Source: Streptomyces sp. R302 (lineage in GTDB: Bacteria; Actinomycetota; Actinomycetes; Streptomycetales; Streptomycetaceae). Taken from it: DNA of 64,000 bases. Both the position numbers and the translations under genes were made by a program. The DNA lies in contig NZ_JABBGE010000011.1 of assembly GCF_012927245.1 (NCBI RefSeq), positions 186,001 through 250,000 on the forward strand, in the 5' to 3' direction. This document shows positions 1-64,000 of this stretch, one piece after another (the first letter of the stretch is position 1; every line of letters begins with the position of its first letter). Below the pieces are notes generated by a model, which was not told where the DNA came from, searched no databases, and saw only the letters and a list, made by a program, of their open reading frames with translations.

Positions 1-395
1 GGCTGCGCGAGCAGCAGCGACACCTGCCGCTCCAGATCGTCCGAGCGGGCCCCCGACAGCGCCACGTTCTTCAGCACCACCGGGCGCTCCGCGACCGCCG
101 CGAGCCCCGAGGCGAGCAGCGCGCCCGGCGTCTGACCCGCCCGGCGCACCCCCTGTCCGGCGGCCGTGGAATCACCCAGAAGGGCCAGCCGGAGCGGGTC
201 CTCCGTGCCGAAGGTCCTGCCGTAGAGCCCGTCCACCGCCGGCGGCAGGGGCGCCGTCCCCGTGCCCACCGTCCGCTTCGCGAGCTGTGCCTCCGCCAGC
301 AGGATCCCGACCGCGGCCACGCCGATCAGGCCGATGCTCCCGCCGCCGTACGCCGCTCCCGCCGCGATCCGGCGCGCCACCCTCGCCCTGGACAT
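1..395 (-). CDS. SGNH/GDSL-type hydrolase, 3' end outside the window
   Basis: The first ~131 codons of a leftward gene are present; the C-terminus lies beyond the window. The start ATG at 395 follows a GGAGGTG ribosome site. The N-terminus has a short basic stretch and a hydrophobic segment (about residues 8-35), so the protein is probably secreted or membrane-anchored. The block I motif LALLGDSTAAG holds the nucleophile Ser of the SGNH (GDSL) esterase/lipase family; the catalytic Asp-His would lie in the missing part. Substrate is unknown: family members hydrolyse lipid or carbohydrate esters. It is divergent from cbs and shares a ~130 bp intergenic region with it. Confidence 0.85.
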   Translation of the reverse strand, partial: MSRARVARRIAAGAAYGGGSIGLIGVAAVGILLAEAQLAKRTVGTGTAPLPPAVDGLYGRTFGTEDPLRLALLGDSTAAGQGVRRAGQTPGALLASGLAAVAERPVVLKNVALSGARSDDLERQVSLLLAQ

Positions 396-527
396 CTCGG
401 GCGTCACCTCCTCCGAGCCGTACCGGTCCCACAGCTCCTTCGGGTCCGTTCAGGGTCTACCTGCCCCGAAAGGCGTCCCGACTACGCATACGCTGGCCAC
501 ACCATTACGGAGACCCCGGAGAACACG

Positions 528-1910
528 GTGCAATTCCACGACTCGATGATCAGCCTCGTCGGCAACACCCCGCTGGTGAAGCTCAACAACGTGACGGCAG
601 GCATTCAGGCCACCGTCCTCGCCAAGGTCGAGTACTTCAACCCGGGCGGGTCGGTCAAGGACCGCATCGCGCTGCGGATGATCGAGGCGGCCGAGCAGAG
701 CGGCGAGCTGAAGCCCGGCGGCACCATCGTCGAGCCCACGTCGGGCAACACCGGTGTCGGCCTGGCGATCGTGGCCCAGCAGAAGGGCTACAAGTGCATC
801 TTCGTCTGCCCGGACAAGGTGTCCCTCGACAAGATCAACGTGCTGCGGGCGTACGGCGCCGAGGTGGTCGTCTGCCCCACCGCCGTCGACCCCGAGCACC
901 CGGACTCGTACTACAACGTCTCCGACCGCCTGGTCCGCGAGACGCCCGGCGCCTGGAAGCCCGACCAGTACTCGAACCCGAACAACCCGCGCTCGCACTA
1001 CGAGACCACCGGTCCCGAGCTGTGGGAGCAGACGGAGGGGAAGATCACCCACTTCGTCGCGGGCGTCGGCACCGGCGGCACCATCTCCGGCACCGGCAAC
1101 TACCTCAAGGAGGTCAGCGGCGGCAAGGTCGAGGTGATCGGCGCCGACCCCGAGGGCTCCGTCTACTCCGGCGGCTCCGGCCGTCCGTACCTGGTCGAGG
1201 GCGTCGGCGAGGACTTCTGGCCCACCGCCTACGACCGCAACGTCACCGACCGGATCGTCGCGGTCTCCGACAAGGACTCCTTCCAGATGACCCGCCGCCT
1301 CGCCAAGGAGGAGGGCCTCCTGGTGGGCGGCTCCTGCGGCATGGCCGTCGTCGCCGCCCTGGAGGTCGCCAAGGACCTCGGCCCCGACGACGTCGTCGTC
1401 GTCCTGCTGCCGGACTCGGGCCGCGGCTACATGTCGAAGATCTTCAGCGACGAGTGGATGGCCGGCCACGGCTTCCTGGAGGACACCACCACCGCCACCG
1501 TCGCCGACGTCCTGCGGCACAAGTCGGGCGGCCTGCCGTCCCTCGTCCACATGCACCCGGACGAGACCGTCGGCCAGGCCATCGAGGTGCTGCGCGAGTA
1601 CGGCGTCTCCCAGATGCCGATCGTGAAGCCGGGCGCCGGCCACCCCGACGTCATGGCCGCCGAGGTGATCGGCTCCGTCGTGGAGCGCGAGCTCCTGGAC
1701 CACCTCTTCACCCGGAAGGCGCAGCTGGGGGACCCGCTGGAGGACCACATGTCCGCGCCGCTGCCGCAGGTCGGCTCCGGTGAGCCGGTCGCCGACCTGA
1801 TGTCGGTCCTCGGCGACGCCGACGCCGCCATCGTCCTCGTCGAGGGCAAGCCGACCGGCGTCGTCAGCCGCCAGGACCTGCTGGCCTTCCTGGCCGGCGG
1901 CGGCAAGTAA
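528..1910 (+). CDS. cbs: Cystathionine beta-synthase
   Basis: PLP enzyme joining L-serine and L-homocysteine to cystathionine, the first step of reverse transsulfuration to cysteine; cytoplasmic. The 460-residue protein has a fold-type II PLP domain (about 1-320) with the Schiff-base lysine K44 in GGSVKDR, the substrate loop EPTSGNTG and the phosphate loop GVGTGGTISG. Two CBS motifs (about 335-455) follow, the architecture of full-length CBS rather than of CysK (about 310 residues). The start is GTG, preceded by GGAGAACACG. O-acetylserine sulfhydrylase is the main alternative, disfavoured by the C-terminal CBS pair. It appears monocistronic. Confidence 0.93.
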   Translation: MQFHDSMISLVGNTPLVKLNNVTAGIQATVLAKVEYFNPGGSVKDRIALRMIEAAEQSGELKPGGTIVEPTSGNTGVGLAIVAQQKGYKCIFVCPDKVSLDKINVLRAYGAEVVVCPTAVDPEHPDSYYNVSDRLVRETPGAWKPDQYSNPNNPRSHYETTGPELWEQTEGKITHFVAGVGTGGTISGTGNYLKEVSGGKVEVIGADPEGSVYSGGSGRPYLVEGVGEDFWPTAYDRNVTDRIVAVSDKDSFQMTRRLAKEEGLLVGGSCGMAVVAALEVAKDLGPDDVVVVLLPDSGRGYMSKIFSDEWMAGHGFLEDTTTATVADVLRHKSGGLPSLVHMHPDETVGQAIEVLREYGVSQMPIVKPGAGHPDVMAAEVIGSVVERELLDHLFTRKAQLGDPLEDHMSAPLPQVGSGEPVADLMSVLGDADAAIVLVEGKPTGVVSRQDLLAFLAGGGK

Positions 1911-2110
1911 CCGCCCGGAGGGTTCCGTGCGGGTGTTCGCGCGGGCGTTCGCGCAAACGGTACGAGTGCGTCACGTCCGCGCAGCACCCGCTTAACACGC
2001 CTCCGGCAGAGTGTTCTCCATCGGCGTCACGGAACCTCCGGAGCGGCTCCCGGACCTCTGACGACGCCACGGACGCGGAGACCGGCCCTGAACCCGGGCC
2101 CGTGTCCCCC

Positions 2111-2163
2111 GCGGGGACCGCCGTCGTCCCGCCCCCCAGCGATGGGGGTGCGGCGGTCCCCGC
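2111..2163. terminator. Hairpin between cbs and the DUF4232 lipoprotein gene
   Basis: Perfect 13-bp inverted repeat, GCGGGGACCGCCG (2111-2123) with CGGCGGTCCCCGC (2151-2163), and a C/G-rich inner stem. It sits directly after the stop of the leftward gene ending at 2169 and between convergent genes, so it probably serves both. There is no U-tract, as is common in Streptomyces. The rest of 1911-2168 shows nothing I can assign. Confidence 0.6.
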
Positions 2164-2168
2164 GTCAC

Positions 2169-2906
2169 TCATCCGTTCGGGCGGAGCTGCGTGATCGGGC
2201 GCATCGCCAGGCCCTCGGTGCCGGCCCAGCCGTTGATCCGCGCCGCGTCGTCGACGGAGACGGTGCCGAGGCCGTCGGGCAGGTCGAAGACGAGGGTGCC
2301 GCTCAGCTCGGTGCCCTCGCCGGCGACCAGCGTGGCGGTGAACCGGTCGGACTGGTCGTACTCCGCCTCGCCGCCCTCGTCGTTGCCGAAGACGTACAGG
2401 CCCGTGTAGGCCTTGCCGCCGCCCTCGACGACCACGGGCTCGTCGTCCGGCTCGCCGAGCGTCCGGACGATCGGGGCGGAGTCGCCGGCCTTGAGGCGGA
2501 GGATCGGCGCCTCGTTGAGGACGCAGGGCGTCTTGCTGCGGTTGGTGACGGTCAGCAGGAAGTGCCGGGGGGTCTGCCCGGGCTCGTCCTGGAGCTCGAC
2601 GTGCGTGCCGAGGCCGGCGGCCTCGCAGTCGGCGTACTCCGTGCCGTTGCCGCCGCCCGTCTCGCCGCTGTCGCCGTTCTCGGTGGCCGTCGCCGTGGGG
2701 CTCTTGCTGCCGGTGCCGGAGTCGGTGGTGGGTGCGGCGGGCGCCGTGGTCTTCGGCGTGCCCGTCGGGGACGCGGTGCCCTTGGCGCCGTCGTCCTCGT
2801 TCTGGCAGGCGGTGGTCGTCAGCAGGGCCGCGACCACGGCCGCGCCGAGGACGGCGGCGCGCAGTCCCCGGCGTCCCGAACGGGCTCTGACCGTCGTGGA
2901 GTTCAT
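2169..2906 (-). CDS. DUF4232-domain lipoprotein
   Basis: Exported protein of 245 residues. The N-terminus is basic (RARSGRRGLR) with a hydrophobic core ending in TTTAC; Cys34 is the likely lipidation site, although the -3 position is Thr rather than Leu. A Thr/Ser/Gly-rich linker (about 40-95) follows, then a DUF4232-like beta-domain starting at the Cys in YADCEAA, with a second conserved Cys in TPCVLNEAP. This family is frequent in actinobacterial lipoproteins and has no known activity. The start ATG has AGAGGGAAA upstream. It is divergent from the RpiR regulator gene. Confidence 0.85.
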   Translation of the reverse strand: MNSTTVRARSGRRGLRAAVLGAAVVAALLTTTACQNEDDGAKGTASPTGTPKTTAPAAPTTDSGTGSKSPTATATENGDSGETGGGNGTEYADCEAAGLGTHVELQDEPGQTPRHFLLTVTNRSKTPCVLNEAPILRLKAGDSAPIVRTLGEPDDEPVVVEGGGKAYTGLYVFGNDEGGEAEYDQSDRFTATLVAGEGTELSGTLVFDLPDGLGTVSVDDAARINGWAGTEGLAMRPITQLRPNG

Positions 2907-3050
2907 GTCGTTTCCCTCTTCCCCCGGTGGCCGGCCCGAGCCGGCCCGTCTGTGAGCGACATCGGTAGTGTTGCCGCGCGGGGGGCGGGATCCACGGGGA
3001 TCCGGCGTTTGTTACAGCCCCCGGACCGTCCGGACGCCGTCGCGTGACCC

Positions 3051-3070
3051 TCTGCATATCCTTATGCAGA
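3051..3070. promoter_or_regulatory. Perfect inverted repeat, probable operator of the RpiR-type gene
   Basis: TCTGCATA (3051-3058), 4-bp spacer TCCT, TATGCAGA (3063-3070). This is an 8+8 perfect palindrome in an otherwise G+C-rich stretch, ending 39 bp before the chosen ATG at 3110. RpiR/MurR regulators bind such sites as dimers and often regulate themselves. Autoregulation is inferred from position only. Confidence 0.5.
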
Positions 3071-3109
3071 CAAGGTCAGGGATGAATGGATGGGATGGAG
3101 GGGGACGGT

Positions 3110-3964
3110 ATGAGCGACAGCCCGGCCGGGCGGCTCCAGGCGCTCTTCGAGGGGCACCGGCTCACGCCCACGCAGCGGCGGATCGCCCACTGCATGGTGC
3201 GGCGGGCCGCCGACGCGCCCTTCCTCTCCAGCGTCGAGCTCGCCGAGCTCGCCGGCGTCAGCCAGCCCTCCGTCACCCGCTTCGCCGTCGCCCTCGGCTT
3301 CGACGGCTATCCGGCGCTCCGCCGCCACCTGCGGGAGGTCGCCCCGCCCGGGCCCGCCGCCGCACCGGCCGGGGCGGCGGAGGACGGCGGGCACAACGAG
3401 TACCAGCAGGCCGTCCTCGCCGAGATCGAGAACCTCCGGCACCTCGCCGGGCTGCTCGCCGACCCCGCGCCCGTGGAGCGCGCCGGGCGGCTGCTGGCCG
3501 CCTCGCGCCCGCTGCTCGTCCTGGGCCTGCGGGCCGCCTCCTCGCAGGCCCGCGGCTTCGCGTACTTCGCCGCCAAGGTGCACCCGGACGTCCGGCTGCT
3601 CGACGAGGGCGGCTCGATGCTCACCGACCGGATCGACGCGGCCGTACGGGCCGGGGCCGGCGCACTGCTCTGCTTCGCGCTGCCCCGGCACCCCCGCGAG
3701 GTCGTCGAGGCCCTCGAGTACGCGCGGGCGGCCGGGCTCACGGTGGTGACCGTGGCCGAGTCCGCCTTCGCGCCCGTCGCCGCCCACTCCGACCTGCTCA
3801 TCCCGGCCGCCGTCGGCACCGGGCTCGCCTTCGACACGGCCTGCGCGCCGATGCTCCTCGGCCGGGTCCTCCTGGAGGCCATGGCCGACGAGCTGCCGGA
3901 CGCGCAGGCGCGCCTGGAGCAGTTCGACGCGAAGGCCGTGGAGCGGGGACTCTTCGTCGAGTAG
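3110..3964 (+). CDS. MurR/RpiR-family transcriptional regulator
   Basis: Regulator of 284 residues. An N-terminal HTH_6 domain (about 1-75; LTPTQRRIAHCMV ... LAELAGVSQPSVTRFAVALGFDGYPALRRHL) binds DNA. A C-terminal SIS domain (about 115-250; ASRPLLVLGLRAASSQARGF) binds phosphosugars in this family. The start ATG at 3110 is preferred over an in-frame ATG at 3086 because GGAGGGGG at 3096-3103 is well spaced for it. The effector and targets are unknown; a perfect palindrome upstream suggests autoregulation. The gene is not evidently linked in function to its neighbours. Confidence 0.88.
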   Translation: MSDSPAGRLQALFEGHRLTPTQRRIAHCMVRRAADAPFLSSVELAELAGVSQPSVTRFAVALGFDGYPALRRHLREVAPPGPAAAPAGAAEDGGHNEYQQAVLAEIENLRHLAGLLADPAPVERAGRLLAASRPLLVLGLRAASSQARGFAYFAAKVHPDVRLLDEGGSMLTDRIDAAVRAGAGALLCFALPRHPREVVEALEYARAAGLTVVTVAESAFAPVAAHSDLLIPAAVGTGLAFDTACAPMLLGRVLLEAMADELPDAQARLEQFDAKAVERGLFVE

Positions 3965-3980
3965 CGGGGCCCGGCGCCGG

Positions 3981-4352
3981 TCAGACCTCCAGGCTCGACT
4001 CGATCCTCTTCAGCTGGTGGCGGGCCATCGCCAGGTTGGCGCGGTCCTTCGACAGGGCCAGGTAGAGGAAGAGGCCCTGGGAGCTGCGGCTCTTGAGGAG
4101 CCGGATGAGGTGGTACTGGGTGCCGAGGGTGATCAGGATGTCCTCGATCTCCTCGTCGATGCCCAGCAGCTCCATCGCCCGGACCTTGGCCCGGACCACG
4201 TCGGTGTTGCCGGCGGCGGCGACGGTCAGGTCGAGCTCATGGCCGCCGCCGACGGTGCCGAGCGCCATGCCGCTGGTGTAGTCGACGAGGGCCGCGCCGA
4301 TCGCGCCGTCGATCGCGGCGGCTTCCTTGAGGGCGGTTTCGACGTTGGTCAT
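3981..4352 (-). CDS. Roadblock/LC7-domain protein (last gene of the Roadblock operon)
   Basis: Single Roadblock/LC7 domain of 123 residues: helix 1 with GAIGAALVDYTSGMALGT, then DIL(I)T and YHLIRLL strands, ending with SSQGLFLYLALSKDRANLAMARHQL. These small proteins dimerise and in bacteria act as GTPase-activating or scaffolding partners of MglA-type Ras-like GTPases (CvnB in Streptomyces conservons). No GTPase gene is nearby. It lies 54 bp downstream of the next Roadblock gene and is probably co-transcribed. Confidence 0.85.
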   Translation of the reverse strand: MTNVETALKEAAAIDGAIGAALVDYTSGMALGTVGGGHELDLTVAAAGNTDVVRAKVRAMELLGIDEEIEDILITLGTQYHLIRLLKSRSSQGLFLYLALSKDRANLAMARHQLKRIESSLEV

Positions 4353-4406
4353 GGTGCGACTTCCTTCTGTCTTCTCTGTCTTCCGTACGGATGGGATGGC
4401 GTGGGG

Positions 4407-4799
4407 TCAGTGGGTGTCCCCGCGGTCCAGCGCGCCGTCGACGAGTGCGCCGATGCGGACGCCGGCGCGGCGGGCCTCCAGGTGGAGCCGGCCCACGTTG
4501 ACGCGGGGTTCGGCGAGCAGGGTGAGGACGGCGGCGCCGCCGGCCGCGTACGTGGCGACGTAGCCGTCCTCGCCCCGTACGAGCAGTTCGCGGAAGGCGC
4601 CCTGGCCGGTGGACTCGGTGAGCCGCCGGCCGACGCCGAGCGCGGCGGCGGTCAGCGCGGCCACGTTCTCCGCGGCGCCGTCCACGGTGTCGTGGGCGAG
4701 CACCAGGCCGTCGGCGCTGGCGGCGAGCGCCCCGGTGAGCTGGGGCAGCCGGGCGCGCAGGCGTCTGAGTTCGCCGAGCACCTCGGCTTCGGCTGTCAT
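4407..4799 (-). CDS. Roadblock/LC7-domain protein (third gene of the operon)
   Basis: 130 residues if translation starts at the ATG at 4799, which has GAGAGGAGA about 7 nt upstream; an earlier in-frame ATG at 4844 lacks a site. The sequence contains the Roadblock pattern GALAASADGLVLAHD, GYVATYAAGGAAVLTLLAEP and a final NVGRLHLEARRAGVRIGAL helix. It lies 41 bp downstream of the DUF4388-like gene. The role is inferred to be a dimeric scaffold or GTPase regulator; the partner is unknown. Confidence 0.8.
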   Translation of the reverse strand: MTAEAEVLGELRRLRARLPQLTGALAASADGLVLAHDTVDGAAENVAALTAAALGVGRRLTESTGQGAFRELLVRGEDGYVATYAAGGAAVLTLLAEPRVNVGRLHLEARRAGVRIGALVDGALDRGDTH

Positions 4800-4840
4800 C
4801 AACTGTCTCCTCTCGGCGCGCAGGCGCAGAGCACGCCTCA

Positions 4841-5608
4841 TCACAGGTGTGCCTCCAGGGCGTCACGGAGCCGGCGCAGCAGGGCGATGTCGGGGTCGGA
4901 TACCGGGGGGACCGGCGGGAGGGCCGGGGCGGGCGGTACGGGGGTGGTCTCGGGGGCCGCGCCGAGCGGGGGCTCGACGAGTCCGGCGGCGGCGAGCCTG
5001 CGGACGTCGAGGAGGGTGTGGAAGGCGGGGCGGCCGAGGAGCCGGGCCAGCTCGGCGGGGGTGCGGACGCCGTCGGCGGCGGCGAGCAGGGCGCGCCGGC
5101 GGGCGCCGACGCCCTGGCCGGGGGCGGCCGGGCGGGGCACGACGGGGGCGGTGTCGACGGAGGCGTACGGCCAGACGGCGTCGAGGAGCTCGCGGCGGCG
5201 CAGCGTCTCGCGCTCGACGGCCTCGGCGGAGACCGGGCGGACGGTGCCGAACCAGTGGCCGACGCCGTACCTGAAGCGGGTGGGGCCGCTGGTGGGGGAG
5301 AGGGCGAAGAAGGCGGCGTCGAAGACGGCGCCGAGGTGGCAGATCTCCAGCTCGCCGTCGCCGAGCCGGCCGCTGTCGACGAGGAAGCGGCCGACCGCGC
5401 GGTGCGCGCCGGCCCGGTCGACGGCCTCGTCCCAGCCCTCGCGGGGCAGCCGCCCGGCGGTGGTGAGCAGCACGTCCAGGCCGGGGGAGGCGGGGCTCTC
5501 GGCGTGCACGACGCGGCCGTCGACGAGGTAGAGGGTGCCGTGGTCGCGCAGCAGGGCGCCGGTGGCGCGCTCCGCGGCGAGCCGGACGAGCATGGGGGAG
5601 ACGCTCAT
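4841..5608 (-). CDS. DUF4388-like / winged-helix protein in the Roadblock operon
   Basis: 255-residue protein starting at ATG 5608, whose ATGA overlaps the stop of the preceding Roadblock gene, indicating translational coupling. The N-terminal part (about 1-140) reads like a DUF4388 (PATAN-like) module: ERATGALL, then the strand-turn GTLYLVDGRVVHAES and a later GRFLVDSGRLGDGEL. The C-terminal part (about 165-215; RRALLAAADGVRTPAELARLLGRP) looks like a winged helix, and a Pro-rich tail ends the protein. DUF4388 proteins commonly co-occur with Roadblock proteins and GTPases in polarity and signalling systems. Whether this one binds DNA is unproven. Confidence 0.7.
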   Translation of the reverse strand: MSVSPMLVRLAAERATGALLRDHGTLYLVDGRVVHAESPASPGLDVLLTTAGRLPREGWDEAVDRAGAHRAVGRFLVDSGRLGDGELEICHLGAVFDAAFFALSPTSGPTRFRYGVGHWFGTVRPVSAEAVERETLRRRELLDAVWPYASVDTAPVVPRPAAPGQGVGARRRALLAAADGVRTPAELARLLGRPAFHTLLDVRRLAAAGLVEPPLGAAPETTPVPPAPALPPVPPVSDPDIALLRRLRDALEAHL

Positions 5609-6003
5609 CCGAGGACCAGCCGCTCGGCGAGGTCGCCGAGGCGGATGCGGGCGAGGGCGAGGTTGCCGGTCGCGCGGTCGAGCCAGAGGTGGAGGAAGAC
5701 GCTGGAGTCGAAGGTGGTCCGGACGAAGCGGAGGACGTGGTAGCCGGCCCGGGTGGTGACGATGAGGTCCTCGACGGGCGGTTCGCCGCCGTCCCCCTCG
5801 GTGCCCTCGGCGGCGGTGAAGGAGTCGAACTCGGCTGCGGCGCGGGCGAGTTCCGCGGTCTCGGCGGCCGTCGTCTCGTGGTCGCCGACCGGCGACTCGC
5901 CCGCGGTGCCGAGTGCGAGGCCGCTGTTCCAGTCGACCAGCCAGGCGCCGCGCGCGCCCGGCAGGGTCATCGCCTCGGACAGGCACTCGTCGATTCCGGG
6001 CAC
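5605..6003 (-). CDS. Roadblock/LC7-domain protein (first gene of the operon)
   Basis: 132 residues from GTG 6003, which has GGGAGGGGAAC upstream. The family pattern is clear: GARGAWLVDWNSGLALGTAG, DLIVTTRAGYHVLRFVRT, SVFLHLWLDRATGNLALARIRL. An acidic/Ala-rich insertion (about 45-80) is unlike the shorter paralogue at 3981. It heads a leftward four-gene operon and its stop overlaps the next start. The upstream gap 6004-6179 holds an imperfect palindrome (CAGTGACGG...TTACTG near 6044-6063) and a GGCAT/ATGCC repeat (6087-6109), but no convincing promoter. Confidence 0.82.
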   Translation of the reverse strand: MPGIDECLSEAMTLPGARGAWLVDWNSGLALGTAGESPVGDHETTAAETAELARAAAEFDSFTAAEGTEGDGGEPPVEDLIVTTRAGYHVLRFVRTTFDSSVFLHLWLDRATGNLALARIRLGDLAERLVLG

Positions 6004-6179
6004 GCGGGTTCCCCTCCCGATACGGCGTGCGAGCAACGGCAGTGACGGTGACGTTACTGAACGGCGTGGTCCCGGGAGGGAGTTCTGGCATTTTCCATCG
6101 GAACATGCCGGGGGGTGACCGGAATCGGACGGAGAAGTGTCCGGCGGTGGGCGTCCGGCGGTGGACGCCCGCGCGGTGG

Positions 6180-6647
6180 TCAGTAGCGGGACTCGACCGC
6201 CCGCGCGATGTCGTCCAGGTCCTTCGCGAGCGCCTTGGAGACGGCCTTCGCGCCGAAGCGGGCGAGGAGGCGGGCGAGGAGGTTCTGCCGGCGGTCGTGC
6301 GCGGGGCGGGCGGAGAAGGCCATCCGCAGCACGGTGGCGTCCGGCCCGTCGGCGCGCAGCGAGAGCTCGGAGACGTAGTGCATGCCGTGCGAGTCGGCCA
6401 CCGTCACGTACCGGTCGGGCGGCTCGCACTCGGTCACGGTCATCTCCTCCGTGGCCTCCTTGCCGAGCATCTTCCGGGTCTCCCGCCAGCGGGTGCCCAC
6501 GCCGAAGCCGCCCTCGGAGAGCACCTCGACCCGCTGGACGCCGGACAGGACCCGGGGCAGGTCCGGCAGGTCGGTGATCGACTCCCAGACGCGGCCGGGC
6601 GAGGCGGCGATCCGGCGCTCCACGACGACGGTTGTGGTGGTGGTCAT
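6180..6647 (-). CDS. SRPBCC (START-like) family protein
   Basis: 155 residues with the polyketide-cyclase/SRPBCC layout: N-terminal strand VVVERRIAASPGRVWESITD, central GVGTRWRETRKMLGKEA and PPDRYVTVAD, and a C-terminal amphipathic helix (ALAKDLDDIARAVESRY). The fold makes a hydrophobic pocket for lipids or small ligands; the ligand is unknown. The start could also be 6656. It may be co-transcribed with the PLP decarboxylase gene 33 bp upstream, though I see no functional link. Confidence 0.8.
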   Translation of the reverse strand: MTTTTTVVVERRIAASPGRVWESITDLPDLPRVLSGVQRVEVLSEGGFGVGTRWRETRKMLGKEATEEMTVTECEPPDRYVTVADSHGMHYVSELSLRADGPDATVLRMAFSARPAHDRRQNLLARLLARFGAKAVSKALAKDLDDIARAVESRY

Positions 6648-6680
6648 GGCTCCCATCGAAGTGGGTTCCCGGGGGCTCCG

Positions 6681-8006
6681 CTACCCGGCGAGCGCGTCCG
6701 CGTGCCCGCCGCCCGCCTCGGCGACGAGCTCCTCCGGGGTCTGCGCCGGGCGGACGAGGGCGAAGGCGACCGAGCCGTCTCCGGTGACCGTGAAGCCGTG
6801 GACGGCGGGGCGGGGGAGGCTGTTGTAGGCGTAGTGGTGGGCGAAGGCGTACGCGCCGGTGTCCGGGACGGCGACCACGTCGCCCGGGTGGAGCGGCGGC
6901 AGCGCGCGACCGGCGGCGAGGAGGTCGCCGGCGAAGCAGGCGGGGCCCGCCACGTCCTGGACGGTGGTCGCGCCGGTGCGGGGGCGGCCCTCGGAGTCGT
7001 ACGCGAGGATCCGCAGCGGCCAGGCCTCGGGGGCGTACACGGTGCGGGTGGCGAGCTGCACGCCGGCGTGGGTGACGGCGATCGGGCGGCCGCCGGAGGT
7101 CTTGGTGTACTCGACACGGGTGAGGACCGTGCCGTGCTTGGCGAGCAGCGAGCGCCCGAACTCGGTGACGAGGCGGTAGCGCCCGTCGAGGAGGCCGGGG
7201 ACGGTGGCGGCGAGCAGCCGGGCGTAGTCGGCGTGGGTGGGGGTCTCCTCGTCGGAGGCGAAGTTCACCGGCAGTCCGCCGCCGATGTCGAGGGTGTCGA
7301 TCCGCGGGCGGCCCGCCTTGGCGTTGATCTCCTCGGCCAGTTCGTACGCGGCCCGGACGCCTTCCGCCATCAGGGTGAGCGGGACGCCCTGGGAGCCGGT
7401 GTGGGTGTGAAGGCGGGTGAGCCAGGGTCGGTCGAGGTACGCCTGGACGACGGCCTCGCGGGCGCCCTCGTCGCGCAGCGCGACGCCGAACTTGGAGGTG
7501 GCGGTGGCGGTGGACAGGGCGCCGATGGTCCCGGCGCCGACCTGCGGGTTGACCCGGAGGCCGAGCGGCGAGGCGGTGGGGGCGGCGGCGACGAGGGCGT
7601 CGATCCTGGCCAGCTCCTGGAGGTTGTCGGCGTTGACGGCGATCCCGAGGGCGAGCGCCTCGCGGAGTTCGGCGGGCGTCTTCGCGGGCGAGTCGAGGAC
7701 GGTACGGGACGGGGGCAGGCCGGCGGCGCGGGCGAGGGCCAGCTCGCCCGGGCTCGCCACCTCGGCGCCGATGCCCGCGTCGGCGAGCAGCCGCAGGACG
7801 GGCACGAGCGGGGCGGCCTTCACGGCGAAGGCGTGCAGCACCTCGGCCCGGGTGACGGCGGCGAAGGCGCTGGTCAGGGCGGCGGCGGAGGCGCGGATGC
7901 CGGCGGTGTCGAGGAGGGCGACGACGGGGGCTTCGGGCGTGAGCAGTCCCTGGGCGACGGCGGCCCGGACGGCGAGATCGCGGCGGGGGGAGGCCATGGG
8001 GTCCAT
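6681..8006 (-). CDS. Diaminopimelate/ornithine decarboxylase-family PLP enzyme
   Basis: 441-residue group IV (alanine-racemase fold) decarboxylase-like protein. The PLP lysine is in HAFAVKAAP. Also present are the glycine-rich phosphate loop TLDIGGGLPVN, the HTGSQG barrel motif and the C-terminal GDVVAVPDTGAYAFAHHYAYNSLPRPA. It resembles LysA-type DAP decarboxylase, but no other lysine gene is adjacent and actinomycetes often carry extra copies, so the substrate is uncertain. ATG 7997 is an alternative start. It is divergent from hutU across a ~100 bp regulatory region. Confidence 0.78.
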   Translation of the reverse strand: MDPMASPRRDLAVRAAVAQGLLTPEAPVVALLDTAGIRASAAALTSAFAAVTRAEVLHAFAVKAAPLVPVLRLLADAGIGAEVASPGELALARAAGLPPSRTVLDSPAKTPAELREALALGIAVNADNLQELARIDALVAAAPTASPLGLRVNPQVGAGTIGALSTATATSKFGVALRDEGAREAVVQAYLDRPWLTRLHTHTGSQGVPLTLMAEGVRAAYELAEEINAKAGRPRIDTLDIGGGLPVNFASDEETPTHADYARLLAATVPGLLDGRYRLVTEFGRSLLAKHGTVLTRVEYTKTSGGRPIAVTHAGVQLATRTVYAPEAWPLRILAYDSEGRPRTGATTVQDVAGPACFAGDLLAAGRALPPLHPGDVVAVPDTGAYAFAHHYAYNSLPRPAVHGFTVTGDGSVAFALVRPAQTPEELVAEAGGGHADALAG

Positions 8007-8043
8007 CCTGGCGCGTCGGGGAGGGCTCGTGTGCCGCGCCCTG

Positions 8044-8072
8044 TTGACTACTTCTATTCAGTAATCCAGGAT
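8044..8072 (+). promoter_or_regulatory. Sigma-HrdB-type promoter of the hut operon with inverted repeat
   Basis: -35 TTGACT (8044-8049), 17-bp spacer, -10 CAGGAT (8067-8072), close to the vegetative Streptomyces consensus. An inverted repeat TATTCA (8055-8060) / TGAATA (8074-8079) overlaps the core promoter and could bind a repressor. The leader to the hutU ATG is about 30 nt. Confidence 0.6.
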
Positions 8073-8107
8073 GTGAATATCTGAACGACATTCGAGGAGG
8101 CATCGCC

Positions 8108-9802
8108 ATGTCAGGACCCCGCCCCGTTCGGGCCCCGCGCGGTACGGAACTCAGCGCCCTGGGATGGCAGCAGGAAGCCGCCCTCCGGATGCTCCAGAAC
8201 AACCTCGACCCCGAGGTCGCCGAGCACCCCGACAAGCTCGTCGTCTACGGCGGCACCGGCAAGGCCGCCCGCGACTGGCGCTCCTTCGACGCCATGGTCC
8301 GCACGCTCAGGACCCTCAAGCAGGACGAGACCATGCTGGTCCAGTCCGGCCGACCCGTCGGCGTCATGCAGACCCACGAGTGGGCGCCGCGCGTCCTCAT
8401 CGCCAACTCCAACCTGGTCGGCGACTGGGCCAACTGGGAGGAGTTCCGCCGCCTGGAGGCCCTCGGCCTCACCATGTACGGCCAGATGACGGCCGGCTCC
8501 TGGATCTACATCGGCACCCAGGGCATCCTCCAGGGCACGTACGAGACCTTCGCCGCCGTCGCCGCGAAGAAGTTCGGCGGCACCCTCGCCGGCACCATCA
8601 CCCTCACCGCCGGCCTCGGCGGCATGGGCGGCGCCCAGCCGCTCGCCGTGACGATGAACGACGGCGTCGCGATCTGCGTCGACGTCGACCCGCGCGCCAT
8701 CGAGCGCCGCATCGAGCACCGCTACCTGGACGTGAAGGCCGACAACCTCGCCCACGCCCTCCAGCTCGCCACCGAGGCCCGCGACGCCCGCCGCCCGCTC
8801 TCCATCGGCCTCCTCGGCAACGCCGCCGAGCTGCTCCCGCGGATGCTCGCCGAGGGCGCCCCGATCGACATCGTGACGGACCAGACCTCCGCCCACGACC
8901 CGCTCTCGTACCTCCCGATCGGCATCGCCTTCGAGGACATGGCCGACGCCGCCGCCAAGGACCCGGCCGGCTTCACCGCCCGCTCCCGCGAGTCCATGGC
9001 CAAGCACGTCGAGGCCATGGTCGGCTTCATGGACGCCGGCGCCGAGGTCTTCGACTACGGCAACTCGATCCGCGGCGAGGCCCAGCTGGCCGGCTACGAC
9101 CGCGCGTTCGCGTTCCCCGGCTTCGTCCCGGCGTACATCCGCCCCCTCTTCTGCGAGGGCAAGGGCCCCTTCCGCTGGGCCGCCCTCTCCGGCGAGGCCT
9201 CCGACATCCACAAGACGGACAAGGCGATCCTCGACCTCTTCCCGGAGAACGAGTCGCTGCACCGCTGGATCAAGATGGCCGGCGAGCGCGTCCACTTCCA
9301 GGGCCTCCCCGCCCGCATCTGCTGGCTCGGCCAGGGCGAGCGCGACAAGGCCGGCGCCATGTTCAACGACATGGTCGCCGACGGCACCCTCGCCGCCCCC
9401 CTCGCCATCGGCCGCGACCACCTCGACTGCGGCTCGGTCGCCTCCCCGTACCGCGAGACCGAGGCCATGCTCGACGGCTCCGACGCCATCGCCGACTGGC
9501 CGCTGCTCAACGCCATGGTCAACGTCGCCTCCGGCGCCTCCTGGGTCTCCCTCCACCACGGCGGCGGCGTCGGCATGGGCCGCTCCATCCACGCCGGCCA
9601 GGTCTCCGTCGCCGACGGCACCGAGCTCGCCGGCGAGAAGATCCGCCGGGTGCTCACCAACGACCCCGGCATGGGCGTCATCCGCCACGTCGACGCCGGC
9701 TACGACATCGCCGAGCGCGTCGCCGACGAGAAGGGCGTCCGCGTCCCGATGCGCGAGGGCGCCGACGCTCCCGGGACCTCCGGCGACGAGGTCTCCGCGT
9801 GA
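8108..9802 (+). CDS. hutU: Urocanate hydratase (urocanase)
   Basis: Converts urocanate to 4-imidazolone-5-propionate, step 2 of histidine degradation, using tightly bound NAD+ as an electrophile. Length 564 fits the family. Recognisable blocks are [28 protein letters not shown], the NAD-binding [18 protein letters not shown] and [16 protein letters not shown]. The RBS GAGGAGG lies 7 nt before the ATG. It is first in the operon hutU - M20 amidase - hutF - hutI; hutH is not in the window. Its stop overlaps the GTG start of the next gene (GTGA). Confidence 0.97.
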
Positions 9803-11010
9803 GCGACAGCTTCCACGCCATGTGGCGGTCGCTGCGGCCCCTCGGCCGCAGCGCCGCCTCCGGTGGCTACCGCCGCTACGCCTGGACCGGGGCCGACGCC
9901 GACTGCCGGCTCTGGTTCCGGATGCAGGCCGAGGCCCGCCGCCTCGACGTCGAGACCGACCGCAACGGCAACCAGTGGGCCTGGCTCGGCGACCCCACCG
10001 CGGGCGACGCCGTCGTCACCGGCTCCCACCTGGACTCCGTCCCCGACGGCGGCGCCTTCGACGGCCCCCTCGGCGTCGTCTCCGCCTTCGCCGCCCTCGA
10101 CGAACTCCGCGCCCGCGGCGCCTCGTTCAGGCGGCCCCTCGCCATCGTCAACTTCGGCGACGAGGAAGGCGCCCGCTTCGGCCTCGCCTGCGTCGGCTCC
10201 CGCCTCACCTCCGGTCAGCTGACCAAGGAGAAGGCGTACGAGCTCCGCGACGCCGACGGCATCACCCTCCCGCAGGCCATGGAGGCCGCCGGACACGACC
10301 CCGAGACGATCGGCGAGGACCGCGAACGCCTCGACCGCATCGGCGCGTTCGTCGAACTCCACGTCGAGCAGGGCCGCGCCCTCGACCTCTCCGGCGACTC
10401 CGTCGGCGTCGCCTCCACCATCTGGCCGCACGGCCGCTGGCGGTACGACTTCCACGGCGAGGCCAACCACGCCGGCACCACCCGGCTCGTCGACCGGCGC
10501 GACCCCATGCTCACCTACGCCGAGACCGTCCTCGCCGCCCGCCGCGAGGCCGAACTCGCGGGCGCCGTCGCCACCTTCGGCAAGATCTCCGTCGAACCCA
10601 ACGGCGTCAACGCCATCCCGTCCCTCGTCCGCGGCTGGCTCGACGCCCGCGCCGCGGACCAGGGCGCCCTCGACGCGGTCATCGCCGGCATCGAGACGGC
10701 GGCCCGCGACAAGGCCGCCGCGCACGGCATCGACCTGGCCGTCGTCCGCGAGTCCTTCACCCCCGTCGTCGAGTTCCGGCACGCGCTCCGCGACGAGCTG
10801 GTCCGCCTCCTCGGCGAGAAGACCCCCGTCCTCGGCACGGGCGCCGGACACGACGCCGGAATCCTCTCCGCGGCCGTCCCGACCGCCATGCTGTTCGTAC
10901 GGAACCCCACGGGCGTCTCGCACTCCCCGGCCGAGTTCGCGGCCGAGGACGACTGCGTCGCGGGCGTCCGCGCACTCGCCGACGTACTGGAAGGCCTCGC
11001 GTGCACATGA
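9799..11010 (+). CDS. M20-family amidohydrolase in the hut operon (annotated elsewhere as allantoate amidohydrolase)
   Basis: 403-residue Zn-dependent hydrolase of the AllC / N-carbamoyl amino-acid amidase group. Metal-binding and catalytic motifs are [42 protein letters not shown] and a late [14 protein letters not shown] 9799 overlaps the hutU stop and its own stop overlaps the hutF ATG, so it is translated as part of the hut operon. The operon makes formiminoglutamate, HutF deiminates it to N-formylglutamate, and no HutG-type deformylase is seen. I infer this enzyme cleaves N-formylglutamate to glutamate and formate. The family name suggests allantoate, but no purine-catabolic gene is adjacent. 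Confidence 0.85.
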
Positions 11011-12338
11011 CGACGTACTGGCTGGAACACGCCTGGCTCGGCACCTACGCCGAGCCGGGCGTCGCCCTGGACGTGGCGGACGGCCGCATCACCGCCGTAC
11101 GCACCGGCGTGGACACCCCGCCTCCCGGCGCGACCGTCCTGCGCGGCTTCACCGTCCCGGGACTGGCGAACGCCCACAGCCACGCCTTCCACCGGGCCCT
11201 CCGGGGCACGGTGCAGGTGGGGAGCGGCACCTTCTGGACCTGGCGCGAGGTCATGTACACCGTCGCCCAGCGCCTCACCCCGGACTCGTACTTCGCGCTC
11301 GCCCGGGCCGTGTACGCCGAGATGGCGCTCGCCGGCATCACGGCGGTCGGGGAGTTCCACTACCTCCACCACGCCCCCGGCGGCACCCCGTACGCCGACC
11401 CCAACGCCATGGGCGAGGCCCTGATCGCGGCCGCCGCGGAGGCGGGCATCCGCATCACCCTCCTCGACACCGCCTACCTCTCCTCCGGCTTCGGCGCCGC
11501 CCCCGAACGGCACCAGCTCCGCTTCACCGACGGCACCGCCGAGAAGTGGGCCGAGCGGGCGAGCGCCCTGAAGGACCGGGACGGCGTACGCGTCGGCGCC
11601 GCGATCCACTCGGTCCGCGCCGTCCCCGCCGACCAGCTGTCGACCGTCGCCCGCTGGGCCGAGGAACGGCGGGCCCCGCTCCACGTCCACCTCTCCGAGC
11701 AGACCGCCGAGAACGAGGCCTGCCACGCCGCCCACGGTGTCACCCCCACCCGGCTCCTCGCCGACCACGGCGTCCTCGGCCCCCGCACCACCGGCGTCCA
11801 CAACACCCACATGACGGACGCCGACATCGCCCTCATCGGCTCCACCGCCACCGGCACCTGCATGTGCCCCACCACGGAACGCGACCTCGCCGACGGCATC
11901 GGCCCCGCCGTCGCCCTCCAGCGGGCCGGCTCCCCGCTCTCCCTCGGCAGCGACAGCCACGCCGTCGTCGACCTCCTCGAAGAGGCCCGCGCGATGGAGC
12001 TGAACGAGCGCCTCCGCACCCACATCCGGGGCCACTGGACGGCCGCCGCCCTCCTCCGCGCCGCCACCGCCGACGGCCACGCGGCCCTCGGCTGGACCGA
12101 CGCGGGCACCCTGGAGGCCGGCGCCCTCGCCGACTTCACGACGATCGCCCTCGACACCGTCCGCACGGCCGGCCCCGTCCCCCGCCTCGCCCCGGAGACG
12201 GCCGTCTTCGCGGCGACGGCGGCGGACGTCCGGCATGTGGTGGTCGGCGGCCGGGAGATCGTCAGAGACGGCACGCACACCTCGGTCCCGGACGCCGCCC
12301 AGTCCCTGTCGGACGCGATCGCCGCCCTGAGGGACTGA
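11007..12338 (+). CDS. hutF: Formimidoylglutamate deiminase
   Basis: Amidohydrolase-superfamily enzyme of 443 residues converting N-formimino-L-glutamate to N-formyl-L-glutamate and ammonia, the HutF branch of histidine catabolism. Metal ligands are in [16 protein letters not shown]; the family motifs [17 protein letters not shown] and [21 protein letters not shown] follow. The ATG at 11007 overlaps the previous stop; a GTG two codons earlier is possible. Having hutF rather than a HutG formiminoglutamase implies the five-step route ending in formate. Confidence 0.92.
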
Positions 12339-12381
12339 GACCGGCCCGCACCCGACCCGCCCGCCCCCACCGGAGAGCACC

Positions 12382-13614
12382 TTGACGACCACGGTCATCA
12401 CGAACATCCGCAGCCTGGTCACCAACGACCCGAACCTCGGAGAAGGCCCCCTCGGTCTCATCGAGGACGCCGCCCTCGTCCTGGACGGCGACCAGGTCGC
12501 GTGGGCGGGCCTGGCGGCGCAGGCCCCGGACGCGGACCGCCAGGTCGACGCCGGGGCCCGCGCCGTCCTCCCCGGCTTCGTCGACTCCCACTCGCACCTC
12601 GTCTTCGCGGGCGACCGCACCGCCGAGTTCAACGCCCGCATGTCCGGGCAGCCCTACAAGGCGGGCGGCATCCGCACCACCGTCGCCGCGACACGCGCCG
12701 CCACGGACGCCGAACTGTCGGCGAACGTCGCCCGCTACCTCCGGGAGGCGCTCCGCCAGGGCACCACCACCTTCGAGACGAAGTCCGGCTACGGCCTCAC
12801 CGTCGAGGACGAGGCCAGGGCGCTGCGCATCGCGGCGGAGCACACCGACGAGGTCACGTACCTCGGCGCGCACATCGTCTCCCCGGACTACGCGGACGAC
12901 CCGGCGGCCTACGTCGACCTCGTCACCGGCCCCATGCTGGACGCCTGCGCCCCGTACGCCCGCTGGGTCGACGTCTTCTGCGAGAAGGGCGCCTTCGACG
13001 GCGACCAGGCGCGGGCGATCCTCACCGCCGGCCAGGCGAAGGGCCTCCAGGCCCGCGTGCACGCCAACCAGCTCTCGTACGGCCCCGGCGTGCGGCTCGC
13101 GGTGGAGCTGGACGCGGCGAGCGCCGACCACTGCACCCACCTCACGGACGCCGACGTCGACGCGCTGGCCTCCGGGAACACGGTCGCCACGCTCCTCCCG
13201 GGCGCGGAGTTCTCGACGCGCGCCGAGTGGCCGGACGCCCGCCGCCTGCTCGACGCGGGCGTGACGGTCGCCCTCTCCACGGACTGCAACCCGGGCTCCT
13301 CCTTCACGTCCTCCGTGCCCTTCTGCGTCGCCCTCGCCGTCCGGGACATGGGCATGACCCCCGACGAGGCCGTCTGGTCCGCGACGGCCGGCGGCGCGGC
13401 GGCCCTCCGCCGCACGGACGTCGGCCGCCTGGCGCCCGGCGCCCGCGCCGACCTCACGGTCCTCGACGCCCCGTCCCACGTGCACCTCGCCTACCGCCCC
13501 GGCGTCCCGCTGGTCGCGGAGGTCTGGCGGAAGGGCGTGCGCGTCGACGCCTTCGGCGCCCCGGTCACGGGCGGCCCGGAGATCACCGGGATCCGCCGTT
13601 CCGGCAGGTCCTGA
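12382..13614 (+). CDS. hutI: Imidazolonepropionase
   Basis: Hydrolyses imidazolone-5-propionate to formiminoglutamate (step 3 of histidine breakdown). Length 410 is normal. Motifs: metal-binding [20 protein letters not shown], substrate loop [23 protein letters not shown] and [18 protein letters not shown]. The start is TTG 12382 after GGAGAGCACC. It is last in the hut operon, 43 bp after hutF, and ends 3 bp before a convergent gene with no terminator between them. Confidence 0.95.
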
Positions 13615-13617
13615 CCG

Positions 13618-14247
13618 CTACTCCACCTGCCCCCGCACCAGCTCCACCGCCCGCCCGAGACCGGCCACCTCCGCCTCCGTCAGATGCGGGTCGGCGGCCC
13701 GGAGGACATGGGCCCGCGCGAGCGCCGGCGGGCCGGCGCAGGCCGCGAGGAGCGCGGCGAGGGCCGTCCGCGCGCCCCCGGCGTAGGGGGCGGGGGAGGT
13801 GGCGACCTCCGCGAGGAGCAGTGCCGTCATGGCGCGGTCCAGGCCCGGATCGGTGTCCTCCCGCGCCGTGCGCCAGTCGATGACCACCGGGCCCCGCTCG
13901 GCGAGGACCACGTTCTCCGGATGCAGGTCCAGGTGGACCGGCCGGCCCGGCACGGCGTGCAGGCGGGCCAGCAGCTCCGCGAGCAGCCGCCCGGCCTCCT
14001 CCGGCGTGCGCGTCCCCGACAGCACCGCCTCCTTCAGCGACGGGCCGCGCAGCCGCTCCATGACCAGGTCCGGTCCGGCCGCCCGGCGGACCGCCGGGAC
14101 CGGGTAGCCGGCCTCGGCGAGCCGGACCATCAGCGCCGCCTCGCGTGCGGTGTCCCCGCCGTCGCGGTAGCGGCGCAGCACCCAGGCCCCGTCGTCGGTC
14201 GCGTACACGTCGGCCGTGCGGCCCCGCCCCAGCAGCAACCCGGTCAC
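13618..14247 (-). CDS. Small APH-type phosphotransferase
   Basis: 209 residues with a minimal aminoglycoside phosphotransferase / choline-kinase fold: Gly-rich start LLLGRGRTADVYAT, VMERL, the catalytic loop HLDLHPENVVL (Brenner motif) and VIDWRTA in place of the DFG region. It is shorter than typical APH enzymes (about 260-300), so the C-lobe is reduced. Substrate is unknown; resistance should not be assumed. The start is GTG with GAGGGGGACGAGG upstream. It is convergent with hutI and divergent from the polysaccharide arm. Confidence 0.78.
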   Translation of the reverse strand: MTGLLLGRGRTADVYATDDGAWVLRRYRDGGDTAREAALMVRLAEAGYPVPAVRRAAGPDLVMERLRGPSLKEAVLSGTRTPEEAGRLLAELLARLHAVPGRPVHLDLHPENVVLAERGPVVIDWRTAREDTDPGLDRAMTALLLAEVATSPAPYAGGARTALAALLAACAGPPALARAHVLRAADPHLTEAEVAGLGRAVELVRGQVE

Positions 14248-14290
14248 CCTCGTCCCCCTCCGTGATCGAAACGCCGAGTATGCCTGCCGC

Positions 14291-14314
14291 GGAACGGTTC
14301 GGACCGGTACCGTC
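14291..14314 (+). promoter_or_regulatory. Sigma-E-like promoter motif before the polysaccharide arm
   Basis: GGAAC (14291-14295), 15-bp spacer, CGTC (14311-14314). This fits the GGAAC-N15/17-(C)GTC pattern known for the Streptomyces cell-envelope stress sigma factor SigE. It lies 44 bp before the GTG at 14358. The match is short and could be chance. Confidence 0.35.
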
Positions 14315-14357
14315 CTGTCCTGGCAGTGCTCAGGGGGATGACCGGGGGGTCGGCTAG

Positions 14358-15449
14358 GTGAGTGCTTGGCGTGTGGGGATCGTGCGGCCGGGGGAGCTGG
14401 GCGGGCGGGAGATCGAGGCGTGGCGTGAGCTGAGGGCCAAGTCCGGGGCTCCCGCGAACCCGTTCATGGAACCGGAGTTCACCCTCGCCGTCGGAGCCGT
14501 ACGGCCCCGGTCGCGGGTCGCCGTGTGGTGGGAGGACGGCGAGCCCGTCGGCTTCTTCCCGTACGAGAAGGGGCCGTTGGGGCGCGGACGGGCCATCGGC
14601 TTCGGGGTGTCCGACAGCCAGGGCGGCGTCTTCCGGCCCGGACTGCGGCCCGGCACCGAGGCGTTGCTGCGGGCCTGCGGGCTCGTCTTCTGGGAGTACG
14701 ACAACCTGGAGACCGGGCAGCCCGTCTTCGAGGGCGCCGCCGACGAGTCCTTCGCCTCCCCCGTCATCGACGTCGGCGAGGGGTACCCGGCGTACGAGGC
14801 GCTGCTGCGCGTCCAGTCGCCGAAGTTCCTGAGGACCACCCTCGCCAAGGAGCGCCGGCTCGCCCGGCAGGCCGACGGCGAGCTCCGCTTCGTCTTCGAC
14901 GAGCGCGACCCGGCCGCCCTGCGCACCCTCATGGAGTGGAAGTCCGCGCAGTACCGCCGCACCGGCCGCGGCGACCGCTTCGCCCAGGAGTGGATCAGCG
15001 CCCTCGTCCGCCGCCTCCACTCCCGGCGGACGCCCGGCTGCTCCGGCGTCCTGTCCGTCCTGTACGTGGGCGACCGCCCGGGCGCCGCGCACTTCGGGCT
15101 CCGCTCGGCGACCGTCCTGTCGTGCTGGTTCCCCGCGTACGACCCCGAGTTCGCCAAGTACTCCCCGGGCCTCGTCCTCCACCTGAGGATGGCCGAGGGC
15201 GCGGCCGCCGCCGGGATCGGGATGCTCGACCTCGGGCGGGGCGCCGCCGAGTACAAGGACTCCCTGAAGACCGGCGAGCTCACCGTGTACGAGGGCGCCG
15301 CGACGCGCCCCGACCCGCGCACCGCCCTCCACCGGCTCCGCCGCGAGCCCGTCCGCGCGGCCCACGCCTACGTCCGCTCCCGCCCCGAACTGGCCGCCCG
15401 CGCCCGCGAGGCCCTGAACGCCGTCGCCCGCCTGCGCGGCGACCGCTAG
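14358..15449 (+). CDS. FemAB/CelD-type GNAT acyltransferase
   Basis: 363 residues with a double-GNAT layout. An N-terminal half (VWWEDGEPVGFFPYEKGPLGRGRAIGFG ...) precedes a C-terminal GNAT_6-like domain with VLSVLYVGDRPGAAHFGLRSA, PEFAKYSPGLVLHLRMAEGAAAAGI and LDLGRGAAEYKDSL. Proteins of this type (CelD, exopolysaccharide GNATs) acylate sugars or polymer precursors. As the first gene of a polysaccharide cluster it probably acts on a sugar nucleotide or lipid-linked intermediate. The start is GTG 14358. Confidence 0.78.
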   Translation: MSAWRVGIVRPGELGGREIEAWRELRAKSGAPANPFMEPEFTLAVGAVRPRSRVAVWWEDGEPVGFFPYEKGPLGRGRAIGFGVSDSQGGVFRPGLRPGTEALLRACGLVFWEYDNLETGQPVFEGAADESFASPVIDVGEGYPAYEALLRVQSPKFLRTTLAKERRLARQADGELRFVFDERDPAALRTLMEWKSAQYRRTGRGDRFAQEWISALVRRLHSRRTPGCSGVLSVLYVGDRPGAAHFGLRSATVLSCWFPAYDPEFAKYSPGLVLHLRMAEGAAAAGIGMLDLGRGAAEYKDSLKTGELTVYEGAATRPDPRTALHRLRREPVRAAHAYVRSRPELAARAREALNAVARLRGDR

Positions 15450-15453
15450 CGGG

Positions 15454-15530
15454 TGGTCGTGGGCAGGCGCTCCGCTCGGGGGTCCCCCCTGGACGAAGTC
15501 CTCGGGGGGAGGAACGCGTGGGCACGACCA
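15454..15530 (+). repeat. Intergenic palindromic element, copy 1 (77 bp)
   Basis: Outer arms TGGTCGTG (15454-15461) and CACGACCA (15523-15530). Inside is a second hairpin: CCCCCC (15484-15489) with GGGGGG (15504-15509) and GGAC/GTCC around a GAA loop (15491-15501). GTGGGCA occurs just inside both ends. It is related to copies at 47459 and 59180. Its right end contains the GTG and Shine-Dalgarno sequence of the longest version of the following glycosyltransferase gene. Confidence 0.75.
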
Positions 15531-16858
15531 TCCGCGTCCCGCACCCGGCCTCGAACCCGTACGTCCCTGGGGGAACCCCGTTGAACCAGCAACCCGCGAT
15601 ATCGGTCGCCGAGTTGGACCTCGACGCGTCCGGTCGCGCCGCACGCCTCCGCCCCGCCCCCGGCGCGGCGGAGCTCACGCCCGGCGACGTCTACGCCCTC
15701 GTCCGCGTCGACGGCCACCCCGCCGCCACGGTCCTCGGCCGCTACGAGGCGGGCGAGGACCCGGCGGAGGTCCTCGCCGCGCTCGCGGCGCGGCGACCGG
15801 CCGACGCCGCCACCCCCCGCACCGACGCGGAGCGACTCGCGGCGGAAGGAGGCCCGGCGCCGGCCGCCGCCCCGCCCCCCGCCTCCGTCGTCGTCGCCAC
15901 CCGCGAGCGCCCCGACTCCCTCGCCCGCGCCCTCGACTCCCTCCTGGCGCAGGACCACCCCGACCACGAACTGATCGTCGTCGACAACGCCCCCCGCACC
16001 TCCGCCACCCGCGACCTGGTCCGGGAGAAGTACCCCGACCGGGTCCGCTACGTCCGCGAGGACCGGCCCGGTCTGGCCGCCGCCCACAACGCGGGGGTCG
16101 CCGCGGCCGGCGGCGAGGTGCTCGCGTTCACCGACGACGACGTGATCGCCGACCCGCGCTGGCTGACCGCGCTCGCCGCGCCGTTCGCCGCCGACCCCGG
16201 GCTCGGCTGCGTCACCGGCCTGATCCTGCCCGCCCGGCTCACCACGACCGCGCAGATCCTCCTCGAATCGCACGGCGGCTTCGCCAAGGGCTTCGCGCCC
16301 CGCCTGTACGACCCGGCCCGGCCGCCCGCCGACGAACCGCTCTTCCCCTTCACCGCCGGCAGCTTCGGCTCCGGCGCCAACATGGCCTTCCGGGCCTCCG
16401 CGCTGCGCCGCGCGGGCGGCTTCGACCCGGCGACCGGCACCGGGACGGCCGCGCGCGGCGGCGACGACCTGTACGCCTTCGTCGCCGTCCTCGCCGCCGG
16501 GCACCGGCTGCGGTACGCGCCCGGCGCGCTCGTCTGGCACCACCACCGCGAGACCTGGCAGGACCTGGAGAACCAGGCGTACGGCTACGGCGCGGGCCTC
16601 ACCGCGTACCTCACGGCCACGATGGTCCGCCGCCCCGCCCTGCTGCCCGCCCTCCTGGCCCGTCTCCCGCGCGGCCTCGCGCACGCCCGGACGATGACCG
16701 CCGAACGCGGCGGGGCCCAGGACGGGGGCGTACCCGGCGAGCACGGCACCCGGCACCACCCGTGGCCCGCGTCCCTCTCCCGCCTGGAGCGGCGCGGCAT
16801 GCTGTACGGCCCGCTGGGCTACCTCAGGGCCCGACTCGCCCGGAAGGCCGGCCGATGA
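15518..16858 (+). CDS. GT2-family glycosyltransferase with N-terminal extension
   Basis: 446 residues. An N-terminal ~120-residue region (SVAELDLD ... RPAPGAAELTPGDVYALVRVDGHPA) precedes a GT-A domain starting ASVVVATRERPDSLARALDSLLAQ. The nucleotide/metal site is EVLAFTDDDVIADPRW, with the acceptor region GSFGSGANMAFRASAL and RGGDDLYAF. It probably transfers a sugar for the surface polysaccharide. The start is uncertain: GTG 15518 has a strong AGGA site but lies inside a repeat element; TTG 15581 (after GGGGGA) would leave the repeat fully intergenic. Its stop overlaps the deacetylase ATG. Confidence 0.85.
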   Translation: MGTTIRVPHPASNPYVPGGTPLNQQPAISVAELDLDASGRAARLRPAPGAAELTPGDVYALVRVDGHPAATVLGRYEAGEDPAEVLAALAARRPADAATPRTDAERLAAEGGPAPAAAPPPASVVVATRERPDSLARALDSLLAQDHPDHELIVVDNAPRTSATRDLVREKYPDRVRYVREDRPGLAAAHNAGVAAAGGEVLAFTDDDVIADPRWLTALAAPFAADPGLGCVTGLILPARLTTTAQILLESHGGFAKGFAPRLYDPARPPADEPLFPFTAGSFGSGANMAFRASALRRAGGFDPATGTGTAARGGDDLYAFVAVLAAGHRLRYAPGALVWHHHRETWQDLENQAYGYGAGLTAYLTATMVRRPALLPALLARLPRGLAHARTMTAERGGAQDGGVPGEHGTRHHPWPASLSRLERRGMLYGPLGYLRARLARKAGR

Positions 16859-17646
16859 CCCGCGTACCCGTCCTCCTCTACCACCCGGTGACGGACGATC
16901 CGCCGTCCTGGATCGCCGAGTTCACCGTGACGCCCCGGCAGTTCGCCGCCCACCTCGACGCGATCACCGGCAGCGGCCGGACCCCGCTCACCGTCGGCGC
17001 GCTCGTCGGGCACCTCGTCGCCGGCACCCCGCTGCCGCCCCGGCCCGTCGTCCTCACCTTCGACGACGGCTTCGCCGACCTCGCCGGGCCCACCGCCGAG
17101 GCGCTCGCCGCCCGCGCGCTGCCCGCCACCGCGTACCTCACCACCGGCGCGCTCGCCCCCGGCCGGCCGTGCCTCCTGCCGCCCGCGCCGATGATGACCC
17201 TGGCGCAGGCGCCGCGCCTGGAGGAGTACGGGATGGAGGTCGGCGGCCACACCGTCAGCCACCCCCAGCTCGACACCCTCCGGCCCGCCGCGCTCCGCCG
17301 CGAACTGCGCGACTCCAAGGCCGAGCTGGAGGACGTCCTCGGCCACGAGGTGCGCCACCTCGCCTACCCGCACGGCTACAACAGCCCCGCCGTCCGCCGC
17401 GCCGCCGAGGCCGCCGGCTACACCTCGGCCGTCGCCGTCCGGCACGCCCTCAGCTCCGCGTCCGACGAGCTCTTCCGGATCGCCCGGCTCATCGTCCGCC
17501 GCGACCACACCACCGCCGACGTGGAGGCCTGGATGGACGGCCGCGGCGCCCGCGTCGCCCCGTACCCCGACTCCCTCCCCACCGTCGGCTGGCGGCTCTA
17601 CCGCCGGACCCGCGCCCTGGTGAAGGGACCCGAGTTCGCGGGCTGA
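16855..17646 (+). CDS. Polysaccharide deacetylase (NodB/CE4 type)
   Basis: 263 residues. Starts MTRVPVLLYHPV, with the CE4 motif 1 TFDDGFAD (68-75; the Asp pair is the catalytic base and metal ligand), motif 2 GGHTVSHPQ (metal His pair) and HLAYPHGYNS (motif 3-like). It removes N-acetyl groups from glycans. No signal peptide is seen, so it may act on a cytoplasmic lipid-linked precursor, like other PgaB/DUF-type deacetylases without export signals. ATG 16855 overlaps the stop of the glycosyltransferase gene. Confidence 0.86.
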   Translation: MTRVPVLLYHPVTDDPPSWIAEFTVTPRQFAAHLDAITGSGRTPLTVGALVGHLVAGTPLPPRPVVLTFDDGFADLAGPTAEALAARALPATAYLTTGALAPGRPCLLPPAPMMTLAQAPRLEEYGMEVGGHTVSHPQLDTLRPAALRRELRDSKAELEDVLGHEVRHLAYPHGYNSPAVRRAAEAAGYTSAVAVRHALSSASDELFRIARLIVRRDHTTADVEAWMDGRGARVAPYPDSLPTVGWRLYRRTRALVKGPEFAG

Positions 17647-17706
17647 GGGAACCCGGACCCGTCAGGACCGACCGAGATCGACGACCCCGTACAGGGAGAA
17701 GAGTTC

Positions 17707-19647
17707 GTGCAGAAGCAGGAGCAGGGACAAGCACAGGGACAGGCTCGGAGACAGGCGCAGGCGCAGGCGCCGGCGCAGCACGGCGCCGCACCCGCGCGGC
17801 CGGCCGGCGGCCCGTACGAGGCCGAGCCGCCCACCGCACCGGACGCCGCGCCCTCCGCCGCCGGGCGGTTCCGCTTGCCGGTCGTCCTCGCCCTCGCCCC
17901 GCTCCTCGTCGCCGCCGCGCTCTGGCTCTGGGCGCTGCCGCGCATCGACTTCCGGCACATCGACGAGTTCGGGCTCCTCGACCGCTTCCCGGTCACCTTC
18001 TACGCCGCCCTCGCCGTCCTCACCGTCGGATTCGTCCTCAGCCTCCGCCGGGCCGGCACCGCCCCCGCCTGGCCCGCCGTCTACAGCGTCGCCATGCTCG
18101 TCGCCCTGAAGGCGCCGCCCGCGGTCCTCTACGAGACCGTCCGCTACGCCTGGGCGTCCAAGCACGACGCGATCATCACCCGGCTGCTCGCCGAGGGCAC
18201 CGTCCACCCGGGCACCGAACTCTCCGGCGGCATGTCCGCCTACGACCAGTGGCCCGGCTTCTTCGCGCTCGACGCGGCGCTCGTCCGCGCCTTCGGCGTC
18301 GACGGGGCCGCCTCCTTCATCAACTGGGCGCCGGTCGCGCTCGGGCTGCTCACCCTGCCGGTCCTCGTCCTCGTCTACCGGACCTTCAGCGACGACGGGC
18401 GGCTGGTGTGGACGGCGGTGTGGATCTTCCAGCTGGCCAACTGGGTCGGCCAGGACTACCTCTCCCCGCAGGGGTTCTCCTACCTGCTGTACCTCACCGT
18501 CCTCGCGGTCGTCTTCCGCCGCCTCGTGCGGCCCGGGTCCGCCGGCCCGCTGCGGGACCGCGCCGTCCTCGACCCGGCCGCCGCCGCCGTCCCGCCGGCC
18601 GCGTCCACCCGGCAGCGGGCCGTCGCGGTCCTCCTCCTCGTCCCCGTGATCGCCGCCGTCAACGCCGCCCACCAGCTCACCCCGCTCATGCTGTGCGTGA
18701 CCCTCGCGGCGCTCTGCCTCACCCGCCGCTACCGCAACCTCGGGCTGCTCGCCACGGCCGCCGTCCTGATGCTCGCCTGGTACCTGACCATGGGCCGGGA
18801 GCTGTTCCTCGACACCCTCTCCACCCTCGGCGAGAAGCTGGGCGACCTGCTCGCCAACTCCCGGCCCGGCTTCGCCGGCGAACCCACCGGACCCGGCCCC
18901 GAGCTGGTCGGCAGCGCCAACGTCCTGATGGTCCTCGCCCTCGGCGGGCTCGCCGTCACCGCCGTCCTGCTCCGCCGCCGGCTCGCCCGCAGCGCCCTGC
19001 CGCTGATCCTCGCCGCCGCCGCGCCCGCCCCGCTGGTCCTGGTCAACGACTACGGCGGCGAGATGATCTTCCGCGTCTACCTCTTCGGCCTGCCCGGCGC
19101 GGCCTTCTTCGCCGCCGCCGCGCTGGTCCCCGCCGCCGGCGCGGCGAGCCGGGGCGCGACCGCCGCCCGCCGGGCCGCGATCGTCGCGCTGCCGCTCGCC
19201 CTCCTCGCCATGCTCGCCGGCTTCCTGCCCTCGTACTACGGCAAGGAGGGCATGCACTACGCCCAGCCCGGCGAGACCGCGCTGACCCGCCGGGCCCTCG
19301 ACCGGGCCCCCGAGGGGGCGCTGATCCTCGCCGCCACCGGCGCCTTCTCCGACGCGTACTACCGCTACGACCGGTACGAGCGCTGGTTCTTCACCGAGCA
19401 GGAGGTCGACGAGAACCTCCGGATGCTCAAGGACCCCGCCGGCTACCTCGCCGGCGGCGTCCCGGCCGGCCGGCCCGCCTATGTGATCCTCACCCCCACC
19501 CAGGCCGAGGCCGTCATCGGCGAGGGCTACCTCCCGGCCGGCGGCTTCGACTCCCTCATCGCCGCCCTGAAGGCGTCCCCGCTCTTCACGGTGGTGGAGG
19601 AGAGCCGGTACGGGATCGTGCTCCGCTACGCGCCCCCCACCGGCTGA
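17707..19647 (+). CDS. Polytopic membrane protein, probable membrane glycosyltransferase
   Basis: 646 residues from GTG 17707 (GGGAGAA upstream). A Gln/Ala-rich cytoplasmic start (QKQEQGQAQGQARRQAQAQ, about residues 2-45) is followed by about ten or more hydrophobic segments, the first at about 58-75 (LPVVLALAPLLVAAALWLW), and a C-terminal extracytoplasmic domain with YRYDRYERWFFTEQEVDENL. The layout resembles GT-C type transferases that use lipid-linked sugars, but I see no diagnostic motif. Context (GT2, deacetylase, GH26, flippase) supports a polysaccharide role; a polymerase is possible. Confidence 0.6.
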   Translation: MQKQEQGQAQGQARRQAQAQAPAQHGAAPARPAGGPYEAEPPTAPDAAPSAAGRFRLPVVLALAPLLVAAALWLWALPRIDFRHIDEFGLLDRFPVTFYAALAVLTVGFVLSLRRAGTAPAWPAVYSVAMLVALKAPPAVLYETVRYAWASKHDAIITRLLAEGTVHPGTELSGGMSAYDQWPGFFALDAALVRAFGVDGAASFINWAPVALGLLTLPVLVLVYRTFSDDGRLVWTAVWIFQLANWVGQDYLSPQGFSYLLYLTVLAVVFRRLVRPGSAGPLRDRAVLDPAAAAVPPAASTRQRAVAVLLLVPVIAAVNAAHQLTPLMLCVTLAALCLTRRYRNLGLLATAAVLMLAWYLTMGRELFLDTLSTLGEKLGDLLANSRPGFAGEPTGPGPELVGSANVLMVLALGGLAVTAVLLRRRLARSALPLILAAAAPAPLVLVNDYGGEMIFRVYLFGLPGAAFFAAAALVPAAGAASRGATAARRAAIVALPLALLAMLAGFLPSYYGKEGMHYAQPGETALTRRALDRAPEGALILAATGAFSDAYYRYDRYERWFFTEQEVDENLRMLKDPAGYLAGGVPAGRPAYVILTPTQAEAVIGEGYLPAGGFDSLIAALKASPLFTVVEESRYGIVLRYAPPTG

Positions 19648-19694
19648 CCCCCTTCCGCCCCCTCCACCGATCCGACCGAAGGAGCAGGTACGCC

Positions 19695-20072
19695 ATGGCC
19701 CTCCCACGCCTCACCCCCGCCCGGAGCAGAGCCGCCCTCGCCGTCTCCGGCTGGGTGGCGCTCGCCGCCACCGCGCTGCCCGACGGCTCCCCGCTGCGCT
19801 GGATCCCGGTCCTCGCGTTCGTCGGCTTCGCGCCCGGCTTCGTGCTGCTGGCCCGCCGGCCGGCCGGGCCGCGCCCCGACGCCCGCCTGGAGGTCCTCGC
19901 CCTGGCGGCACCGGTCAGCCTCGCCCTCGCCACCCTCACCGCCACCGGTCTCTTCCTCGCGGACGCCTTCAGCGTCGCCGCCTTCCTGGGCGTCCTGGCC
20001 GCCTTCGTCACCGTCACCGCCCTGCTGCCGGGCTTCCGGTTCGGCGAACGGGGCGGCGGTGAGGACGGGTGA
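19695..20072 (+). CDS. Small membrane protein of the polysaccharide locus
   Basis: 125 residues with about four hydrophobic segments (about 14-30, 33-52, 63-85 and 88-108) and a charged tail (RFGERGGGEDG). ATG 19695 has GAAGGAG upstream. Its stop overlaps the GTG of the GH26-like gene (GTGA). I recognise no family; position suggests an accessory subunit of the polymerase/export machinery. Confidence 0.65.
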   Translation: MALPRLTPARSRAALAVSGWVALAATALPDGSPLRWIPVLAFVGFAPGFVLLARRPAGPRPDARLEVLALAAPVSLALATLTATGLFLADAFSVAAFLGVLAAFVTVTALLPGFRFGERGGGEDG

Positions 20073-21160
20073 ACGGGCGGCGGGACAGGGGAGGTTCCGC
20101 CGGCCGGCGCTCCGGGGGGAACGCCACCGGCCGGCTCGCGGTGGCGCTCGCCGCCGTCGGCGCGCTGACCGCCGGCGTCGGCGTGTGGGCGGCCCTCACG
20201 GAGGAGGACGACGGCCGCTGCCGGCCCGACGCCCGCCTGGTGGCGCCCTGCGGCGCCTGGTGGGGCGCGTACGTCCCGTACGACGAGGACGGCTCGCTGA
20301 CCCGGCCGGTGTACGCCTTCGAGAAGAAGATCGGGCGCCGGCTCGACCTCGTGTACAACTACCACGACATGTCGGGCAGCGAGGCCGACGGCGTCCTGCT
20401 CACGCCCGACGAGGTCGAACTCGGCCGCGACCGGCTCCTGATGCTCGCCTGGGAGTCCACCGTGTGGACCGAGAAGCACCACGCGAACTGGACCGAGAAG
20501 CAGCTCGGCTGGAAGAACATCGCCTCGGGACGCTACGACGAGTCCGTCATCGACCCGCAGGCCCGCCGCATCAAGGAGTACGGCAGGACGGTCTTCTTCT
20601 CCTTCGACCAGGAGGCCGACTTCCGGATCCCGGAGGGCGCCGGCACCCCGGAGGAGTACGTGGCCGCCTACCGCCACCTCCACGACCGCTTCCGCGAACT
20701 CGGCGTCACCAACGTGGTGTGGGTGTGGACGGTCTCCGGCTGGTCCGGGAACGCCGCCACGATGAAGGCCCTCTACCCGGGCGACGCGTACGTCGACTGG
20801 ATCGGCATGGACCAGTACAACTACTACCTCTGCCACAAGTCGCCCGACTGGCTCGACTTCGAGAAGAGCCAGCGCCCCTCCTACGACTGGCTCCGCGCGA
20901 ACGTCTCCGCCGACAAGCCCGTCATGCTCGCCGAGTTCGCCACCGCCCCCGACCCGGAGCGGCCCGGGCGGCAGCGCGACTGGTACGCGAGGATCCCCGA
21001 GGTCGCGCCGACGCTGCCGGAGGCGAAGGCGTACGTGCACTGGAACCGGGCCGTGCCCGGACCCGGGTGCGATCTGACGGTGAACTCCGGGGCGGGGCTC
21101 GACGGTTACCGGGAGGCGGGGCTCGACCCGTACTTCCGGCAGCCGCTGCCCGAGGGCTGA
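20069..21160 (+). CDS. GH26-like glycoside hydrolase, membrane-anchored
   Basis: 363 residues with one N-terminal hydrophobic segment (about 22-43; RLAVALAAVGALTAGVGVWAA), probably an uncleaved anchor, and an extracellular TIM-barrel-like domain starting at the Cys pair DGRCRPDARLVAPCGAWWGAYV. Candidate catalytic glutamates are in FFSFDQEADF (acid/base) and VMLAEFATAP (nucleophile), placed as in GH26 enzymes. Also notable are VVWVWTVSGWSGNAATMKALYPGDAYVDWIGMD-type segments. In polymer clusters such enzymes trim or release the polysaccharide. It converges on the flippase gene with a 1-bp gap. Confidence 0.75.
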   Translation: MNGRRDRGGSAGRRSGGNATGRLAVALAAVGALTAGVGVWAALTEEDDGRCRPDARLVAPCGAWWGAYVPYDEDGSLTRPVYAFEKKIGRRLDLVYNYHDMSGSEADGVLLTPDEVELGRDRLLMLAWESTVWTEKHHANWTEKQLGWKNIASGRYDESVIDPQARRIKEYGRTVFFSFDQEADFRIPEGAGTPEEYVAAYRHLHDRFRELGVTNVVWVWTVSGWSGNAATMKALYPGDAYVDWIGMDQYNYYLCHKSPDWLDFEKSQRPSYDWLRANVSADKPVMLAEFATAPDPERPGRQRDWYARIPEVAPTLPEAKAYVHWNRAVPGPGCDLTVNSGAGLDGYREAGLDPYFRQPLPEG

Positions 21161-21161
21161 T

Positions 21162-23273
21162 TCAGGCCCGCAGGCCCCGGACGGCGTACGCGGCCATCGT
21201 GACGCCCGACAGGCCGAGGAGGAGGGGGAGCGGGGCGGCGGCGAAGGACTGCTGGCCCGCCCAGCCGGCCCAGACCAGGACCCACACCGCGCCGACCGCC
21301 GTCCGGCCGCCCGCCCCGCACACCCGCAGCAGCACCGCCACCAGGGCCAGGCACGCCGCCTGCGCCGCGATCGGGGCGAGCCACGCCGCCGGGCCCGTGC
21401 CGAGGAGCCCGGCGCCCGGGCCGACGGCGGGCGGCGGGAGCAGGCCCAGGAGCGGCGGCGCGGTGTGCAGGGCGAGGAAGGTGGCGCAGAGCACGGCCGC
21501 CGCGTAGCCGGCGCGGAAGGCGCGCGGGGCGACCGCCGCGCCCTGGAGGGCGACGAGGAGCAGCCCGGCGGCCAGGGTCGGCGCGGGCAGCGCCGTGAGC
21601 AGCTCCGTGCCGGCGAGCGGGGCCGTGCCGAGCGGGTCCGCGCCGGCGAGCGGCAGCCAGAAGACGGCGGCGGCCGCCGCGAGCAGGGACCACAGGACGG
21701 CCGCCGCGCGGTCCCGCACGGGCGGCGGGGCGGGGCGTACGGGCGCGGGCGCGGGCTCGGGGGCGCGCGGCCGGGGCACGTACACGGGGATGCCGAAGGC
21801 GGGCGTCACCGTGTCCTGCGCGGCCGTGGCGCGCAGATAGGCGCTCTGCCGCGCCCACTGGGTGCCGTAGCCGTCGTCCTCGTCGTCGTCCTCCGCTTCT
21901 GCGGCTGTGGGCGCCTGGGGCTCCGCGGCGGGCGGTTCCGGCGTGGCGGTCGGCCGCGCCTTGAGGACCTTCCGCAGGCCGGGGGCGCACAGCAGGGCCG
22001 TCACCGTCATCCCGCCGAGCACCGCCGCCCCCGCCCCGGCGATGCCGAGCGGGCCGAGGAGGACGGCCGCGGAGCCGAGGACCAGGACGCACATGGCGCC
22101 CTGGACGGCGGCGAGCATCCCGGTGCGGCCCTGGACGCGGAGCACCCCGATGTACAGCTCCACCGCGACCCGGGGCAGCGCGCCGGCGGCGAGCAGCCGC
22201 AGCACCAGGGAGCCGTTGTCGGTGTAGCCCTGGCCGAAGGGGGCGAGGATCAGCGGGGCGAAGAGGACCAGGACGAGGACGACGGGGACGAGCAGCAGCA
22301 CCATCCGGCGCAGTGCGCCCCGGACGCCCTCGGCGAGCGACTCTGGGCTGTGGGAGGCGTGCGCGGTGAGTGAGGAGGCCATGTTGATGGCCATGAACTC
22401 CATGGTGCCGCCGACGGTGTACGCCGTGTAGAAGAAGGCGTTGTGCGCGGCGTCGAAGCGGACGGCGACCATGACCGGCAGCAGGCTGATCATGAGGAGG
22501 CTGAAGACGGCCCCGAAGGCGTCGCCGGCGACGAAGCGCCCGATCTCGCGGTACGTGGGCGGCTCGCGGTCCCGGTCGGCGCGGGCCTGCGCCGGGATGA
22601 GCCGGCGGAAGACCAGCCAGGCCAGCGGGACCGTGGAGAGCGCGATCGCCGCCGCCCACGAGACGAAGACGCCGAGGACGGGCAGGGCGGCGGCGAGGAC
22701 GACGAGCAGCACGAGCTTGCCGACCGAGAAGACCGCGTTGCCGACCGGCACCCAGAAGGCCTTCCGCAGGCCGGTGAGGACGCCGTCCTGGAGGGTGAGC
22801 AGGGCCCAGCCGACGGAGGACAGGGTGAAGAAGATCCCGGCGGAGAGGGTGCCGAGGGGGGCGTACGAGGGTCCCCACAGGTCCAGGGTGAGCAGGAAGA
22901 TCCCGGAGGCGGCGGCCACCACCACCGTGCTGAGCAGGTAGAGGCGGGCGACGAGCGGCCCGGTGGCGCGGCCGGCCCGGGGCACGTAGCGGACGACGGC
23001 GCCGGCGAGGGTGGTCGCGGTGATGGAGGCGAGCATCCGCTGGGCGGCGATGGCGGCGGAGCCCTGGCCGACGGCCTCCTCCGTGTAGTAGCGGGCGGCG
23101 ACCAGCCAGAAGCCGAGGCCGAGGGCGGCGGAGACGCCGGTGGAGAGCATCAGGGCGTAGGCGTTGCGGAAGAGGGAGTCCCCGCCGTCGGCGGCCGGGG
23201 GCTCCGTGCCCTTCGCCTCCCGGGCCCCGGGGGCGTCCGGGTCGGCGGCCCTGGCCCGTACGGTCTCGGTCAC
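21162..23273 (-). CDS. Polysaccharide flippase-like protein (MATE/MOP type) with extra C-terminal membrane domain
   Basis: 703 residues. Residues about 35-450 form 12 or so TM segments typical of Wzx/MOP exporters (NAYALMLSTGVSAALGLGFWLVAARYYTEEAVGQGSAAIAAQ region). An acidic/Pro-rich cytoplasmic linker (AEAEDDDEDDGYGTQWARQS) follows, then a second hydrophobic block (about 555-700) with about five TM segments. Ordinary Wzx proteins are 420-500 residues, so the C-terminal block is an addition. It probably flips the lipid-linked repeat unit. GTG 23273 overlaps the stop of the DegT gene. Confidence 0.78.
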   Translation of the reverse strand: MTETVRARAADPDAPGAREAKGTEPPAADGGDSLFRNAYALMLSTGVSAALGLGFWLVAARYYTEEAVGQGSAAIAAQRMLASITATTLAGAVVRYVPRAGRATGPLVARLYLLSTVVVAAASGIFLLTLDLWGPSYAPLGTLSAGIFFTLSSVGWALLTLQDGVLTGLRKAFWVPVGNAVFSVGKLVLLVVLAAALPVLGVFVSWAAAIALSTVPLAWLVFRRLIPAQARADRDREPPTYREIGRFVAGDAFGAVFSLLMISLLPVMVAVRFDAAHNAFFYTAYTVGGTMEFMAINMASSLTAHASHSPESLAEGVRGALRRMVLLLVPVVLVLVLFAPLILAPFGQGYTDNGSLVLRLLAAGALPRVAVELYIGVLRVQGRTGMLAAVQGAMCVLVLGSAAVLLGPLGIAGAGAAVLGGMTVTALLCAPGLRKVLKARPTATPEPPAAEPQAPTAAEAEDDDEDDGYGTQWARQSAYLRATAAQDTVTPAFGIPVYVPRPRAPEPAPAPVRPAPPPVRDRAAAVLWSLLAAAAAVFWLPLAGADPLGTAPLAGTELLTALPAPTLAAGLLLVALQGAAVAPRAFRAGYAAAVLCATFLALHTAPPLLGLLPPPAVGPGAGLLGTGPAAWLAPIAAQAACLALVAVLLRVCGAGGRTAVGAVWVLVWAGWAGQQSFAAAPLPLLLGLSGVTMAAYAVRGLRA

Positions 23274-24469
23274 CGGGCGCCCCCGGCGGTGGGCGCGGGC
23301 ATCACGGGCCGGGCGCCGGAGGCGCGCAGGACGGCGAGGACCTCGTCGGCGCGGCGCGGGTCCACGGGCAGGGCGTGCCGGGCGAACCAGGCGGCGGGCG
23401 CGGGGGCGGGGGACGGGTCGGTGAACCGCTCCCCCGCGTAGGCGTCGAGCGGCGGGTCGTAGAGGTAGCCGACGGTGACGCGGCGGCGGGCGAGCGCGGC
23501 GACGGCGGCGTCCCGGTCCTCGACGAGGAGCGGCACCCGGAAGAGCGCGGGCACCTCGCCGTCCGCCGGGAGGCCCTGCGCGGAGTACTCGCTGGCGAGG
23601 AGGCGGGCGGTGCCGGCGCGGTGGGCGTCGAGGACGGTGTCGAGGGCGGCGAGCCTGCGGCGGGTGCGGGCGAGGCGGCCGGCGCCGGGGCGGAGCCGGT
23701 AGTCGTGCATGTCGACCCGCACCCAGGAGTGAAAGGGGTCGAGGGAGGGGGCGGCGCCGAGCGCGCGGGCGAGCTCCTCGGGGCGCAACGGCATCCGGAT
23801 GCCGGGCCGTTCGTGGACGCCGAGGGCGCGCAGGGCGGCGTGCGCGGTCCGGGTGAGGCGCAGGCCGCGGGCGGTGGCCTCGGCGTACGGGCGGGCCAGG
23901 TAGGCGACTTCCTTGGCAAGCCGGGCCGGGCGGAGCAGCGCGTCCCGCTCGGCGGCGAGCCCGTCGCGCAGCCGGGGGTCGGCGACGGCGAGGAAGCCGC
24001 CCGTCTTGGCGCCGGTGTGCTTGGAGAGGCTGAAGACGGCGGCGTCGCCCCAGGCGCCGACGGGCCGGCCGCCGACGGTGGAGCCGATGGCGTGGGCGGC
24101 GTCCTCCAGGAGCGGGATGCCGAGCCGGTCGCAGCGGGCGCGCAGCTCGGGCGCCGGGTCGGGGTTGCCGTACAGGTTGGTGGTGAGGACGGCGGAGAGC
24201 CCGGACCAGACGGAGTCGGGGACGGCCGCCGGGTCGAGGGAGCCGTCGCGCGGGTCGAGCGGTGCCTGGACGGGCCGCAGGCCGGCGGCGAGCACCACGA
24301 AGAAGATGACGTCGTCGTTGACCGGCGACATGAGCACCCGGCCGCCGGGCGCGCACCAGCGGCGCAGCGCCAGGTAGAGCCCGAGGCGGCACGACGGCAC
24401 GTAGAGGCACTCCCGGCCCCCGAGCCGCGCGCGCATGCCTTCTTCCAGGTCCGCGTACGCAGAAACCAT
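23270..24469 (-). CDS. DegT/DnrJ/EryC1/StrS-family aminotransferase
   Basis: 399 residues, PLP-dependent sugar aminotransferase fold. Key parts: CLYVPSCRLGLYLALRRW, PVNDDVIFFVVLAAGLRPV, LLEDAAHAIGSTVGGRPVG (PLP-ring Asp) and FSLSKHTGAKTGGFLAV (Schiff-base Lys). The family makes amino sugars by transamination of keto-NDP-sugars; an amino sugar would fit the deacetylase and acyltransferase in this locus. Start ATG 24469 is preferred to 24499 because GGGGGGA lies about 8 nt upstream. Confidence 0.82.
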   Translation of the reverse strand: MVSAYADLEEGMRARLGGRECLYVPSCRLGLYLALRRWCAPGGRVLMSPVNDDVIFFVVLAAGLRPVQAPLDPRDGSLDPAAVPDSVWSGLSAVLTTNLYGNPDPAPELRARCDRLGIPLLEDAAHAIGSTVGGRPVGAWGDAAVFSLSKHTGAKTGGFLAVADPRLRDGLAAERDALLRPARLAKEVAYLARPYAEATARGLRLTRTAHAALRALGVHERPGIRMPLRPEELARALGAAPSLDPFHSWVRVDMHDYRLRPGAGRLARTRRRLAALDTVLDAHRAGTARLLASEYSAQGLPADGEVPALFRVPLLVEDRDAAVAALARRRVTVGYLYDPPLDAYAGERFTDPSPAPAPAAWFARHALPVDPRRADEVLAVLRASGARPVMPAPTAGGAR

Positions 24470-24596
24470 GACAGATTCCCCCCAGATCCCCGGGCTCAAT
24501 GTCGCCCATTCCGGACGGTCCCGTCAACAACGGCCCGCCCGGCGGCCGTTGTGGCCACCCCTGGACGCGCGACCGTGGACACGCGCCCGGACGCGC

Positions 24597-24640
24597 GGAA
24601 GGGCCCGTCCGGGTCGAAGACCGTGAACGGGCCCTTTCCG
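24597..24640 (-). terminator. Terminator after the sigma factor gene
   Basis: Inverted repeat AAGGGCCCG (24599-24607) / CGGGCCCTT (24628-24636), extended by G-T and G-C pairs, located about 55 bp downstream of the leftward sigma factor stop. It also separates that transcription unit from the DegT promoter region. Confidence 0.65.
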
Positions 24641-24695
24641 TCGCCATCTTGGCGGTTCGCGGGGGCCGGTGGGGGCGATTCCTCCGGAGCGGTGG

Positions 24696-25544
24696 TCATT
24701 CCTCCAGGGTGAGTCCGCGGCGCAGCCGGGCCAGGGTGCGGGAGAGCAGCCGGGAGACGTGCATCTGGGAGATGCCGAGCTCGGCGCCGATCTCCGACTG
24801 GGTGAGGCCGGTGACGAAGCGGAGGGAGAGGATGAGCCGTTCGCGTTCGGGGAGCGAGGCGATCATCGGCTTGAGGGAGGCGACGTACTCGATGCCGGTC
24901 AGGCCGTCGTCCTCGTAGCCGAGCCGGTCGGCGAGGGTGGTCTCGTTCTGCCCGTGGTCGTCGTCCTCGGTCTGGGCGTCGAGCGAGGTGGCCGTGTAGG
25001 CGTTGCTGGCGGCCATGCCCTCGACGACCTCGTCCTCGGTCAGCCGGAGCTCGGCGGCGAGTTCGGCCACGGTGGGCGCCCGGTCGAGGCGCTGGGAGAG
25101 GGCGTCGCCGGCCCGGGCCAGGTCGAGGCGGAGTTCCTGGAGCCGCCGGGGGACGTGCACGGACCAGGAGGTGTCGCGGAAGAACCGCTTGATCTCGCCG
25201 ATGATCGTCGGCATCGCGAAGGTGGGGAACTCGACGCCGCGGGCGAGCTCGAAGCGGTCGATGGCCTTGATGAGGCCGATGGTGCCGACCTGGACGATGT
25301 CCTCCATGGGCTCGCTGCGCGTCCCGAAGCGGGCGGCGGCGAAGCGGACCAGGGCCAGGTTGAGTTCGACGAGGGTGTTGCGGACGTACGCGTACTCGTG
25401 GGTGCCCTCCTCCAGCTCGGCGAGCCGGGCGAAGAGGTCCTTCGAGAGCGCGCGGGCATCGGCGGGGGCGACGTCCGCGGGGCGGGGAAGATCTGCTGCC
25501 GACGGCGCGGCGGGGATGCGCGGGACGTCGAGCCGGGGTGACAT
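24696..25544 (-). CDS. sigI: RNA polymerase sigma factor of the SigB/SigF/SigG group
   Basis: 282-residue alternative sigma factor of the stress/sporulation type found in many paralogues in Streptomyces. Region 2 is visible in VQVGTIGLIKAIDRFELARGVEFPTFAMPTI..., region 3 in SVHVPRRLQELRLDL and VAELAAELRLTEDEV, and region 4 helix-turn-helix in LSLRFVTGLTQSEIGAELGISQMHVSRLLSRTL. ATG 25544 has GGAGGAG upstream. It is divergent from a STAS antagonist and an ATP-binding anti-sigma gene, a complete partner-switch module. The name sigI (S. coelicolor SCO3068 with PrsI/ArsI) rests on remembered synteny. Confidence 0.9.
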   Translation of the reverse strand: MSPRLDVPRIPAAPSAADLPRPADVAPADARALSKDLFARLAELEEGTHEYAYVRNTLVELNLALVRFAAARFGTRSEPMEDIVQVGTIGLIKAIDRFELARGVEFPTFAMPTIIGEIKRFFRDTSWSVHVPRRLQELRLDLARAGDALSQRLDRAPTVAELAAELRLTEDEVVEGMAASNAYTATSLDAQTEDDDHGQNETTLADRLGYEDDGLTGIEYVASLKPMIASLPERERLILSLRFVTGLTQSEIGAELGISQMHVSRLLSRTLARLRRGLTLEE

Positions 25545-25752
25545 GGGTCTCCTCCAGAGTGGGTGTCCGGGTGCGGTGTGCGGCGCCTCCAAAGCCGGCT
25601 GGATCGGATGTTCCTTACTAGCCCTACCTGCTCGGCGGCGATCGTTGCAAGTGGCAATAATCCGTTTTGGGTGGTTTCGTGGTGGGCTCGTGTGCGCCGG
25701 AAGGCGTCCCGCGAGTAGGGTTCGGGGCAGTCGATCGAGGAGGCGCCACGCC

Positions 25753-26142
25753 ATGGACCGCCAGCACATCGGCAGCGCGCACCCCGCGCGGCTGCGGGTC
25801 GAGGCCAGGGCCGTGGACGGTGGCGCGGACGGGGGGACGGAACTTCTCGTCCCGGTGGGTGAGCTCGATCACCACACCGCGGAGCTGCTGCGTGCCCCGC
25901 TCGACGCGGCCCTCGACGCCGGCCGCGTGCGGCTCGTCGTCGACTGCGCCGGACTCGGCTTCTGCGACTCGACCGGTCTCAACGTGCTCCTCGGGGCCCG
26001 GCTGCGCGCCGAGGCGGCCGGTGGCGCGGTCCATCTGGTGGCCATGCGGCCCGCCGTGGCCCGGGTCTTCCGGATCACCGGCGCCGAGGCCGTCTTCACC
26101 GTGCACGAGACCCTCGCCACCGTCCTGCCCGGCTCCGGCTGA
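25753..26142 (+). CDS. STAS-domain anti-sigma factor antagonist
   Basis: 129 residues. The STAS domain contains the phosphorylatable Ser73 in FCDSTGLNVLLGARLRAE, the site at which the partner kinase inactivates SpoIIAA-like antagonists. A ~25-residue N-terminal extension precedes it. The start ATG follows GAGGAGGCGCC. It should release the divergent sigma factor by binding the anti-sigma factor encoded downstream. Likely orthologue of ArsI by position. Confidence 0.88.
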   Translation: MDRQHIGSAHPARLRVEARAVDGGADGGTELLVPVGELDHHTAELLRAPLDAALDAGRVRLVVDCAGLGFCDSTGLNVLLGARLRAEAAGGAVHLVAMRPAVARVFRITGAEAVFTVHETLATVLPGSG

Positions 26143-26216
26143 CGCCCTGCCGCACCCCGCGCCACCCTTCTCGTCCCTGCCCCTGCTCTCTCGTCGACCG
26201 GTGAGGTGAAGTGCTG

Positions 26217-26645
26217 ATGGACCAGGCTTCCGACGTCCGTGACGTCCGTACGCTCGCGCTCGGCGAAACCAGCGGCACCGTTCCGCTCGCCCGCGACTTC
26301 ACCCGGACGGCGCTGACCGAGTGGGGCTGGCTGCCGGCCGCCGGTGCCGACCGCCGGGCCGCCGCCGAGGACGTCCTGCTCGTCGTCTCCGAACTCGTCA
26401 CCAACGCCTGCCTGCACGCCGAGGGTCCCGAACGGCTCCGCGTCGTCCGCCTCGCCGCGACCGTCCGCCTCGAAGTCACCGACCGCGGCGCCGGCCAGCC
26501 CGCGCCCCGCACCCCGCACCGGGCCGGACGCCCCGGCGGACACGGCATGTTCATCGTGCAGCGGCTCTGCCTCGACTGGGGCATCCAGCGCGTGCCGGGC
26601 GCCCCCGGCAAGACCGTCTGGGCCGAACTGGCCTCCCCCGCCTGA
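26217..26645 (+). CDS. Anti-sigma factor, SpoIIAB/RsbW-like ATP-binding protein
   Basis: 142 residues with the GHKL ATPase fold: N box VVSELVTNACLHAEG, G1-like EVTDRGAGQPAP and G2 GGHGMFIVQRLCLDWGI. It should bind and inhibit the divergent sigma factor and phosphorylate the STAS antagonist. ATG 26217 is 8 nt after GAGGTG; GTG 26211 is too close. The 74 bp between it and the STAS gene suggest co-transcription. Likely orthologue of PrsI by position. Confidence 0.85.
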   Translation: MDQASDVRDVRTLALGETSGTVPLARDFTRTALTEWGWLPAAGADRRAAAEDVLLVVSELVTNACLHAEGPERLRVVRLAATVRLEVTDRGAGQPAPRTPHRAGRPGGHGMFIVQRLCLDWGIQRVPGAPGKTVWAELASPA

Positions 26646-26766
26646 CGGTTCCCCGCCCTACCTCGCCCCACCTCGCCCCACCCCTCCGTGCCGACCGCCG
26701 CAGGACTTTCACCGTCGCCCTTCTTCCCTCCGTAGGGCCCCGGGCGTACCTTGACGCCCGATCTGA

Positions 26767-26776
26767 TGACGCGTCA
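26767..26776. promoter_or_regulatory. TGACGCGTCA palindrome upstream of the surface-protein operon
   Basis: Perfect 10-bp palindrome 24 bp before the GTG at 26801, and just downstream of TTGACG (26751-26756), which could be a -35 box. It may be an operator of the four-gene surface-protein cluster. Confidence 0.35.
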
Positions 26777-26800
26777 GGAACATGCGGTGAGGGGTCACGG

Positions 26801-27517
26801 GTGTCCAAGGAACCGAACCGGAGGAGGACGGCCGCCGCGCTCACGGCCGCCGTCGCGGTCTGGGCCCCGGCCGGCCTCGCCGCCGCGCCCGCCGCCCACG
26901 CCGACGTCGTCGACGTGAAGTACGCCTGCGAGACCGAGATCGGCGACCGCTCCGCCGTCTCGCCCGTGGACATCACGGCCGAGCGGAAGGGCGACGCGTA
27001 CACGATCACCATGACCTTCGACAAAGGCGTCTCCGACAGCCCCGTCGAACTCCCCAAGGGCGTCATGACCCCGCGCGCCGAGCTCGTCCTCGGCGGCGAC
27101 GACCGGGGCACCCTCCAGGTGAAGGGAACGCCCAACCCCGCCGCCGTCCCCGCCTTCACCCCCGTCAGGATCGGCACCCTCACCGGCACCTACACGCCGA
27201 AGGCGAACGGCACCGTCACCTTCACCGCCGGCCTCCTCACCGTCCACGCCCTCGGCATGGACGCCGCCGTCTGCCGGCCCGCGAACACGCCGGGCCCGTC
27301 CCTCACCCTCACGGTGACGGGCCTGCGGGAGACCGAGGACGAGGAGACCGGCGAGGAGGAGGGCGCGGCGGAGGAGGGCCTGCCCGGCGGCGAACTCCCC
27401 AAGACCGGCGGCCTCTCCACCACCGCCGCCCTCGCCACCCTCGGCGGCACCGTCCTCCTCGGCGGCACCGGCGCCCTCCTCTGGCTCACCCGCCGCCCCC
27501 GCCCGGCCCGCCCATGA
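26801..27517 (+). CDS. Secreted wall protein with LPKTG sortase signal
   Basis: 238 residues. The signal peptide (about 1-33) ends APAAHA. One beta-rich domain (about 35-175) has KYACETEIGDRS, ELVLGGDDRGTLQVKGTPNP and GTLTGTYTPKANGTVTF; it is clearly homologous to the second domain of the protein at 29791. An acidic linker (ETEDEETGEEEGAAEEG) and the sortase motif LPKTG at 199-203 follow, then a TM helix and RRPRPARP tail. It should be anchored to peptidoglycan. GTG 26801 has GAGGGG upstream. Its stop overlaps the next ATG. Confidence 0.82.
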   Translation: MSKEPNRRRTAAALTAAVAVWAPAGLAAAPAAHADVVDVKYACETEIGDRSAVSPVDITAERKGDAYTITMTFDKGVSDSPVELPKGVMTPRAELVLGGDDRGTLQVKGTPNPAAVPAFTPVRIGTLTGTYTPKANGTVTFTAGLLTVHALGMDAAVCRPANTPGPSLTLTVTGLRETEDEETGEEEGAAEEGLPGGELPKTGGLSTTAALATLGGTVLLGGTGALLWLTRRPRPARP

Positions 27518-28521
27518 CCAGGACCCGGTACGCGCTCCTCGCCGCCGGCGCCGTCCTCGGCACGCTCGCCGCCGCGCCGCAGGAGACCGCCGCGCCGCAC
27601 GGAGCCGCTGCGTCGCACGGAGCCGCCGCGCCGCAGGAGACCGCCGCGTCGCAGGAGATCGCCGCGCCGCACGGAGCCGCCGCGCCGCACGGAGCCGCTG
27701 CGTCGCACGGAGCCGCTGCGTCGCACGGAGCCGCTGCGTCGCACGGAGCCGCCGCGCCCCCCGCCTCCGCCGAGTGGACCGCCGCGCCCGCCGCCGGGCG
27801 GCCGTACGCCTACCTCGAAGGCCCCGCCGGGAGCGTCCTGGAGGACACCCTCTCCGTCACCAACCCAGGGCCACGCCCGCTCACCGTCACCCTCACCGGC
27901 GAACTCGCCGGCCGACTCGCCGGCGAAGGCCCCGCCGTCGCCTTCGCCGCCCGCACCGTCACCGTGCCCGCCCGCACCCGCGCCGACGTGCCCTTCGCCG
28001 TCACCGTCGCCGCCGCCACCGCGCCCGGCGAACACCGCGGCACGGTACGGGCCGGGGCCGGCGGCCGGAGCGTCGGCGTCGACCTGCGGCTGAAGGTCAG
28101 CGGCCCCGAACTCGCCGCCCTCACCGTCGAGGACGCCCGCGTCGACCGCGCCACCGGCACCCTCCACTACACCCTCGTCAACCGCGGCAGCACCGTCCTC
28201 GACCGGCCCCGCCTCGCCGTCCGCGCCGACGGCCTCCTCGGCACCGTCCTCGACCTCCCCGACCGCGCCCTGCCGCTCACCCTCCGCCCCGGCGAGCGCG
28301 CCGCCCGCACCGAACCCTGGCCCGACCCGCCTGCCCTCGACGCCGTCACCGTCCGGCTCACCGCCACCGCCCCCGGAGCCGGCCCCGCCACCGCCTCCAC
28401 CGCCGCCGTCTTCGCCTCCGCGCCCGCCCTCGCCGGCACCTCCGCGCTGCTGCTCGCCGCGGCGGGCGGAGCCGCGTACGCGCTCCGGCGCCGGGCCCGT
28501 ACGAAGGGAGCCCCCGCATGA
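27514..28521 (+). CDS. Secreted/membrane protein with hexapeptide repeats and NEW3/WxL-like domain
   Basis: 335 residues. A hydrophobic N-terminus (about 5-20) is followed by ten 6-residue repeats (20-79; AAPHGA, AASHGA, AAPQET variants). A beta-sandwich region starts YAYLEGPAGSVLEDTLSVTNPGPRPLTVTLTG, like NEW3 or DUF916-type domains of cell-surface proteins. The C-terminal helix (LAGTSALLLAAAGGAAYAL) is followed by RRRARTKGAPA; LAGTS resembles a degenerate LAXTG motif. It is third-party-free and co-translated with both neighbours by ATGA overlaps. Confidence 0.72.
   Translation: MTRTRYALLAAGAVLGTLAAAPQETAAPHGAAASHGAAAPQETAASQEIAAPHGAAAPHGAAASHGAAASHGAAASHGAAAPPASAEWTAAPAAGRPYAYLEGPAGSVLEDTLSVTNPGPRPLTVTLTGELAGRLAGEGPAVAFAARTVTVPARTRADVPFAVTVAAATAPGEHRGTVRAGAGGRSVGVDLRLKVSGPELAALTVEDARVDRATGTLHYTLVNRGSTVLDRPRLAVRADGLLGTVLDLPDRALPLTLRPGERAARTEPWPDPPALDAVTVRLTATAPGAGPATASTAAVFASAPALAGTSALLLAAAGGAAYALRRRARTKGAPA
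27571..27750 (+). repeat. 18-bp in-frame tandem repeat, ten units
   Basis: Ten consecutive 18-bp units (for example GCTGCGTCGCACGGAGCC) encode hexapeptides AA(P/S)(H/Q)(G/E)(A/T/I). The last three units are identical at the protein level (AASHGA), a sign of recent expansion by slippage. Confidence 0.9.
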
Positions 28522-29555
28522 GACCGGCCGCCGCCCGCCCCCGTACGGCCCTCGCCGCGCTGCTCACGGCGCTCGCCCTCGCCCTGCTCCCCGCCGCCCC
28601 CGCGCGATCCGCGCCCGCCGTGTCCGCCGTGTCCGCCGTGGGCGACCCCACCGTCGCCGTCTCGCAGGCCCAGGCCCCGAAGGGCGGCGAACTCACCGTC
28701 AGCGGCGGCGGCTGGAAGGCCGGCGCGCTCCTCATGGTCCTGCTCTGCGGTCAGGGCACCCCGGAGAAGGGCGTCGTCGGCGGCACCAACAGCTGCGCCA
28801 ACACCGACGGCCGCGCCGCCACCGTCGACCCGCGCGGCGCCTTCAGCGTCAAGCTGCCGGTGGTCGCCCCGCCCAAGCCCTGCCCCTGCGTCGTCCACGT
28901 CTCCGGCGTCACCGGCACCCAGGCCGTCGTCGACGCCGGCTTCACCGTCGCGGGCCACCCCACCGCCCCGCTCCCCGACGCCGCCGGCGACGGACGGCTC
29001 GCCGTCCTCACCGCCGCCCGCCTGGAGGGTTCCGGCGGAGTGCTCACCTGGTTCGGCGCGCCGCCGTCCCGCACCCTCGTCCTCACCGTCGGGAACCTCG
29101 GCAGCGCGCCCGTCCGCGACCCGGTCTTCCTCGTCGGCACCGCCCGCGGCGTCCTCGCCCCGGGCGACGAGGAGCAGCAGTGGCGCGGCACCATCAAGCC
29201 GGGGCAGAAGGCCAGGATCGAGCTGGACGTCGAGCTCTCCGCCGGTGCCCACGGCGACTACCGGGTCTCCGTCTCGTACGGCGGGAAGCTCCTCGCCGAG
29301 CAGCCGTGGACGGTGGGCCGCCCCTGGGGCGTGGTCCTCTTCTGGGCCCTGCTCGCCCTGGTGGTGCCCGCCGCCCTCTTCCGGACCGGCATGGCCCTCG
29401 TCGACCGGGCCGGCGGCCGCGGCCGCCACCCCGTCCCCGTCCCCGTCCCCGCACCGGCGGACGCGGACGGCCCCGGGACGACCGCGGCCCTCCCGTGGTT
29501 CCTCCCCGACTCCGCACCGACCGAGAACAGTCCGACGACGAAGGGACATTCCTGA
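28518..29555 (+). CDS. Secreted membrane-anchored protein with neocarzinostatin-like N-terminal domain
   Basis: 345 residues. Signal peptide (about 1-32, ending ARSAPA), then a domain starting PTVAVSQAQAPKGGELTVSGGGWKAG..., which resembles the immunoglobulin-like fold of neocarzinostatin/macromomycin-family proteins. A CXC-containing strand (KPCPCVVHVSG), a second beta-domain (GGVLTWFGAPPSRTLVLTVGNLGSAPV) and a TM helix near the C-terminus (VVLFWALLALVVPAALF, about 285-302) with a Pro-rich cytoplasmic tail complete it. ATG 28518 overlaps the previous stop. Function unknown; probably a surface complex with its neighbours. Confidence 0.72.
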   Translation: MRPAAARPRTALAALLTALALALLPAAPARSAPAVSAVSAVGDPTVAVSQAQAPKGGELTVSGGGWKAGALLMVLLCGQGTPEKGVVGGTNSCANTDGRAATVDPRGAFSVKLPVVAPPKPCPCVVHVSGVTGTQAVVDAGFTVAGHPTAPLPDAAGDGRLAVLTAARLEGSGGVLTWFGAPPSRTLVLTVGNLGSAPVRDPVFLVGTARGVLAPGDEEQQWRGTIKPGQKARIELDVELSAGAHGDYRVSVSYGGKLLAEQPWTVGRPWGVVLFWALLALVVPAALFRTGMALVDRAGGRGRHPVPVPVPAPADADGPGTTAALPWFLPDSAPTENSPTTKGHS

Positions 29556-29790
29556 ACCCTCCCCCTCCGGCGGACGCGGGGCATTCCCGGCTCACGTCGG
29601 CTGCGGGTCGGCGACCAACCGCTCTTACACGATCAACACCGGCCGGGACGGAACCTGCCCGGGTTGGTACCGCAGGCAAAGGAGTTGCCGTGCTGGCTTG
29701 GCTCTCGCTCAGCACCTCGTGCGCGCTCGGTTCTCGCAGCGCACGGATTTCAACCCGCCCGTTCGGCCGGGGGATTCTCGGAGGTATCCG

Positions 29791-31134
29791 GTGAGAACGC
29801 AACGGAGGACGATCGCGGCCGGGGTCGCGCTGATGGTCGGCGGCGCGGGGATCCTGCTCTCCGCCGGTCCCGCGCAGGCCGCCCAGATCTCGTTCGGGAC
29901 GGAGTGCATACCCCCGTCGATCTCCGGCCTCCCGCCGGTCCAGGGCACCACCACGGTGCTCGTCACCGCACCCGCCACCGCCAAGGTCGGCGACACCGTC
30001 GAGGTTGTCTGGAAGACCGTGAAGCCGGCCTCCAAGAACCCCGACATGCTCGACCTGGAGGCGAACACCGTCAAGCCGACCGGCACCATGAAGGTCGCCG
30101 GGGCGCAGAGCGGCACCGTCGCCATGGAGGGCCCCCGGCAGAACCCGCCGATCCCCAAGAACAGCGACATGGTGCTGCCCGAGATGAAGGGCACCCTGAA
30201 GCTGACCAAGGCGGGCGACGTCACGCTGACCCCGGACGCGTACACGATCAACGTGTCGAAGCCGATGTCCACGAACACCAGATGCACGCCGAAGGAGCAG
30301 GTCCCGGTCGGCGCCACGATCAAGGTGACGGACGGCGGGGGCTCCGACGGCGGAGGCTCGGGCGACAGCGGCGGCTCCGGTGGCAGCGGCGGCTCCGGTG
30401 GGTCAGGCGGCTCTGGCGGATCCGGTGGCGGGCAGACCGACTTCCCGGGCAAGGAGGTCGCGGTGGCCTTCGCCTGTACGTCCCCCGGCCCCGCCGCCAT
30501 CAACTCCAAGGTCACCATCAACGCCAGGAAGAACGGCGGCGCGTACGACCTCACGGTCAAGACGGCCAAGGGCGTCATGAACAGCCCCGCGCCGCTGCCC
30601 GCGAACGCCCTCACGCCCAGCATGGACATCAAGATCGGCGGGGACGACAGCGGCACCGTCAAGGTCACCGGCGCGCCCAACCCCACCGCGCTCAAGATGA
30701 ACGACCCGGTGAGCCTCACCGACATGAAGGGCACCTACCGCCCCGGCGCCACCGGCAAGGCGACGCTCTCCCCGGGCGCGCTCACCATCAGCGTCGTCCT
30801 CGCCCCCGGCGCCGACCCCATCAAGATCCCCTGCACGGTGAAGGGCACGGCCACGGCCTCCCTCACCCTGGACACCGCCAAGCAGTCCGGCGGAGCCTCC
30901 GGCACCGGCGACAACGGCGGCGGCAACGGCAACGGCGGCAGCCCCTCCGGAAACGGCGGAAACGGCAGCGACGGCGGCTCCGGCTCCGGCTCCGGCGACG
31001 GCCTCGCCCAGACCGGCGCCGAGTCCGACGGCGCCCTGCGCGCCCTCGGCCTGGTCGCCGGCACGGCGATCCTCCTCGGCGGCGCGGTCTTCACCTTCAC
31101 CCCGTGGCGCCGCCTGGCCCGCAGGCAGCGCTGA
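29791..31134 (+). CDS. Two-domain wall protein with LAQTG class-E sortase signal
   Basis: 447 residues. Signal peptide 1-31 (GPAQA). Domain A (about 33-175) and domain B (about 215-365; GKEVAVAFACTSPGPAAINSKVTI ... GGDDSGTVKVTGAPNP) are joined by a Gly-Gly-Ser linker. A Gly/Ser/Asn-rich stalk precedes LAQTG at 405-409, a TM helix and a WRRLARRQR tail. Class E sortases of Streptomyces recognise LAXTG. Domain B matches the domain of the LPKTG protein at 26801. GTG 29791 has GGAGGTATCCG upstream. The 235-bp gap before it separates it from the preceding trio. Confidence 0.82.
   Translation: MRTQRRTIAAGVALMVGGAGILLSAGPAQAAQISFGTECIPPSISGLPPVQGTTTVLVTAPATAKVGDTVEVVWKTVKPASKNPDMLDLEANTVKPTGTMKVAGAQSGTVAMEGPRQNPPIPKNSDMVLPEMKGTLKLTKAGDVTLTPDAYTINVSKPMSTNTRCTPKEQVPVGATIKVTDGGGSDGGGSGDSGGSGGSGGSGGSGGSGGSGGGQTDFPGKEVAVAFACTSPGPAAINSKVTINARKNGGAYDLTVKTAKGVMNSPAPLPANALTPSMDIKIGGDDSGTVKVTGAPNPTALKMNDPVSLTDMKGTYRPGATGKATLSPGALTISVVLAPGADPIKIPCTVKGTATASLTLDTAKQSGGASGTGDNGGGNGNGGSPSGNGGNGSDGGSGSGSGDGLAQTGAESDGALRALGLVAGTAILLGGAVFTFTPWRRLARRQR
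30352..30432 (+). repeat. GGCGGCTCCGGT-type repeat encoding a Gly-Ser linker
   Basis: Tandem 9-bp/12-bp units (GGCTCCGGT, GGCAGC) encode repeated GGS between the two domains of the LAQTG protein. It is a simple coding repeat acting as a flexible hinge. Confidence 0.8.
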
Positions 31135-31151
31135 CGCGCGGCACGGCGGGA

Positions 31152-31197
31152 ACGGGACGGCCCCGGCACACCAGAGGGTGTGCCGGGGCCGTCCCGT
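31152..31197. terminator. Strong bidirectional terminator
   Basis: A perfect 21-bp stem (31152-31172 with 31177-31197) and 4-nt loop AGAG, 18 bp after the stop of the LAQTG gene and 17 bp from the stop of the convergent transporter gene. It is the strongest hairpin in the window. Confidence 0.9.
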
Positions 31198-31213
31198 CGT
31201 AGGGAAGCGCGTG

Positions 31214-32734
31214 TCAGTGCACGTCGCCCATGAGGCCCTGGACCTTCTTGCGGTACATGTAGATCGCGAAGCCCGCGGCGACAGCGAGGGACGCCTGAAC
31301 GGCGATGATGCCCGTGCCGTTGAGATCGACGCCCGCGATGGAGAGCAGACCGGTGGTGCAGTCACCGGCGGTGACGGCGAGGAACCAGACGCCCATCATC
31401 TGGGAGGCGTACTTCTGCGGCGCCATCTTGGTGGTCACCGAGAGGCCGACGGGGGAGAGGCACAGCTCACCGATGGTCTGGATCATGTAGATCGAGACGA
31501 GCCACATCGGGGAGACCTTGTCGCCGCCGCCCGCCATGTTCATCGGGACGATGAAGACGAAGAAGGAGGCGCCGACCAGGACCAGGCCCATCGCGAACTT
31601 CACGATGGTGTTCGGCTCCTGGTTCTTGCGGGCCAGCCACAGCCACAGCCAGGCGAAGACCGGGGCCAGCGCCATGACGAAGAGCGGGTTGAGGGACTGG
31701 TACCAGGTGGCGGAGAAGCCGAGGCCGAAGACGGTGTCCGCGGTCTTGTCGTCGGCGAAGAGCGACAGGGTCGAGCCACCCTGGTCGTAGATCATCCAGA
31801 AGATGGCGGCGGCGATGAAGAACCAGATGTAGCCGGTCATCTTCGACTGCTCGGACCGTGTCAGGTCCTTGTCCCGCTTGATGCGGGAGAGCACCGCGAT
31901 CGGGATGATCAGGCCTGCGAGGGTCAGCGGGACCAGCGCCCAGTTGAGCGTGTACATCCCGAGGGCGACGACGACGCCGTAGAACATGGCGGCGACGACG
32001 GTCACCAGCGCGACCTTGGTCAGGATCGTCTTGCGCTCGATCGGCGAGAGCGGGTTCGGGACCTCGCTGCTCTTCGGGTTGAGGCTCTTGGCGAAGCCGA
32101 GGAAGACGGCGAGGCCGAGGCCCATGCCGACCGCGGCGAGCGCGAAGCCGACGTGCCAGTTGACTTCCTTGCCGATCGTGCCGATCAGCAGCGGGGAGAC
32201 GAAGGCGCCGACGTTGATGCCGATGTAGAAGAGGGTGAAGCCGCCGTCACGGCGCGGGTCCTCGGGGCCGTCGTAGAGGTGGCCCACCATCGTCGAGATG
32301 TTGGCCTTCAGCAGGCCCGAACCCACGGCCACCAGCGCCAGGCCGACGAAGAACATCGCCGAACCGGGCAGGGCCAGACAGACGTGGCCCGCCATGATCA
32401 CGAAACCGGCGATGGTGACGGTCTTGCGGGCGCCCCAGACGCGGTCGCCGAACCAACCGCCGGGCATGGCCATGAGGTAGACCATCGACACGTAGACCGA
32501 GTAGATGGCCGTGGCCGTGGCCGCCTTCATGGCGAGGCCGCCGCCCTGGCTGCCCACGGCGGCGTCGGTGCCGCCGGAGACCAGGTAGTACACCAGCAGG
32601 GCCCGCATGCCGTAGTAGGAGAACCGCTCCCACATCTCGGTGAAGAAGAGCGTGGTCAGGCCGCGGGGGTGGCCGAGGAACGTCTTCTGGTGCCGGGGGA
32701 CACCGGTCGAAGCCGCCGTCAGGCTGGAAGCCAT
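31214..32734 (-). CDS. POT/PTR-family proton-dependent di-/tripeptide transporter
   Basis: 506 residues with 12-14 TM segments. The family signature near the start is FFTEMWERFSYYGMRALLVYYL (its ExxER motif couples protons); GLLKANISTMVGHLY and FTLFYIGINVGAFVSPLLIG form the second PTR2 signature. It imports small peptides. Downstream lies a 21-bp stem terminator. The upstream region carries a UUCG-capped hairpin about 75 nt before the ATG, possibly in its leader. Confidence 0.93.
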   Translation of the reverse strand: MASSLTAASTGVPRHQKTFLGHPRGLTTLFFTEMWERFSYYGMRALLVYYLVSGGTDAAVGSQGGGLAMKAATATAIYSVYVSMVYLMAMPGGWFGDRVWGARKTVTIAGFVIMAGHVCLALPGSAMFFVGLALVAVGSGLLKANISTMVGHLYDGPEDPRRDGGFTLFYIGINVGAFVSPLLIGTIGKEVNWHVGFALAAVGMGLGLAVFLGFAKSLNPKSSEVPNPLSPIERKTILTKVALVTVVAAMFYGVVVALGMYTLNWALVPLTLAGLIIPIAVLSRIKRDKDLTRSEQSKMTGYIWFFIAAAIFWMIYDQGGSTLSLFADDKTADTVFGLGFSATWYQSLNPLFVMALAPVFAWLWLWLARKNQEPNTIVKFAMGLVLVGASFFVFIVPMNMAGGGDKVSPMWLVSIYMIQTIGELCLSPVGLSVTTKMAPQKYASQMMGVWFLAVTAGDCTTGLLSIAGVDLNGTGIIAVQASLAVAAGFAIYMYRKKVQGLMGDVH

Positions 32735-32803
32735 GGTCGATCCTTGCTAGCTCGGGACGCGACGCCTCGTGAGCGTGATGCGCCCGGTGGGGGGTGGCCG
32801 GCA

Positions 32804-32831
32804 CCGGGCGGGGTGTTCGCACCCCGTCCGG
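32804..32831. promoter_or_regulatory. 12-bp stem with TTCG loop in the transporter leader
   Basis: CGGGGTG (32809-32815), TTCG, CACCCCG (32820-32826), extended outward by a G-T and four Watson-Crick pairs. On the + strand the loop is the stable UUCG. On the transporter (leftward) mRNA it would be a CGAA-capped stem about 75 nt before the ATG. It could be an attenuator or a terminator of an unseen transcript. Confidence 0.45.
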
Positions 32832-33152
32832 GATCCACGCCCCGCCGCGTGTCTTCCACGCCGCGGGACCCGGCCCACAGGTCTTTCACCGTCCGAGGGT
32901 GGCAGCGCCAACCTCCCGCAGAAAAGAGGACCTTGGCTGACGAAGCAGGCCGAAGGTCCCCGATTACCGCAACAGACGTCTCGCCACCATACGACACGAC
33001 AGTGCCGGATATGGAAGGACTTGAGAGATGGATCACAGGTGACCAAGGAACCAACGGGTGGCATTCCAAGGTGATCTACAGGTTACGCACCCCGCTTCGG
33101 AGGTGCGGGCCGCCGCCCCGTGATCCCGCCCCGGCCCGGCACCCGTGCGGAC

Positions 33153-33158
33153 TACCAT
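33153..33158 (+). promoter_or_regulatory. TANNNT -10 hexamer, putative leaderless start of the response regulator
   Basis: TACCAT ends 6 nt before the ATG at 33165. There is no Shine-Dalgarno sequence and no -35 consensus. A transcript starting at the A of ATG would be leaderless, a common mode in actinobacteria. Confidence 0.4.
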
Positions 33159-33164
33159 CACCCC

Positions 33165-33842
33165 ATGACCCGTGTACTGCTCGCCGAGGACGACGCATCC
33201 ATCTCGGAACCGCTGGCCCGCGCCCTGCGGAGAGAGGGGTACGAGGTCGAGGTCCGCGAGGACGGGCCGTCCGCGCTCGACACCGGACTCCAGGGCGGCG
33301 TCGACCTGGTCGTGCTCGACCTGGGCCTGCCCGGCATGGACGGCCTGGAGGTCGCCCGCCGACTGCGCGCCGACGGGCACGCGGTCCCGATCCTGGTCCT
33401 CACCGCCCGCGCGGACGAGGTCGACACCGTCGTCGGGCTCGACGCGGGCGCCGACGACTACGTCACCAAGCCCTTCCGCCTCGCCGAACTCCTCGCCCGC
33501 GTCCGGGCCCTGCTGCGGCGCGGCGCCACCGAGCCGGCCCCCGCGCCCGCCACCCACGGCGTCCGCATCGACGTCGAGTCGCACCGGGCGTGGATGGGCG
33601 ACGAGGAGCTCCAGCTCACGGCGAAGGAGTTCGACCTCCTGCGCGTCCTGGTCCGCGACGCGGGCCGCGTCGTCACCCGCGACCAGCTGATGCGCGAGGT
33701 GTGGGACACCACCTGGTGGTCCTCCACCAAGACCCTCGACATGCACATCTCCTGGCTCCGCAAGAAGCTCGGCGACGACGCGGCCAACCCCCGCTACATC
33801 GCCACGGTGAGAGGCGTCGGCTTCCGCTTCGAGAAGAGCTAG
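33165..33842 (+). CDS. OmpR/PhoB-family response regulator
   Basis: 225 residues. Receiver domain: acidic pair ED at 9-10, phospho-acceptor Asp52 in VVLDLGLPGMDG, Thr in VLTARAD and Lys in YVTKPF. The C-terminal winged helix (about 130-222) has LQLTAKEFDLLRVLVRDAGRVVTRDQLM and the recognition/wing segment SWLRKKLGDDAANPRYIATVRGVGFRF. It pairs with the sensor kinase 152 bp downstream. The signal is unknown. Start chosen at ATG 33165 despite lacking an RBS (see the adjacent hexamer). Confidence 0.94.
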   Translation: MTRVLLAEDDASISEPLARALRREGYEVEVREDGPSALDTGLQGGVDLVVLDLGLPGMDGLEVARRLRADGHAVPILVLTARADEVDTVVGLDAGADDYVTKPFRLAELLARVRALLRRGATEPAPAPATHGVRIDVESHRAWMGDEELQLTAKEFDLLRVLVRDAGRVVTRDQLMREVWDTTWWSSTKTLDMHISWLRKKLGDDAANPRYIATVRGVGFRFEKS

Positions 33843-33994
33843 CGCCCGGCGGGCACACGGGACGGCGCCCTCTTCCCGCGCCCAGGCTCCCGCGCCCAGG
33901 CTTCCGCGCCCGAACCCGCACCCCGAGCACCCGCACCGACAAGGCCCCGCACCGGACGGCCCGCCGTAGATCCCGCAACCCGCCCGGAGGGCAC

Positions 33995-35266
33995 GTGCGC
34001 CGCCGCCTCATCACCAGCACCCTCGCCGTCGTCCTCGTCGTGATCGCCGTCTTCGGCGTCTCCCTCGTCCTCATCGAGACGAGGACCATCACGAGCAGCG
34101 CCCAGGAGAGCGTCGACGCCGAAGCCCTCCGCATCGTCTCGATCGTCGACAGCCGTCTCATCGGCGGCGAGCCGGTCAGCCCCGCCATCCTCGCGGAGCA
34201 GGGCGGGGCGAAGCGGTACGCGCTGGTCACCATCCCGGGCCGGCCGCCCATCGAGATCGGCACCCGCCCCACCGGCAGCGTCATCCGGGGCTACGCGGAG
34301 GGCGAGCGCGGTGAGACCGTGGTCGTGGAGGAGTCCCGCTCGGCCGTCACCTCCGAGGTCGGCAGCACCGCCCTGATCATCGTGGCGGTCGCCGGCCTCG
34401 CCGTCGTCGCCGCCGTCCTCCTCGCCGTACGCCAGGCGAACAAGCTCGCCTCCCCGCTCACCGACCTCGCCGAGACCGCCGAGCGGCTCGGCTCGGGCGA
34501 CCCCAGGCCCCGGCACAAGCGGTACGGGGTCCCCGAGCTCGACCGGGTCGCGGACGTCCTGGACGCCTCCGCCGAGCGGATCGCCCGGATGCTGACCGCC
34601 GAGCGGCGGCTCGCCGCCGACGCCTCCCACCAGCTCCGCACCCCCCTCACCGCGCTGTCCATGCGCCTGGAGGAGGTGGCCCTCGCCGACGACCTGGACA
34701 CGGTCAAGGAGGAGGCGACGATCGCGCTGACGCAGGTCGAGCGGCTCACCGACGTCGTCCAGCGGCTGCTGACGAACTCCCGGGACCCGCGCTCCGGCTC
34801 CGCCGTCGCCTTCGACCTCGACGAGGTCGTCAAGCAGCAGATCGAGGAGTGGCGCCCCGCCTACCGCAGCGCGGGACGCGCCATCGTCCGCTCCGGCAAG
34901 CAGGGCATGCGCGCGATCGGCACCCCGGGCGCGGTCGCCCAGGTCCTCGCCGCGCTCATCGAGAACTCGCTCATGCACGGCGGCGGCACCGTCGCCCTGC
35001 GCACCCGCGTCACCGGCAACCAGTCGGTGATCGAGGTCACCGACGAGGGCCCCGGCGTCCCCGCCGACCTCGGCGCGCGGATCTTCGAGCGGGCGGTCAG
35101 CGGCCGCAGCTCCACCGGCATCGGCCTGGCGGTCGCCCGGGACCTGGCGGAGGCCGACGGCGGGCGCCTGGAGCTGCTTCAGCAGCACCCGCCGGTCTTC
35201 GCGCTCTTCCTGGGCAAGGAGGCGCGCAGCGTCACCGAGAAGCCGGGGGAGCGCCCCGTACGGTGA
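33995..35266 (+). CDS. Sensor histidine kinase
   Basis: 423 residues. TM1 (about 6-27), an extracellular sensor loop (about 28-125), TM2 (about 127-148), HAMP (about 149-200; RQANKLASPLTDLAETAERLGSGD), H-box ASHQLRTPLTAL with the phospho-His, N-box LIENSLMHGGG and G-boxes EVTDEGPGVP and GIGLAVARDLAEADGG. The loop is about 100 residues and has no Cys. GTG 33995 follows GGAGGGCAC. It forms a two-component system with the preceding response regulator. Confidence 0.92.
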   Translation: MRRRLITSTLAVVLVVIAVFGVSLVLIETRTITSSAQESVDAEALRIVSIVDSRLIGGEPVSPAILAEQGGAKRYALVTIPGRPPIEIGTRPTGSVIRGYAEGERGETVVVEESRSAVTSEVGSTALIIVAVAGLAVVAAVLLAVRQANKLASPLTDLAETAERLGSGDPRPRHKRYGVPELDRVADVLDASAERIARMLTAERRLAADASHQLRTPLTALSMRLEEVALADDLDTVKEEATIALTQVERLTDVVQRLLTNSRDPRSGSAVAFDLDEVVKQQIEEWRPAYRSAGRAIVRSGKQGMRAIGTPGAVAQVLAALIENSLMHGGGTVALRTRVTGNQSVIEVTDEGPGVPADLGARIFERAVSGRSSTGIGLAVARDLAEADGGRLELLQQHPPVFALFLGKEARSVTEKPGERPVR

Positions 35267-35287
35267 ACGCCGGGGGCGCCGGGCGGG

Positions 35288-35818
35288 TCAGACGTGGTCG
35301 GGCTGCCGCCGCCGGGTCTGCCGGGGCGCCGCGACCGGCTCCGGCTGCTCCAGGAAGGACTCGGCCGTCTGCACGGCCTCCTTCGCCGGCAGCGCCCGGA
35401 ACACCCAGGTGCGGTAGGACCAGAAGCGGAACAGGGTCCCGAGGCCGATCCCGAAGAACTTGAAGAAGTTGCTCGCCAGCGAGCCGTTCCACCCGAGGCC
35501 GTACGTCGCCGCGTACAGCACGCCGTTCTCGATCACGAGGCCGACGAGGCTGAACAGCAGGAAGAGGGACATCTCCTTGGTGCGGCCCGACTTGTCGCGG
35601 TCGCGGTACGTGAAGTAGCGGAACCCCACGTAGTTGAAGGCGATGGCCACGACCGTGGCGATCAGGCTGGCCCGCACCACCGGAAGCTCCGTGGTGTGCC
35701 GGACCAGGTTGAAGACGGCCAGGTTGACCAGGACACCGAGGCCGCCGACCACGCCGAACTTGGCGACCTCTCGGCCGAGCAGGGCGAGTCGCATGCGCAG
35801 CGCGCCGGGTTCGCTCAT
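35288..35818 (-). CDS. GtrA-family membrane protein
   Basis: 176 residues with four TM segments in the GtrA pattern: KFGVVGGLGVLVNLAVFNLV, ASLIATVVAIAFNYVGFRYFTYRDR, LFLLFSLVGLVIENGVLYA and FFKFFGIGLGTLFRFWSYRTWVF. GtrA proteins are linked to translocation of undecaprenyl-phosphate-linked sugars and arabinogalactan/teichoic acid modification. A polar C-terminal tail (about 145-176) is an addition. It converges on the histidine kinase and is divergent from purK. Confidence 0.88.
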   Translation of the reverse strand: MSEPGALRMRLALLGREVAKFGVVGGLGVLVNLAVFNLVRHTTELPVVRASLIATVVAIAFNYVGFRYFTYRDRDKSGRTKEMSLFLLFSLVGLVIENGVLYAATYGLGWNGSLASNFFKFFGIGLGTLFRFWSYRTWVFRALPAKEAVQTAESFLEQPEPVAAPRQTRRRQPDHV

Positions 35819-35991
35819 GGTGGGGTCGGTCCGTCCGTCGGGTGACGCCCGGGTGACGTCAACCCACTCATGCTAACCAGCCACCCCTGTCACCCGCCCG
35901 GGTAGCCGCGAAAGCTGTGGAAAACCGGGTCGAACCCCCGTCACGCCTTGTGCCAATCCACAGCCGGACGAGTGTTCACGGATGGTGCGGA

Positions 35992-35997
35992 TACCCT
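35992..35997 (+). promoter_or_regulatory. TANNNT -10 hexamer, putative leaderless start of purK
   Basis: TACCCT ends 6 nt before the GTG at 36004. The AGAGG between them abuts the start codon and cannot serve as a spaced ribosome site. Confidence 0.35.
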
Positions 35998-36003
35998 AAG
36001 AGG

Positions 36004-37143
36004 GTGACGTTCCCGGTAGTAGGCATGGTCGGCGGCGGGCAGCTCGCCCGCATGACGCACGAGGCGGGCATCCCCCTCGGCATCCAGTTCAAGCTCCTCA
36101 GTGACACCCCGCAGGACTCGGCGGCCCTGGTGGCCGGCGAGGTCGTCATCGGCGACTACCGGGACCTGGACACGCTCCGCGCCTTCGCGCGCGGCTGCGA
36201 CGTGATCACCTTCGATCACGAGCACGTCCCCACCGAGCACCTGCGCGCCCTGGAGGCCGACGGCATCCCCGTCCGCCCCGGGCCCGACGCCCTGGTGCAC
36301 GCGCAGGACAAGGGGGTGATGCGGGCGAAGCTCGACGAGATCGGCGCGCCCAGCCCCCGGCACCGCATCGTGGCCGACGCGGCCGACGCGGTCGCCTTCG
36401 CCGAGGAGGCCGGCGGCTTCCCGATCATCCTCAAGACCGTGCGCGGCGGCTACGACGGCAAGGGCGTCTGGTTCGTCCGCACCGCCGAGGACGCCCGCGA
36501 CCCCTTCCTCGCCGGCGTGCCCGTGCTCGCCGAGGAGAAGGTCGACTTCGTCCGCGAGCTCGCGGCGAACATCGTCCGCTCCCCGCACGGCCAGGCCGTC
36601 GCCTACCCGGTGGTCGAGTCCCGCCAGGTCGACGGCGTCTGCGACACCGTGATCGCGCCCGCCCCCGACCTCGACCCCGAGCTCGCGGTGCGGGCCCAGG
36701 AACTGGCGCTGCGGATCGCCAAGGAGCTCGGCGTCGTCGGCCACCTCGCCGTGGAGCTCTTCCAGACCACCGACGGCCGCATCCTCGTCAACGAGCTGGC
36801 GATGCGCCCGCACAACTCCGGTCACTGGACCCAGGACGGGGCGATCACCAGCCAGTTCGCCAACCACGTCCGCGCCGTCCTCGACCTGCCGCTCGGAGAT
36901 CCCCGCCCGCGCGCCCCGTGGACCGTGATGTGCAACGTGCTCGGCGGCGACTACCCGGACATGTACCAGGGCTATCTGCACTGCATGGCCCGGGACCCGC
37001 AGCTCAAGATCCACATGTACGGCAAGGACGTGAAGCCCGGGCGTAAGGTCGGTCACGTCAACACCTACGGCGACGACCTGGAAGAGGTGCTGGAGCGCGC
37101 CCGCCACGCCGCCGACTACCTGCGAGGGACGATCGTTGAGTAA
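36004..37143 (+). CDS. purK: N5-carboxyaminoimidazole ribonucleotide synthase
   Basis: ATP-grasp enzyme (379 residues) that carboxylates AIR with bicarbonate and ATP in de novo purine synthesis. Features: N-terminal [21 protein letters not shown]-grasp lid [37 protein letters not shown] and the metal/phosphate segment [19 protein letters not shown] 36004 begins where PurK homologues begin; an upstream in-frame ATG (35917) would add 29 non-homologous residues. The stop overlaps the purE start. Confidence 0.95.
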
Positions 37144-37672
37144 CCAGGCGAGCAACCCGCTCATCGGTATCGTGATGGGCTCCGACTCCGACTGGCCCGT
37201 CATGGAGGCCGCCGCCCAGGCGCTCGACGAGTTCGGGATCCCGTACGAGGTCGACGTCGTCTCCGCCCACCGGATGCCGCGCGAGATGATCGCGTACGGC
37301 GAGGAGGCCGCGGGCCGCGGCCTCAAGGCGATCATCGCGGGCGCCGGCGGCGCCGCCCACCTGCCGGGCATGCTCGCCTCCGTCACCCCGCTCCCGGTCA
37401 TCGGCGTCCCCGTGCCGCTGAAGTACCTCGACGGCATGGACTCGCTGCTGTCGATCGTCCAGATGCCCGCCGGCATCCCGGTCGCCACCGTCTCCGTCGC
37501 CGGCGCGCGCAACGCGGGCCTGCTCGCCGTCCGGATCCTGGCCGCCGCCGACCCGGAGCTCCGGACCCGGATGAGCGACTTCCTCCAGGACCTCAACGGC
37601 CAGGCCACCGAGAAGGGCAAGCGGCTGCGCGCCAAGGTCGCCGGCGCCGACTCCTTCGGGTTCGGCAAGTGA
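37136..37672 (+). CDS. purE: N5-carboxyaminoimidazole ribonucleotide mutase
   Basis: 178 residues; converts N5-CAIR to CAIR, completing the two-enzyme carboxylation with PurK. Class I PurE signature: [30 protein letters not shown] and [16 protein letters not shown]. The start appears to be TTG 37136, overlapping the purK stop by 8 nt, with GAGGGACG about 6 nt upstream. The stop overlaps the GTG of the dipeptidase gene. Confidence 0.95.
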
Positions 37673-38865
37673 GCGCGGCCGAGCGGCTCGCCGAGGCCCG
37701 GGCCCTCCTCGCGGACGCCCCCGTCGTCGACGGGCACAACGACCTCCCGTGGGCGCTGCGCGAGCAGTGCGGCTACGACCTCGACAAGCTCGACATCGCG
37801 GGCGACCGCTCGGCCTCCCTCCACACCGACCTCGCCCGGCTCCGCGCCGGCGGGGTCGGCGCCCAGTTCTGGTCCGTGTACGTCCCCGGCCGGTTCGCCG
37901 GCGACCACGCGGTCAGCGCCACCCTGGAGCAGATCGACGCGGTCGACCGGCTCGTCGAGCGGTACGCGGCCGACCTCGCGCCCGCCCGCACCGCCGACGA
38001 CGTCGCCAAGGCCCGCGCGGAGGGCCGGATCGCCTCCCTCAAGGGCGCCGAGGGCGGCCACTCGATCGACAACTCCCTCGCGACCCTGCGCGCCTTCCAC
38101 GCCCTCGGCGTGCGGTACATGACCCTCACGCACAACGAGAACAACGACTGGGCCGACTCCGCCACCGACGCGCCCCGGCACGGCGGCCTCACCGCCTTCG
38201 GCCGCGCCGTCGTCCGCGAGATGAACCGCTGCGGCATGCTCGTGGACCTCTCGCACGTCGCCGCGACCACCATGCGCGACGCCCTCGACGAGAGCACCGC
38301 GCCGGTGATCTTCTCCCACTCCTCGTCCCGCGCGGTCTGCGACCACCCGAGGAACATCCCCGACGACGTCCTGGAGCGGCTGCCCGCCAACGGCGGCGTG
38401 GCGATGGCGACCTTCGTCCCGAAGTTCATCCTCCCCGCGGCCGTCGAGTGGACCCTGCGCGCCGACGAGAACCTCCGCGCCCACGGCCTCCACCACCTCG
38501 ACACCACCCCGCGGGCGAAGGAGATCCACGCCGCCTTCGAGGCCGAGCACCCGCGCCCGATCGCCACCGCCGCCACCGTCGCCGACCACCTCGACCACAT
38601 GCGCGAGGCCGCCGGCGTCGACCACATCGGCATCGGCGGCGACTACGACGGCACCGCCTTCACCCCGGCGGGCCTCGACGACGTCGCCGGCTACCCCCAC
38701 CTGATCGCCGAACTCCTCGACCGCGGCTGGTCCCACGCCGACCTCACCAAGCTGACCTGGTCGAACGCGCTCCGCGTACTCGGCGACGCGGAGGCCGTCT
38801 CCCGCGACCTGACCGCCCGCACGGCCGCCTCGCACGCCACGATCACGCAGCTCGACGGCGCCTGA
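37669..38865 (+). CDS. M19 membrane (renal-type) dipeptidase
   Basis: 398-residue binuclear zinc hydrolase of dipeptides, including D-amino-acid forms. All ligands are present: H23 and D25 in VDGHND, bridging E128 in [12 protein letters not shown]196 in VDLSHVA, H217 in [15 protein letters not shown] and the catalytic Asp in GIGGDYDG (about 325-328). No signal peptide, so cytoplasmic here. GTG 37669 overlaps the purE stop, giving a purK-purE-dipeptidase operon. A degenerate paralogue follows. Confidence 0.93.
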
Positions 38866-38940
38866 CGGAGCCCGCCCCCGGCCTCACCCGTACGGCCCAG
38901 TCCGACGGGCTCCGCACCGGCCCCGGTGGCACGGTGGAAC

Positions 38941-38971
38941 GTACTGCCCCGCCCCTTCGGCGGGGTAGTAC
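38941..38971 (+). terminator. Hairpin after the dipeptidase gene
   Basis: GTACTGCCCCGCC (38941-38953), loop CCTTC, GGCGGGGTAGTAC (38959-38971): 13 bp with one G-U. It lies 76 bp after the dipeptidase stop and 35 bp before the paralogue start, so it is either a terminator or an attenuator of the next gene. Confidence 0.55.
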
Positions 38972-39005
38972 TGCATCACCGAGTTTCGGAGTAGTGAGTA
39001 GTGCC

Positions 39006-39926
39006 ATGGCAGATCTAGACGATCATCCCCCCTTCTCTGCCGCCTCCGGCGCCGTCGGCGCGCTGGAATCCCCGGAGCCACCACCCACGCCGCTCGACGA
39101 GACCGCCCGTGCCCGGGCGATCCTCGCCGCGCAGCCCGTCATCGAGGGACACACCGAACTCCCCCCGCTCCTCGACCCCGAGGACCTGCCGCCCGCCCGG
39201 GCGCGGGAGGCCGGTGCCCAGTTCTGGTCGCTGCGCGTGGAGGCCGACGACGTCCTCGGCGCCCTGCGCCGCCTCGACGCCATCCGCGCGCTCGTCGCCG
39301 CCTGCCCCGAGGACCTGCGCCTGGCGCACACCACCTCGGAGATGATCCACGCCCGCAACTGCGGCCGGGTCGCCGCCCTCCTCGGGCCGGTGAGCTGGAC
39401 CGCCCTCGGCGGCTCCGCCGCCACCCTGCGGGCGTACCACGCCCTCGGCGTCCGGGCCGTGAACCTCACCCGCTTCGACCGCTTCGCCCGCGAGGCGGTC
39501 CGCGAGATGAACCGCCTCGGCCTCGCCGTGGACCTCTCCGGCGCCGACCAGGACACCGTCCGCAAGGTCCTGGCCGTCACCCGGGCACCCGCCCTGCTCA
39601 CCCGGGCCGAGCCGGACGCCCTCCCCGACGACGTGCTGCGACTGCTCGGCGAGAACGGCGCCGTCGTCATGGTCGCCGTCGGCGAGGACCCCGCCGCCAC
39701 CGCCGGCCTCCTCGACCGGGTGCGCGACCTGGCCGGGCCCGCGTCCACGGGCCTCTCCCACCTGGCGGCCGGGACCGCCGGCTACGTCCCGCTCTTCGCG
39801 GATCTGCTGCGGCGCGACTGGCCGGCCCGCGACCTGGTCGGCCTGGCCCACGCCAACGCGACCCGCGCCCTGCGCGAGACCGAGTTCCTGTCCCGTACGA
39901 ACCGGATCAGGCCCGTCGCCGCCTGA
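39006..39926 (+). CDS. Degenerate M19 dipeptidase paralogue, probably non-catalytic
   Basis: 306 residues, recognisably related to the upstream dipeptidase (QFWSLRVEADD, REAVREMNRLGLAVDLS, DDVLRLLGENGAVVMVAV, DLVGLAHANATRALRETEFLSR). The active site is dismantled: HxD is HTE (49-51), the bridging Glu is replaced in LLGPVSW (about 125-131), DLSH is DLSG (176-179), FSHSSSR is LTRAE (about 198-202), and the GGDYDG segment is deleted with ~70 residues. The reading frame is intact and long, so it looks retained rather than decaying. A binding or regulatory role is possible. Confidence 0.8.
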   Translation: MADLDDHPPFSAASGAVGALESPEPPPTPLDETARARAILAAQPVIEGHTELPPLLDPEDLPPARAREAGAQFWSLRVEADDVLGALRRLDAIRALVAACPEDLRLAHTTSEMIHARNCGRVAALLGPVSWTALGGSAATLRAYHALGVRAVNLTRFDRFAREAVREMNRLGLAVDLSGADQDTVRKVLAVTRAPALLTRAEPDALPDDVLRLLGENGAVVMVAVGEDPAATAGLLDRVRDLAGPASTGLSHLAAGTAGYVPLFADLLRRDWPARDLVGLAHANATRALRETEFLSRTNRIRPVAA

Positions 39927-39953
39927 CCCGTACTCGTACCCGTACACCCATGA

Positions 39954-39991
39954 GGAAGGGGCGCACCGGATCCGTCCGGTGCGCCCCTTCC
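39954..39991. terminator. Bidirectional terminator
   Basis: Perfect 17-bp stem (39954-39970 with 39975-39991) and 4-nt loop between convergent genes (dipeptidase paralogue and UDP-glucose dehydrogenase). The C/T-rich right flank is suitable for the rightward transcript. Confidence 0.88.
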
Positions 39992-40011
39992 TTCGTGGAT
40001 CAGGCCATGGA

Positions 40012-41346
40012 TCAGGCGCGCGGGCGGCCCATCGCGCGGTACGTCCAGCCCGCCGCCCGCCACCGCTCGCCGTCCAGGGCGTTGCGCCCGTCGAGGACGA
40101 CGGGGGAGGCGGCGGCGGCGGCCAGCTCCGCCGGGTCGAGCTCGCGGAACTCGCGCCACTCGGTCAGGTGCAGCACCACGTCCGCGCCCCGGACGGCCTC
40201 CAGGGCCGAGTCCGCGTAGCCGAGGGTGGGGAAGAGCTTGCGGGCGTTCTCCATGCCCTTGGGGTCGTAGACGGTGACCTGGCCGCCCTGGAGGTGGATC
40301 TGGCCGGCGACGTTGAGCGCGGGGGAGTCGCGGACGTCGTCCGAGTCCGGCTTGAAGGTGGCGCCGAGGACGGCGACCCGGCGGCCCAGGAAGGAGTCTC
40401 CGCCGAGCGCCTCGCGGGCCATCTCGACCATCTGGCCGCGCCGCCGCATGTTGATGGAGTCGATCTCGCGGAGGAAGGTCAGCGCCTGGTCGACGCCGAG
40501 CTCGCCCGCCCGGGCCATGAAGGCGCGGATGTCCTTGGGCAGGCAGCCGCCGCCGAAGCCGACACCGGCCCGCAGGAACTTGTTCCCGATCCGCTCGTCG
40601 TGGCCGATGGCCTCGGCCAGCTTGGCGACGTCGCCGCCGGCCGCCTCGCAGATCTCGGCCATCGCGTTGATGAAGGAGATCTTGGTGGCGAGGAAGGAGT
40701 TCGCGGCCGTCTTGACCAGCTCGGCGGTCGGGAAGTCGGTGACCACGAACGGCGAGCCCTCGGCGACGGGGATCGCGTACACCTCGCGGAGCAGCTTCTC
40801 GGCCCGCCCGCCGTCCTCCCCGTGGACGCCGACGACGATCCGGTCGGGGCGCAGGGTGTCCTGGACGGCGAAGCCCTCGCGCAGGAACTCCGGGTTCCAG
40901 GCGAGCCGCACGCCCTCCGGCAGCACCCGGGCGAGCCGCTCGGCCGAGCCGACGGGGACGGTCGACTTGCCGACGGCCAGCGAGCCGGCGCGGGCGACGG
41001 CGGAGAGGGAGGCGAAGGCGGCGTCGACGTAGCTCATGTCGCAGCCGTACTCGCCGTGCTTCTGCGGGGTGTTCACGCAGACGAAGTGGACGTCGCCGAA
41101 GGCGCCGACCTCCTCCCAGGAGGTGGTGAAGCGCAGCCGGCCGGTGGAGCCCTCGATCCCGGCGACGTGCTTGCGGAGCAGCTCCTCCAGGCCGGGCTCG
41201 TACATCGGGACGCGGCCGGAGGCCAGCAGCTCGACCTTCTCCGGCACGACGTCGAGCCCGAGGACCTCGAAGCCCATCTCGGCCATGGCCGCGGCATGGG
41301 TGGCGCCGAGGTATCCGGTGCCGATCACGGTGATCTTCAGGGCCAT
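40012..41346 (-). CDS. UDP-glucose 6-dehydrogenase
   Basis: 444 residues; oxidises UDP-glucose to UDP-glucuronate with two NAD+. Rossmann motif ITVIGTGYLGATHAAAMAEMG, VCVNTP, STVPVGSAERLA, NPEFLREGFAVQD, catalytic Cys in GVGFGGGCLPKDI, and second Rossmann domain VAVLGATFKPDSDDVRDSPA. The product feeds surface polysaccharides. ATG start with GGAG upstream. A UDP-mannose or ManNAc dehydrogenase is a less likely alternative. Confidence 0.92.
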   Translation of the reverse strand: MALKITVIGTGYLGATHAAAMAEMGFEVLGLDVVPEKVELLASGRVPMYEPGLEELLRKHVAGIEGSTGRLRFTTSWEEVGAFGDVHFVCVNTPQKHGEYGCDMSYVDAAFASLSAVARAGSLAVGKSTVPVGSAERLARVLPEGVRLAWNPEFLREGFAVQDTLRPDRIVVGVHGEDGGRAEKLLREVYAIPVAEGSPFVVTDFPTAELVKTAANSFLATKISFINAMAEICEAAGGDVAKLAEAIGHDERIGNKFLRAGVGFGGGCLPKDIRAFMARAGELGVDQALTFLREIDSINMRRRGQMVEMAREALGGDSFLGRRVAVLGATFKPDSDDVRDSPALNVAGQIHLQGGQVTVYDPKGMENARKLFPTLGYADSALEAVRGADVVLHLTEWREFRELDPAELAAAAASPVVLDGRNALDGERWRAAGWTYRAMGRPRA

Positions 41347-41439
41347 GCGGGACTCCAGGGGCGTCGGGCGAAAGTGCCTGCCCGAGCATAGTCGGGCCCT
41401 GGCAGAGCCCCCCGTTCACGGCCTACCCTTTGGGTTACT

Positions 41440-41451
41440 TAACAGTAGTTA
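41440..41451. promoter_or_regulatory. TAAC-N4-GTTA inverted repeat before the acyl-CoA dehydrogenase
   Basis: TAAC (41440-41443), AGTA, GTTA (41448-41451), 22 bp before the ATG, in an A+T-rich island. The geometry suits a TetR-type regulator, which often controls fatty-acid genes in actinobacteria. No -35/-10 pair is clear. Confidence 0.4.
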
Positions 41452-41473
41452 GCAAGCCAGGGAGCTCAAGAGC

Positions 41474-42625
41474 ATGGGCAAGGACTTCGACCTGTACCGG
41501 ACGTCGGAGGAGCACGAGATGCTCCGGGAGTCGGTGCGTGCGCTGGCGGAGGCGAAGATCGCTCCGTTCGCGGCGGCGGTGGACGAGGAGGGGCGTTTCC
41601 CGCAGGAGGCCCTGGACGCGCTGGTCGCGAACGACCTGCACGCGGTCCACGTGCCGGAGTCGTACGGGGGTGCGGGCGCGGACGCGCTGGCGACGGTGAT
41701 CGTGATCGAGGAGGTCGCGCGCGTCTGCGGTTCGTCGTCGCTGATCCCGGCGGTGAACAAGCTGGGCTCGCTGCCGGTGGTCCTGTCGGGCTCGGAGGAG
41801 CTGAAGGCGAAGTACCTCGGCCCGCTCGCGGCCGGTGAGGCGATGTTCTCCTACGCGCTGTCGGAGCCGGACGCGGGTTCGGACGCGGCGGGGATGAAGA
41901 CCCGGGCGGTGCGCGACGGCGACTTCTGGGTGCTGAACGGTGTGAAGCGCTGGATCACCAACGCCGGTGTCTCGGAGTACTACACGGTGATGGCCGTCAC
42001 CGACCCTTCGATGCGCTCGAAGGGCATCTCCGCGTTCGTGGTGGAGAAGTCCGACGAGGGCGTGTCGTTCGGCGCGCCGGAGAAGAAGCTCGGCATCAAG
42101 GGCTCCCCGACCCGTGAGGTCTACTTCGACAACGTCCGCATCCCCGCCGACCGGATGATCGGCGCGGAGGGCACCGGTTTCGCGACCGCGATGAAGACGC
42201 TGGACCACACCCGTATCACCATCGCCGCGCAGGCCCTGGGCATCGCGCAGGGCGCCCTCGACTACGCCAAGGGCTACGTCAAGGAGCGCAAGCAGTTCGG
42301 CAAGCCGATCGCCGACTTCCAGGGCGTGCAGTTCATGCTCGCCGACATGGCCATGAAGCTGGAGGCGGCCCGCCAGCTCACCTACGCCGCCGCGGCGAAG
42401 TCCGAGCGCGTCGACGGCGACCTGACCTTCTTCGGCGCCGCGGCCAAGTGCTTCGCCTCCGACGTCGCCATGGAGGTCACCACCGACGCCGTCCAGCTCC
42501 TCGGCGGCTACGGCTACACCCGCGACTACCCCGTCGAGCGCATGATGCGCGACGCCAAGATCACCCAGATCTACGAAGGCACCAACCAGGTCCAGCGCAT
42601 CGTCATGGCCCGCAACCTCCCGTAA
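41474..42625 (+). CDS. Acyl-CoA dehydrogenase
   Basis: 383 residues, FAD enzyme for the first step of beta-oxidation or a related branched acyl-CoA oxidation. Signatures: MFSYALSEPDAGSDAAGMKTRA (ACAD signature 1), KRWITNAGVSEYY, and the second signature near the end (QLLGGYGYTRDYPVERMMRDAKITQIYEGTNQVQRIVMARNL). The catalytic Glu is in IYEGTN, as in short/medium-chain and butyryl-CoA dehydrogenases. The chain-length preference cannot be told. The first ~500 bp use more GCG/CGT-type codons than the rest. Confidence 0.94.
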   Translation: MGKDFDLYRTSEEHEMLRESVRALAEAKIAPFAAAVDEEGRFPQEALDALVANDLHAVHVPESYGGAGADALATVIVIEEVARVCGSSSLIPAVNKLGSLPVVLSGSEELKAKYLGPLAAGEAMFSYALSEPDAGSDAAGMKTRAVRDGDFWVLNGVKRWITNAGVSEYYTVMAVTDPSMRSKGISAFVVEKSDEGVSFGAPEKKLGIKGSPTREVYFDNVRIPADRMIGAEGTGFATAMKTLDHTRITIAAQALGIAQGALDYAKGYVKERKQFGKPIADFQGVQFMLADMAMKLEAARQLTYAAAAKSERVDGDLTFFGAAAKCFASDVAMEVTTDAVQLLGGYGYTRDYPVERMMRDAKITQIYEGTNQVQRIVMARNLP

Positions 42626-42630
42626 CCATC

Positions 42631-42666
42631 CGCGCGGCCCCCGGCAAGGACACCGGGGGCCGCGCG
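42631..42666. terminator. Terminator between acyl-CoA dehydrogenase and the lipoprotein gene
   Basis: CGCGCGGCCCCCGG (42631-42644) / CCGGGGGCCGCGCG (42653-42666), 14-bp perfect stem with 8-nt loop, between convergent genes. Confidence 0.85.
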
Positions 42667-42676
42667 GCACCGGCGG

Positions 42677-43192
42677 CTACTCGACCTTCTCGCCCTCCGG
42701 CACCTGGTAGCAGCCGGAGATGACGTGGACGTTCAGCTTCGGCGGCTCGTTCTTGGCCCAGTAGGTGATCTCGACGCTGTGCTTCCTGGCGTCGTGGTCG
42801 GCCGTGAGCCTGAGGTTCTTGTTCCGGCTGTTGTCGGGCTCGAAGCCGACGACCTTCCAGCCGCGTCCGGGCAGCTGCTCCTTCAGCCGTTCCATCACAC
42901 CGTCGAGCTCGGCGGGCGTCGCCGGGGTGAGCGTCCACACGTGGAAGGTGCTGAAGTACTTCTCCGGGTCCTTGCCCGGGCACCCGTCGAGACCGACACC
43001 GGCCTTGGTGGTGGTTCCCTTCAGGCCGATCAGGTCGTAGAGCTCGCTGGAGACGCTCTTCGTCGTGCTGATGGCCTGGTCCGTGGTGCTGACGCCCGCG
43101 GACGGGGTCTTGTCGTCGGTCATGCCGCATCCAGTGAGGGTCGTGAGGGCGAGGGAGGCGAGGAGCGCGGAAGCGCCCACCTTGGTCTTCAT
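42677..43192 (-). CDS. Lipoprotein downstream of the DUF1023 hydrolase
   Basis: 171 residues. The lipobox LTGC puts lipidation at Cys22. The mature part has ELYDLIGLKGTTTKAGVGLDGCPGKDPEKYFSTFHVW and a second late Cys (SGCYQVPEG). It begins 4 bp after the stop of the DUF1023 gene, so it is in the same operon. I recognise no named family; a role as an immunity or periplasmic partner of the hydrolase is inferred from context only. Confidence 0.8.
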   Translation of the reverse strand: MKTKVGASALLASLALTTLTGCGMTDDKTPSAGVSTTDQAISTTKSVSSELYDLIGLKGTTTKAGVGLDGCPGKDPEKYFSTFHVWTLTPATPAELDGVMERLKEQLPGRGWKVVGFEPDNSRNKNLRLTADHDARKHSVEITYWAKNEPPKLNVHVISGCYQVPEGEKVE

Positions 43193-43196
43193 CTGT

Positions 43197-45017
43197 CTAG
43201 CGCACTCCTGGCGTGGGGTTCGGCGGCGGCTTCAGGTCCACGTCGTCCGGCATGCCCGCGACGACCAGCGCCTGATTCTTCAGACTCCTGGAACCCTCGT
43301 TCCAGTAGTCGCTGTGACCCGAGCCGTCCGTCACCATCTGGTTGGCGCCGAAACGCGCGTCGCTCGGAATGGTCCACGCGCCGTCCCAGTCGGTGCCGCC
43401 GTGCCCGAACCGGCCGATGTCCGGGACGAAGTCCCAGTCTGCCTCCTGGTTCCAGACATGCCCCTTGGGGACGTCCAGGTCCTCGGCCTTGGCCACCTGC
43501 ACGCCCGGGCTTCCCGCCAGGATCACGTCGTCCGCGTTCAGGTCGCCCTGCCGGGCGGCGGAGCCGATGAGCGTCGTGCCGTACGAGTGGCCGATCGCCG
43601 TCCGGTGCGGATCCGTGTCGACCGAGCGGGAGGCGTCGAGGCCGTCGAGGAAGCGGTTGTAGGCCGGGGCGCCGTCGTTGGCGTAGTGGCTGAACGGCGA
43701 GTCCTTGACGATGTCCTGCGGGGCGTCGTAGCCGAGCCAGGTGACCGTGGACACGGAGCCGTTGCCGACGCCGTCGGCCTCCATCCAGACCCGCTCCATC
43801 CGCTTGATGTCGCCGTCGATGCCGCTCAGGTTGGACGTGGTGCCCGGCACGTACACGGCCTGGTGGTCCGCAGTGTCCGGGTTGCCGTTCGCGACGATCG
43901 CCCGGCCGTTCTTCTCGGGGTCGAAGCCGAGCAGATACGCCTCCGGCCGGCCCTCCACACCCGTCCGGTCGAACCGCGCCTGGATCGCGTCCATGCCCTT
44001 GAGCGACTTCGTCAGCTGCTCGTACCGGTCGCCGTACTGCCGCTGCCAGTCCATCCACTCGTCGGTGTGCACCTTGACCGGGTACCTGCCGGCCGTGATC
44101 CACGTCCACTCGTTGGCCGGCGGCTTCGGGATCGAGTCCAGCTCCATCCGGTACTGGCCGTGCTTCTCCGCCAGGACCACCCGGTTCGCCTCGTCGCGCA
44201 CGGCCGACGGCAGGCCGTCGAGGGCGCCCACGGTGGCCGGGCGGAGCGAGAGCCAGGCCTCCTGCTCCTCCGGGGAGAGCCCCTTCCACCAGGCCGAGTT
44301 GTCCTTCGGGCTGCCGCTCTCCGGCGGCTGCGGCAGCGATTCGAGGTACGTCTTGCCCGCCTCGCCGACCCCGCCCGTGTCCGACTGGACGTCGGCCCAG
44401 TCCTTGTCCGTCACCTTCAGGTCGTCGTCGGCCTTGAGCGCCCGCAGCTTCGGCGCCCACTTCGCGTCGGCGTCCGTCGCCTCCTTCAGCGCGTCGGCGA
44501 TGCGGTTGGCGTAGCCGAGGGCCTTGCCGTAGTGCGGGTTCGGATGGATGCCGACCGCCTGACGCTCGATGGCGTCCGAGGTGTCCGTGCCGCCCGGGCT
44601 GCCGGACACCGAGCCGCCCTCGGCGGGTTTCTCCGCGCCAGGCTTGGCACCCGCCGGGAAGGTGACCGAACCGTCCGGGTTCACCGTGCAGCCGCCGGCC
44701 CGCGCGTCCGCGAGCGCCGCGTCGAGCTTCCGCTTGGCCGCGCCGACGTCGAAGGCGAAGCCGTTCAGCGCCGTGCTCACCAGACCGCACTCGGTCTGCG
44801 CGTAGTGGAAGTTGCCCGACAGGTTCTTGAGCTCGGCGAGCGCCGCGTCCGCCGCGGCGCCCTGTACCTCGGCCCGCAGCCCGGCGGTGATCCGGCTGTC
44901 GATGGCGTCCTTGGCCGCGCTCGCCATGTCGCCGACGGCCCGGTAGCCGTCCGCCGCGTCCTCGTACTCGTTCTGCTTGAAGGATTTCAGGGTGGTCAGG
45001 TCCATGAGCGCGCTCAC
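43197..45017 (-). CDS. DUF1023 alpha/beta-hydrolase with helical N-terminal domain
   Basis: 606 residues. The N-terminal ~220 residues are helical (LTTLKSFKQNEYEDAADGYRAVGDMASAAKDAIDS ...), like WXG/PPE-type secretion modules fused to effectors. The C-terminal DUF1023 alpha/beta-hydrolase has the nucleophile Ser478 in AIGHSYGTTLIG; the Asp and His of the triad are probably in VILAGSPG...DWDFVPDIG and GSGHSDYW. No signal peptide, consistent with type VII-like export or cytoplasmic location. The ATG overlaps the stop of the small upstream gene. Confidence 0.85.
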   Translation of the reverse strand: MSALMDLTTLKSFKQNEYEDAADGYRAVGDMASAAKDAIDSRITAGLRAEVQGAAADAALAELKNLSGNFHYAQTECGLVSTALNGFAFDVGAAKRKLDAALADARAGGCTVNPDGSVTFPAGAKPGAEKPAEGGSVSGSPGGTDTSDAIERQAVGIHPNPHYGKALGYANRIADALKEATDADAKWAPKLRALKADDDLKVTDKDWADVQSDTGGVGEAGKTYLESLPQPPESGSPKDNSAWWKGLSPEEQEAWLSLRPATVGALDGLPSAVRDEANRVVLAEKHGQYRMELDSIPKPPANEWTWITAGRYPVKVHTDEWMDWQRQYGDRYEQLTKSLKGMDAIQARFDRTGVEGRPEAYLLGFDPEKNGRAIVANGNPDTADHQAVYVPGTTSNLSGIDGDIKRMERVWMEADGVGNGSVSTVTWLGYDAPQDIVKDSPFSHYANDGAPAYNRFLDGLDASRSVDTDPHRTAIGHSYGTTLIGSAARQGDLNADDVILAGSPGVQVAKAEDLDVPKGHVWNQEADWDFVPDIGRFGHGGTDWDGAWTIPSDARFGANQMVTDGSGHSDYWNEGSRSLKNQALVVAGMPDDVDLKPPPNPTPGVR

Positions 45018-45463
45018 TTCTCCTTGGCCTGGCCGCCGACGGCGTCCGTGTCGCCGTACTTCGCCGCGAGCGCGTCGAGCTCCTGCCTCACCGACTCGTC
45101 GGTCTTCGCCAGGTCGTGCCCGGCGGCCTTCAGGGTCCCGCCCAGCGCGTCGCAGCGGGCGCGCACGTCACCCAGGTACTTCTTCCAGGACGCGTACAGC
45201 TCCTGCTGGGCCGCCGCGCTCCGGATCCCGCCGGTGTCCCCGAGACCCGCCTGCCCGGACTCCAGCTTCGTCAGGGACGTGGTGACGGACTCCTTGAGGC
45301 CCGTGACACCGTCCCCGGCCCTCGTCCACGCCTTCTTGTCCGTCTTCAGGTCCTCCGAGTAGCCGCCGCCCCCGCCCGGCGCGGCCGCCTGGTTCAGCCG
45401 CATCGCCCCGGGTAACCGCCCGGCCGCCTCGCTCTTCAGCTGCTCCCACTCGTCCCACGGCAT
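45014..45463 (-). CDS. Small helical protein, WXG100-like partner of the DUF1023 hydrolase
   Basis: 149 residues, predicted mostly helical: two helices around residues 48-70 (DGVTGLKESVTTSLTKLE) and 80-105 (AAAQQELYASWKKYLGDVRARC), then 118-136. It lacks a clear WXG triplet but has the size, helical-hairpin pattern and position of ESX-type small partners encoded before DUF1023 proteins. Its stop overlaps the hydrolase start (ATGA). The family assignment is tentative. Confidence 0.6.
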   Translation of the reverse strand: MPWDEWEQLKSEAAGRLPGAMRLNQAAAPGGGGGYSEDLKTDKKAWTRAGDGVTGLKESVTTSLTKLESGQAGLGDTGGIRSAAAQQELYASWKKYLGDVRARCDALGGTLKAAGHDLAKTDESVRQELDALAAKYGDTDAVGGQAKEK

Positions 45464-45509
45464 CGTGAAACCTCCCCGTTCTCCCGTGTCTTCCTGTCGC
45501 CGCCACGAA

Positions 45510-45547
45510 CGAAACGGCCGGCACCCGAGCGGGGGCCGGCCGTTTCG
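45510..45547. terminator. Terminator after the first LCP gene
   Basis: CGAAACGGCCGGC (45510-45522) / GCCGGCCGTTTCG (45535-45547), perfect 13-bp stem, 7 bp downstream of the leftward LCP stop; the A/T at the stem foot gives a short U run. Confidence 0.85.
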
Positions 45548-45553
45548 CCGATG

Positions 45554-46786
45554 TCAGCGGTCCGATGTGACCGTGACCGTCTCGTCGTTCCTGATCTGCT
45601 CGACCAGCTGCTTCACCTTCGGCATGTCCCACTTCAGCGAGCCCTGCGGCGCGCTGCCCGCGATCGGCATGTTCATCGACTTGCCGTCGCCTCCGCTGAT
45701 GCCCTTCATCGCGAAGAACATCTTGCCGAGGTCGTACAGCGACATGTCCTTGTCGACGATCAGCGTGTCCAGGCCGGCCCCGAGCGTCGGGTACAGCGCG
45801 AACGGATTGAGGATCGTCCCCGGCGTCGCCGCCTGGTTCGCCAGCGCGGACAGGAACTTCTGCTGGTTCTTCGTCCGCGCCAGGTCCGACTCGGCGAAGG
45901 CGTACCGGGTACGGACGAAGGCGAGCGCCTGCTCGCCGTTGAGGGTCTGCTTCCCGGCCTGGAAGTCGGCGCCCGACTTCTTGTCCTTGAAGCCCTTCTC
46001 GATGTTCATCTCGACACCGCCGAGCGCGTCCACGATGTTCGCGAAGCCGGCGAAGCCGATCTCCGCGTAGTGGTCGATCCGCAGCCCGGTGTTGAACTCG
46101 ACCGTACGCACGAGCAGTTCGGGCCCGTCCATCGCGTACGCCGCGTTCAGCTTGGACCCGCCGCGCGCCGGGTACGCCTTGCCGGACTCGGAGCCGACGA
46201 AGTTCGGGATCGTCACCCACGAGTCGCGGGGGAGCGAGATCATCGTGTTCCCGCTGGAGCAGGCCGCGAGGATCATCATCGAGTCGGTCCGCTTGCCCTC
46301 CGCGGAACCGGTGTGCAGCTTCTTCTTCTCCTCGGCCGTCATGCCCTCACGGCTGTCGGAGCCGACGATCAGATACGTCGTGCAGTCGCCCTCGGACGGC
46401 CGCTCGATGACCTTCGACAGGTCGACCTCGTTGCGCATCTGCGAGCTGGCCCACGCGTACGTCCCGACGCCCCACGCGAGGACGCCGACCACGAGCACGA
46501 TCGAGCCGATCTTGATCCGCTTGCGCCAGTCCGGCGCGGCGCCGGCCGACCGGCCGCCGGCACCGGAGGGTCCCCCCGGACCCCCGGGGCCGCCGCCCTG
46601 ACCGTGCCCGCCGCCCTGCGGGGACCCGTACACCTGCCCGGTGCTGTACCCGGAGTCGTACCCCGTGGCCTGCGCCTGAGTGAAGTTCGGGTTGTACTCC
46701 TGCCCCTGTCCCCGGTGGCCGTGCCCCTGCTGCGGGGGGTACGGCTGCCCCTGGGGGCGGCGCTGCTGCTCAGGCCAGTCATTCAT
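45554..46786 (-). CDS. LCP (LytR-CpsA-Psr) family protein 1
   Basis: 410 residues. A Gly/Gln-rich cytoplasmic N-terminus (1-86), TM at about 93-112, and an extracellular LCP domain (about 135-370). LCP residues: TTYLIVGSDSREG, RTDSMMILA, MISLPRDSWVTIP (Arg/Asp for pyrophosphate binding), KLNAAYAMDGPELLVRTVE, GEQALAFVRTRYAFAESDLART. No LytR_C domain. LCP enzymes transfer lipid-linked glycopolymers (teichoic or teichulosonic acid) to peptidoglycan. Confidence 0.92.
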   Translation of the reverse strand: MNDWPEQQRRPQGQPYPPQQGHGHRGQGQEYNPNFTQAQATGYDSGYSTGQVYGSPQGGGHGQGGGPGGPGGPSGAGGRSAGAAPDWRKRIKIGSIVLVVGVLAWGVGTYAWASSQMRNEVDLSKVIERPSEGDCTTYLIVGSDSREGMTAEEKKKLHTGSAEGKRTDSMMILAACSSGNTMISLPRDSWVTIPNFVGSESGKAYPARGGSKLNAAYAMDGPELLVRTVEFNTGLRIDHYAEIGFAGFANIVDALGGVEMNIEKGFKDKKSGADFQAGKQTLNGEQALAFVRTRYAFAESDLARTKNQQKFLSALANQAATPGTILNPFALYPTLGAGLDTLIVDKDMSLYDLGKMFFAMKGISGGDGKSMNMPIAGSAPQGSLKWDMPKVKQLVEQIRNDETVTVTSDR

Positions 46787-46905
46787 GCGGACCAGTGTGC
46801 CGGTCTCCGCTTTCCGGGCGACAGGCCGGGTGGAAAATAGGACCGGGGCTGTTGCGAAGCTGATGCAAAGCAGACAACGCCGATACCCGGCATAAGGTGG
46901 ACGAC

Positions 46906-47439
46906 ATGACAGAACCGGCCGGCATACCCGGCAAGCCCACCTCGGCCTCCCGCACCACCCTCAGCCACATCATGACGAGCCACGACACCAACCTCCTCGG
47001 GACGGTGCACGGCGGCGTGATCATGAAGCTGGTGGACGACGCGGCGGGCGCCGTCGCCGGCCGCCACTCCGGAGGCCCGGCCGTGACCGCCTCCATGGAC
47101 GAGATGGCCTTTCTGGAGCCCGTCCGCGTCGGCGACCTCCTCCACGTCAAGGCCCAGGTGAACTGGACCGGCCGCTCCTCCATGGAGGTCGGCGTCCGCG
47201 TCCTGGCCGAGCGCTGGAACGACACCACCCCCGCGACCCAGGTCGGCTCCGCCTACCTCGTCTTCGCCGCCGTCGACGGCGACGGCAAGCCCCGCACCGT
47301 CCCCCCGGTCCTCCCGGAGACCGAACAGGACAAGCGCCGCTACCAGGAAGCCCAGATCCGCCGCACCCACCGCCTGGCCCGCCGCCAGGCCATCAAGGAA
47401 CTGCGGGAGCGCAGGGCGGCAGAGGGCTACGAGGACTGA
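46906..47439 (+). CDS. Acyl-CoA thioesterase (hotdog fold, BACH type)
   Basis: 177 residues. Typical single-hotdog acyl-CoA hydrolase: TTLSHIMTSHDTNLLGTVHGGVIMKLVDDAAG (helix Asp), ASMDEMAFLEPVRVGDLLHV, and a basic C-terminal tail. ATG 46906 has AAGGTGG upstream; GTG 46897 is possible. It lies between two leftward LCP genes; I see no functional tie. Confidence 0.92.
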   Translation: MTEPAGIPGKPTSASRTTLSHIMTSHDTNLLGTVHGGVIMKLVDDAAGAVAGRHSGGPAVTASMDEMAFLEPVRVGDLLHVKAQVNWTGRSSMEVGVRVLAERWNDTTPATQVGSAYLVFAAVDGDGKPRTVPPVLPETEQDKRRYQEAQIRRTHRLARRQAIKELRERRAAEGYED

Positions 47440-47458
47440 CGGGCCCCCCGCCCGGCCG

Positions 47459-47513
47459 CCCCGTTGTGGGCAGGCGTTCCGCAGGGGCGTGGGGGAGGGC
47501 GGGCACAACGGGG
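47459..47513 (+). repeat. Intergenic palindromic element, copy 2 (55 bp)
   Basis: Outer arms CCCCGTTGTG (47459-47468) and CACAACGGGG (47504-47513). GTGGGCA follows the left arm and GGGCAC starts the right end. The inner hairpin seen in the other copies is deleted. A trailing GGCGCC-CTATGC-GGCGCC hairpin (about 47518-47535) matches in position the GGCACCC hairpin after copy 3. It lies between convergent genes. Confidence 0.75.
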
Positions 47514-47565
47514 AACGGCGCCCTATGCGGCGCCAGAGCTGCCGAGCCGTAACCCCAGCCCCCCA

Positions 47566-49071
47566 CTACGGACACACGACCTGGTCCCCGGTAACCGCCT
47601 CGAACGGCCCCCGAACCGGCACCGCCTCCGCCCGCACCCCGGTGACCCCCTTGTAATCCGCCCCCACGGTCACCCGCAGGGTCCCGCCCCGCCCCGGCAC
47701 CGCCCGAAGCTCCGCCCCCGGCAGGGCCGCGGCCAGGGACCGGGCGGACCGGTCCCACCGGGGGTCGTACTCCACCAGCGTCCGCTCCCGAGAGGCCCCC
47801 GCCCCTGTCATCGGCGACCGCGTCGTGTCGAACCCCGTCCCCCGCAGCGCGTCGTCGACCTTCCGCCCGAGCCCGTCGATCCGCGTCCCGTTGTAGACCT
47901 GCACCCGAATGGTCTTGGGCGCGACCTCCACCACCACACCCTTGGCCTTCTTCTCCGCGGCCTCCGGCCGGGCCGCGGCCAGCGCCCGGTCCTCCCGCAC
48001 AGCCGCGAACAGCCGCTGCGCCTTCTCCGCGTCCCACTTCACCGTCGAGCCGATCCCCTTCACGGGGAAGTCCATGTCTCCGATGGGCACGGACACGAAC
48101 TCCGAGGACGCCGGCGTGAACCCCCGCATGCCCTTCGCGAGCGCCAGCAGCTGGTCCGTGCCGAAGTCCTCGTCGGCCCGCACCGAGCCCAGCATGGTCG
48201 TCGCGACCTCCCGGAACCTCACCGGGTTGAACAGCACCCCGCCGCTGGTCAGCCGGTCCACCAGCGCCGCCAGGAACTTCTGCTGCCGCTGCATCCGCCC
48301 GATGTCCGCGGCCCCGTCGACGTGCCGGGAGCGCACGTACTGCAGCGCCTGCCCACCGTCCAGCTCGTGGGTCCCCGCCGCCAGCTGAAGCCCCGAGTAC
48401 GCGTCCTTCATCGGCTTCGGCGTACAGATCTGCACCCCGCCGACCGCGTCCACGGTCCGCATGAAGCTGGTGAAGTCGACCTCCAGATAGTGGTCGATCT
48501 TGACCCGGGTCATGGCCTCCACGGTCCGCACGGTCAGCGCGGGCCCGCCCTCCGCGTAGGCGGCGTTCAGCTTCACCGGGTGCGCCCGGTGCTTCTCGCC
48601 GCTGTTCTGGTCGGTGTGCTCGGGCAGCTCGGCGTACGAGTCCCGGGGCAGCGAGACGACGCTCGCCCGGTCCCGGTCCTCCGAGATGTGCACGAGCAGC
48701 ACGGTGTCCGTGCAGTGGCAGGGCGCCCCGCCCAGCCGGTACTTCTTCTTCTCCTCGGGGGTGATCCGGTCCCGCCCGTCGGTGCCGACGACCAGCACGT
48801 TCATGCCGTTCCCGGCCTGCGGCCGGTTCTTCATGTCCCTGAAGGGGTCCACCCGTGTGATCCCGGTGTCGAGTCCGGTGACCACCGCGTGCCCGATCCC
48901 GCCGGCCGCGAGCACCACCACGGAGAGCGCGGTCGCCATCCGCATCCCCCACCGGGGCCGCCGCCGGGACCGCCGCCGCACCGGGGCGGGACCGCCGCGT
49001 CGGGGGACGGGCGGCCGGCCGGCCGTGCCGGGCGTGCGGGGCGGACGGGGCGTGCGGGGCGGTGGGGGCAC
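47566..49071 (-). CDS. LCP family protein 2, with LytR_C domain
   Basis: 501 residues from GTG 49071 (GGAGGTG 7 nt upstream; a longer frame to 49155 lacks support). A Pro/Arg-rich cytoplasmic start, TM at about 45-65 (MATALSVVVLAAGGIGHAVV), LCP domain (NVLVVGTDGRDR, ASVVSLPRDSYAELP, KLNAAYAEGGPALTVRTVE, GGQALQYVRSRHVDGAADIGRM) and C-terminal LytR_C (about 385-490; IRVQVYNGTRIDGLGRKVDDALRGTGF). The last residues VVCP end in Cys. Transfers glycopolymers to peptidoglycan. Confidence 0.91.
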   Translation of the reverse strand: MPPPPRTPRPPRTPGTAGRPPVPRRGGPAPVRRRSRRRPRWGMRMATALSVVVLAAGGIGHAVVTGLDTGITRVDPFRDMKNRPQAGNGMNVLVVGTDGRDRITPEEKKKYRLGGAPCHCTDTVLLVHISEDRDRASVVSLPRDSYAELPEHTDQNSGEKHRAHPVKLNAAYAEGGPALTVRTVEAMTRVKIDHYLEVDFTSFMRTVDAVGGVQICTPKPMKDAYSGLQLAAGTHELDGGQALQYVRSRHVDGAADIGRMQRQQKFLAALVDRLTSGGVLFNPVRFREVATTMLGSVRADEDFGTDQLLALAKGMRGFTPASSEFVSVPIGDMDFPVKGIGSTVKWDAEKAQRLFAAVREDRALAAARPEAAEKKAKGVVVEVAPKTIRVQVYNGTRIDGLGRKVDDALRGTGFDTTRSPMTGAGASRERTLVEYDPRWDRSARSLAAALPGAELRAVPGRGGTLRVTVGADYKGVTGVRAEAVPVRGPFEAVTGDQVVCP

Positions 49072-49193
49072 GAACGGACACCTCCGCTGGTGTGACCGAG
49101 TGAAGACGGGGGACCGTGAGCACCGTAGGCCCATACGATCAGCCGGTAGGGTCACCGGACCACGCGGCGCGCGCCGCTGTCCCCCATTCGCGG

Positions 49194-49199
49194 TAACGT
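49194..49199 (+). promoter_or_regulatory. TANNNT -10 hexamer, putative leaderless start of the GT2 gene
   Basis: TAACGT ends 9 nt before the ATG at 49209 (6 nt before an in-frame TTG at 49206). No Shine-Dalgarno sequence is present. Confidence 0.35.
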
Positions 49200-49208
49200 G
49201 ACCCGTTG

Positions 49209-50234
49209 ATGAACGCCACGCCTCCCGTATCCGTGATCATGCCGGTCCTCAATGAGGAGCGGCATCTGCGCAACTCGGTCCGCCACATCCTGGAGCAGGA
49301 GTACGACGGCGAGATGGAGGTGGTGATCGCGCTCGGCCCGTCCACGGACCGCACCGACGAGATCGCCGCCCAGCTGGTGCGGGAGGACCCCCGGGTCCAC
49401 ACCGTGCCCAACCCGACCGGCCGCACCCCCGCCGCCCTCAACGCCGCGATCAAGGCCTCCCGCCACCCGATCGTCGTACGCGTCGACGGCCACGGCATGC
49501 TCTCGCCGAACTACATCGCGACGGCCGTCCGCCTCCTGGAGGAGACGGGCGCGCAGAACGTCGGCGGCATCATGCACGCCGAGGGCGAGAACGCCTGGGA
49601 GGACGCGGTCGCCGCCGCGATGACCTCGAAGATCGGCGTCGGCAACGCGGCCTTCCACACCGGCGGCCAGGCCGGCCCCGCCGAGACCGTCTACCTCGGC
49701 GTCTTCCGCCGCGAGGCGCTCGAACAGCAGGACGGGTACAACGTCGAGTTCATCCGCGCCCAGGACTGGGAGCTGAACTTCCGCATCCGCGAGGCCGGCG
49801 GCCTGATCTGGTTCTCGCCGGAGCTGCGCGTCCAGTACCGCCCCCGCCCCTCGGTGAAGGCGCTGGCCAAGCAGTACAAGGACTACGGCCGCTGGCGGCA
49901 CGTGGTGGCCCGCTACCACGCCGGCTCCATCAACCTCCGCTACCTGGCTCCGCCGGTCGCCGTCTGCGCCATCGCCGCGGGCCTGGTCGTCGGCGCCGCC
50001 CTCACCCCGCTCGGCTTCGTGATCCCGGCCGGCTACCTCGCCGCGATCACCGCGGGCTCGATCCCCGCCGGCAAGGGCCTCTCCCTGAAGGCCCGCCTCC
50101 AGATCCCGGTGGCCCTGGCCACCATGCACATGTCGTGGGGCTTCGGCTTCCTCACCAGCCCCAAGTCGCTGGCGCGGAAGGTCATCGCGAGCCGCCGCCC
50201 GGCGGTCCGCGCGGGCGAGACCGAGACGGTCTGA
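49209..50234 (+). CDS. GT2 glycosyltransferase with C-terminal membrane segments (succinoglycan/ExoA-like)
   Basis: 341 residues. GT-A domain: VSVIMPVLNEERHLRNSVRHIL, GPSTDRTDEIAAQL, IVVRVDGHGMLSPNYI (DxD-like DGH), AQDWELNFRIREAGGLIWFSP and RPRPSVKALAKQYKDYGRW. Two or three hydrophobic segments (about 245-285) anchor it to the membrane. It probably extends a glycan on a polyprenyl lipid, a substrate for the surrounding LCP transferases. TTG 49206 is an alternative start. Confidence 0.86.
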   Translation: MNATPPVSVIMPVLNEERHLRNSVRHILEQEYDGEMEVVIALGPSTDRTDEIAAQLVREDPRVHTVPNPTGRTPAALNAAIKASRHPIVVRVDGHGMLSPNYIATAVRLLEETGAQNVGGIMHAEGENAWEDAVAAAMTSKIGVGNAAFHTGGQAGPAETVYLGVFRREALEQQDGYNVEFIRAQDWELNFRIREAGGLIWFSPELRVQYRPRPSVKALAKQYKDYGRWRHVVARYHAGSINLRYLAPPVAVCAIAAGLVVGAALTPLGFVIPAGYLAAITAGSIPAGKGLSLKARLQIPVALATMHMSWGFGFLTSPKSLARKVIASRRPAVRAGETETV

Positions 50235-50253
50235 CCCACCTCGTTCCCCACGC

Positions 50254-50290
50254 CGACGGCCGGACCCCTCCACGAGGGGCCCGGCCGTCG
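50254..50290. terminator. Terminator between GT2 and LCP 3
   Basis: CGACGGCCGG (50254-50263) / CCGGCCGTCG (50281-50290), with an inner CCCCTC/GAGGGG stem, between convergent genes. Confidence 0.85.
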
Positions 50291-50310
50291 CCGTGTCGCG
50301 GGAGGAGCGG

Positions 50311-52125
50311 TCAGCTCTTCCCGTCCCACTTGTAGACCGAGTAGACGTCCATGCAGTCGGCCTTGTCGTCGGCGCCCTCGGGCAGGTCGCCGGCCTCCTG
50401 CTTCGGCTTCTCGTACGTGTCGCCCTCGCGCCAGTCCGCACCCACGACCAGGGTGAGGCCCTGCACGTTCGCGTCCGCGCGGACGGTGGACGGCGGGAGG
50501 CCGAGGGCGGCCGCCACGGACTCGGCGTCCGCCCGGCCCTGGTCGCCGGCGGCCTTCGGGTAGGCGACGACCGTGCCCTTGCTGGGCTTGGGGTCCTTGG
50601 ACGTGTCGGCCTGGGTGAAGCCCTTCGCGGCCAGCGACTTCGTGATGTCCCTGGCGCGCCCCTCGACGGCCGGTTCGTCGTTGCCGTCGGTGCCGTTGAC
50701 GACGGTGACGGCGAGCGTGGCGGGCGCGGCGGCCGTCGGCTTCGGCGTCGCGGAAGCGGAATCCGAAGCAGGATCCGAAGCAGAAGCCGAACCCGAGGCC
50801 GAACCCGAAGCCGAACCCGAGGCCGTCGACTTGGGCTTCGCGGGCGCCTTGTCGCCGTTCTTGTCGAGGGCGACGTCGTCCCGGAGCATGTTCCAGATCT
50901 TCTCGGCCGCCCGCGGCTGCGGCTGCAGCCACGCGTCCGGCTTCGGCGGATACGGGTCGGTCGGGATGGTGATCGTGGAGAGCCGGTCGACCTTCACGTT
51001 CTTCAGCTGCATGCTGAGGTCGAAGAGCTTGGCCACGGTGTCGAGGCCGTCGGAGACCTCCAGCGCCTTGGTGCCGGTCTCCGCGAGGCCCATCAGCCGG
51101 GGGGTGTCCGTCCAGGCGTTCTGCTGCTGGAGCTTCTTCAGCATGCCGTTGAGGTACATGTGCTGGGCCTTGGCCCGGTTCTGGTCGCTGCCGAAGGCGT
51201 GCCGGGTGCGCAGCCACTGGAGGGCCTGCTCGCCCTTGACCTCGGTGGTGCCCTTGGGCAGCTTCAGTCCTGACCCGCCCTTGACCCGGGCCGTGGACTT
51301 GTCGTGCACACCGGTGTTGACGCAGACGGGGACGCCGCCGACCTCGTCGGCCATCGCCACCACGCCCGCGAAGTCGACCATGATCCAGTGGTCGATGTAG
51401 ACGCCGGTGAGGGTCTCCCAGGTGGTGAGCGTGCAGCCGGCGCCGCCCCGGGTGAGCGTCTCGTTGATGGGCCGGTCGGAGGTGCCCGGGTACGGCGTGC
51501 CGTCCTCGCCCTTGCAGTCGGGGATCTTCACCACCGTGTCGCGGGGTATGGAGATCAGCGAGGCGTTCTGCCGGTCGGCGGAGACGTGCAGCAGCATCTG
51601 GACGTCGGCCCGGGGCTTGTCCTTCCGGAGGTCCTTGCCGCCGCCGAGCGCCACGTTCGCGTCGGAGGACCGGTCGTCCGAGCCGATCAGCAGGATGTTC
51701 AGCGGCGTGTCGCCCAGCGCGTTCGGCGCCGCCTTCTTCACGCCGCTCTCGCCGCCGGCCCGGCCGCCGCTGCGGATGTTGCTGTTCAGATGCTCGTAGT
51801 ACGCGTAACCGGCGCCGGCCGTGCCGAGGATCAGCACGGACACGCCGATCGCCGACCAGCGCAGCACCTTCCGCTTGCCGGCCTTCTTGGCCTTGCGGCG
51901 CGCGGCCGCCCGGCCGCCCGCCGTGCTCGCGGCGGAGCCGTGGTCGCCCGTCGTCCCGCGCCGGCGCGCGGCGCGGCCGGCCTGCGCCGGCACGGCGGCC
52001 GGATCCGGCGTCCCGCCGGCGCCGGTGGCCTCACCCGCGCCGTGCAGTTCGTCGTCCCAGCCACGTTCTCGGGCGTGCGGAACGCTTGGCTGCGTCCCCT
52101 CCCGTCGCACGCTGTTCTGTCCCAC
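50311..52125 (-). CDS. LCP family protein 3, with LytR_C domain and Ser-rich spacer
   Basis: 604 residues. Basic N-terminus (ARRKAKKAGKRKVLRWS), TM about 90-110, LCP domain (LNILLIGSDDRSSD, ASLISIPRDTVVKIPDC, GCTLTTWETLTGVYIDHWIMVDFAGV, GEQALQWLRTRHAFGSDQNRAKAQHMYL). A repetitive spacer (SASGSASGSASASDPASDSA, about 435-458) separates it from LytR_C (about 465-580; TLAVTVVNGTDGNDEPAVEGRARDI). GTG 52125. It begins 50 bp after LCP 4 stops, so the two may be one transcript. Confidence 0.91.
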   Translation of the reverse strand: MGQNSVRREGTQPSVPHARERGWDDELHGAGEATGAGGTPDPAAVPAQAGRAARRRGTTGDHGSAASTAGGRAAARRKAKKAGKRKVLRWSAIGVSVLILGTAGAGYAYYEHLNSNIRSGGRAGGESGVKKAAPNALGDTPLNILLIGSDDRSSDANVALGGGKDLRKDKPRADVQMLLHVSADRQNASLISIPRDTVVKIPDCKGEDGTPYPGTSDRPINETLTRGGAGCTLTTWETLTGVYIDHWIMVDFAGVVAMADEVGGVPVCVNTGVHDKSTARVKGGSGLKLPKGTTEVKGEQALQWLRTRHAFGSDQNRAKAQHMYLNGMLKKLQQQNAWTDTPRLMGLAETGTKALEVSDGLDTVAKLFDLSMQLKNVKVDRLSTITIPTDPYPPKPDAWLQPQPRAAEKIWNMLRDDVALDKNGDKAPAKPKSTASGSASGSASGSASASDPASDSASATPKPTAAAPATLAVTVVNGTDGNDEPAVEGRARDITKSLAAKGFTQADTSKDPKPSKGTVVAYPKAAGDQGRADAESVAAALGLPPSTVRADANVQGLTLVVGADWREGDTYEKPKQEAGDLPEGADDKADCMDVYSVYKWDGKS

Positions 52126-52175
52126 CCCAGGTCCCCTCTTCGGTCAGGCGCGCGCCGGACGCCGGTGTTTCCGGG

Positions 52176-53918
52176 TCACTTCGCGCACACCTGCTTGTCC
52201 GCTGCTACTTCTCCCAGATCCTTCGGCGCCTTCGCCGGTCCGGTGATGGGCACCCCCGCACCCTTGAAGTCCGAGCCGAGGACGAGCGTCATCGGCTCGC
52301 GCTCCGCGGCGTCGGCGGTGCCCTGCTTGAGCGCCGTCGCGGGCAGGCCCATCATGTCCGCGAGGGCGCGGGCCTGATCGGCCTGGTTCGGCGCGTACTC
52401 CAGGGTCGTCTTCGCCGCCTTCTCGGGGGCGTTGCTCTTGTTGGTGGAGCGCGGGACGCCCTGTTCGTTCTGGAGCCAGTTGATGGTCGACTGGGCCGCG
52501 CCCTGGATGCCGCTGCCGTTGTAGACGTCGACGCGCACCTCGGCGGAGGGGGCCCGCTCGCCCTCCAGGAGCGCCGCCTGGGCCTTCGCCTGGGCGCTCT
52601 TGGCCTCCTGCTCCTTCTTCTTCACCTCGGTGAGCGAGGTGTCGCTCTGGAGCATCGCGAAGAGCTGCGGCGCCTTCGTCGGGTGCGGGACGACCGTCGC
52701 CTTGATCTTCTCGGCGGGGTTGTCGACGACCGGCAGCGTCGCGAAGGCGATGTTCTTGGCGTCGATGCCCGCGAGCTCGCCCGCCAGGTCCTGCAGCTTG
52801 GTGAGCGACCCTATTCCGGAGTCGACGGTGAGCGCCTTGGTGGCGGCGTCGGCGAGGTCGAAGAGCTTGCCCGGGTCGGTCAGCGTGTCGTCGGACTTCA
52901 TCTGACGGATCATCGAGCCGAGGAACTGCTGCTGGACCTTGATGCGGTCGAGGTCCGACTCGTTGCCGAAGCTGTGCCGGGTGCGGACGAAGGCGAGGGC
53001 CTGCTCGCCCTGGACGACGGAATCGCCGGCCGGCAACTTCAGGTGGGACTTCGGGTCGTCGATCGGCTTCTCGACGCAGACCTTCACACCGCCGACGGCG
53101 GTCGTCATCTCCTTGACGGCGTTGAAGTCGGCCATCATGAAGTGGTCGACCTCGACGCCGGTGAGCTCCTCCACGGTGCGCATGACGCAGCCGGGGTCGC
53201 GGCCGTTCTGCCCGAGGCTCACGTTGAAGCGGACGTCGGCCTCACCCGGGATCGTCTTGATCTCGTTGCCGTCCTTGACCTGGCACTCGGGGACGTTCGT
53301 CTTCAGGTCGCGCGGGATCGAGACCGCAGTGGCGTTCGACCGGTCCTTGGAGACGTGGAAGAGGATCGTGGTGTCGGCGTGGCCGGGGCTGTTCTTGTCG
53401 CCGTAGCCCGCGTTGCCCGCACCGGTCCGCTTGTCGGTGCCGATGAGCACGATGTTGAAGGCCTCGCCCTTGCGGAAGCCCGCGCTCTTGTTCTTGCCGA
53501 CGACCTCGACGACGTCGAGGTTGTTGTTGAGCCGGTTGTAGATCGCGTACGCGCCGACCGCGCCGCCGACCAGGACGAAGGCCATCGTGCCGCCGGTCCA
53601 CAGCAGGACCTTCTTCTTGCGGCTGGCGCCCTGCTTGCGCTTGCGGCGGCTCTGCGGGGGCACGCGGCGGCCGCCGCGGGACGTGCCGGTCCCGGGGGAG
53701 TCCTGCTCGGCGGGACGGCGTCGTCTCTGGCCGGGGACGGGAGTCTCGGCCGGGGCGGTTGACCGGGCCGGGGGGCGGGTACTGGAACCGGTGGTACCGG
53801 TGGGCGACTGCCCAGCGGAGTGGTCCAGTCGCAGTTCGTAGTTGCCCGTCTGCGGGTTGAGCACCCACTGGTCGGCGGGGTCGATCTCGTCCGCCCGTCC
53901 ACGGCTGTGCGCGTCCAC
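52176..53918 (-). CDS. LCP family protein 4, with LytR_C domain
   Basis: 580 residues from GTG 53918 (GGAGGACAGG upstream). Cytoplasmic part of ~105 residues with an acidic start (VDAHSRGRADEIDPADQWV) and basic cluster before the TM (about 112-132; LLWTGGTMAFVLVGGAVGAYA). LCP domain: NIVLIGTDKRTG, ATAVSIPRDLKTNVPEC, GCVMRTVEELTGVEVDHFMMADF, GEQALAFVRTRHSFGNESDLDRI. Helical Lys/Ala-rich stretch (EVKKKEQEAKSAQAKAQAAL), then LytR_C (VRVDVYNGSGIQGAAQSTINWL). The 248-bp upstream gap contains the promoter, not resolved. Confidence 0.92.
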   Translation of the reverse strand: MDAHSRGRADEIDPADQWVLNPQTGNYELRLDHSAGQSPTGTTGSSTRPPARSTAPAETPVPGQRRRRPAEQDSPGTGTSRGGRRVPPQSRRKRKQGASRKKKVLLWTGGTMAFVLVGGAVGAYAIYNRLNNNLDVVEVVGKNKSAGFRKGEAFNIVLIGTDKRTGAGNAGYGDKNSPGHADTTILFHVSKDRSNATAVSIPRDLKTNVPECQVKDGNEIKTIPGEADVRFNVSLGQNGRDPGCVMRTVEELTGVEVDHFMMADFNAVKEMTTAVGGVKVCVEKPIDDPKSHLKLPAGDSVVQGEQALAFVRTRHSFGNESDLDRIKVQQQFLGSMIRQMKSDDTLTDPGKLFDLADAATKALTVDSGIGSLTKLQDLAGELAGIDAKNIAFATLPVVDNPAEKIKATVVPHPTKAPQLFAMLQSDTSLTEVKKKEQEAKSAQAKAQAALLEGERAPSAEVRVDVYNGSGIQGAAQSTINWLQNEQGVPRSTNKSNAPEKAAKTTLEYAPNQADQARALADMMGLPATALKQGTADAAEREPMTLVLGSDFKGAGVPITGPAKAPKDLGEVAADKQVCAK

Positions 53919-54166
53919 GGTTCCTGTCCTCCGTCGGTGCCACGCGGGGCGCCTCCCCCTGTGGGCGCCACTCGGTCGTTCGATCCTTGGCTGAGTGCGA
54001 CCACACGGTCGGGGTGCACCGGATCGCGTCACACTATCCGCCCAGTTCAGCGCGGGGCGACGTCCGTGACAAATTCCACGCCCCTTACAAATGGGCAATC
54101 TGCTCAAACCACATCGGCCCCGGCCTCTCCCTTGGCTCCCGCTTTACCCAACGGCCCCGCACGCCG

Positions 54167-55462
54167 CTACGCACACACCCCTTCCGCGGCGTTCCGCCCC
54201 GTGAAGGTCGGCGTCGCGCTCGGCGCCGGTGTGCCCGCGTCGTCGGGCTTCCCGTCGGAGGATGCCTCCCCGGCCCCGTCCGGTTCCGCCTTCGTCACCA
54301 GGACCGGCTTGTCCTCGCGGAGTTGCCGGAAGAGCTCGCTCGCCGCGGGTTGCACCAGTTCGTCCCGGTTCGCGTTGTATGCGTATGGGCGCCGCGGCAC
54401 CGTGAGGAACTGCACCTTCTCCGTGGGGATCGACCGCATCGTCCGCGCCAGGTCGTACAGGTCCCGCAGCGAGTCGAGCCCCGGATCCGTCGTGATCGAC
54501 TTCGTCGCCGCGTCGAGCACCGGATACAGCTTCGCCGGGTTCAGCAGCACCCCGTTGCTCTGCACCTTGTTGACGAGCGCGCCCAGGAACATCTGCTGCC
54601 GGTCCATCCGTTCGGTGTCGCTGCCGTTCCCCAGCGACTTCCGGGCCCGGACGAAGCCGAGCGCCTGCTCCCCGTCCAGCGTCTGCCGGCCCGCCGGCAG
54701 CTTCAGCTTGGCGTCGGCGTCGTCCACCGGCTCCTTCAGGCAGACCTCGACGCCGTCCACCGCGTCGACCATCTTCTTGAAGCCCCGGAAGTCGATCACC
54801 ATGTGGTGGTCGACCCGGATCCCGGTCAGCTTCTCGACGGTACGGATCGTGCACGCCGTCCCGCCCCACTCGTACGCCCAGTTGAACTGCGCCAGCTGCT
54901 CCCGGGTCCGGCCGCCGCCCTCGGTCCTGGCGCAGCTGGGGATCGTCACCATCAGGTCGCGCGGGATCGACACGGCGGTCGCCCCCGACTCGTCGGCCGC
55001 CAGGTGCAGCAGGATGACCGTGTCCGAGCGCTGGGTGCCCCGGTCCTTCCCGTACTTCCGGTTCTCCTCGCCTGACCGGGTGTCCGAGCCGATCAGCAGG
55101 ATGTTCCGCGCGGCCGACACGACGGCCGACGGCCGCTCCTTCTCGTACCGCCGCAGCTCGTCCGCCGCGGTGGTGTCCGTGGTGATGTTGCCGTCGAGCT
55201 TCCGGTAGAACCACCACCCGGTCCCGGCCGCCGCGAGCAGCACGACGGAGACCCCGAGCGCCCCCCACCGCAGCCAGTGCCGCCGCGGGGCGGAGTCCGT
55301 CTCGGCGCCCGGCTCGGAGTCCGGTTCGGCGCTCGGTTCGGCGCTCGGCTCGGAGTCCGGTTCGGAGTCCGGTTCGGCGCTCGGCTCGGAGTCCGGTTCG
55401 GAGTCGGGTTCGGGCGCCGGTTCGGGGTCCGGTTCGGCGGGAGTGCCAGCGCGGTCCGTCAC
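54167..55462 (-). CDS. LCP family protein 5, with acidic EPDSEP repeat tail
   Basis: 431 residues from GTG 55462. The cytoplasmic N-terminus (9-53) is almost entirely EPDSEP/EPSAEP repeats, followed by TM about 64-86 and an LCP domain (ARNILLIGSDTRSGEENRKYG, ATAVSIPRDLMVTIPSCART, CTIRTVEKLTGIRVDHHMVIDFRGFKKMVDAVDGVEVC, GEQALGFVRARKSLGNGSDTERMDRQQMFL). No LytR_C. The repeats are the strongest negatively charged stretch among the five LCP proteins and could be a docking tail. Confidence 0.92.
   Translation of the reverse strand: MTDRAGTPAEPDPEPAPEPDSEPDSEPSAEPDSEPDSEPSAEPSAEPDSEPGAETDSAPRRHWLRWGALGVSVVLLAAAGTGWWFYRKLDGNITTDTTAADELRRYEKERPSAVVSAARNILLIGSDTRSGEENRKYGKDRGTQRSDTVILLHLAADESGATAVSIPRDLMVTIPSCARTEGGGRTREQLAQFNWAYEWGGTACTIRTVEKLTGIRVDHHMVIDFRGFKKMVDAVDGVEVCLKEPVDDADAKLKLPAGRQTLDGEQALGFVRARKSLGNGSDTERMDRQQMFLGALVNKVQSNGVLLNPAKLYPVLDAATKSITTDPGLDSLRDLYDLARTMRSIPTEKVQFLTVPRRPYAYNANRDELVQPAASELFRQLREDKPVLVTKAEPDGAGEASSDGKPDDAGTPAPSATPTFTGRNAAEGVCA
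55303..55438 (-). repeat. 12-bp coding repeat in LCP 5
   Basis: Imperfect 12-bp units (GGAGTCCGGTTC / GGCGCTCGGCTC on the + strand) encode DSEP and SAEP tetrapeptides. Higher-order blocks of DSEP-DSEP-SAEP recur, indicating duplication. Confidence 0.85.
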
Positions 55463-55657
55463 GTCGTCGTCCGTCCTTCGAGGCGGTCTCGGGCGCGTCG
55501 GGCGCCCGGCGGTCGCAGAAGGAGACGGCCGAACCCGACGCGGGGTTGTACGGAGGAGACGACTCCCCCCGGGCCGATCATGTACCGGACTCGCCGTACG
55601 GTCGCGGGTACGCGGCGCGTCGGTCGGCCGAACGGGTGCAACGGACGCGCGAACGCC

Positions 55658-55691
55658 ACGGGCCGGGCGCCCCTCGGAGCGCCCGGCCCGT
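55658..55691 (-). terminator. Terminator after the TIGR03089-like gene
   Basis: ACGGGCCGGGCGC (55658-55670) / GCGCCCGGCCCGT (55679-55691), perfect 13-bp stem, 16 bp downstream of the leftward stop. The remaining gap down to 55463 must hold the LCP 5 promoter. Confidence 0.85.
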
Positions 55692-55706
55692 TTCCGCGTA
55701 CGTCCG

Positions 55707-56459
55707 TCAGAGGGCCGTCGCCGTGACCCGCTCGCTCTCGATGCGCTTCTCCAGGGACTCCGGCGCCAGCTCGCCCAGGTGCCGGCACAGCACCACGGAG
55801 CCGCCCGCGGCCAGCGGCGCGTACAGCCCGGACGACAGCCCCTCCCAGGAGTCGTACGGCAGCCCGGACAGCAGCCGCGAGCCGGGGCCGAGCCCGAGGC
55901 CGGCGGCGTCGAGCCGGGCCTGTTCGACGAGCTCGACACCGCTGCGCTCCGTACCGTCGACGACGAGGGCGGGCGCGTCCGCGTCCACCGGCGCGTAGGG
56001 CGCGAACCGGTCGCCCTGGGACGGCACCTCGACCGCGTAGTCCGCGTATCCGGCGGGCGCGGACGGGAAGCGGCGCCCCAGCGGCGCCAGGGAGAGCGCG
56101 ATCCGCTCCCCGGAACAGGCCAGACCCGCCTCCAGCGTGTCCGGTCCCGCCACCACCAGATCGGCGGCCGCCGGGTCGCCGCCCAGCTCGGCCGCCACGC
56201 CGACGGACGAGCAGGCGAGCAGCCAGACGGCGGTCTGCCAGTGCGCGGGCAGCAGCAGGGCGAGCCGGTCGCCGGGCTCGGCGGACAGCTCGCCCTGGAG
56301 CAGATTGGCGGTCTTCGCCACCCAATTGGCGAAGGTGGCGACGGACAATTCCACCCGTTCACCGGTGGCGTCGTCGTAGTAGGTGACCAGAGGGCGGGCC
56401 GGGTCCGCGGCGAGCGCGGATCGCAGCAGGTCGGCGGGGGTGCGGTCGCTGGCGTTCAC
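55707..56459 (-). CDS. TIGR03089-family protein, truncated acyl-adenylate synthetase-like
   Basis: 250 residues. Reads like only the N-terminal lobe of an AMP-binding enzyme: PLVTYYDDATGERVELSVATFANWVAKTANLL ... GDRLALLLPAHWQTAVWLLACSSVGVAAELG. The phosphate-binding STG-type loop and the C-terminal catalytic lobe are absent. This matches the actinobacterial TIGR03089 family, whose function is unknown. GTG 56459 (NASDRTPADLLRSAL) is chosen; the longer frame is out of homology. Confidence 0.83.
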   Translation of the reverse strand: MNASDRTPADLLRSALAADPARPLVTYYDDATGERVELSVATFANWVAKTANLLQGELSAEPGDRLALLLPAHWQTAVWLLACSSVGVAAELGGDPAAADLVVAGPDTLEAGLACSGERIALSLAPLGRRFPSAPAGYADYAVEVPSQGDRFAPYAPVDADAPALVVDGTERSGVELVEQARLDAAGLGLGPGSRLLSGLPYDSWEGLSSGLYAPLAAGGSVVLCRHLGELAPESLEKRIESERVTATAL

Positions 56460-56585
56460 GCCGCACAGGGTACGCGGGCCGGCGCGCCGCCCTGGGCCGT
56501 ACCGGTGACGGTGTCCTCCGGTCGGACCGACGGGCCGTCCGCCGTCCGGCGCGCGCCGGACCCCCGCGCTGCCCACGATCGGGCC

Positions 56586-57962
56586 ATGCGTGCCTCACTC
56601 GCCTCCTCGATCGCCGTCGCCTGCGCGGCCGCGCTCGCCCTGCCGGTCACCCTCGCCGCCCCCGCGACGGCCACCGCGCGTCCGGCGGCGAACGCCCTGC
56701 CACCGGCCCAGGACGAGCTGCCGGGCTCCACCCAGTCGCTGCCGCTCCGTCCGCTGGGCGCCTCCGTCCGCACCTTCGGCACGGACCCGGGCGCCGCCAC
56801 CGAGCAGGGCCTCCCCCGACGGGACGTCAGACCCTTCTCCCTCGTCGGCGTGGTCTGGGACGATCCGGCCACCCCCCTCCACGGCACCGTCCAGGTCCGC
56901 ACCCGCGCCGCCGCCGACGGCGTCTGGTCGCCCTGGCAGGACGTGGAGACCCACAACGAGGAGCACGGGGCCGACCCCGGCACGGCCGAGGGCGCCACCC
57001 GCACCCTGCGCGGCTCCACCGCCCCCCTCTGGGTCGGCGACTCGGACGGCGTCGAGATCCGCGTACGGGCGGAGGCCGGAGCCGGTACGACTCCGCTCCC
57101 GGCCGGCCTCCGCCTGGAACTGGTCGACCCGGGCGAGGCCCCGGAGGCCCCGACCGGGGAGGCGGCCCCCGCCCCCCGCACCCGGGCGATGGCGCCGCCC
57201 GCCGTCCTCACGGCGGCGGAGGCCGCCGCGAGCGGCGTCAACAGCCGGCTGGCCCCCTACGGCGCGACCGCCATCCCGGCCGCCAACCCCGCCGAGGTCG
57301 AGGAAGCGGTGGAGCCCGCCGCCGCGGAGCCCGCGGCGGCGCAGAAGAAGCCGTACATCGGCCCCCGTCCCAAGATCATCACCCGGAAGGGCTGGGGCGC
57401 CGACGAGACGATCCGCGAGAAGGGCTTCGTCTACACCAAGACGATCAAGACGGCCTTCGTCCACCACAGCGCCACCGGCAACAACTACACCTGCGGCCAG
57501 GCCCCCTCCGTCCTGCGCAGTATCTACCGCTACCACGTGAAGAGCAGTGGATGGCGAGACTTCGGCTACAACTTCGCCGTCGACAAGTGCGGAAACATCT
57601 ACGAAGGCCGGGCCGGGGGAGTGGCGAAGCCGGTCCGCGGCGCGCACACCCTCGGCTTCAACACCGACAGCATGGGCGTCGCCGTCCTCGGCACCTTCAC
57701 CAGCACCAACCCGCCGGCCGCCGTGGTGACCGCCGTGGCCCGCCTGACGGCCTGGAAACTCGGGCTCCACGGCATCAATCCGAAGGGCACCCAGACCCTC
57801 GTCTCCGGCGGCGGGAACCGCTACAAGAAGGGCCAGAAGGTCAAGTTCCACACCATCGCCGGACACCGTGACGGATTCGCCACGGAGTGCCCCGGCGGAC
57901 GTCTCTACGGGAAGCTCGGAACCGCCCGCGCCTCCTCCGCGAAATACCAGGGAAGGAGCTGA
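56586..57962 (+). CDS. Secreted N-acetylmuramoyl-L-alanine amidase (PGRP/amidase_2 type)
   Basis: 458 residues. Signal peptide 1-30 (TATA), a beta-rich N-terminal region (about 60-185; SLVGVVWDDPATPLHGTVQVRTR), Ala/Pro-rich linker, and PGRP domain from about 258: PKIITRKGWGADE, FVHHSATGNNYTC (first Zn His), GWRDFGYNFAVDKCGNIYEGRAGG, HTLGFNTDSMGVAVLG and HTIAGHRDGFATECPG (second His and Cys ligand). It cleaves the stem peptide from muramic acid and suits this envelope region. Confidence 0.93.
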   Translation: MRASLASSIAVACAAALALPVTLAAPATATARPAANALPPAQDELPGSTQSLPLRPLGASVRTFGTDPGAATEQGLPRRDVRPFSLVGVVWDDPATPLHGTVQVRTRAAADGVWSPWQDVETHNEEHGADPGTAEGATRTLRGSTAPLWVGDSDGVEIRVRAEAGAGTTPLPAGLRLELVDPGEAPEAPTGEAAPAPRTRAMAPPAVLTAAEAAASGVNSRLAPYGATAIPAANPAEVEEAVEPAAAEPAAAQKKPYIGPRPKIITRKGWGADETIREKGFVYTKTIKTAFVHHSATGNNYTCGQAPSVLRSIYRYHVKSSGWRDFGYNFAVDKCGNIYEGRAGGVAKPVRGAHTLGFNTDSMGVAVLGTFTSTNPPAAVVTAVARLTAWKLGLHGINPKGTQTLVSGGGNRYKKGQKVKFHTIAGHRDGFATECPGGRLYGKLGTARASSAKYQGRS

Positions 57963-57994
57963 TGGGGGCAGGAAGGCAACCATCTGCATAAACT

Positions 57995-58004
57995 GACCGG
58001 TCAT
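57995..58004. promoter_or_regulatory. TGACCGGTCA palindrome before the nucleotidyltransferase gene
   Basis: Perfect 10-bp palindrome 62 bp before the GTG at 58067, in the A+T-richer part of a 104-bp gap. TetR-type operators have this look; no regulator is adjacent. Confidence 0.35.
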
Positions 58005-58066
58005 ATCGCACGGACGACCGAGACGGGCGCGCCGAACGGCCCCGAAGCAGGAAGCAGAGACGACAC

Positions 58067-59149
58067 GTGACAGAAGCGATCCTCCTGGTCGGGGGCAAGG
58101 GCACCCGGCTGCGACCGCTCACGGTCAACACGCCCAAGCCCATGGTCCCGGCGGCCGGCGTCCCCTTCCTGACGCACCAGCTGGCCCGGGCCAAGGCCGC
58201 CGGCGTCGAGCACATCGTGCTCGCCACCTCCTACCTCGCCGAGGTCTTCGAGCCGCACTTCGGTGACGGCTCCGACCTCGGCCTGAGCCTGGAGTACGTG
58301 ACCGAGGAGGAACCGCTCGGCACCGGCGGCGCGATACGCAACGTCGCCTCCCGCCTCCACTCGGGCCCCGACGACCCGGTCCTCATCTTCAACGGCGACA
58401 TCCTCACCGGCCTCGACATCCGCGCCCTGGTGGCCACCCACGCCGACTCCGGCGCGGACGTCTCCCTCCACCTCACGCGCGTCGAGGACCCGAGGGCCTT
58501 CGGCCTGGTCCCCACCGACGGCACGGGTCGCGTCACGGCCTTCCTGGAGAAGCCCCAGACCCCCGAGGAGATCGTCACCGACCAGATCAACGCCGGCGCG
58601 TACGTCTTCCGCCGCTCGGTCATCGACTCGATCCCCGCGGGCCGCCCGGTCTCCGTCGAGCGCGAGACCTTCCCGGAGCTCCTCGCCTCCGGAGCCCACC
58701 TCCAGGGCATGGTCGACTCCACGTACTGGCTGGACCTCGGCACCCCGCAGGCCTTCGTCCGCGGCTCCGCAGACCTGGTCCTCGGCCGCGCCCCCTCCCC
58801 GGCCGTCCCCGGCCGCTGCGGCGACCGCCTGGTCCTCCCCACCGCCCGCGTCGCCCCCGACGCCAAACTCACCGGCGGCACGGTGGTGGGCGCGAACGCG
58901 CAGGTGGGCGAAGGCGCCCGGGTCACCGGCTCCACCCTCCTCGCAGGCGCGATCGTCGAACCCGGCGCCGTCGTCACCGACTCCCTCATAGGCGCCGGCG
59001 CCCGCATCGGCGCCCGCTCCGTCCTCACGGGCGCGGTCATCGGCGACGGCGCCCACGTGGGCCCCGACAACGAACTCCGCGACGGCATCCGCATCTGGTG
59101 CGACGCCACCCTCCCCGCGGGCACGGTCCGCTTCAGCTCGGACCAGTAG
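58067..59149 (+). CDS. Mannose-1-phosphate guanylyltransferase-type nucleotidyltransferase
   Basis: 360 residues. N-terminal sugar-nucleotidyltransferase domain (LLVGGKGTRLRPLTVNTPKPMVPAAG, GTGGAIRNV, FNGDIL, INAGAYVF, LDLGTPQAF) and a C-terminal left-handed beta-helix (hexapeptide-like VVGANAQVGEGARVTGS). This GMPP-beta/ManB layout makes GDP-mannose for glycans and protein mannosylation. A glucose- or other NDP-sugar enzyme cannot be excluded. GTG start. Confidence 0.85.
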   Translation: MTEAILLVGGKGTRLRPLTVNTPKPMVPAAGVPFLTHQLARAKAAGVEHIVLATSYLAEVFEPHFGDGSDLGLSLEYVTEEEPLGTGGAIRNVASRLHSGPDDPVLIFNGDILTGLDIRALVATHADSGADVSLHLTRVEDPRAFGLVPTDGTGRVTAFLEKPQTPEEIVTDQINAGAYVFRRSVIDSIPAGRPVSVERETFPELLASGAHLQGMVDSTYWLDLGTPQAFVRGSADLVLGRAPSPAVPGRCGDRLVLPTARVAPDAKLTGGTVVGANAQVGEGARVTGSTLLAGAIVEPGAVVTDSLIGAGARIGARSVLTGAVIGDGAHVGPDNELRDGIRIWCDATLPAGTVRFSSDQ

Positions 59150-59179
59150 CAGGGAGGCCGTTCCGTTGTGGGCGCTCGC

Positions 59180-59278
59180 GCCGTTCCGTTGTGGGCATAC
59201 GTTCCGCTAGGGCGATGGGGGTCCCCCCTGCTCGAGCGAAGCCGAGAGCTTGGGGGAGGGTGGGCACAACGGAACGGC
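59180..59278 (+). repeat. Intergenic palindromic element, copy 3 (99 bp, with duplicated left arm)
   Basis: Outer arms GCCGTTCCGTTGTG (59180-59193) and CACAACGGAACGGC (59265-59278), 14-bp perfect. A second identical left arm lies at 59157-59170. Inside is a C6/G5 hairpin with a GAA loop (about 59223-59254), as in copy 1. After the right arm comes GGCACCC-TTCGC-GGGTGCC (59277-59295). Confidence 0.8.
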
Positions 59279-59345
59279 ACCCTTCGCGGGTGCCTCCGCA
59301 CCTGTCGCTTGAACCCGCACCCCCCGCACCCGCACCGCCCCCGGC

Positions 59346-59351
59346 TACGCT
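59346..59351 (+). promoter_or_regulatory. TANNNT -10 hexamer, putative leaderless start of the DNA glycosylase
   Basis: TACGCT ends 7 nt before the ATG at 59359; no Shine-Dalgarno sequence is present. Confidence 0.4.
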
Positions 59352-59358
59352 CATACGC

Positions 59359-60282
59359 ATGGCCGGCCGCTTCCTCCCGAAATCCGTCACGTCCAACGGC
59401 GGCCACGCCCTGGACCTGGGCCTCACCCTGGGCCCCCTCCGCAGAGGCCCGTACGACCCGACCTTCCAGGTCACACCGGACGGCTCCGTCTGGCGAGCCA
59501 CCCGCACCCCGGAAGGCCCAGGCACCCTCCGCGTACGCATGCACGGCGCCGAGGTCACGGCAGAGACCTGGGGCCCGGGCGCGGCCTGGCTGGACGAGAA
59601 CCTCCCCGCCCTCCTCGGCGCGGAGGACGACCCCACCCCCTTCGTCCCCCGCCACAGACTCCTCCTGGCCACCCACCGCCGCCGCCCCGGCCTCCGCCTC
59701 ACCCGCACCGGCCTGGTCCTGGAGTCCCTGATCCCGTCGGTCCTGGAGCAGAAGGTCACGACGACGGAGGCGTACGGCTCCTGGCGCCGCCTGGTCCGCC
59801 AGTACGGCGAACCCGCCCCGGGCCCCGCCCCCGAGGGCCTGCACGTGATGCCGGACGCCCGCACCTGGGCGAGGATCCCGTCCTGGGAGTGGCACCGCGC
59901 CAACGTCGACGGCAAGCGCGCCGCGACGATCGTCCGGGCCGCCCGCGTCGCCCCCCGCCTGGAGGAGGCGGCCCACATGCCGCCCCCGGAGGCCCGCAGG
60001 CGCCTGGAGCTGATCCCCGGCATCGGCCCGTGGACCTCCGCCGAGACGATCCAGCGCAGCAACGGCGCCCCCGACGAGGTCACCACCGGCGACCTCCACC
60101 TCCCCGGCATCGTCGGCTGGGCCCTGGCGGGCGACCGCGCCGCCGACGACGCGGCGATGCTGGAGCTCCTGGCCCCCTACGCGGGCCAGCGCCACCGCGC
60201 CGCCCGCCTCGTCCTGCTCAGCGGCCGCACCCCGCCCCGCCGGGCCCCCCGCCTGGCGCCCAGCGACATCACCCGCTACTGA
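59359..60282 (+). CDS. DNA-3-methyladenine glycosylase II family protein (AlkA-like)
   Basis: 307 residues, HhH-GPD superfamily. An N-terminal AlkA_N-like region is followed by the helix-hairpin-helix LELIPGIGPWTSAETIQ and the catalytic Asp in EVTTGDLHLPGIVGWAL, with LLAPYAGQRHRAARLVLL after it. It excises alkylated bases. No Fe-S cysteines, as expected for this class. Unusually it is expressed from a possible leaderless promoter just after a repeat element. Confidence 0.86.
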   Translation: MAGRFLPKSVTSNGGHALDLGLTLGPLRRGPYDPTFQVTPDGSVWRATRTPEGPGTLRVRMHGAEVTAETWGPGAAWLDENLPALLGAEDDPTPFVPRHRLLLATHRRRPGLRLTRTGLVLESLIPSVLEQKVTTTEAYGSWRRLVRQYGEPAPGPAPEGLHVMPDARTWARIPSWEWHRANVDGKRAATIVRAARVAPRLEEAAHMPPPEARRRLELIPGIGPWTSAETIQRSNGAPDEVTTGDLHLPGIVGWALAGDRAADDAAMLELLAPYAGQRHRAARLVLLSGRTPPRRAPRLAPSDITRY

Positions 60283-60297
60283 CACCGCCGGAGGGCG

Positions 60298-61605
60298 TCA
60301 GCGCACCACCACGAACTCCGAGGCCGTCCGCCGCGGGCGTTCCTTCGGCGCCGCCGCGGGATGCCCGATCGCGACCGCCCCCATCGGGTCCCACCCCTCC
60401 GGAAGCCCGAGCACGTCCCGTACGACGTCCCGGCAGAACATGGTCGAGGAGACCCAGGCCGAGCCGAGGCGCTCCCCGGCCAGGGCGACCAGGAAGTTCT
60501 GGACGCCCGCGCCGGCCGCGACGACGAACATCTCGCGTTCGGCGGCGTCGCGGCGCGGGTCGCCGTAGTGGTGGGAGCCGTCCATGACGAGGCAGGGCAC
60601 GGCGAGGTACGGCGCGTTCCGCAGCACGTCCCCGCGCCGCACCCGCTTGGCGACGGACTCCTCGGACTTCCCGTCCCGCCGCAGGTCCGCGATCCACGCG
60701 TCCCGCATCGCGTCGAGCAGCCGCACCCGCGACTCCTCCGACTCCAGGAGCACGAACCGCCACGGCGTCGTATGGTGCGGGGCCGGCGCCGTCACGGCCG
60801 CGGCGACCGCGCGCCGTACCGCCCCGGGGTCGACGGGCGCGTCGGTGAACTCGCGTACCGTCCGCCGCAGCGTCACCGCCTCCCGTACGGCCTCCGAGGT
60901 GCCGAGCCGGAACATGTCGTCGGCGGCGGCCCGTACCAGGGCCCGCGCGCCCGGCTCGTCGTCGTCCCCGACGACGTGCGGCAGCCCGCGGACGACGGCC
61001 ACGGGCACGCCGGTGGCCTTGCCCTTCACCAGGTCGCCGGCGGCGGCGAGTTCGTCGGCGGTGGCGACGACGGTCACGCTCAGGTCGTTGCCGTGGGAGT
61101 CGGTCGCGCCCCGCAGGTCGTCCAGGACCCGCACGCCGGCCGCGCCGATCGCCACGTCGGTGAGGCCGGCCCGCCAGGGCCGCCCGAAGGTGTCGGTGAC
61201 GACGACCCCGACGTCCACGCCGAGCGCCTCGCGCAGCCCGGTCCTGATCCGCCGCGCCGACGCGTCCGGGTCCTCCGGCAGCAACAGCACGGTCCCGGCG
61301 GGGGTGTTGGAGGCGTCGACGCCGGCCGCCGCCATGACGAGCCCCTGCCGGTTCTCGACGATGCGGAGGGTGCCGCGCCGCGCCACGACCCGTACCGTCT
61401 CCGCGTCGATGGCCTCCTCGCGGTCGTCGGCGGCGACGATCCGCCCCTCCGCCTTGCTCACGATCTTGGAGGTGACCAGGAGCACGTCCCCGTCCTCCAG
61501 ACCGGGGGAGACGGACGCGATCAGCTTGGCGAGGTCGTCGCCGGGCGCCACCTCCGGCAGCCCGGCGAGCCCCCACACCCGGTACGACGGGGCCGGGGCC
61601 GTCAC
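60298..61605 (-). CDS. fbiB: Coenzyme F420:L-glutamate ligase, bifunctional FbiB
   Basis: 435 residues. N-terminal CofE domain (about 1-240) adds gamma-linked glutamates to F420-0 ([56 protein letters not shown]). The C-terminal FMN nitroreductase-like domain (about 250-435; [39 protein letters not shown]) reduces the dehydro intermediate and completes actinobacterial FbiB. GTG 61605 overlaps the fbiA stop (GTGA), giving coupled translation. Confidence 0.93.
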
Positions 61606-62558
61606 CCGCGGACCTCCTCGGCGAGCGCGAGCGCCGCCCGTGCCATCGCGGCGGTCGCGTCCACGTCGGTCATCATCAGCGGCACGGCCCGGCAGGCGAT
61701 CCCGGCCGCCTCGACGTCGGCGACGGAGCCCGCGTCGACGGTGTCCACCAGCCAGCCGTCGATCAGGCCGGAGCCGTAGTGGCGGGCGACGGCCGCCGCC
61801 GTCGACTCGACGCCGACGGCCGCGAGCACCTTGTCGGCCATGCCGCGCACGGGCGCGTCCCCGACGATGGGGGAGAGGCCGACGACCGGCGCGGGCGCGG
61901 CGGCGACGGCCTCGCGGATGCCGGGCACGGCGAGGATGGTGCCGACGGAGACCACCGGGTTCGACGGCGGGAAGAGGATGACGTCGGCCTCGGCGATCGC
62001 CTCCAGGACGCCCGGCGCGGGCTTGGCGGCCTCGGCGCCGACGGCCACGACGGCCTTCGCGTCGACGGAGGCGCGTAGCTTCACCCAGTACTCCTGGAAG
62101 TGCACGGCCCGCTGCTCGCCGTCGACCTCGATGGCGACGTGCGTCTCGACGCGGTCGTCGGACATCGGGAGCAGCCGGACGCCCGGCCGCCAGCGGGCGC
62201 AGAGCGCCTCGGTGACGGCGCTCAGCGGGTAGCCGGCGCCGAGCATCTGGGTGCGGACGATATGGGTGGCGAAGTCCCGGTCGCCGAGGCCGAACCACTC
62301 GGGTCCGACCCCGTACGCGGCGAGCTCCTCCTTGACGGCGAAGGTCTCCCCCTCGCGGCCCCAGCCCTGTTCCTCGTGGATGCCACCGCCGAGGGTGTAC
62401 ATCACGGTGTCCAGGTCGGGGCAGACCTTGAGGCCGAAGAGATGGATGTCGTCACCGGTGTTGCCGACGACCGTGATCTCCGCGTCCGGGACGGCCTGCT
62501 TCAGACCACGAAGGAACCGGGCACCACCGATGCCGCCTGCCAGAACCACAATGCGCAT
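61602..62558 (-). CDS. fbiA: 2-phospho-L-lactate / phosphoenolpyruvate transferase FbiA
   Basis: 318 residues, CofD family. Joins the guanylyl-activated C3 acid to the deazaflavin Fo to make (dehydro-)F420-0. Signatures: [72 protein letters not shown] and [18 protein letters not shown]. The ATG is preceded by no Shine-Dalgarno sequence but directly by two back-to-back palindromes. FbiC and FbiD are not in the window. Confidence 0.94.
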
Positions 62559-62559
62559 G

Positions 62560-62585
62560 CAGACAGTCTGTCAGCCGCAGGCTGA
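62560..62585. promoter_or_regulatory. Two adjacent palindromes abutting the fbiA start
   Basis: CAGACAGTCTG (62560-62570, odd perfect palindrome) and TCAGCC-GCA-GGCTGA (62571-62585) lie back to back, ending 1 nt before the fbiA ATG. They could be an operator, an mRNA structure controlling initiation, or the terminator of the upstream cysteine dioxygenase gene. Confidence 0.5.
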
Positions 62586-62623
62586 TCCTTTGAGGGGTGG
62601 TGGTCGGGAGACGGGCGGGCCTG

Positions 62624-63139
62624 TCAGGCGCTGATCGCCGCCGGGGCGGCGCACCGTCCCTGGAGGGACTCGTGCATCGGCTCGTGCATGGGCATCTCGG
62701 TCAGTCCGGGGAAGTAGACGTGGAGGCTGACGACCGGCTCCAGGGAGTCGTTGACGACCTCGTGGGCGTACCCGGGCGCGTAGACGCGCTGCGTGCCGGG
62801 CCGCAGGACGCGCACGCCCCGGTCGGTGCGCTCCGTCAACTCGCCCTGGAGGACGGTGAGGACGCCGGAGGAGCGGCCGTGGTCGTGGAGGCCGCTGCCC
62901 TGGCCGGGCACCCAGGAGAGCAGCCATACCTCGTAGCCGGGCCCGGTGCGCAGGCGGTGGTACCAGCGGGTGGTGGCGTCGTACTCGACGTGCGGGGCCC
63001 ACCGGTCGCGGTCGGCGGCGAGCTCGCGGGCGAGGCCGGCGAACTCGGCGACGGTGACGGGGTGCTCGCGCTCGGGCTGGAGCAGGTGGGGGACCTCCAT
63101 GAGGTCGCCGGCGATCTGAAGGTCACTGTCCATGTTCAT
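62624..63139 (-). CDS. Cysteine dioxygenase family protein
   Basis: 171-residue cupin. Fe(II) ligands are in SGLHDHGRSSGVLTVLQGEL (two His) and a later His in PGYAHEVVNDS. Oxidises cysteine (or a similar thiol) to the sulfinate. Length and motifs fit bacterial type I CDO. No Cys for the Cys-Tyr crosslink at the usual Cys93-like position (Gly is there), as in most bacterial enzymes. The start could be ATG 63139 or 63133. It is divergent from whiB. Confidence 0.88.
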   Translation of the reverse strand: MNMDSDLQIAGDLMEVPHLLQPEREHPVTVAEFAGLARELAADRDRWAPHVEYDATTRWYHRLRTGPGYEVWLLSWVPGQGSGLHDHGRSSGVLTVLQGELTERTDRGVRVLRPGTQRVYAPGYAHEVVNDSLEPVVSLHVYFPGLTEMPMHEPMHESLQGRCAAPAAISA

Positions 63140-63206
63140 GGGTGGGGTGGTTCCTCAGCAGAAACGGGGATGCGGTGGGGGGTCACGGCCCGGGGAGGGG
63201 CGCAGA

Positions 63207-63231
63207 GGTGACACGGGTGACGCAGGGTGAC
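63207..63231 (+). promoter_or_regulatory. Three GGTGAC direct repeats at 9-10 bp spacing
   Basis: GGTGAC at 63207-63212, 63216-63221 and 63226-63231. The near-helical-turn spacing suggests a same-face protein binding array between cysteine dioxygenase and whiB. Confidence 0.4.
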
Positions 63232-63717
63232 GCTGGGAGAGGCAGCCGGAGCTCTGGGGCATCAACAGCTGGAACAGCAACAGCAACAGCGCGCCTGGAC
63301 AGCGCGGCGGAACCCACGGGCGTGGGTCGCGGAGGGCGCTGCGGTCGCTGGCATGCCACCAAAGTGGCGGGAGCGGTACCCGACTGTCAACTCAATGCCC
63401 GATTTGGGGGTAATGTTTCACCTCATCCGGTTACCGTGCCCGGAGAAAGGTTTGTTCAGGCTCGGACCAGGCAAGATGGCGCAGCAGTCGGGCCCGTAAA
63501 CATGGCCGCGGCGGGGGCGGTCCGTGATCGGACTGTGATCCGGATCGCTTCCATGGCTGGATCGCAACAAGATCCAAGCCTCGTACGTCCTTCTGGGCGG
63601 AGGCGCGACACCGCGGGAACCACCGATGGCATGTGTCACGGTTTTTGGTGATTTGAACACTTTCCGCATAGGCTTGGTTCCGCAGAGTGAATACGGGGCC
63701 CAATAGCAGATCTCGGC

Positions 63718-63746
63718 TTGACTCGCACAGAGCACGAACTTGTAAT
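63718..63746 (+). promoter_or_regulatory. whiB promoter, sigma-70 (HrdB)-type
   Basis: -35 TTGACT (63718-63723), 17-bp spacer, -10 TGTAAT (63741-63746): a near-consensus promoter. Predicted start about 63753, giving a ~64-nt leader to the whiB ATG with GAGGGGCGCAG as ribosome site. Confidence 0.65.
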
Positions 63747-63816
63747 TTCACTCGTGTCGTTCGGCCGTTTCGATCACGGCGACATCACGGGACGCACAGA
63801 CAGACGAGGGGCGCAG

Positions 63817-64000
63817 ATGACCGAGTTGTTCCAGGAACTGCTGGTCGAGGACGCGGACGAGGAACTCGGCTGGCAGGAGCGCGCGCTGTGCGCCCAGACC
63901 GATCCCGAGTCCTTCTTCCCCGAGAAGGGCGGCTCGACCCGCGAGGCCAAGAAGGTCTGCCTCGCCTGCGAAGTCCGCTCCGAATGCCTGGAGTACGCGC
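63817..64000 (+). CDS. whiB: WhiB sporulation regulator, 5' part (runs off the window)
   Basis: 61 codons of an expected ~87. Start MTELFQELLVEDADEELGWQ, then the Wbl Fe-S cysteines C25, C48, C51 and C57 (CX22CX2CX5C), in ERALCAQTDPESFFPEKGG and KKVCLACEVRSECLEYA. This matches WhiB itself rather than WblA/WhiD as I remember it. WhiB carries a 4Fe-4S cluster and acts with WhiA to start sporulation septation. The G(V/I)WGG turn lies past the window end. ATG 63817 has GAGGGG upstream. Confidence 0.95.
   Translation, partial: MTELFQELLVEDADEELGWQERALCAQTDPESFFPEKGGSTREAKKVCLACEVRSECLEYA

Follow-up and report, generated by a model that had tools for sequence, protein, structure and literature searches.

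We found that a cassette of four genes, which encodes three Roadblock-like proteins (RB1, RB2 and RB3) and a DUF4388-like protein (D) that includes a winged-helix-like region, is present in most of the Streptomyces sampled, and that a conserved operator, unique in its own genome, lies upstream of RB1 at a fixed spacing from a -10 hexamer. The best explanation, to which we assign a probability of about 0.4, is that the cassette derives from, or is related to, an old module whose GTPase it lacks, and that it would regulate itself through D acting on the operator while the Roadblock proteins switch D.

In the window, by which we mean the whole 64,000-nucleotide stretch of Streptomyces sp. R302 DNA analysed, the minus strand at positions 3981-6003 holds the four genes in the transcription order RB1, D, RB2, RB3: RB1 (5605..6003, GTG start, 132 aa), a Roadblock-like sister of RB3; D (4841..5608, ATG start, 255 aa), DUF4388-like at residues ~11-138 and winged-helix-like at ~163-216; RB2 (4407..4799, ATG start, 130 aa), an MglB-like Roadblock/LC7 protein; and RB3 (3981..4352, ATG start, 123 aa), with a predicted Roadblock fold and a family without Pfam match. 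RB1 and D overlap by 4 bp, and the same overlap was found in 70 of 79 measured relatives, a count that depends on starts picked closest to those of the query. A search with D that covered a single genome of each species returned 106 relatives, 80 of which were kept, and in all 80 fetched loci (selected via D) the four genes were on one strand and in the same order. By gene, the median dN/dS was 0.21-0.49 in 12 pairs (sample: 12 of the 80 loci), with one RB3 pair at 1.39, and the RB1+RB3 pair was present in at least 25 of 28 same-genus genomes (RB3/RB1 profile, pairs read from the match table). The constant gene order, the recurring pair and the dN/dS values indicate that the arrangement is not due to chance.

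The six flanking proteins were assigned by Pfam as a PLP enzyme with a CBS domain, a DUF4232 protein, an RpiR-type regulator, a polyketide-cyclase-like protein, a decarboxylase and a urocanase; no GTPase, kinase or DUF742 gene was among these six, and none of the CvnD-type GTPase genes of the genome was on the contig of the window. The original prediction of an orphan operon, in which three Roadblock-like proteins are encoded with a DUF4388/winged-helix-like protein and with no GTPase or kinase adjacent, was thus confirmed. One more query from the flanks (window 11012-12338) matched no family, probably through the choice of frame. The RpiR, polyketide-cyclase, decarboxylase and urocanase genes were all absent from 34 of the 80 loci, with the operator kept in 34/34, and RpiR was not found in 37 of the 80, with the operator present in 37/37 (some of the 80 loci end at contig ends). 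The absence of four flanking genes from 34 loci suggests that the cassette stays together as its surroundings change, and the RpiR regulator next to it is unlikely to control the operator, since all 37 loci in which it was not found have the operator. In another genome of the same genus we observed a second cassette-like locus (L194:6411-9276), in which RB3 is divergent from the RB1-like, DUF4388 and Roadblock genes, and which adjoins genes resembling sigR and rsrA as judged from their sequences.

The operator-like palindrome has the form GGCATGTTCC-GAT-GGAAAATGCC followed by AGAAC in the window (6082..6109, minus strand) and, as GGCATGTTCC-N3-GGAAAATGCC-AGAAC, recurred in 78 of the 80 regions upstream of RB1 (20 or more of 30 bases shared with the window). 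This set consisted of the window and 79 loci, leaving out L049, which has a frameshifted RB1 and in which the palindrome was found too. The operator is located 105-148 bp before RB1. Between random pairs of upstream regions, the two arms were 98% and 96% identical and AGAAC 95%, against 41% for the N3 spacer and 48% for the next 20 bases. A TANNNT -10 was present at offset 53 from the operator in 75 of the 78 upstream regions (offsets up to 54 covered), in 31 of 31 sites of a second set (operator hits in genus genomes) and in 38 of the 40 sites of a third set, the other two having it at 54; the putative -10 hexamer of the window is TAACGT (6051..6056, minus strand). With up to 3 mismatches allowed, the 7.95 Mb R302 genome contained a single operator site and no control site. 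With up to 2 allowed, the operator was found in 67 of 121 genus genomes, at a single place in each and with no control match in any; in 66 of these 67, RB1 begins no more than 400 bp downstream of it. The remaining genome, G753, has the operator ahead of RB2 alone and no D in the fetched 3.3 kb, and G748 has the operator and RB1 only, also with no D in the fetched 3.3 kb. There was no match at up to 2 mismatches in 54 of the 121 genomes, among which G161 and G182 keep the palindrome with another suffix, and no match to the Streptomyces operator was found ahead of the cassettes of family f89 or of G050. In three f89 loci (L162, L163, L164), a common conserved stretch, unlike the Streptomyces operator, was noticed by eye upstream of RB1.

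RB1 and RB3 are ~35% identical by sequence comparison and make up a separate Roadblock-like family. RB3 had no match to any Pfam Roadblock model, and its AlphaFold2 model (pLDDT 89.1, pTM 0.84) matched MglB 6h5b_B in Foldseek (E 3.0e-06, TMq 0.78), as well as LAMTOR-type chains (LAMTOR2), MglC 7ct3 (TMq 0.55) and a Streptomyces Roadblock structure; the predicted fold of RB3 is accordingly a Roadblock fold like that of MglB and LAMTOR. RB1, which matched Robl_LC7 (PF03259) at E 0.0013 and 18.9 bits, under the 23-bit curated cut-off, is probably Roadblock-like, a placement made through its homology to RB3, and in the RB3 tree it falls outside the RB3 group. When PDB sequences were searched, RB3 alone gave no Roadblock match and RB1+RB3 gave one at E 0.91, and the NCBIfam search gave no match for RB1, D or RB3 and sub-threshold matches only for RB2. 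With the RB3/RB1 profile, the family was found in 21 of 396 genomes across the phylum (E <= 0.001) and in at least 75 of 296 genomes of the class (E <= 1e-6), and it was present in 2 of 24 genomes in the class of G221 and 1 of 66 in that of G247; the RB3/RB1 set (A1) held 61 of the 80 RB3 loci, 49 of the 80 RB1 loci and both window proteins. RB3 would therefore represent a widespread Roadblock-fold family, unrecognised by Pfam here. A lone RB3 paralogue, 77% identical, was also observed at G000:C23:258887-259255 (L090, L144), where a gene for an ArsR-type regulator (HTH_5, 8.7e-10) comes after it; L148 has a similar RB3-ArsR neighbourhood by eye. In L149 and L197, lone RB3 genes are located 4-5 kb from a CvnD-type GTPase gene, which may be chance.

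RB2 matched the same Robl_LC7 model at E 2.3e-17 and 63 bits, above the cut-off, and was 44% identical over 110 residues to P0014, the GTPase-linked Roadblock protein encoded by the distant relative L140 (RB2 set A3: 40 of the 80 RB2 loci plus the window's RB2). The R302 genome has 8 strong CvnD-type GTPase matches (E <= 5.4e-23, with a relative's GTPase as the query), and each of the 8 genes is at most ~1.3 kb from a Robl_LC7 match; no unpaired CvnD-type GTPase, that is, one without a nearby Roadblock gene, was found in the genome. The 8 Roadblock proteins coupled to these GTPases formed one clade in the tree (support 100/98) from which RB2 was excluded, and their loci would be conservons, judging by the Roadblock-GTPase neighbourhood. 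An unpaired small GTPase was also sought with the Ras profile and rejected: the sole match above the cut-off was a 1033-aa open frame, which we take to be a translation factor, and the second, below the cut-off, was one of the 8.

D is the sole DNA-binding-like protein in the cassette. It matched DUF4388, a domain related to PATAN, at E 0.0018 and 18.7 bits, under the 25-bit curated cut-off of Pfam, and DUF4388 matches were found in 78 of 78 aligned D members at E <= 1 (best 5.9e-06; set A2, 77 of the 80 D loci plus the window's D). Weak HTH matches occurred in up to 19 of the 78 per family (best E 0.0092), and one of the 78 matched DUF742 (E 0.022). The D model was weak overall (pLDDT 53.8), its N-terminal part poor and its winged-helix part better; the whole model had no Foldseek match at E <= 0.001, and the D profile had no match among PDB sequences. 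Residues ~163-216 matched MarR/MepR/DosR-type domains at Z 5-7 (VIA), a range flagged there as common, and the top rows, at Z 7.5-8.1, were a methyltransferase, GATOR1-KICSTOR chains and FAM91A1, none of them DNA-binding regulators, so caution is needed in inferring DNA binding from the fold. The interpretation given in the original prediction is partly supported. Its three Roadblock paralogues stand, RB2 by Pfam, RB3 by predicted fold and RB1 by homology to RB3, but they are not of one kind, RB1 and RB3 being a sister family and RB2 MglB-like. Its DUF4388-like protein with a possible winged helix is borne out by the sub-threshold match and the winged-helix-like region. Its suggestion that Roadblock proteins are linked to transcription is strengthened by the private operator and by the MarR/MepR/DosR-type matches, but is tempered by the commonness of that Z range and by the nature of the top rows. 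Its other suggestion, a remote GTPase as the target, may hold; the genome offers the 8 CvnD-type GTPases, none of which was found to be without a Roadblock gene close by.

Fifty-seven neighbourhoods, hand-picked from the phylum and class matches and no random sample, were fetched, and five distant actinobacterial loci (L135, L137, L139, L140, L143) had a Ras-like GTPase gene within ~1.4 kb of RB3. The GTPases of L140 (two) and L143 scored above a Pfam GTPase-family cut-off and that of L135 below it (22.1 bits vs 27), and those of L137 and L139 were scored by a custom GTPase profile alone. In addition, both L139 and L140 encode a relative of RB2 and a DUF4388 protein whose match to MarR-like domains is weak. 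The profiles used on the neighbourhoods contained some of their own targets, namely P0014 (L140) in the RB2 profile, P0007, P0011 and P0015 (L140, L139, L133) in the 'DUF4388anc' profile, and P0005, P0009 (L140), P0006 (L143) and P0012 (L135) in the GTPase profile, so the matches of these proteins are by construction; support independent of the profile make-up came from the Pfam scan, the RB2 identity comparison, the D-profile search (G050) and the GTPase matches in L137 and L139. The D profile gave no match to the DUF4388-winged-helix proteins of L139 and L140 (neither G221 nor G231 was among the matches listed), and common descent therefore rests on the shared DUF4388 and a similar second domain. 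Between the GTPase and RB2, L140:5335-5994 and L139:2237-2893 encode ~219-aa proteins that are alike by eye, that of L140 having no Pfam match at the cut-off.

Eleven loci (L133, L146, L159-L165, L167, L168; families f3, f1, f89) held the full cassette of RB1, D, RB2 and RB3 and no match to the GTPase profile in the 11-15 kb fetched for each, and other neighbourhoods among the 57 held partial gene sets. In the RB3 tree, in which many of the short or long branches were unresolved, the five GTPase-linked members were placed on several deep branches and the GTPase label required 3 changes, so that several gains are as possible as losses. The cassette may be an ancient GTPase module that has lost its GTPase, and we presume ancestral GTPase linkage followed by losses to be a simpler reading than repeated gain.

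We propose that an old actinobacterial module would have consisted of a Ras-like GTPase, an MglB-like Roadblock protein (RB2), a member of the RB3 family and a DUF4388-winged-helix protein, and that the Streptomyces cassette would be a GTPase-less descendant or relative of it. D would bind the palindrome upstream of RB1 and set transcription of the operon from an activator-like place, ~38-65 bp before the transcription start by our estimate. RB1/RB3 dimers, presumably heterodimers, and RB2 dimers would dock on D and switch it, and a GTPase input to the cassette is possible but unseen. We infer the operator binding of D, the RB1/RB3 heterodimers and the Roadblock control of D. An old GTPase control kit may thus have turned into a gene-control kit. 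It is a doubtful proposition, at this stage, that a Ras-GTPase module has been re-purposed to the point that Roadblock dimers work without a GTPase and MglB/LAMTOR-like proteins control a DUF4388-winged-helix regulator of one private operator per genome.

The main rival, itself rather unlikely in our judgement, supposes that the Roadblock proteins are in-trans adaptors acting on one or more of the CvnD-type GTPases, that D is a scaffold whose winged helix binds protein, and that the operator, to which some other protein binds, serves only to set the dose. The 8 CvnD-type GTPases are available in the genome for such a role, RB2 is MglB-like and shares its 44% identity with a GTPase-linked relative, GATOR1-subunit winged helices match D at Z values as high as those of DNA-binding ones or higher, and in Myxococcus MglB is reported to work on MglA with RomY (PMC9481161) and to bind MglC (PMC12719032). 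However, each CvnD-type gene already has its nearby Robl_LC7 gene, whose product belongs to the clade apart from RB2 (100/98), and the GTPase profile was without match in the 11-15 kb fetched for each of the 11 GTPase-less full cassette loci.

Evidence on the reading that we prefer, in which D acts on the operator, comes from the relation between operator base 7 and D residue 194, which is the start of the putative recognition helix. Base 7 was A together with S194 in 13 of 13 rows, and among rows with base 7 T S194 occurred in 0 of 117 (131 of 151 loci analysed, as unique D/operator pairs). These rows are not genomes, as L202 and L265 are both G789, some records may overlap, and G789, G107, G760, G738 and G753 are each represented twice. 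Of the 250 D columns, residue 194 alone carried full information on base 7 (a count that leaves out the base 7 C locus); RB2 column A3 was as informative, with RB2 Q20, RB1 A11 and RB1 D60 close behind. The 13 A-type rows formed one clade of D (100/100; D tree of 61 of the 131 rows), in which one genome appears twice, and hence amount to a single event; with an equally informative RB2 column, shared ancestry explains the link as well. A single genome, placed on a different branch of the tree of D, had C at base 7 together with R194, F196Y and H197P, and as the joint change of base and residue comprises two events only, binding by D is putative. Q, L and K at residue 194 occur with an unchanged operator, which counts against D as the binder, as do the decayed operators of L042 and L044 described below. 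The pairing of base 7 with residue 194 is therefore a lead, not proof, for putative binding of the operator by D.

These observations also bear on the view, which we find improbable, that a dedicated regulator encoded elsewhere binds the operator, D being no DNA binder and the cassette a downstream effector. Such a regulator would agree with the two genomes (G748, G753) in which the operator is kept and D is missing from the fetched stretch, and with L042 and L044, whose operators have decayed and whose D recognition helix is unchanged. Nevertheless, it would be unusual for an unlinked regulator to have just a single site in each genome, and the neighbouring RpiR does not fit this part, for the reason given above.

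Searches of the literature gave no match for DUF4388 together with roadblock and no paper on this four-gene cassette among the matches listed; the operator arms, used as text, returned best matches listed that were unrelated by title, and DUF4388 alone matched work on nitrite reductase. Among known systems, the Myxococcus polarity module of MglA/MglB, taken together with MglC and RomY, resembles the cassette in having several regulators around one Roadblock protein, and the RB3 model matches both MglB and MglC. It differs in that the cassette has no GTPase, a DUF4388-winged-helix protein in place of RomR/RomX and a private operator; the Ras-like GTPase coupled to a Roadblock protein that defines this module was seen in the five distant relatives and not in the cassette.

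Conservons, the actinobacterial G protein systems (CvnA-D), likewise have their actinobacterial Roadblock protein encoded in a short operon that is conserved, but the cassette is without a kinase, a DUF742 protein and a GTPase: an adjacent CvnA kinase, CvnC DUF742 protein and CvnD GTPase were not found, and RB2 falls outside the clade formed by those Roadblock proteins that are coupled to GTPases in this genome, and hence presumably outside the CvnB clade. A degenerate conservon that lost these three partners, which would fit a Streptomyces Roadblock protein without GTPase and the GTPase loss beside conservon genes described in PMC4316618, is highly improbable and was rejected on the RB2 tree (100/98) and the missing partner genes (neither a kinase nor a DUF742 gene turned up when the six flanking proteins were scanned; a DUF742 match, at 0.022, does occur in one of the 78 D members), and RB1, RB3 and D correspond to none of the conservon components listed in the PMC13343842 abstract.

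In the part of their paper available to us, Wuichet and Sogaard-Andersen (PMC4316618) described a second actinobacterial MglB clade that is exclusively orphan, and RB2 may belong to it. That clade is similar to the cassette in its MglB-like proteins without GTPase and conservon flanks, and dissimilar in that no partner genes or operator are named there in the same part of the text, according to which no orphan MglB had been characterised as of 2014. The same accessible text reports that PATAN-domain genes neighbour MglA/MglB and that Group 3 MglA has a winged-helix partner, an arrangement like ours in the PATAN-domain genes near MglA/MglB and in a winged-helix partner tied to the GTPase, and unlike ours in that the GTPase is present and the Group 3 partner has a receiver-like domain. 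The cassette thus fits the MglA/MglB landscape and lacks the defining features of both conservons and MglA/MglB modules. It provides an orphan MglB-like protein with conserved partners, with distant relatives that are linked to a GTPase and, in the tractable genus Streptomyces, with a defined DNA site, and with such partners and such a site the role of Roadblock proteins without a GTPase becomes directly testable.
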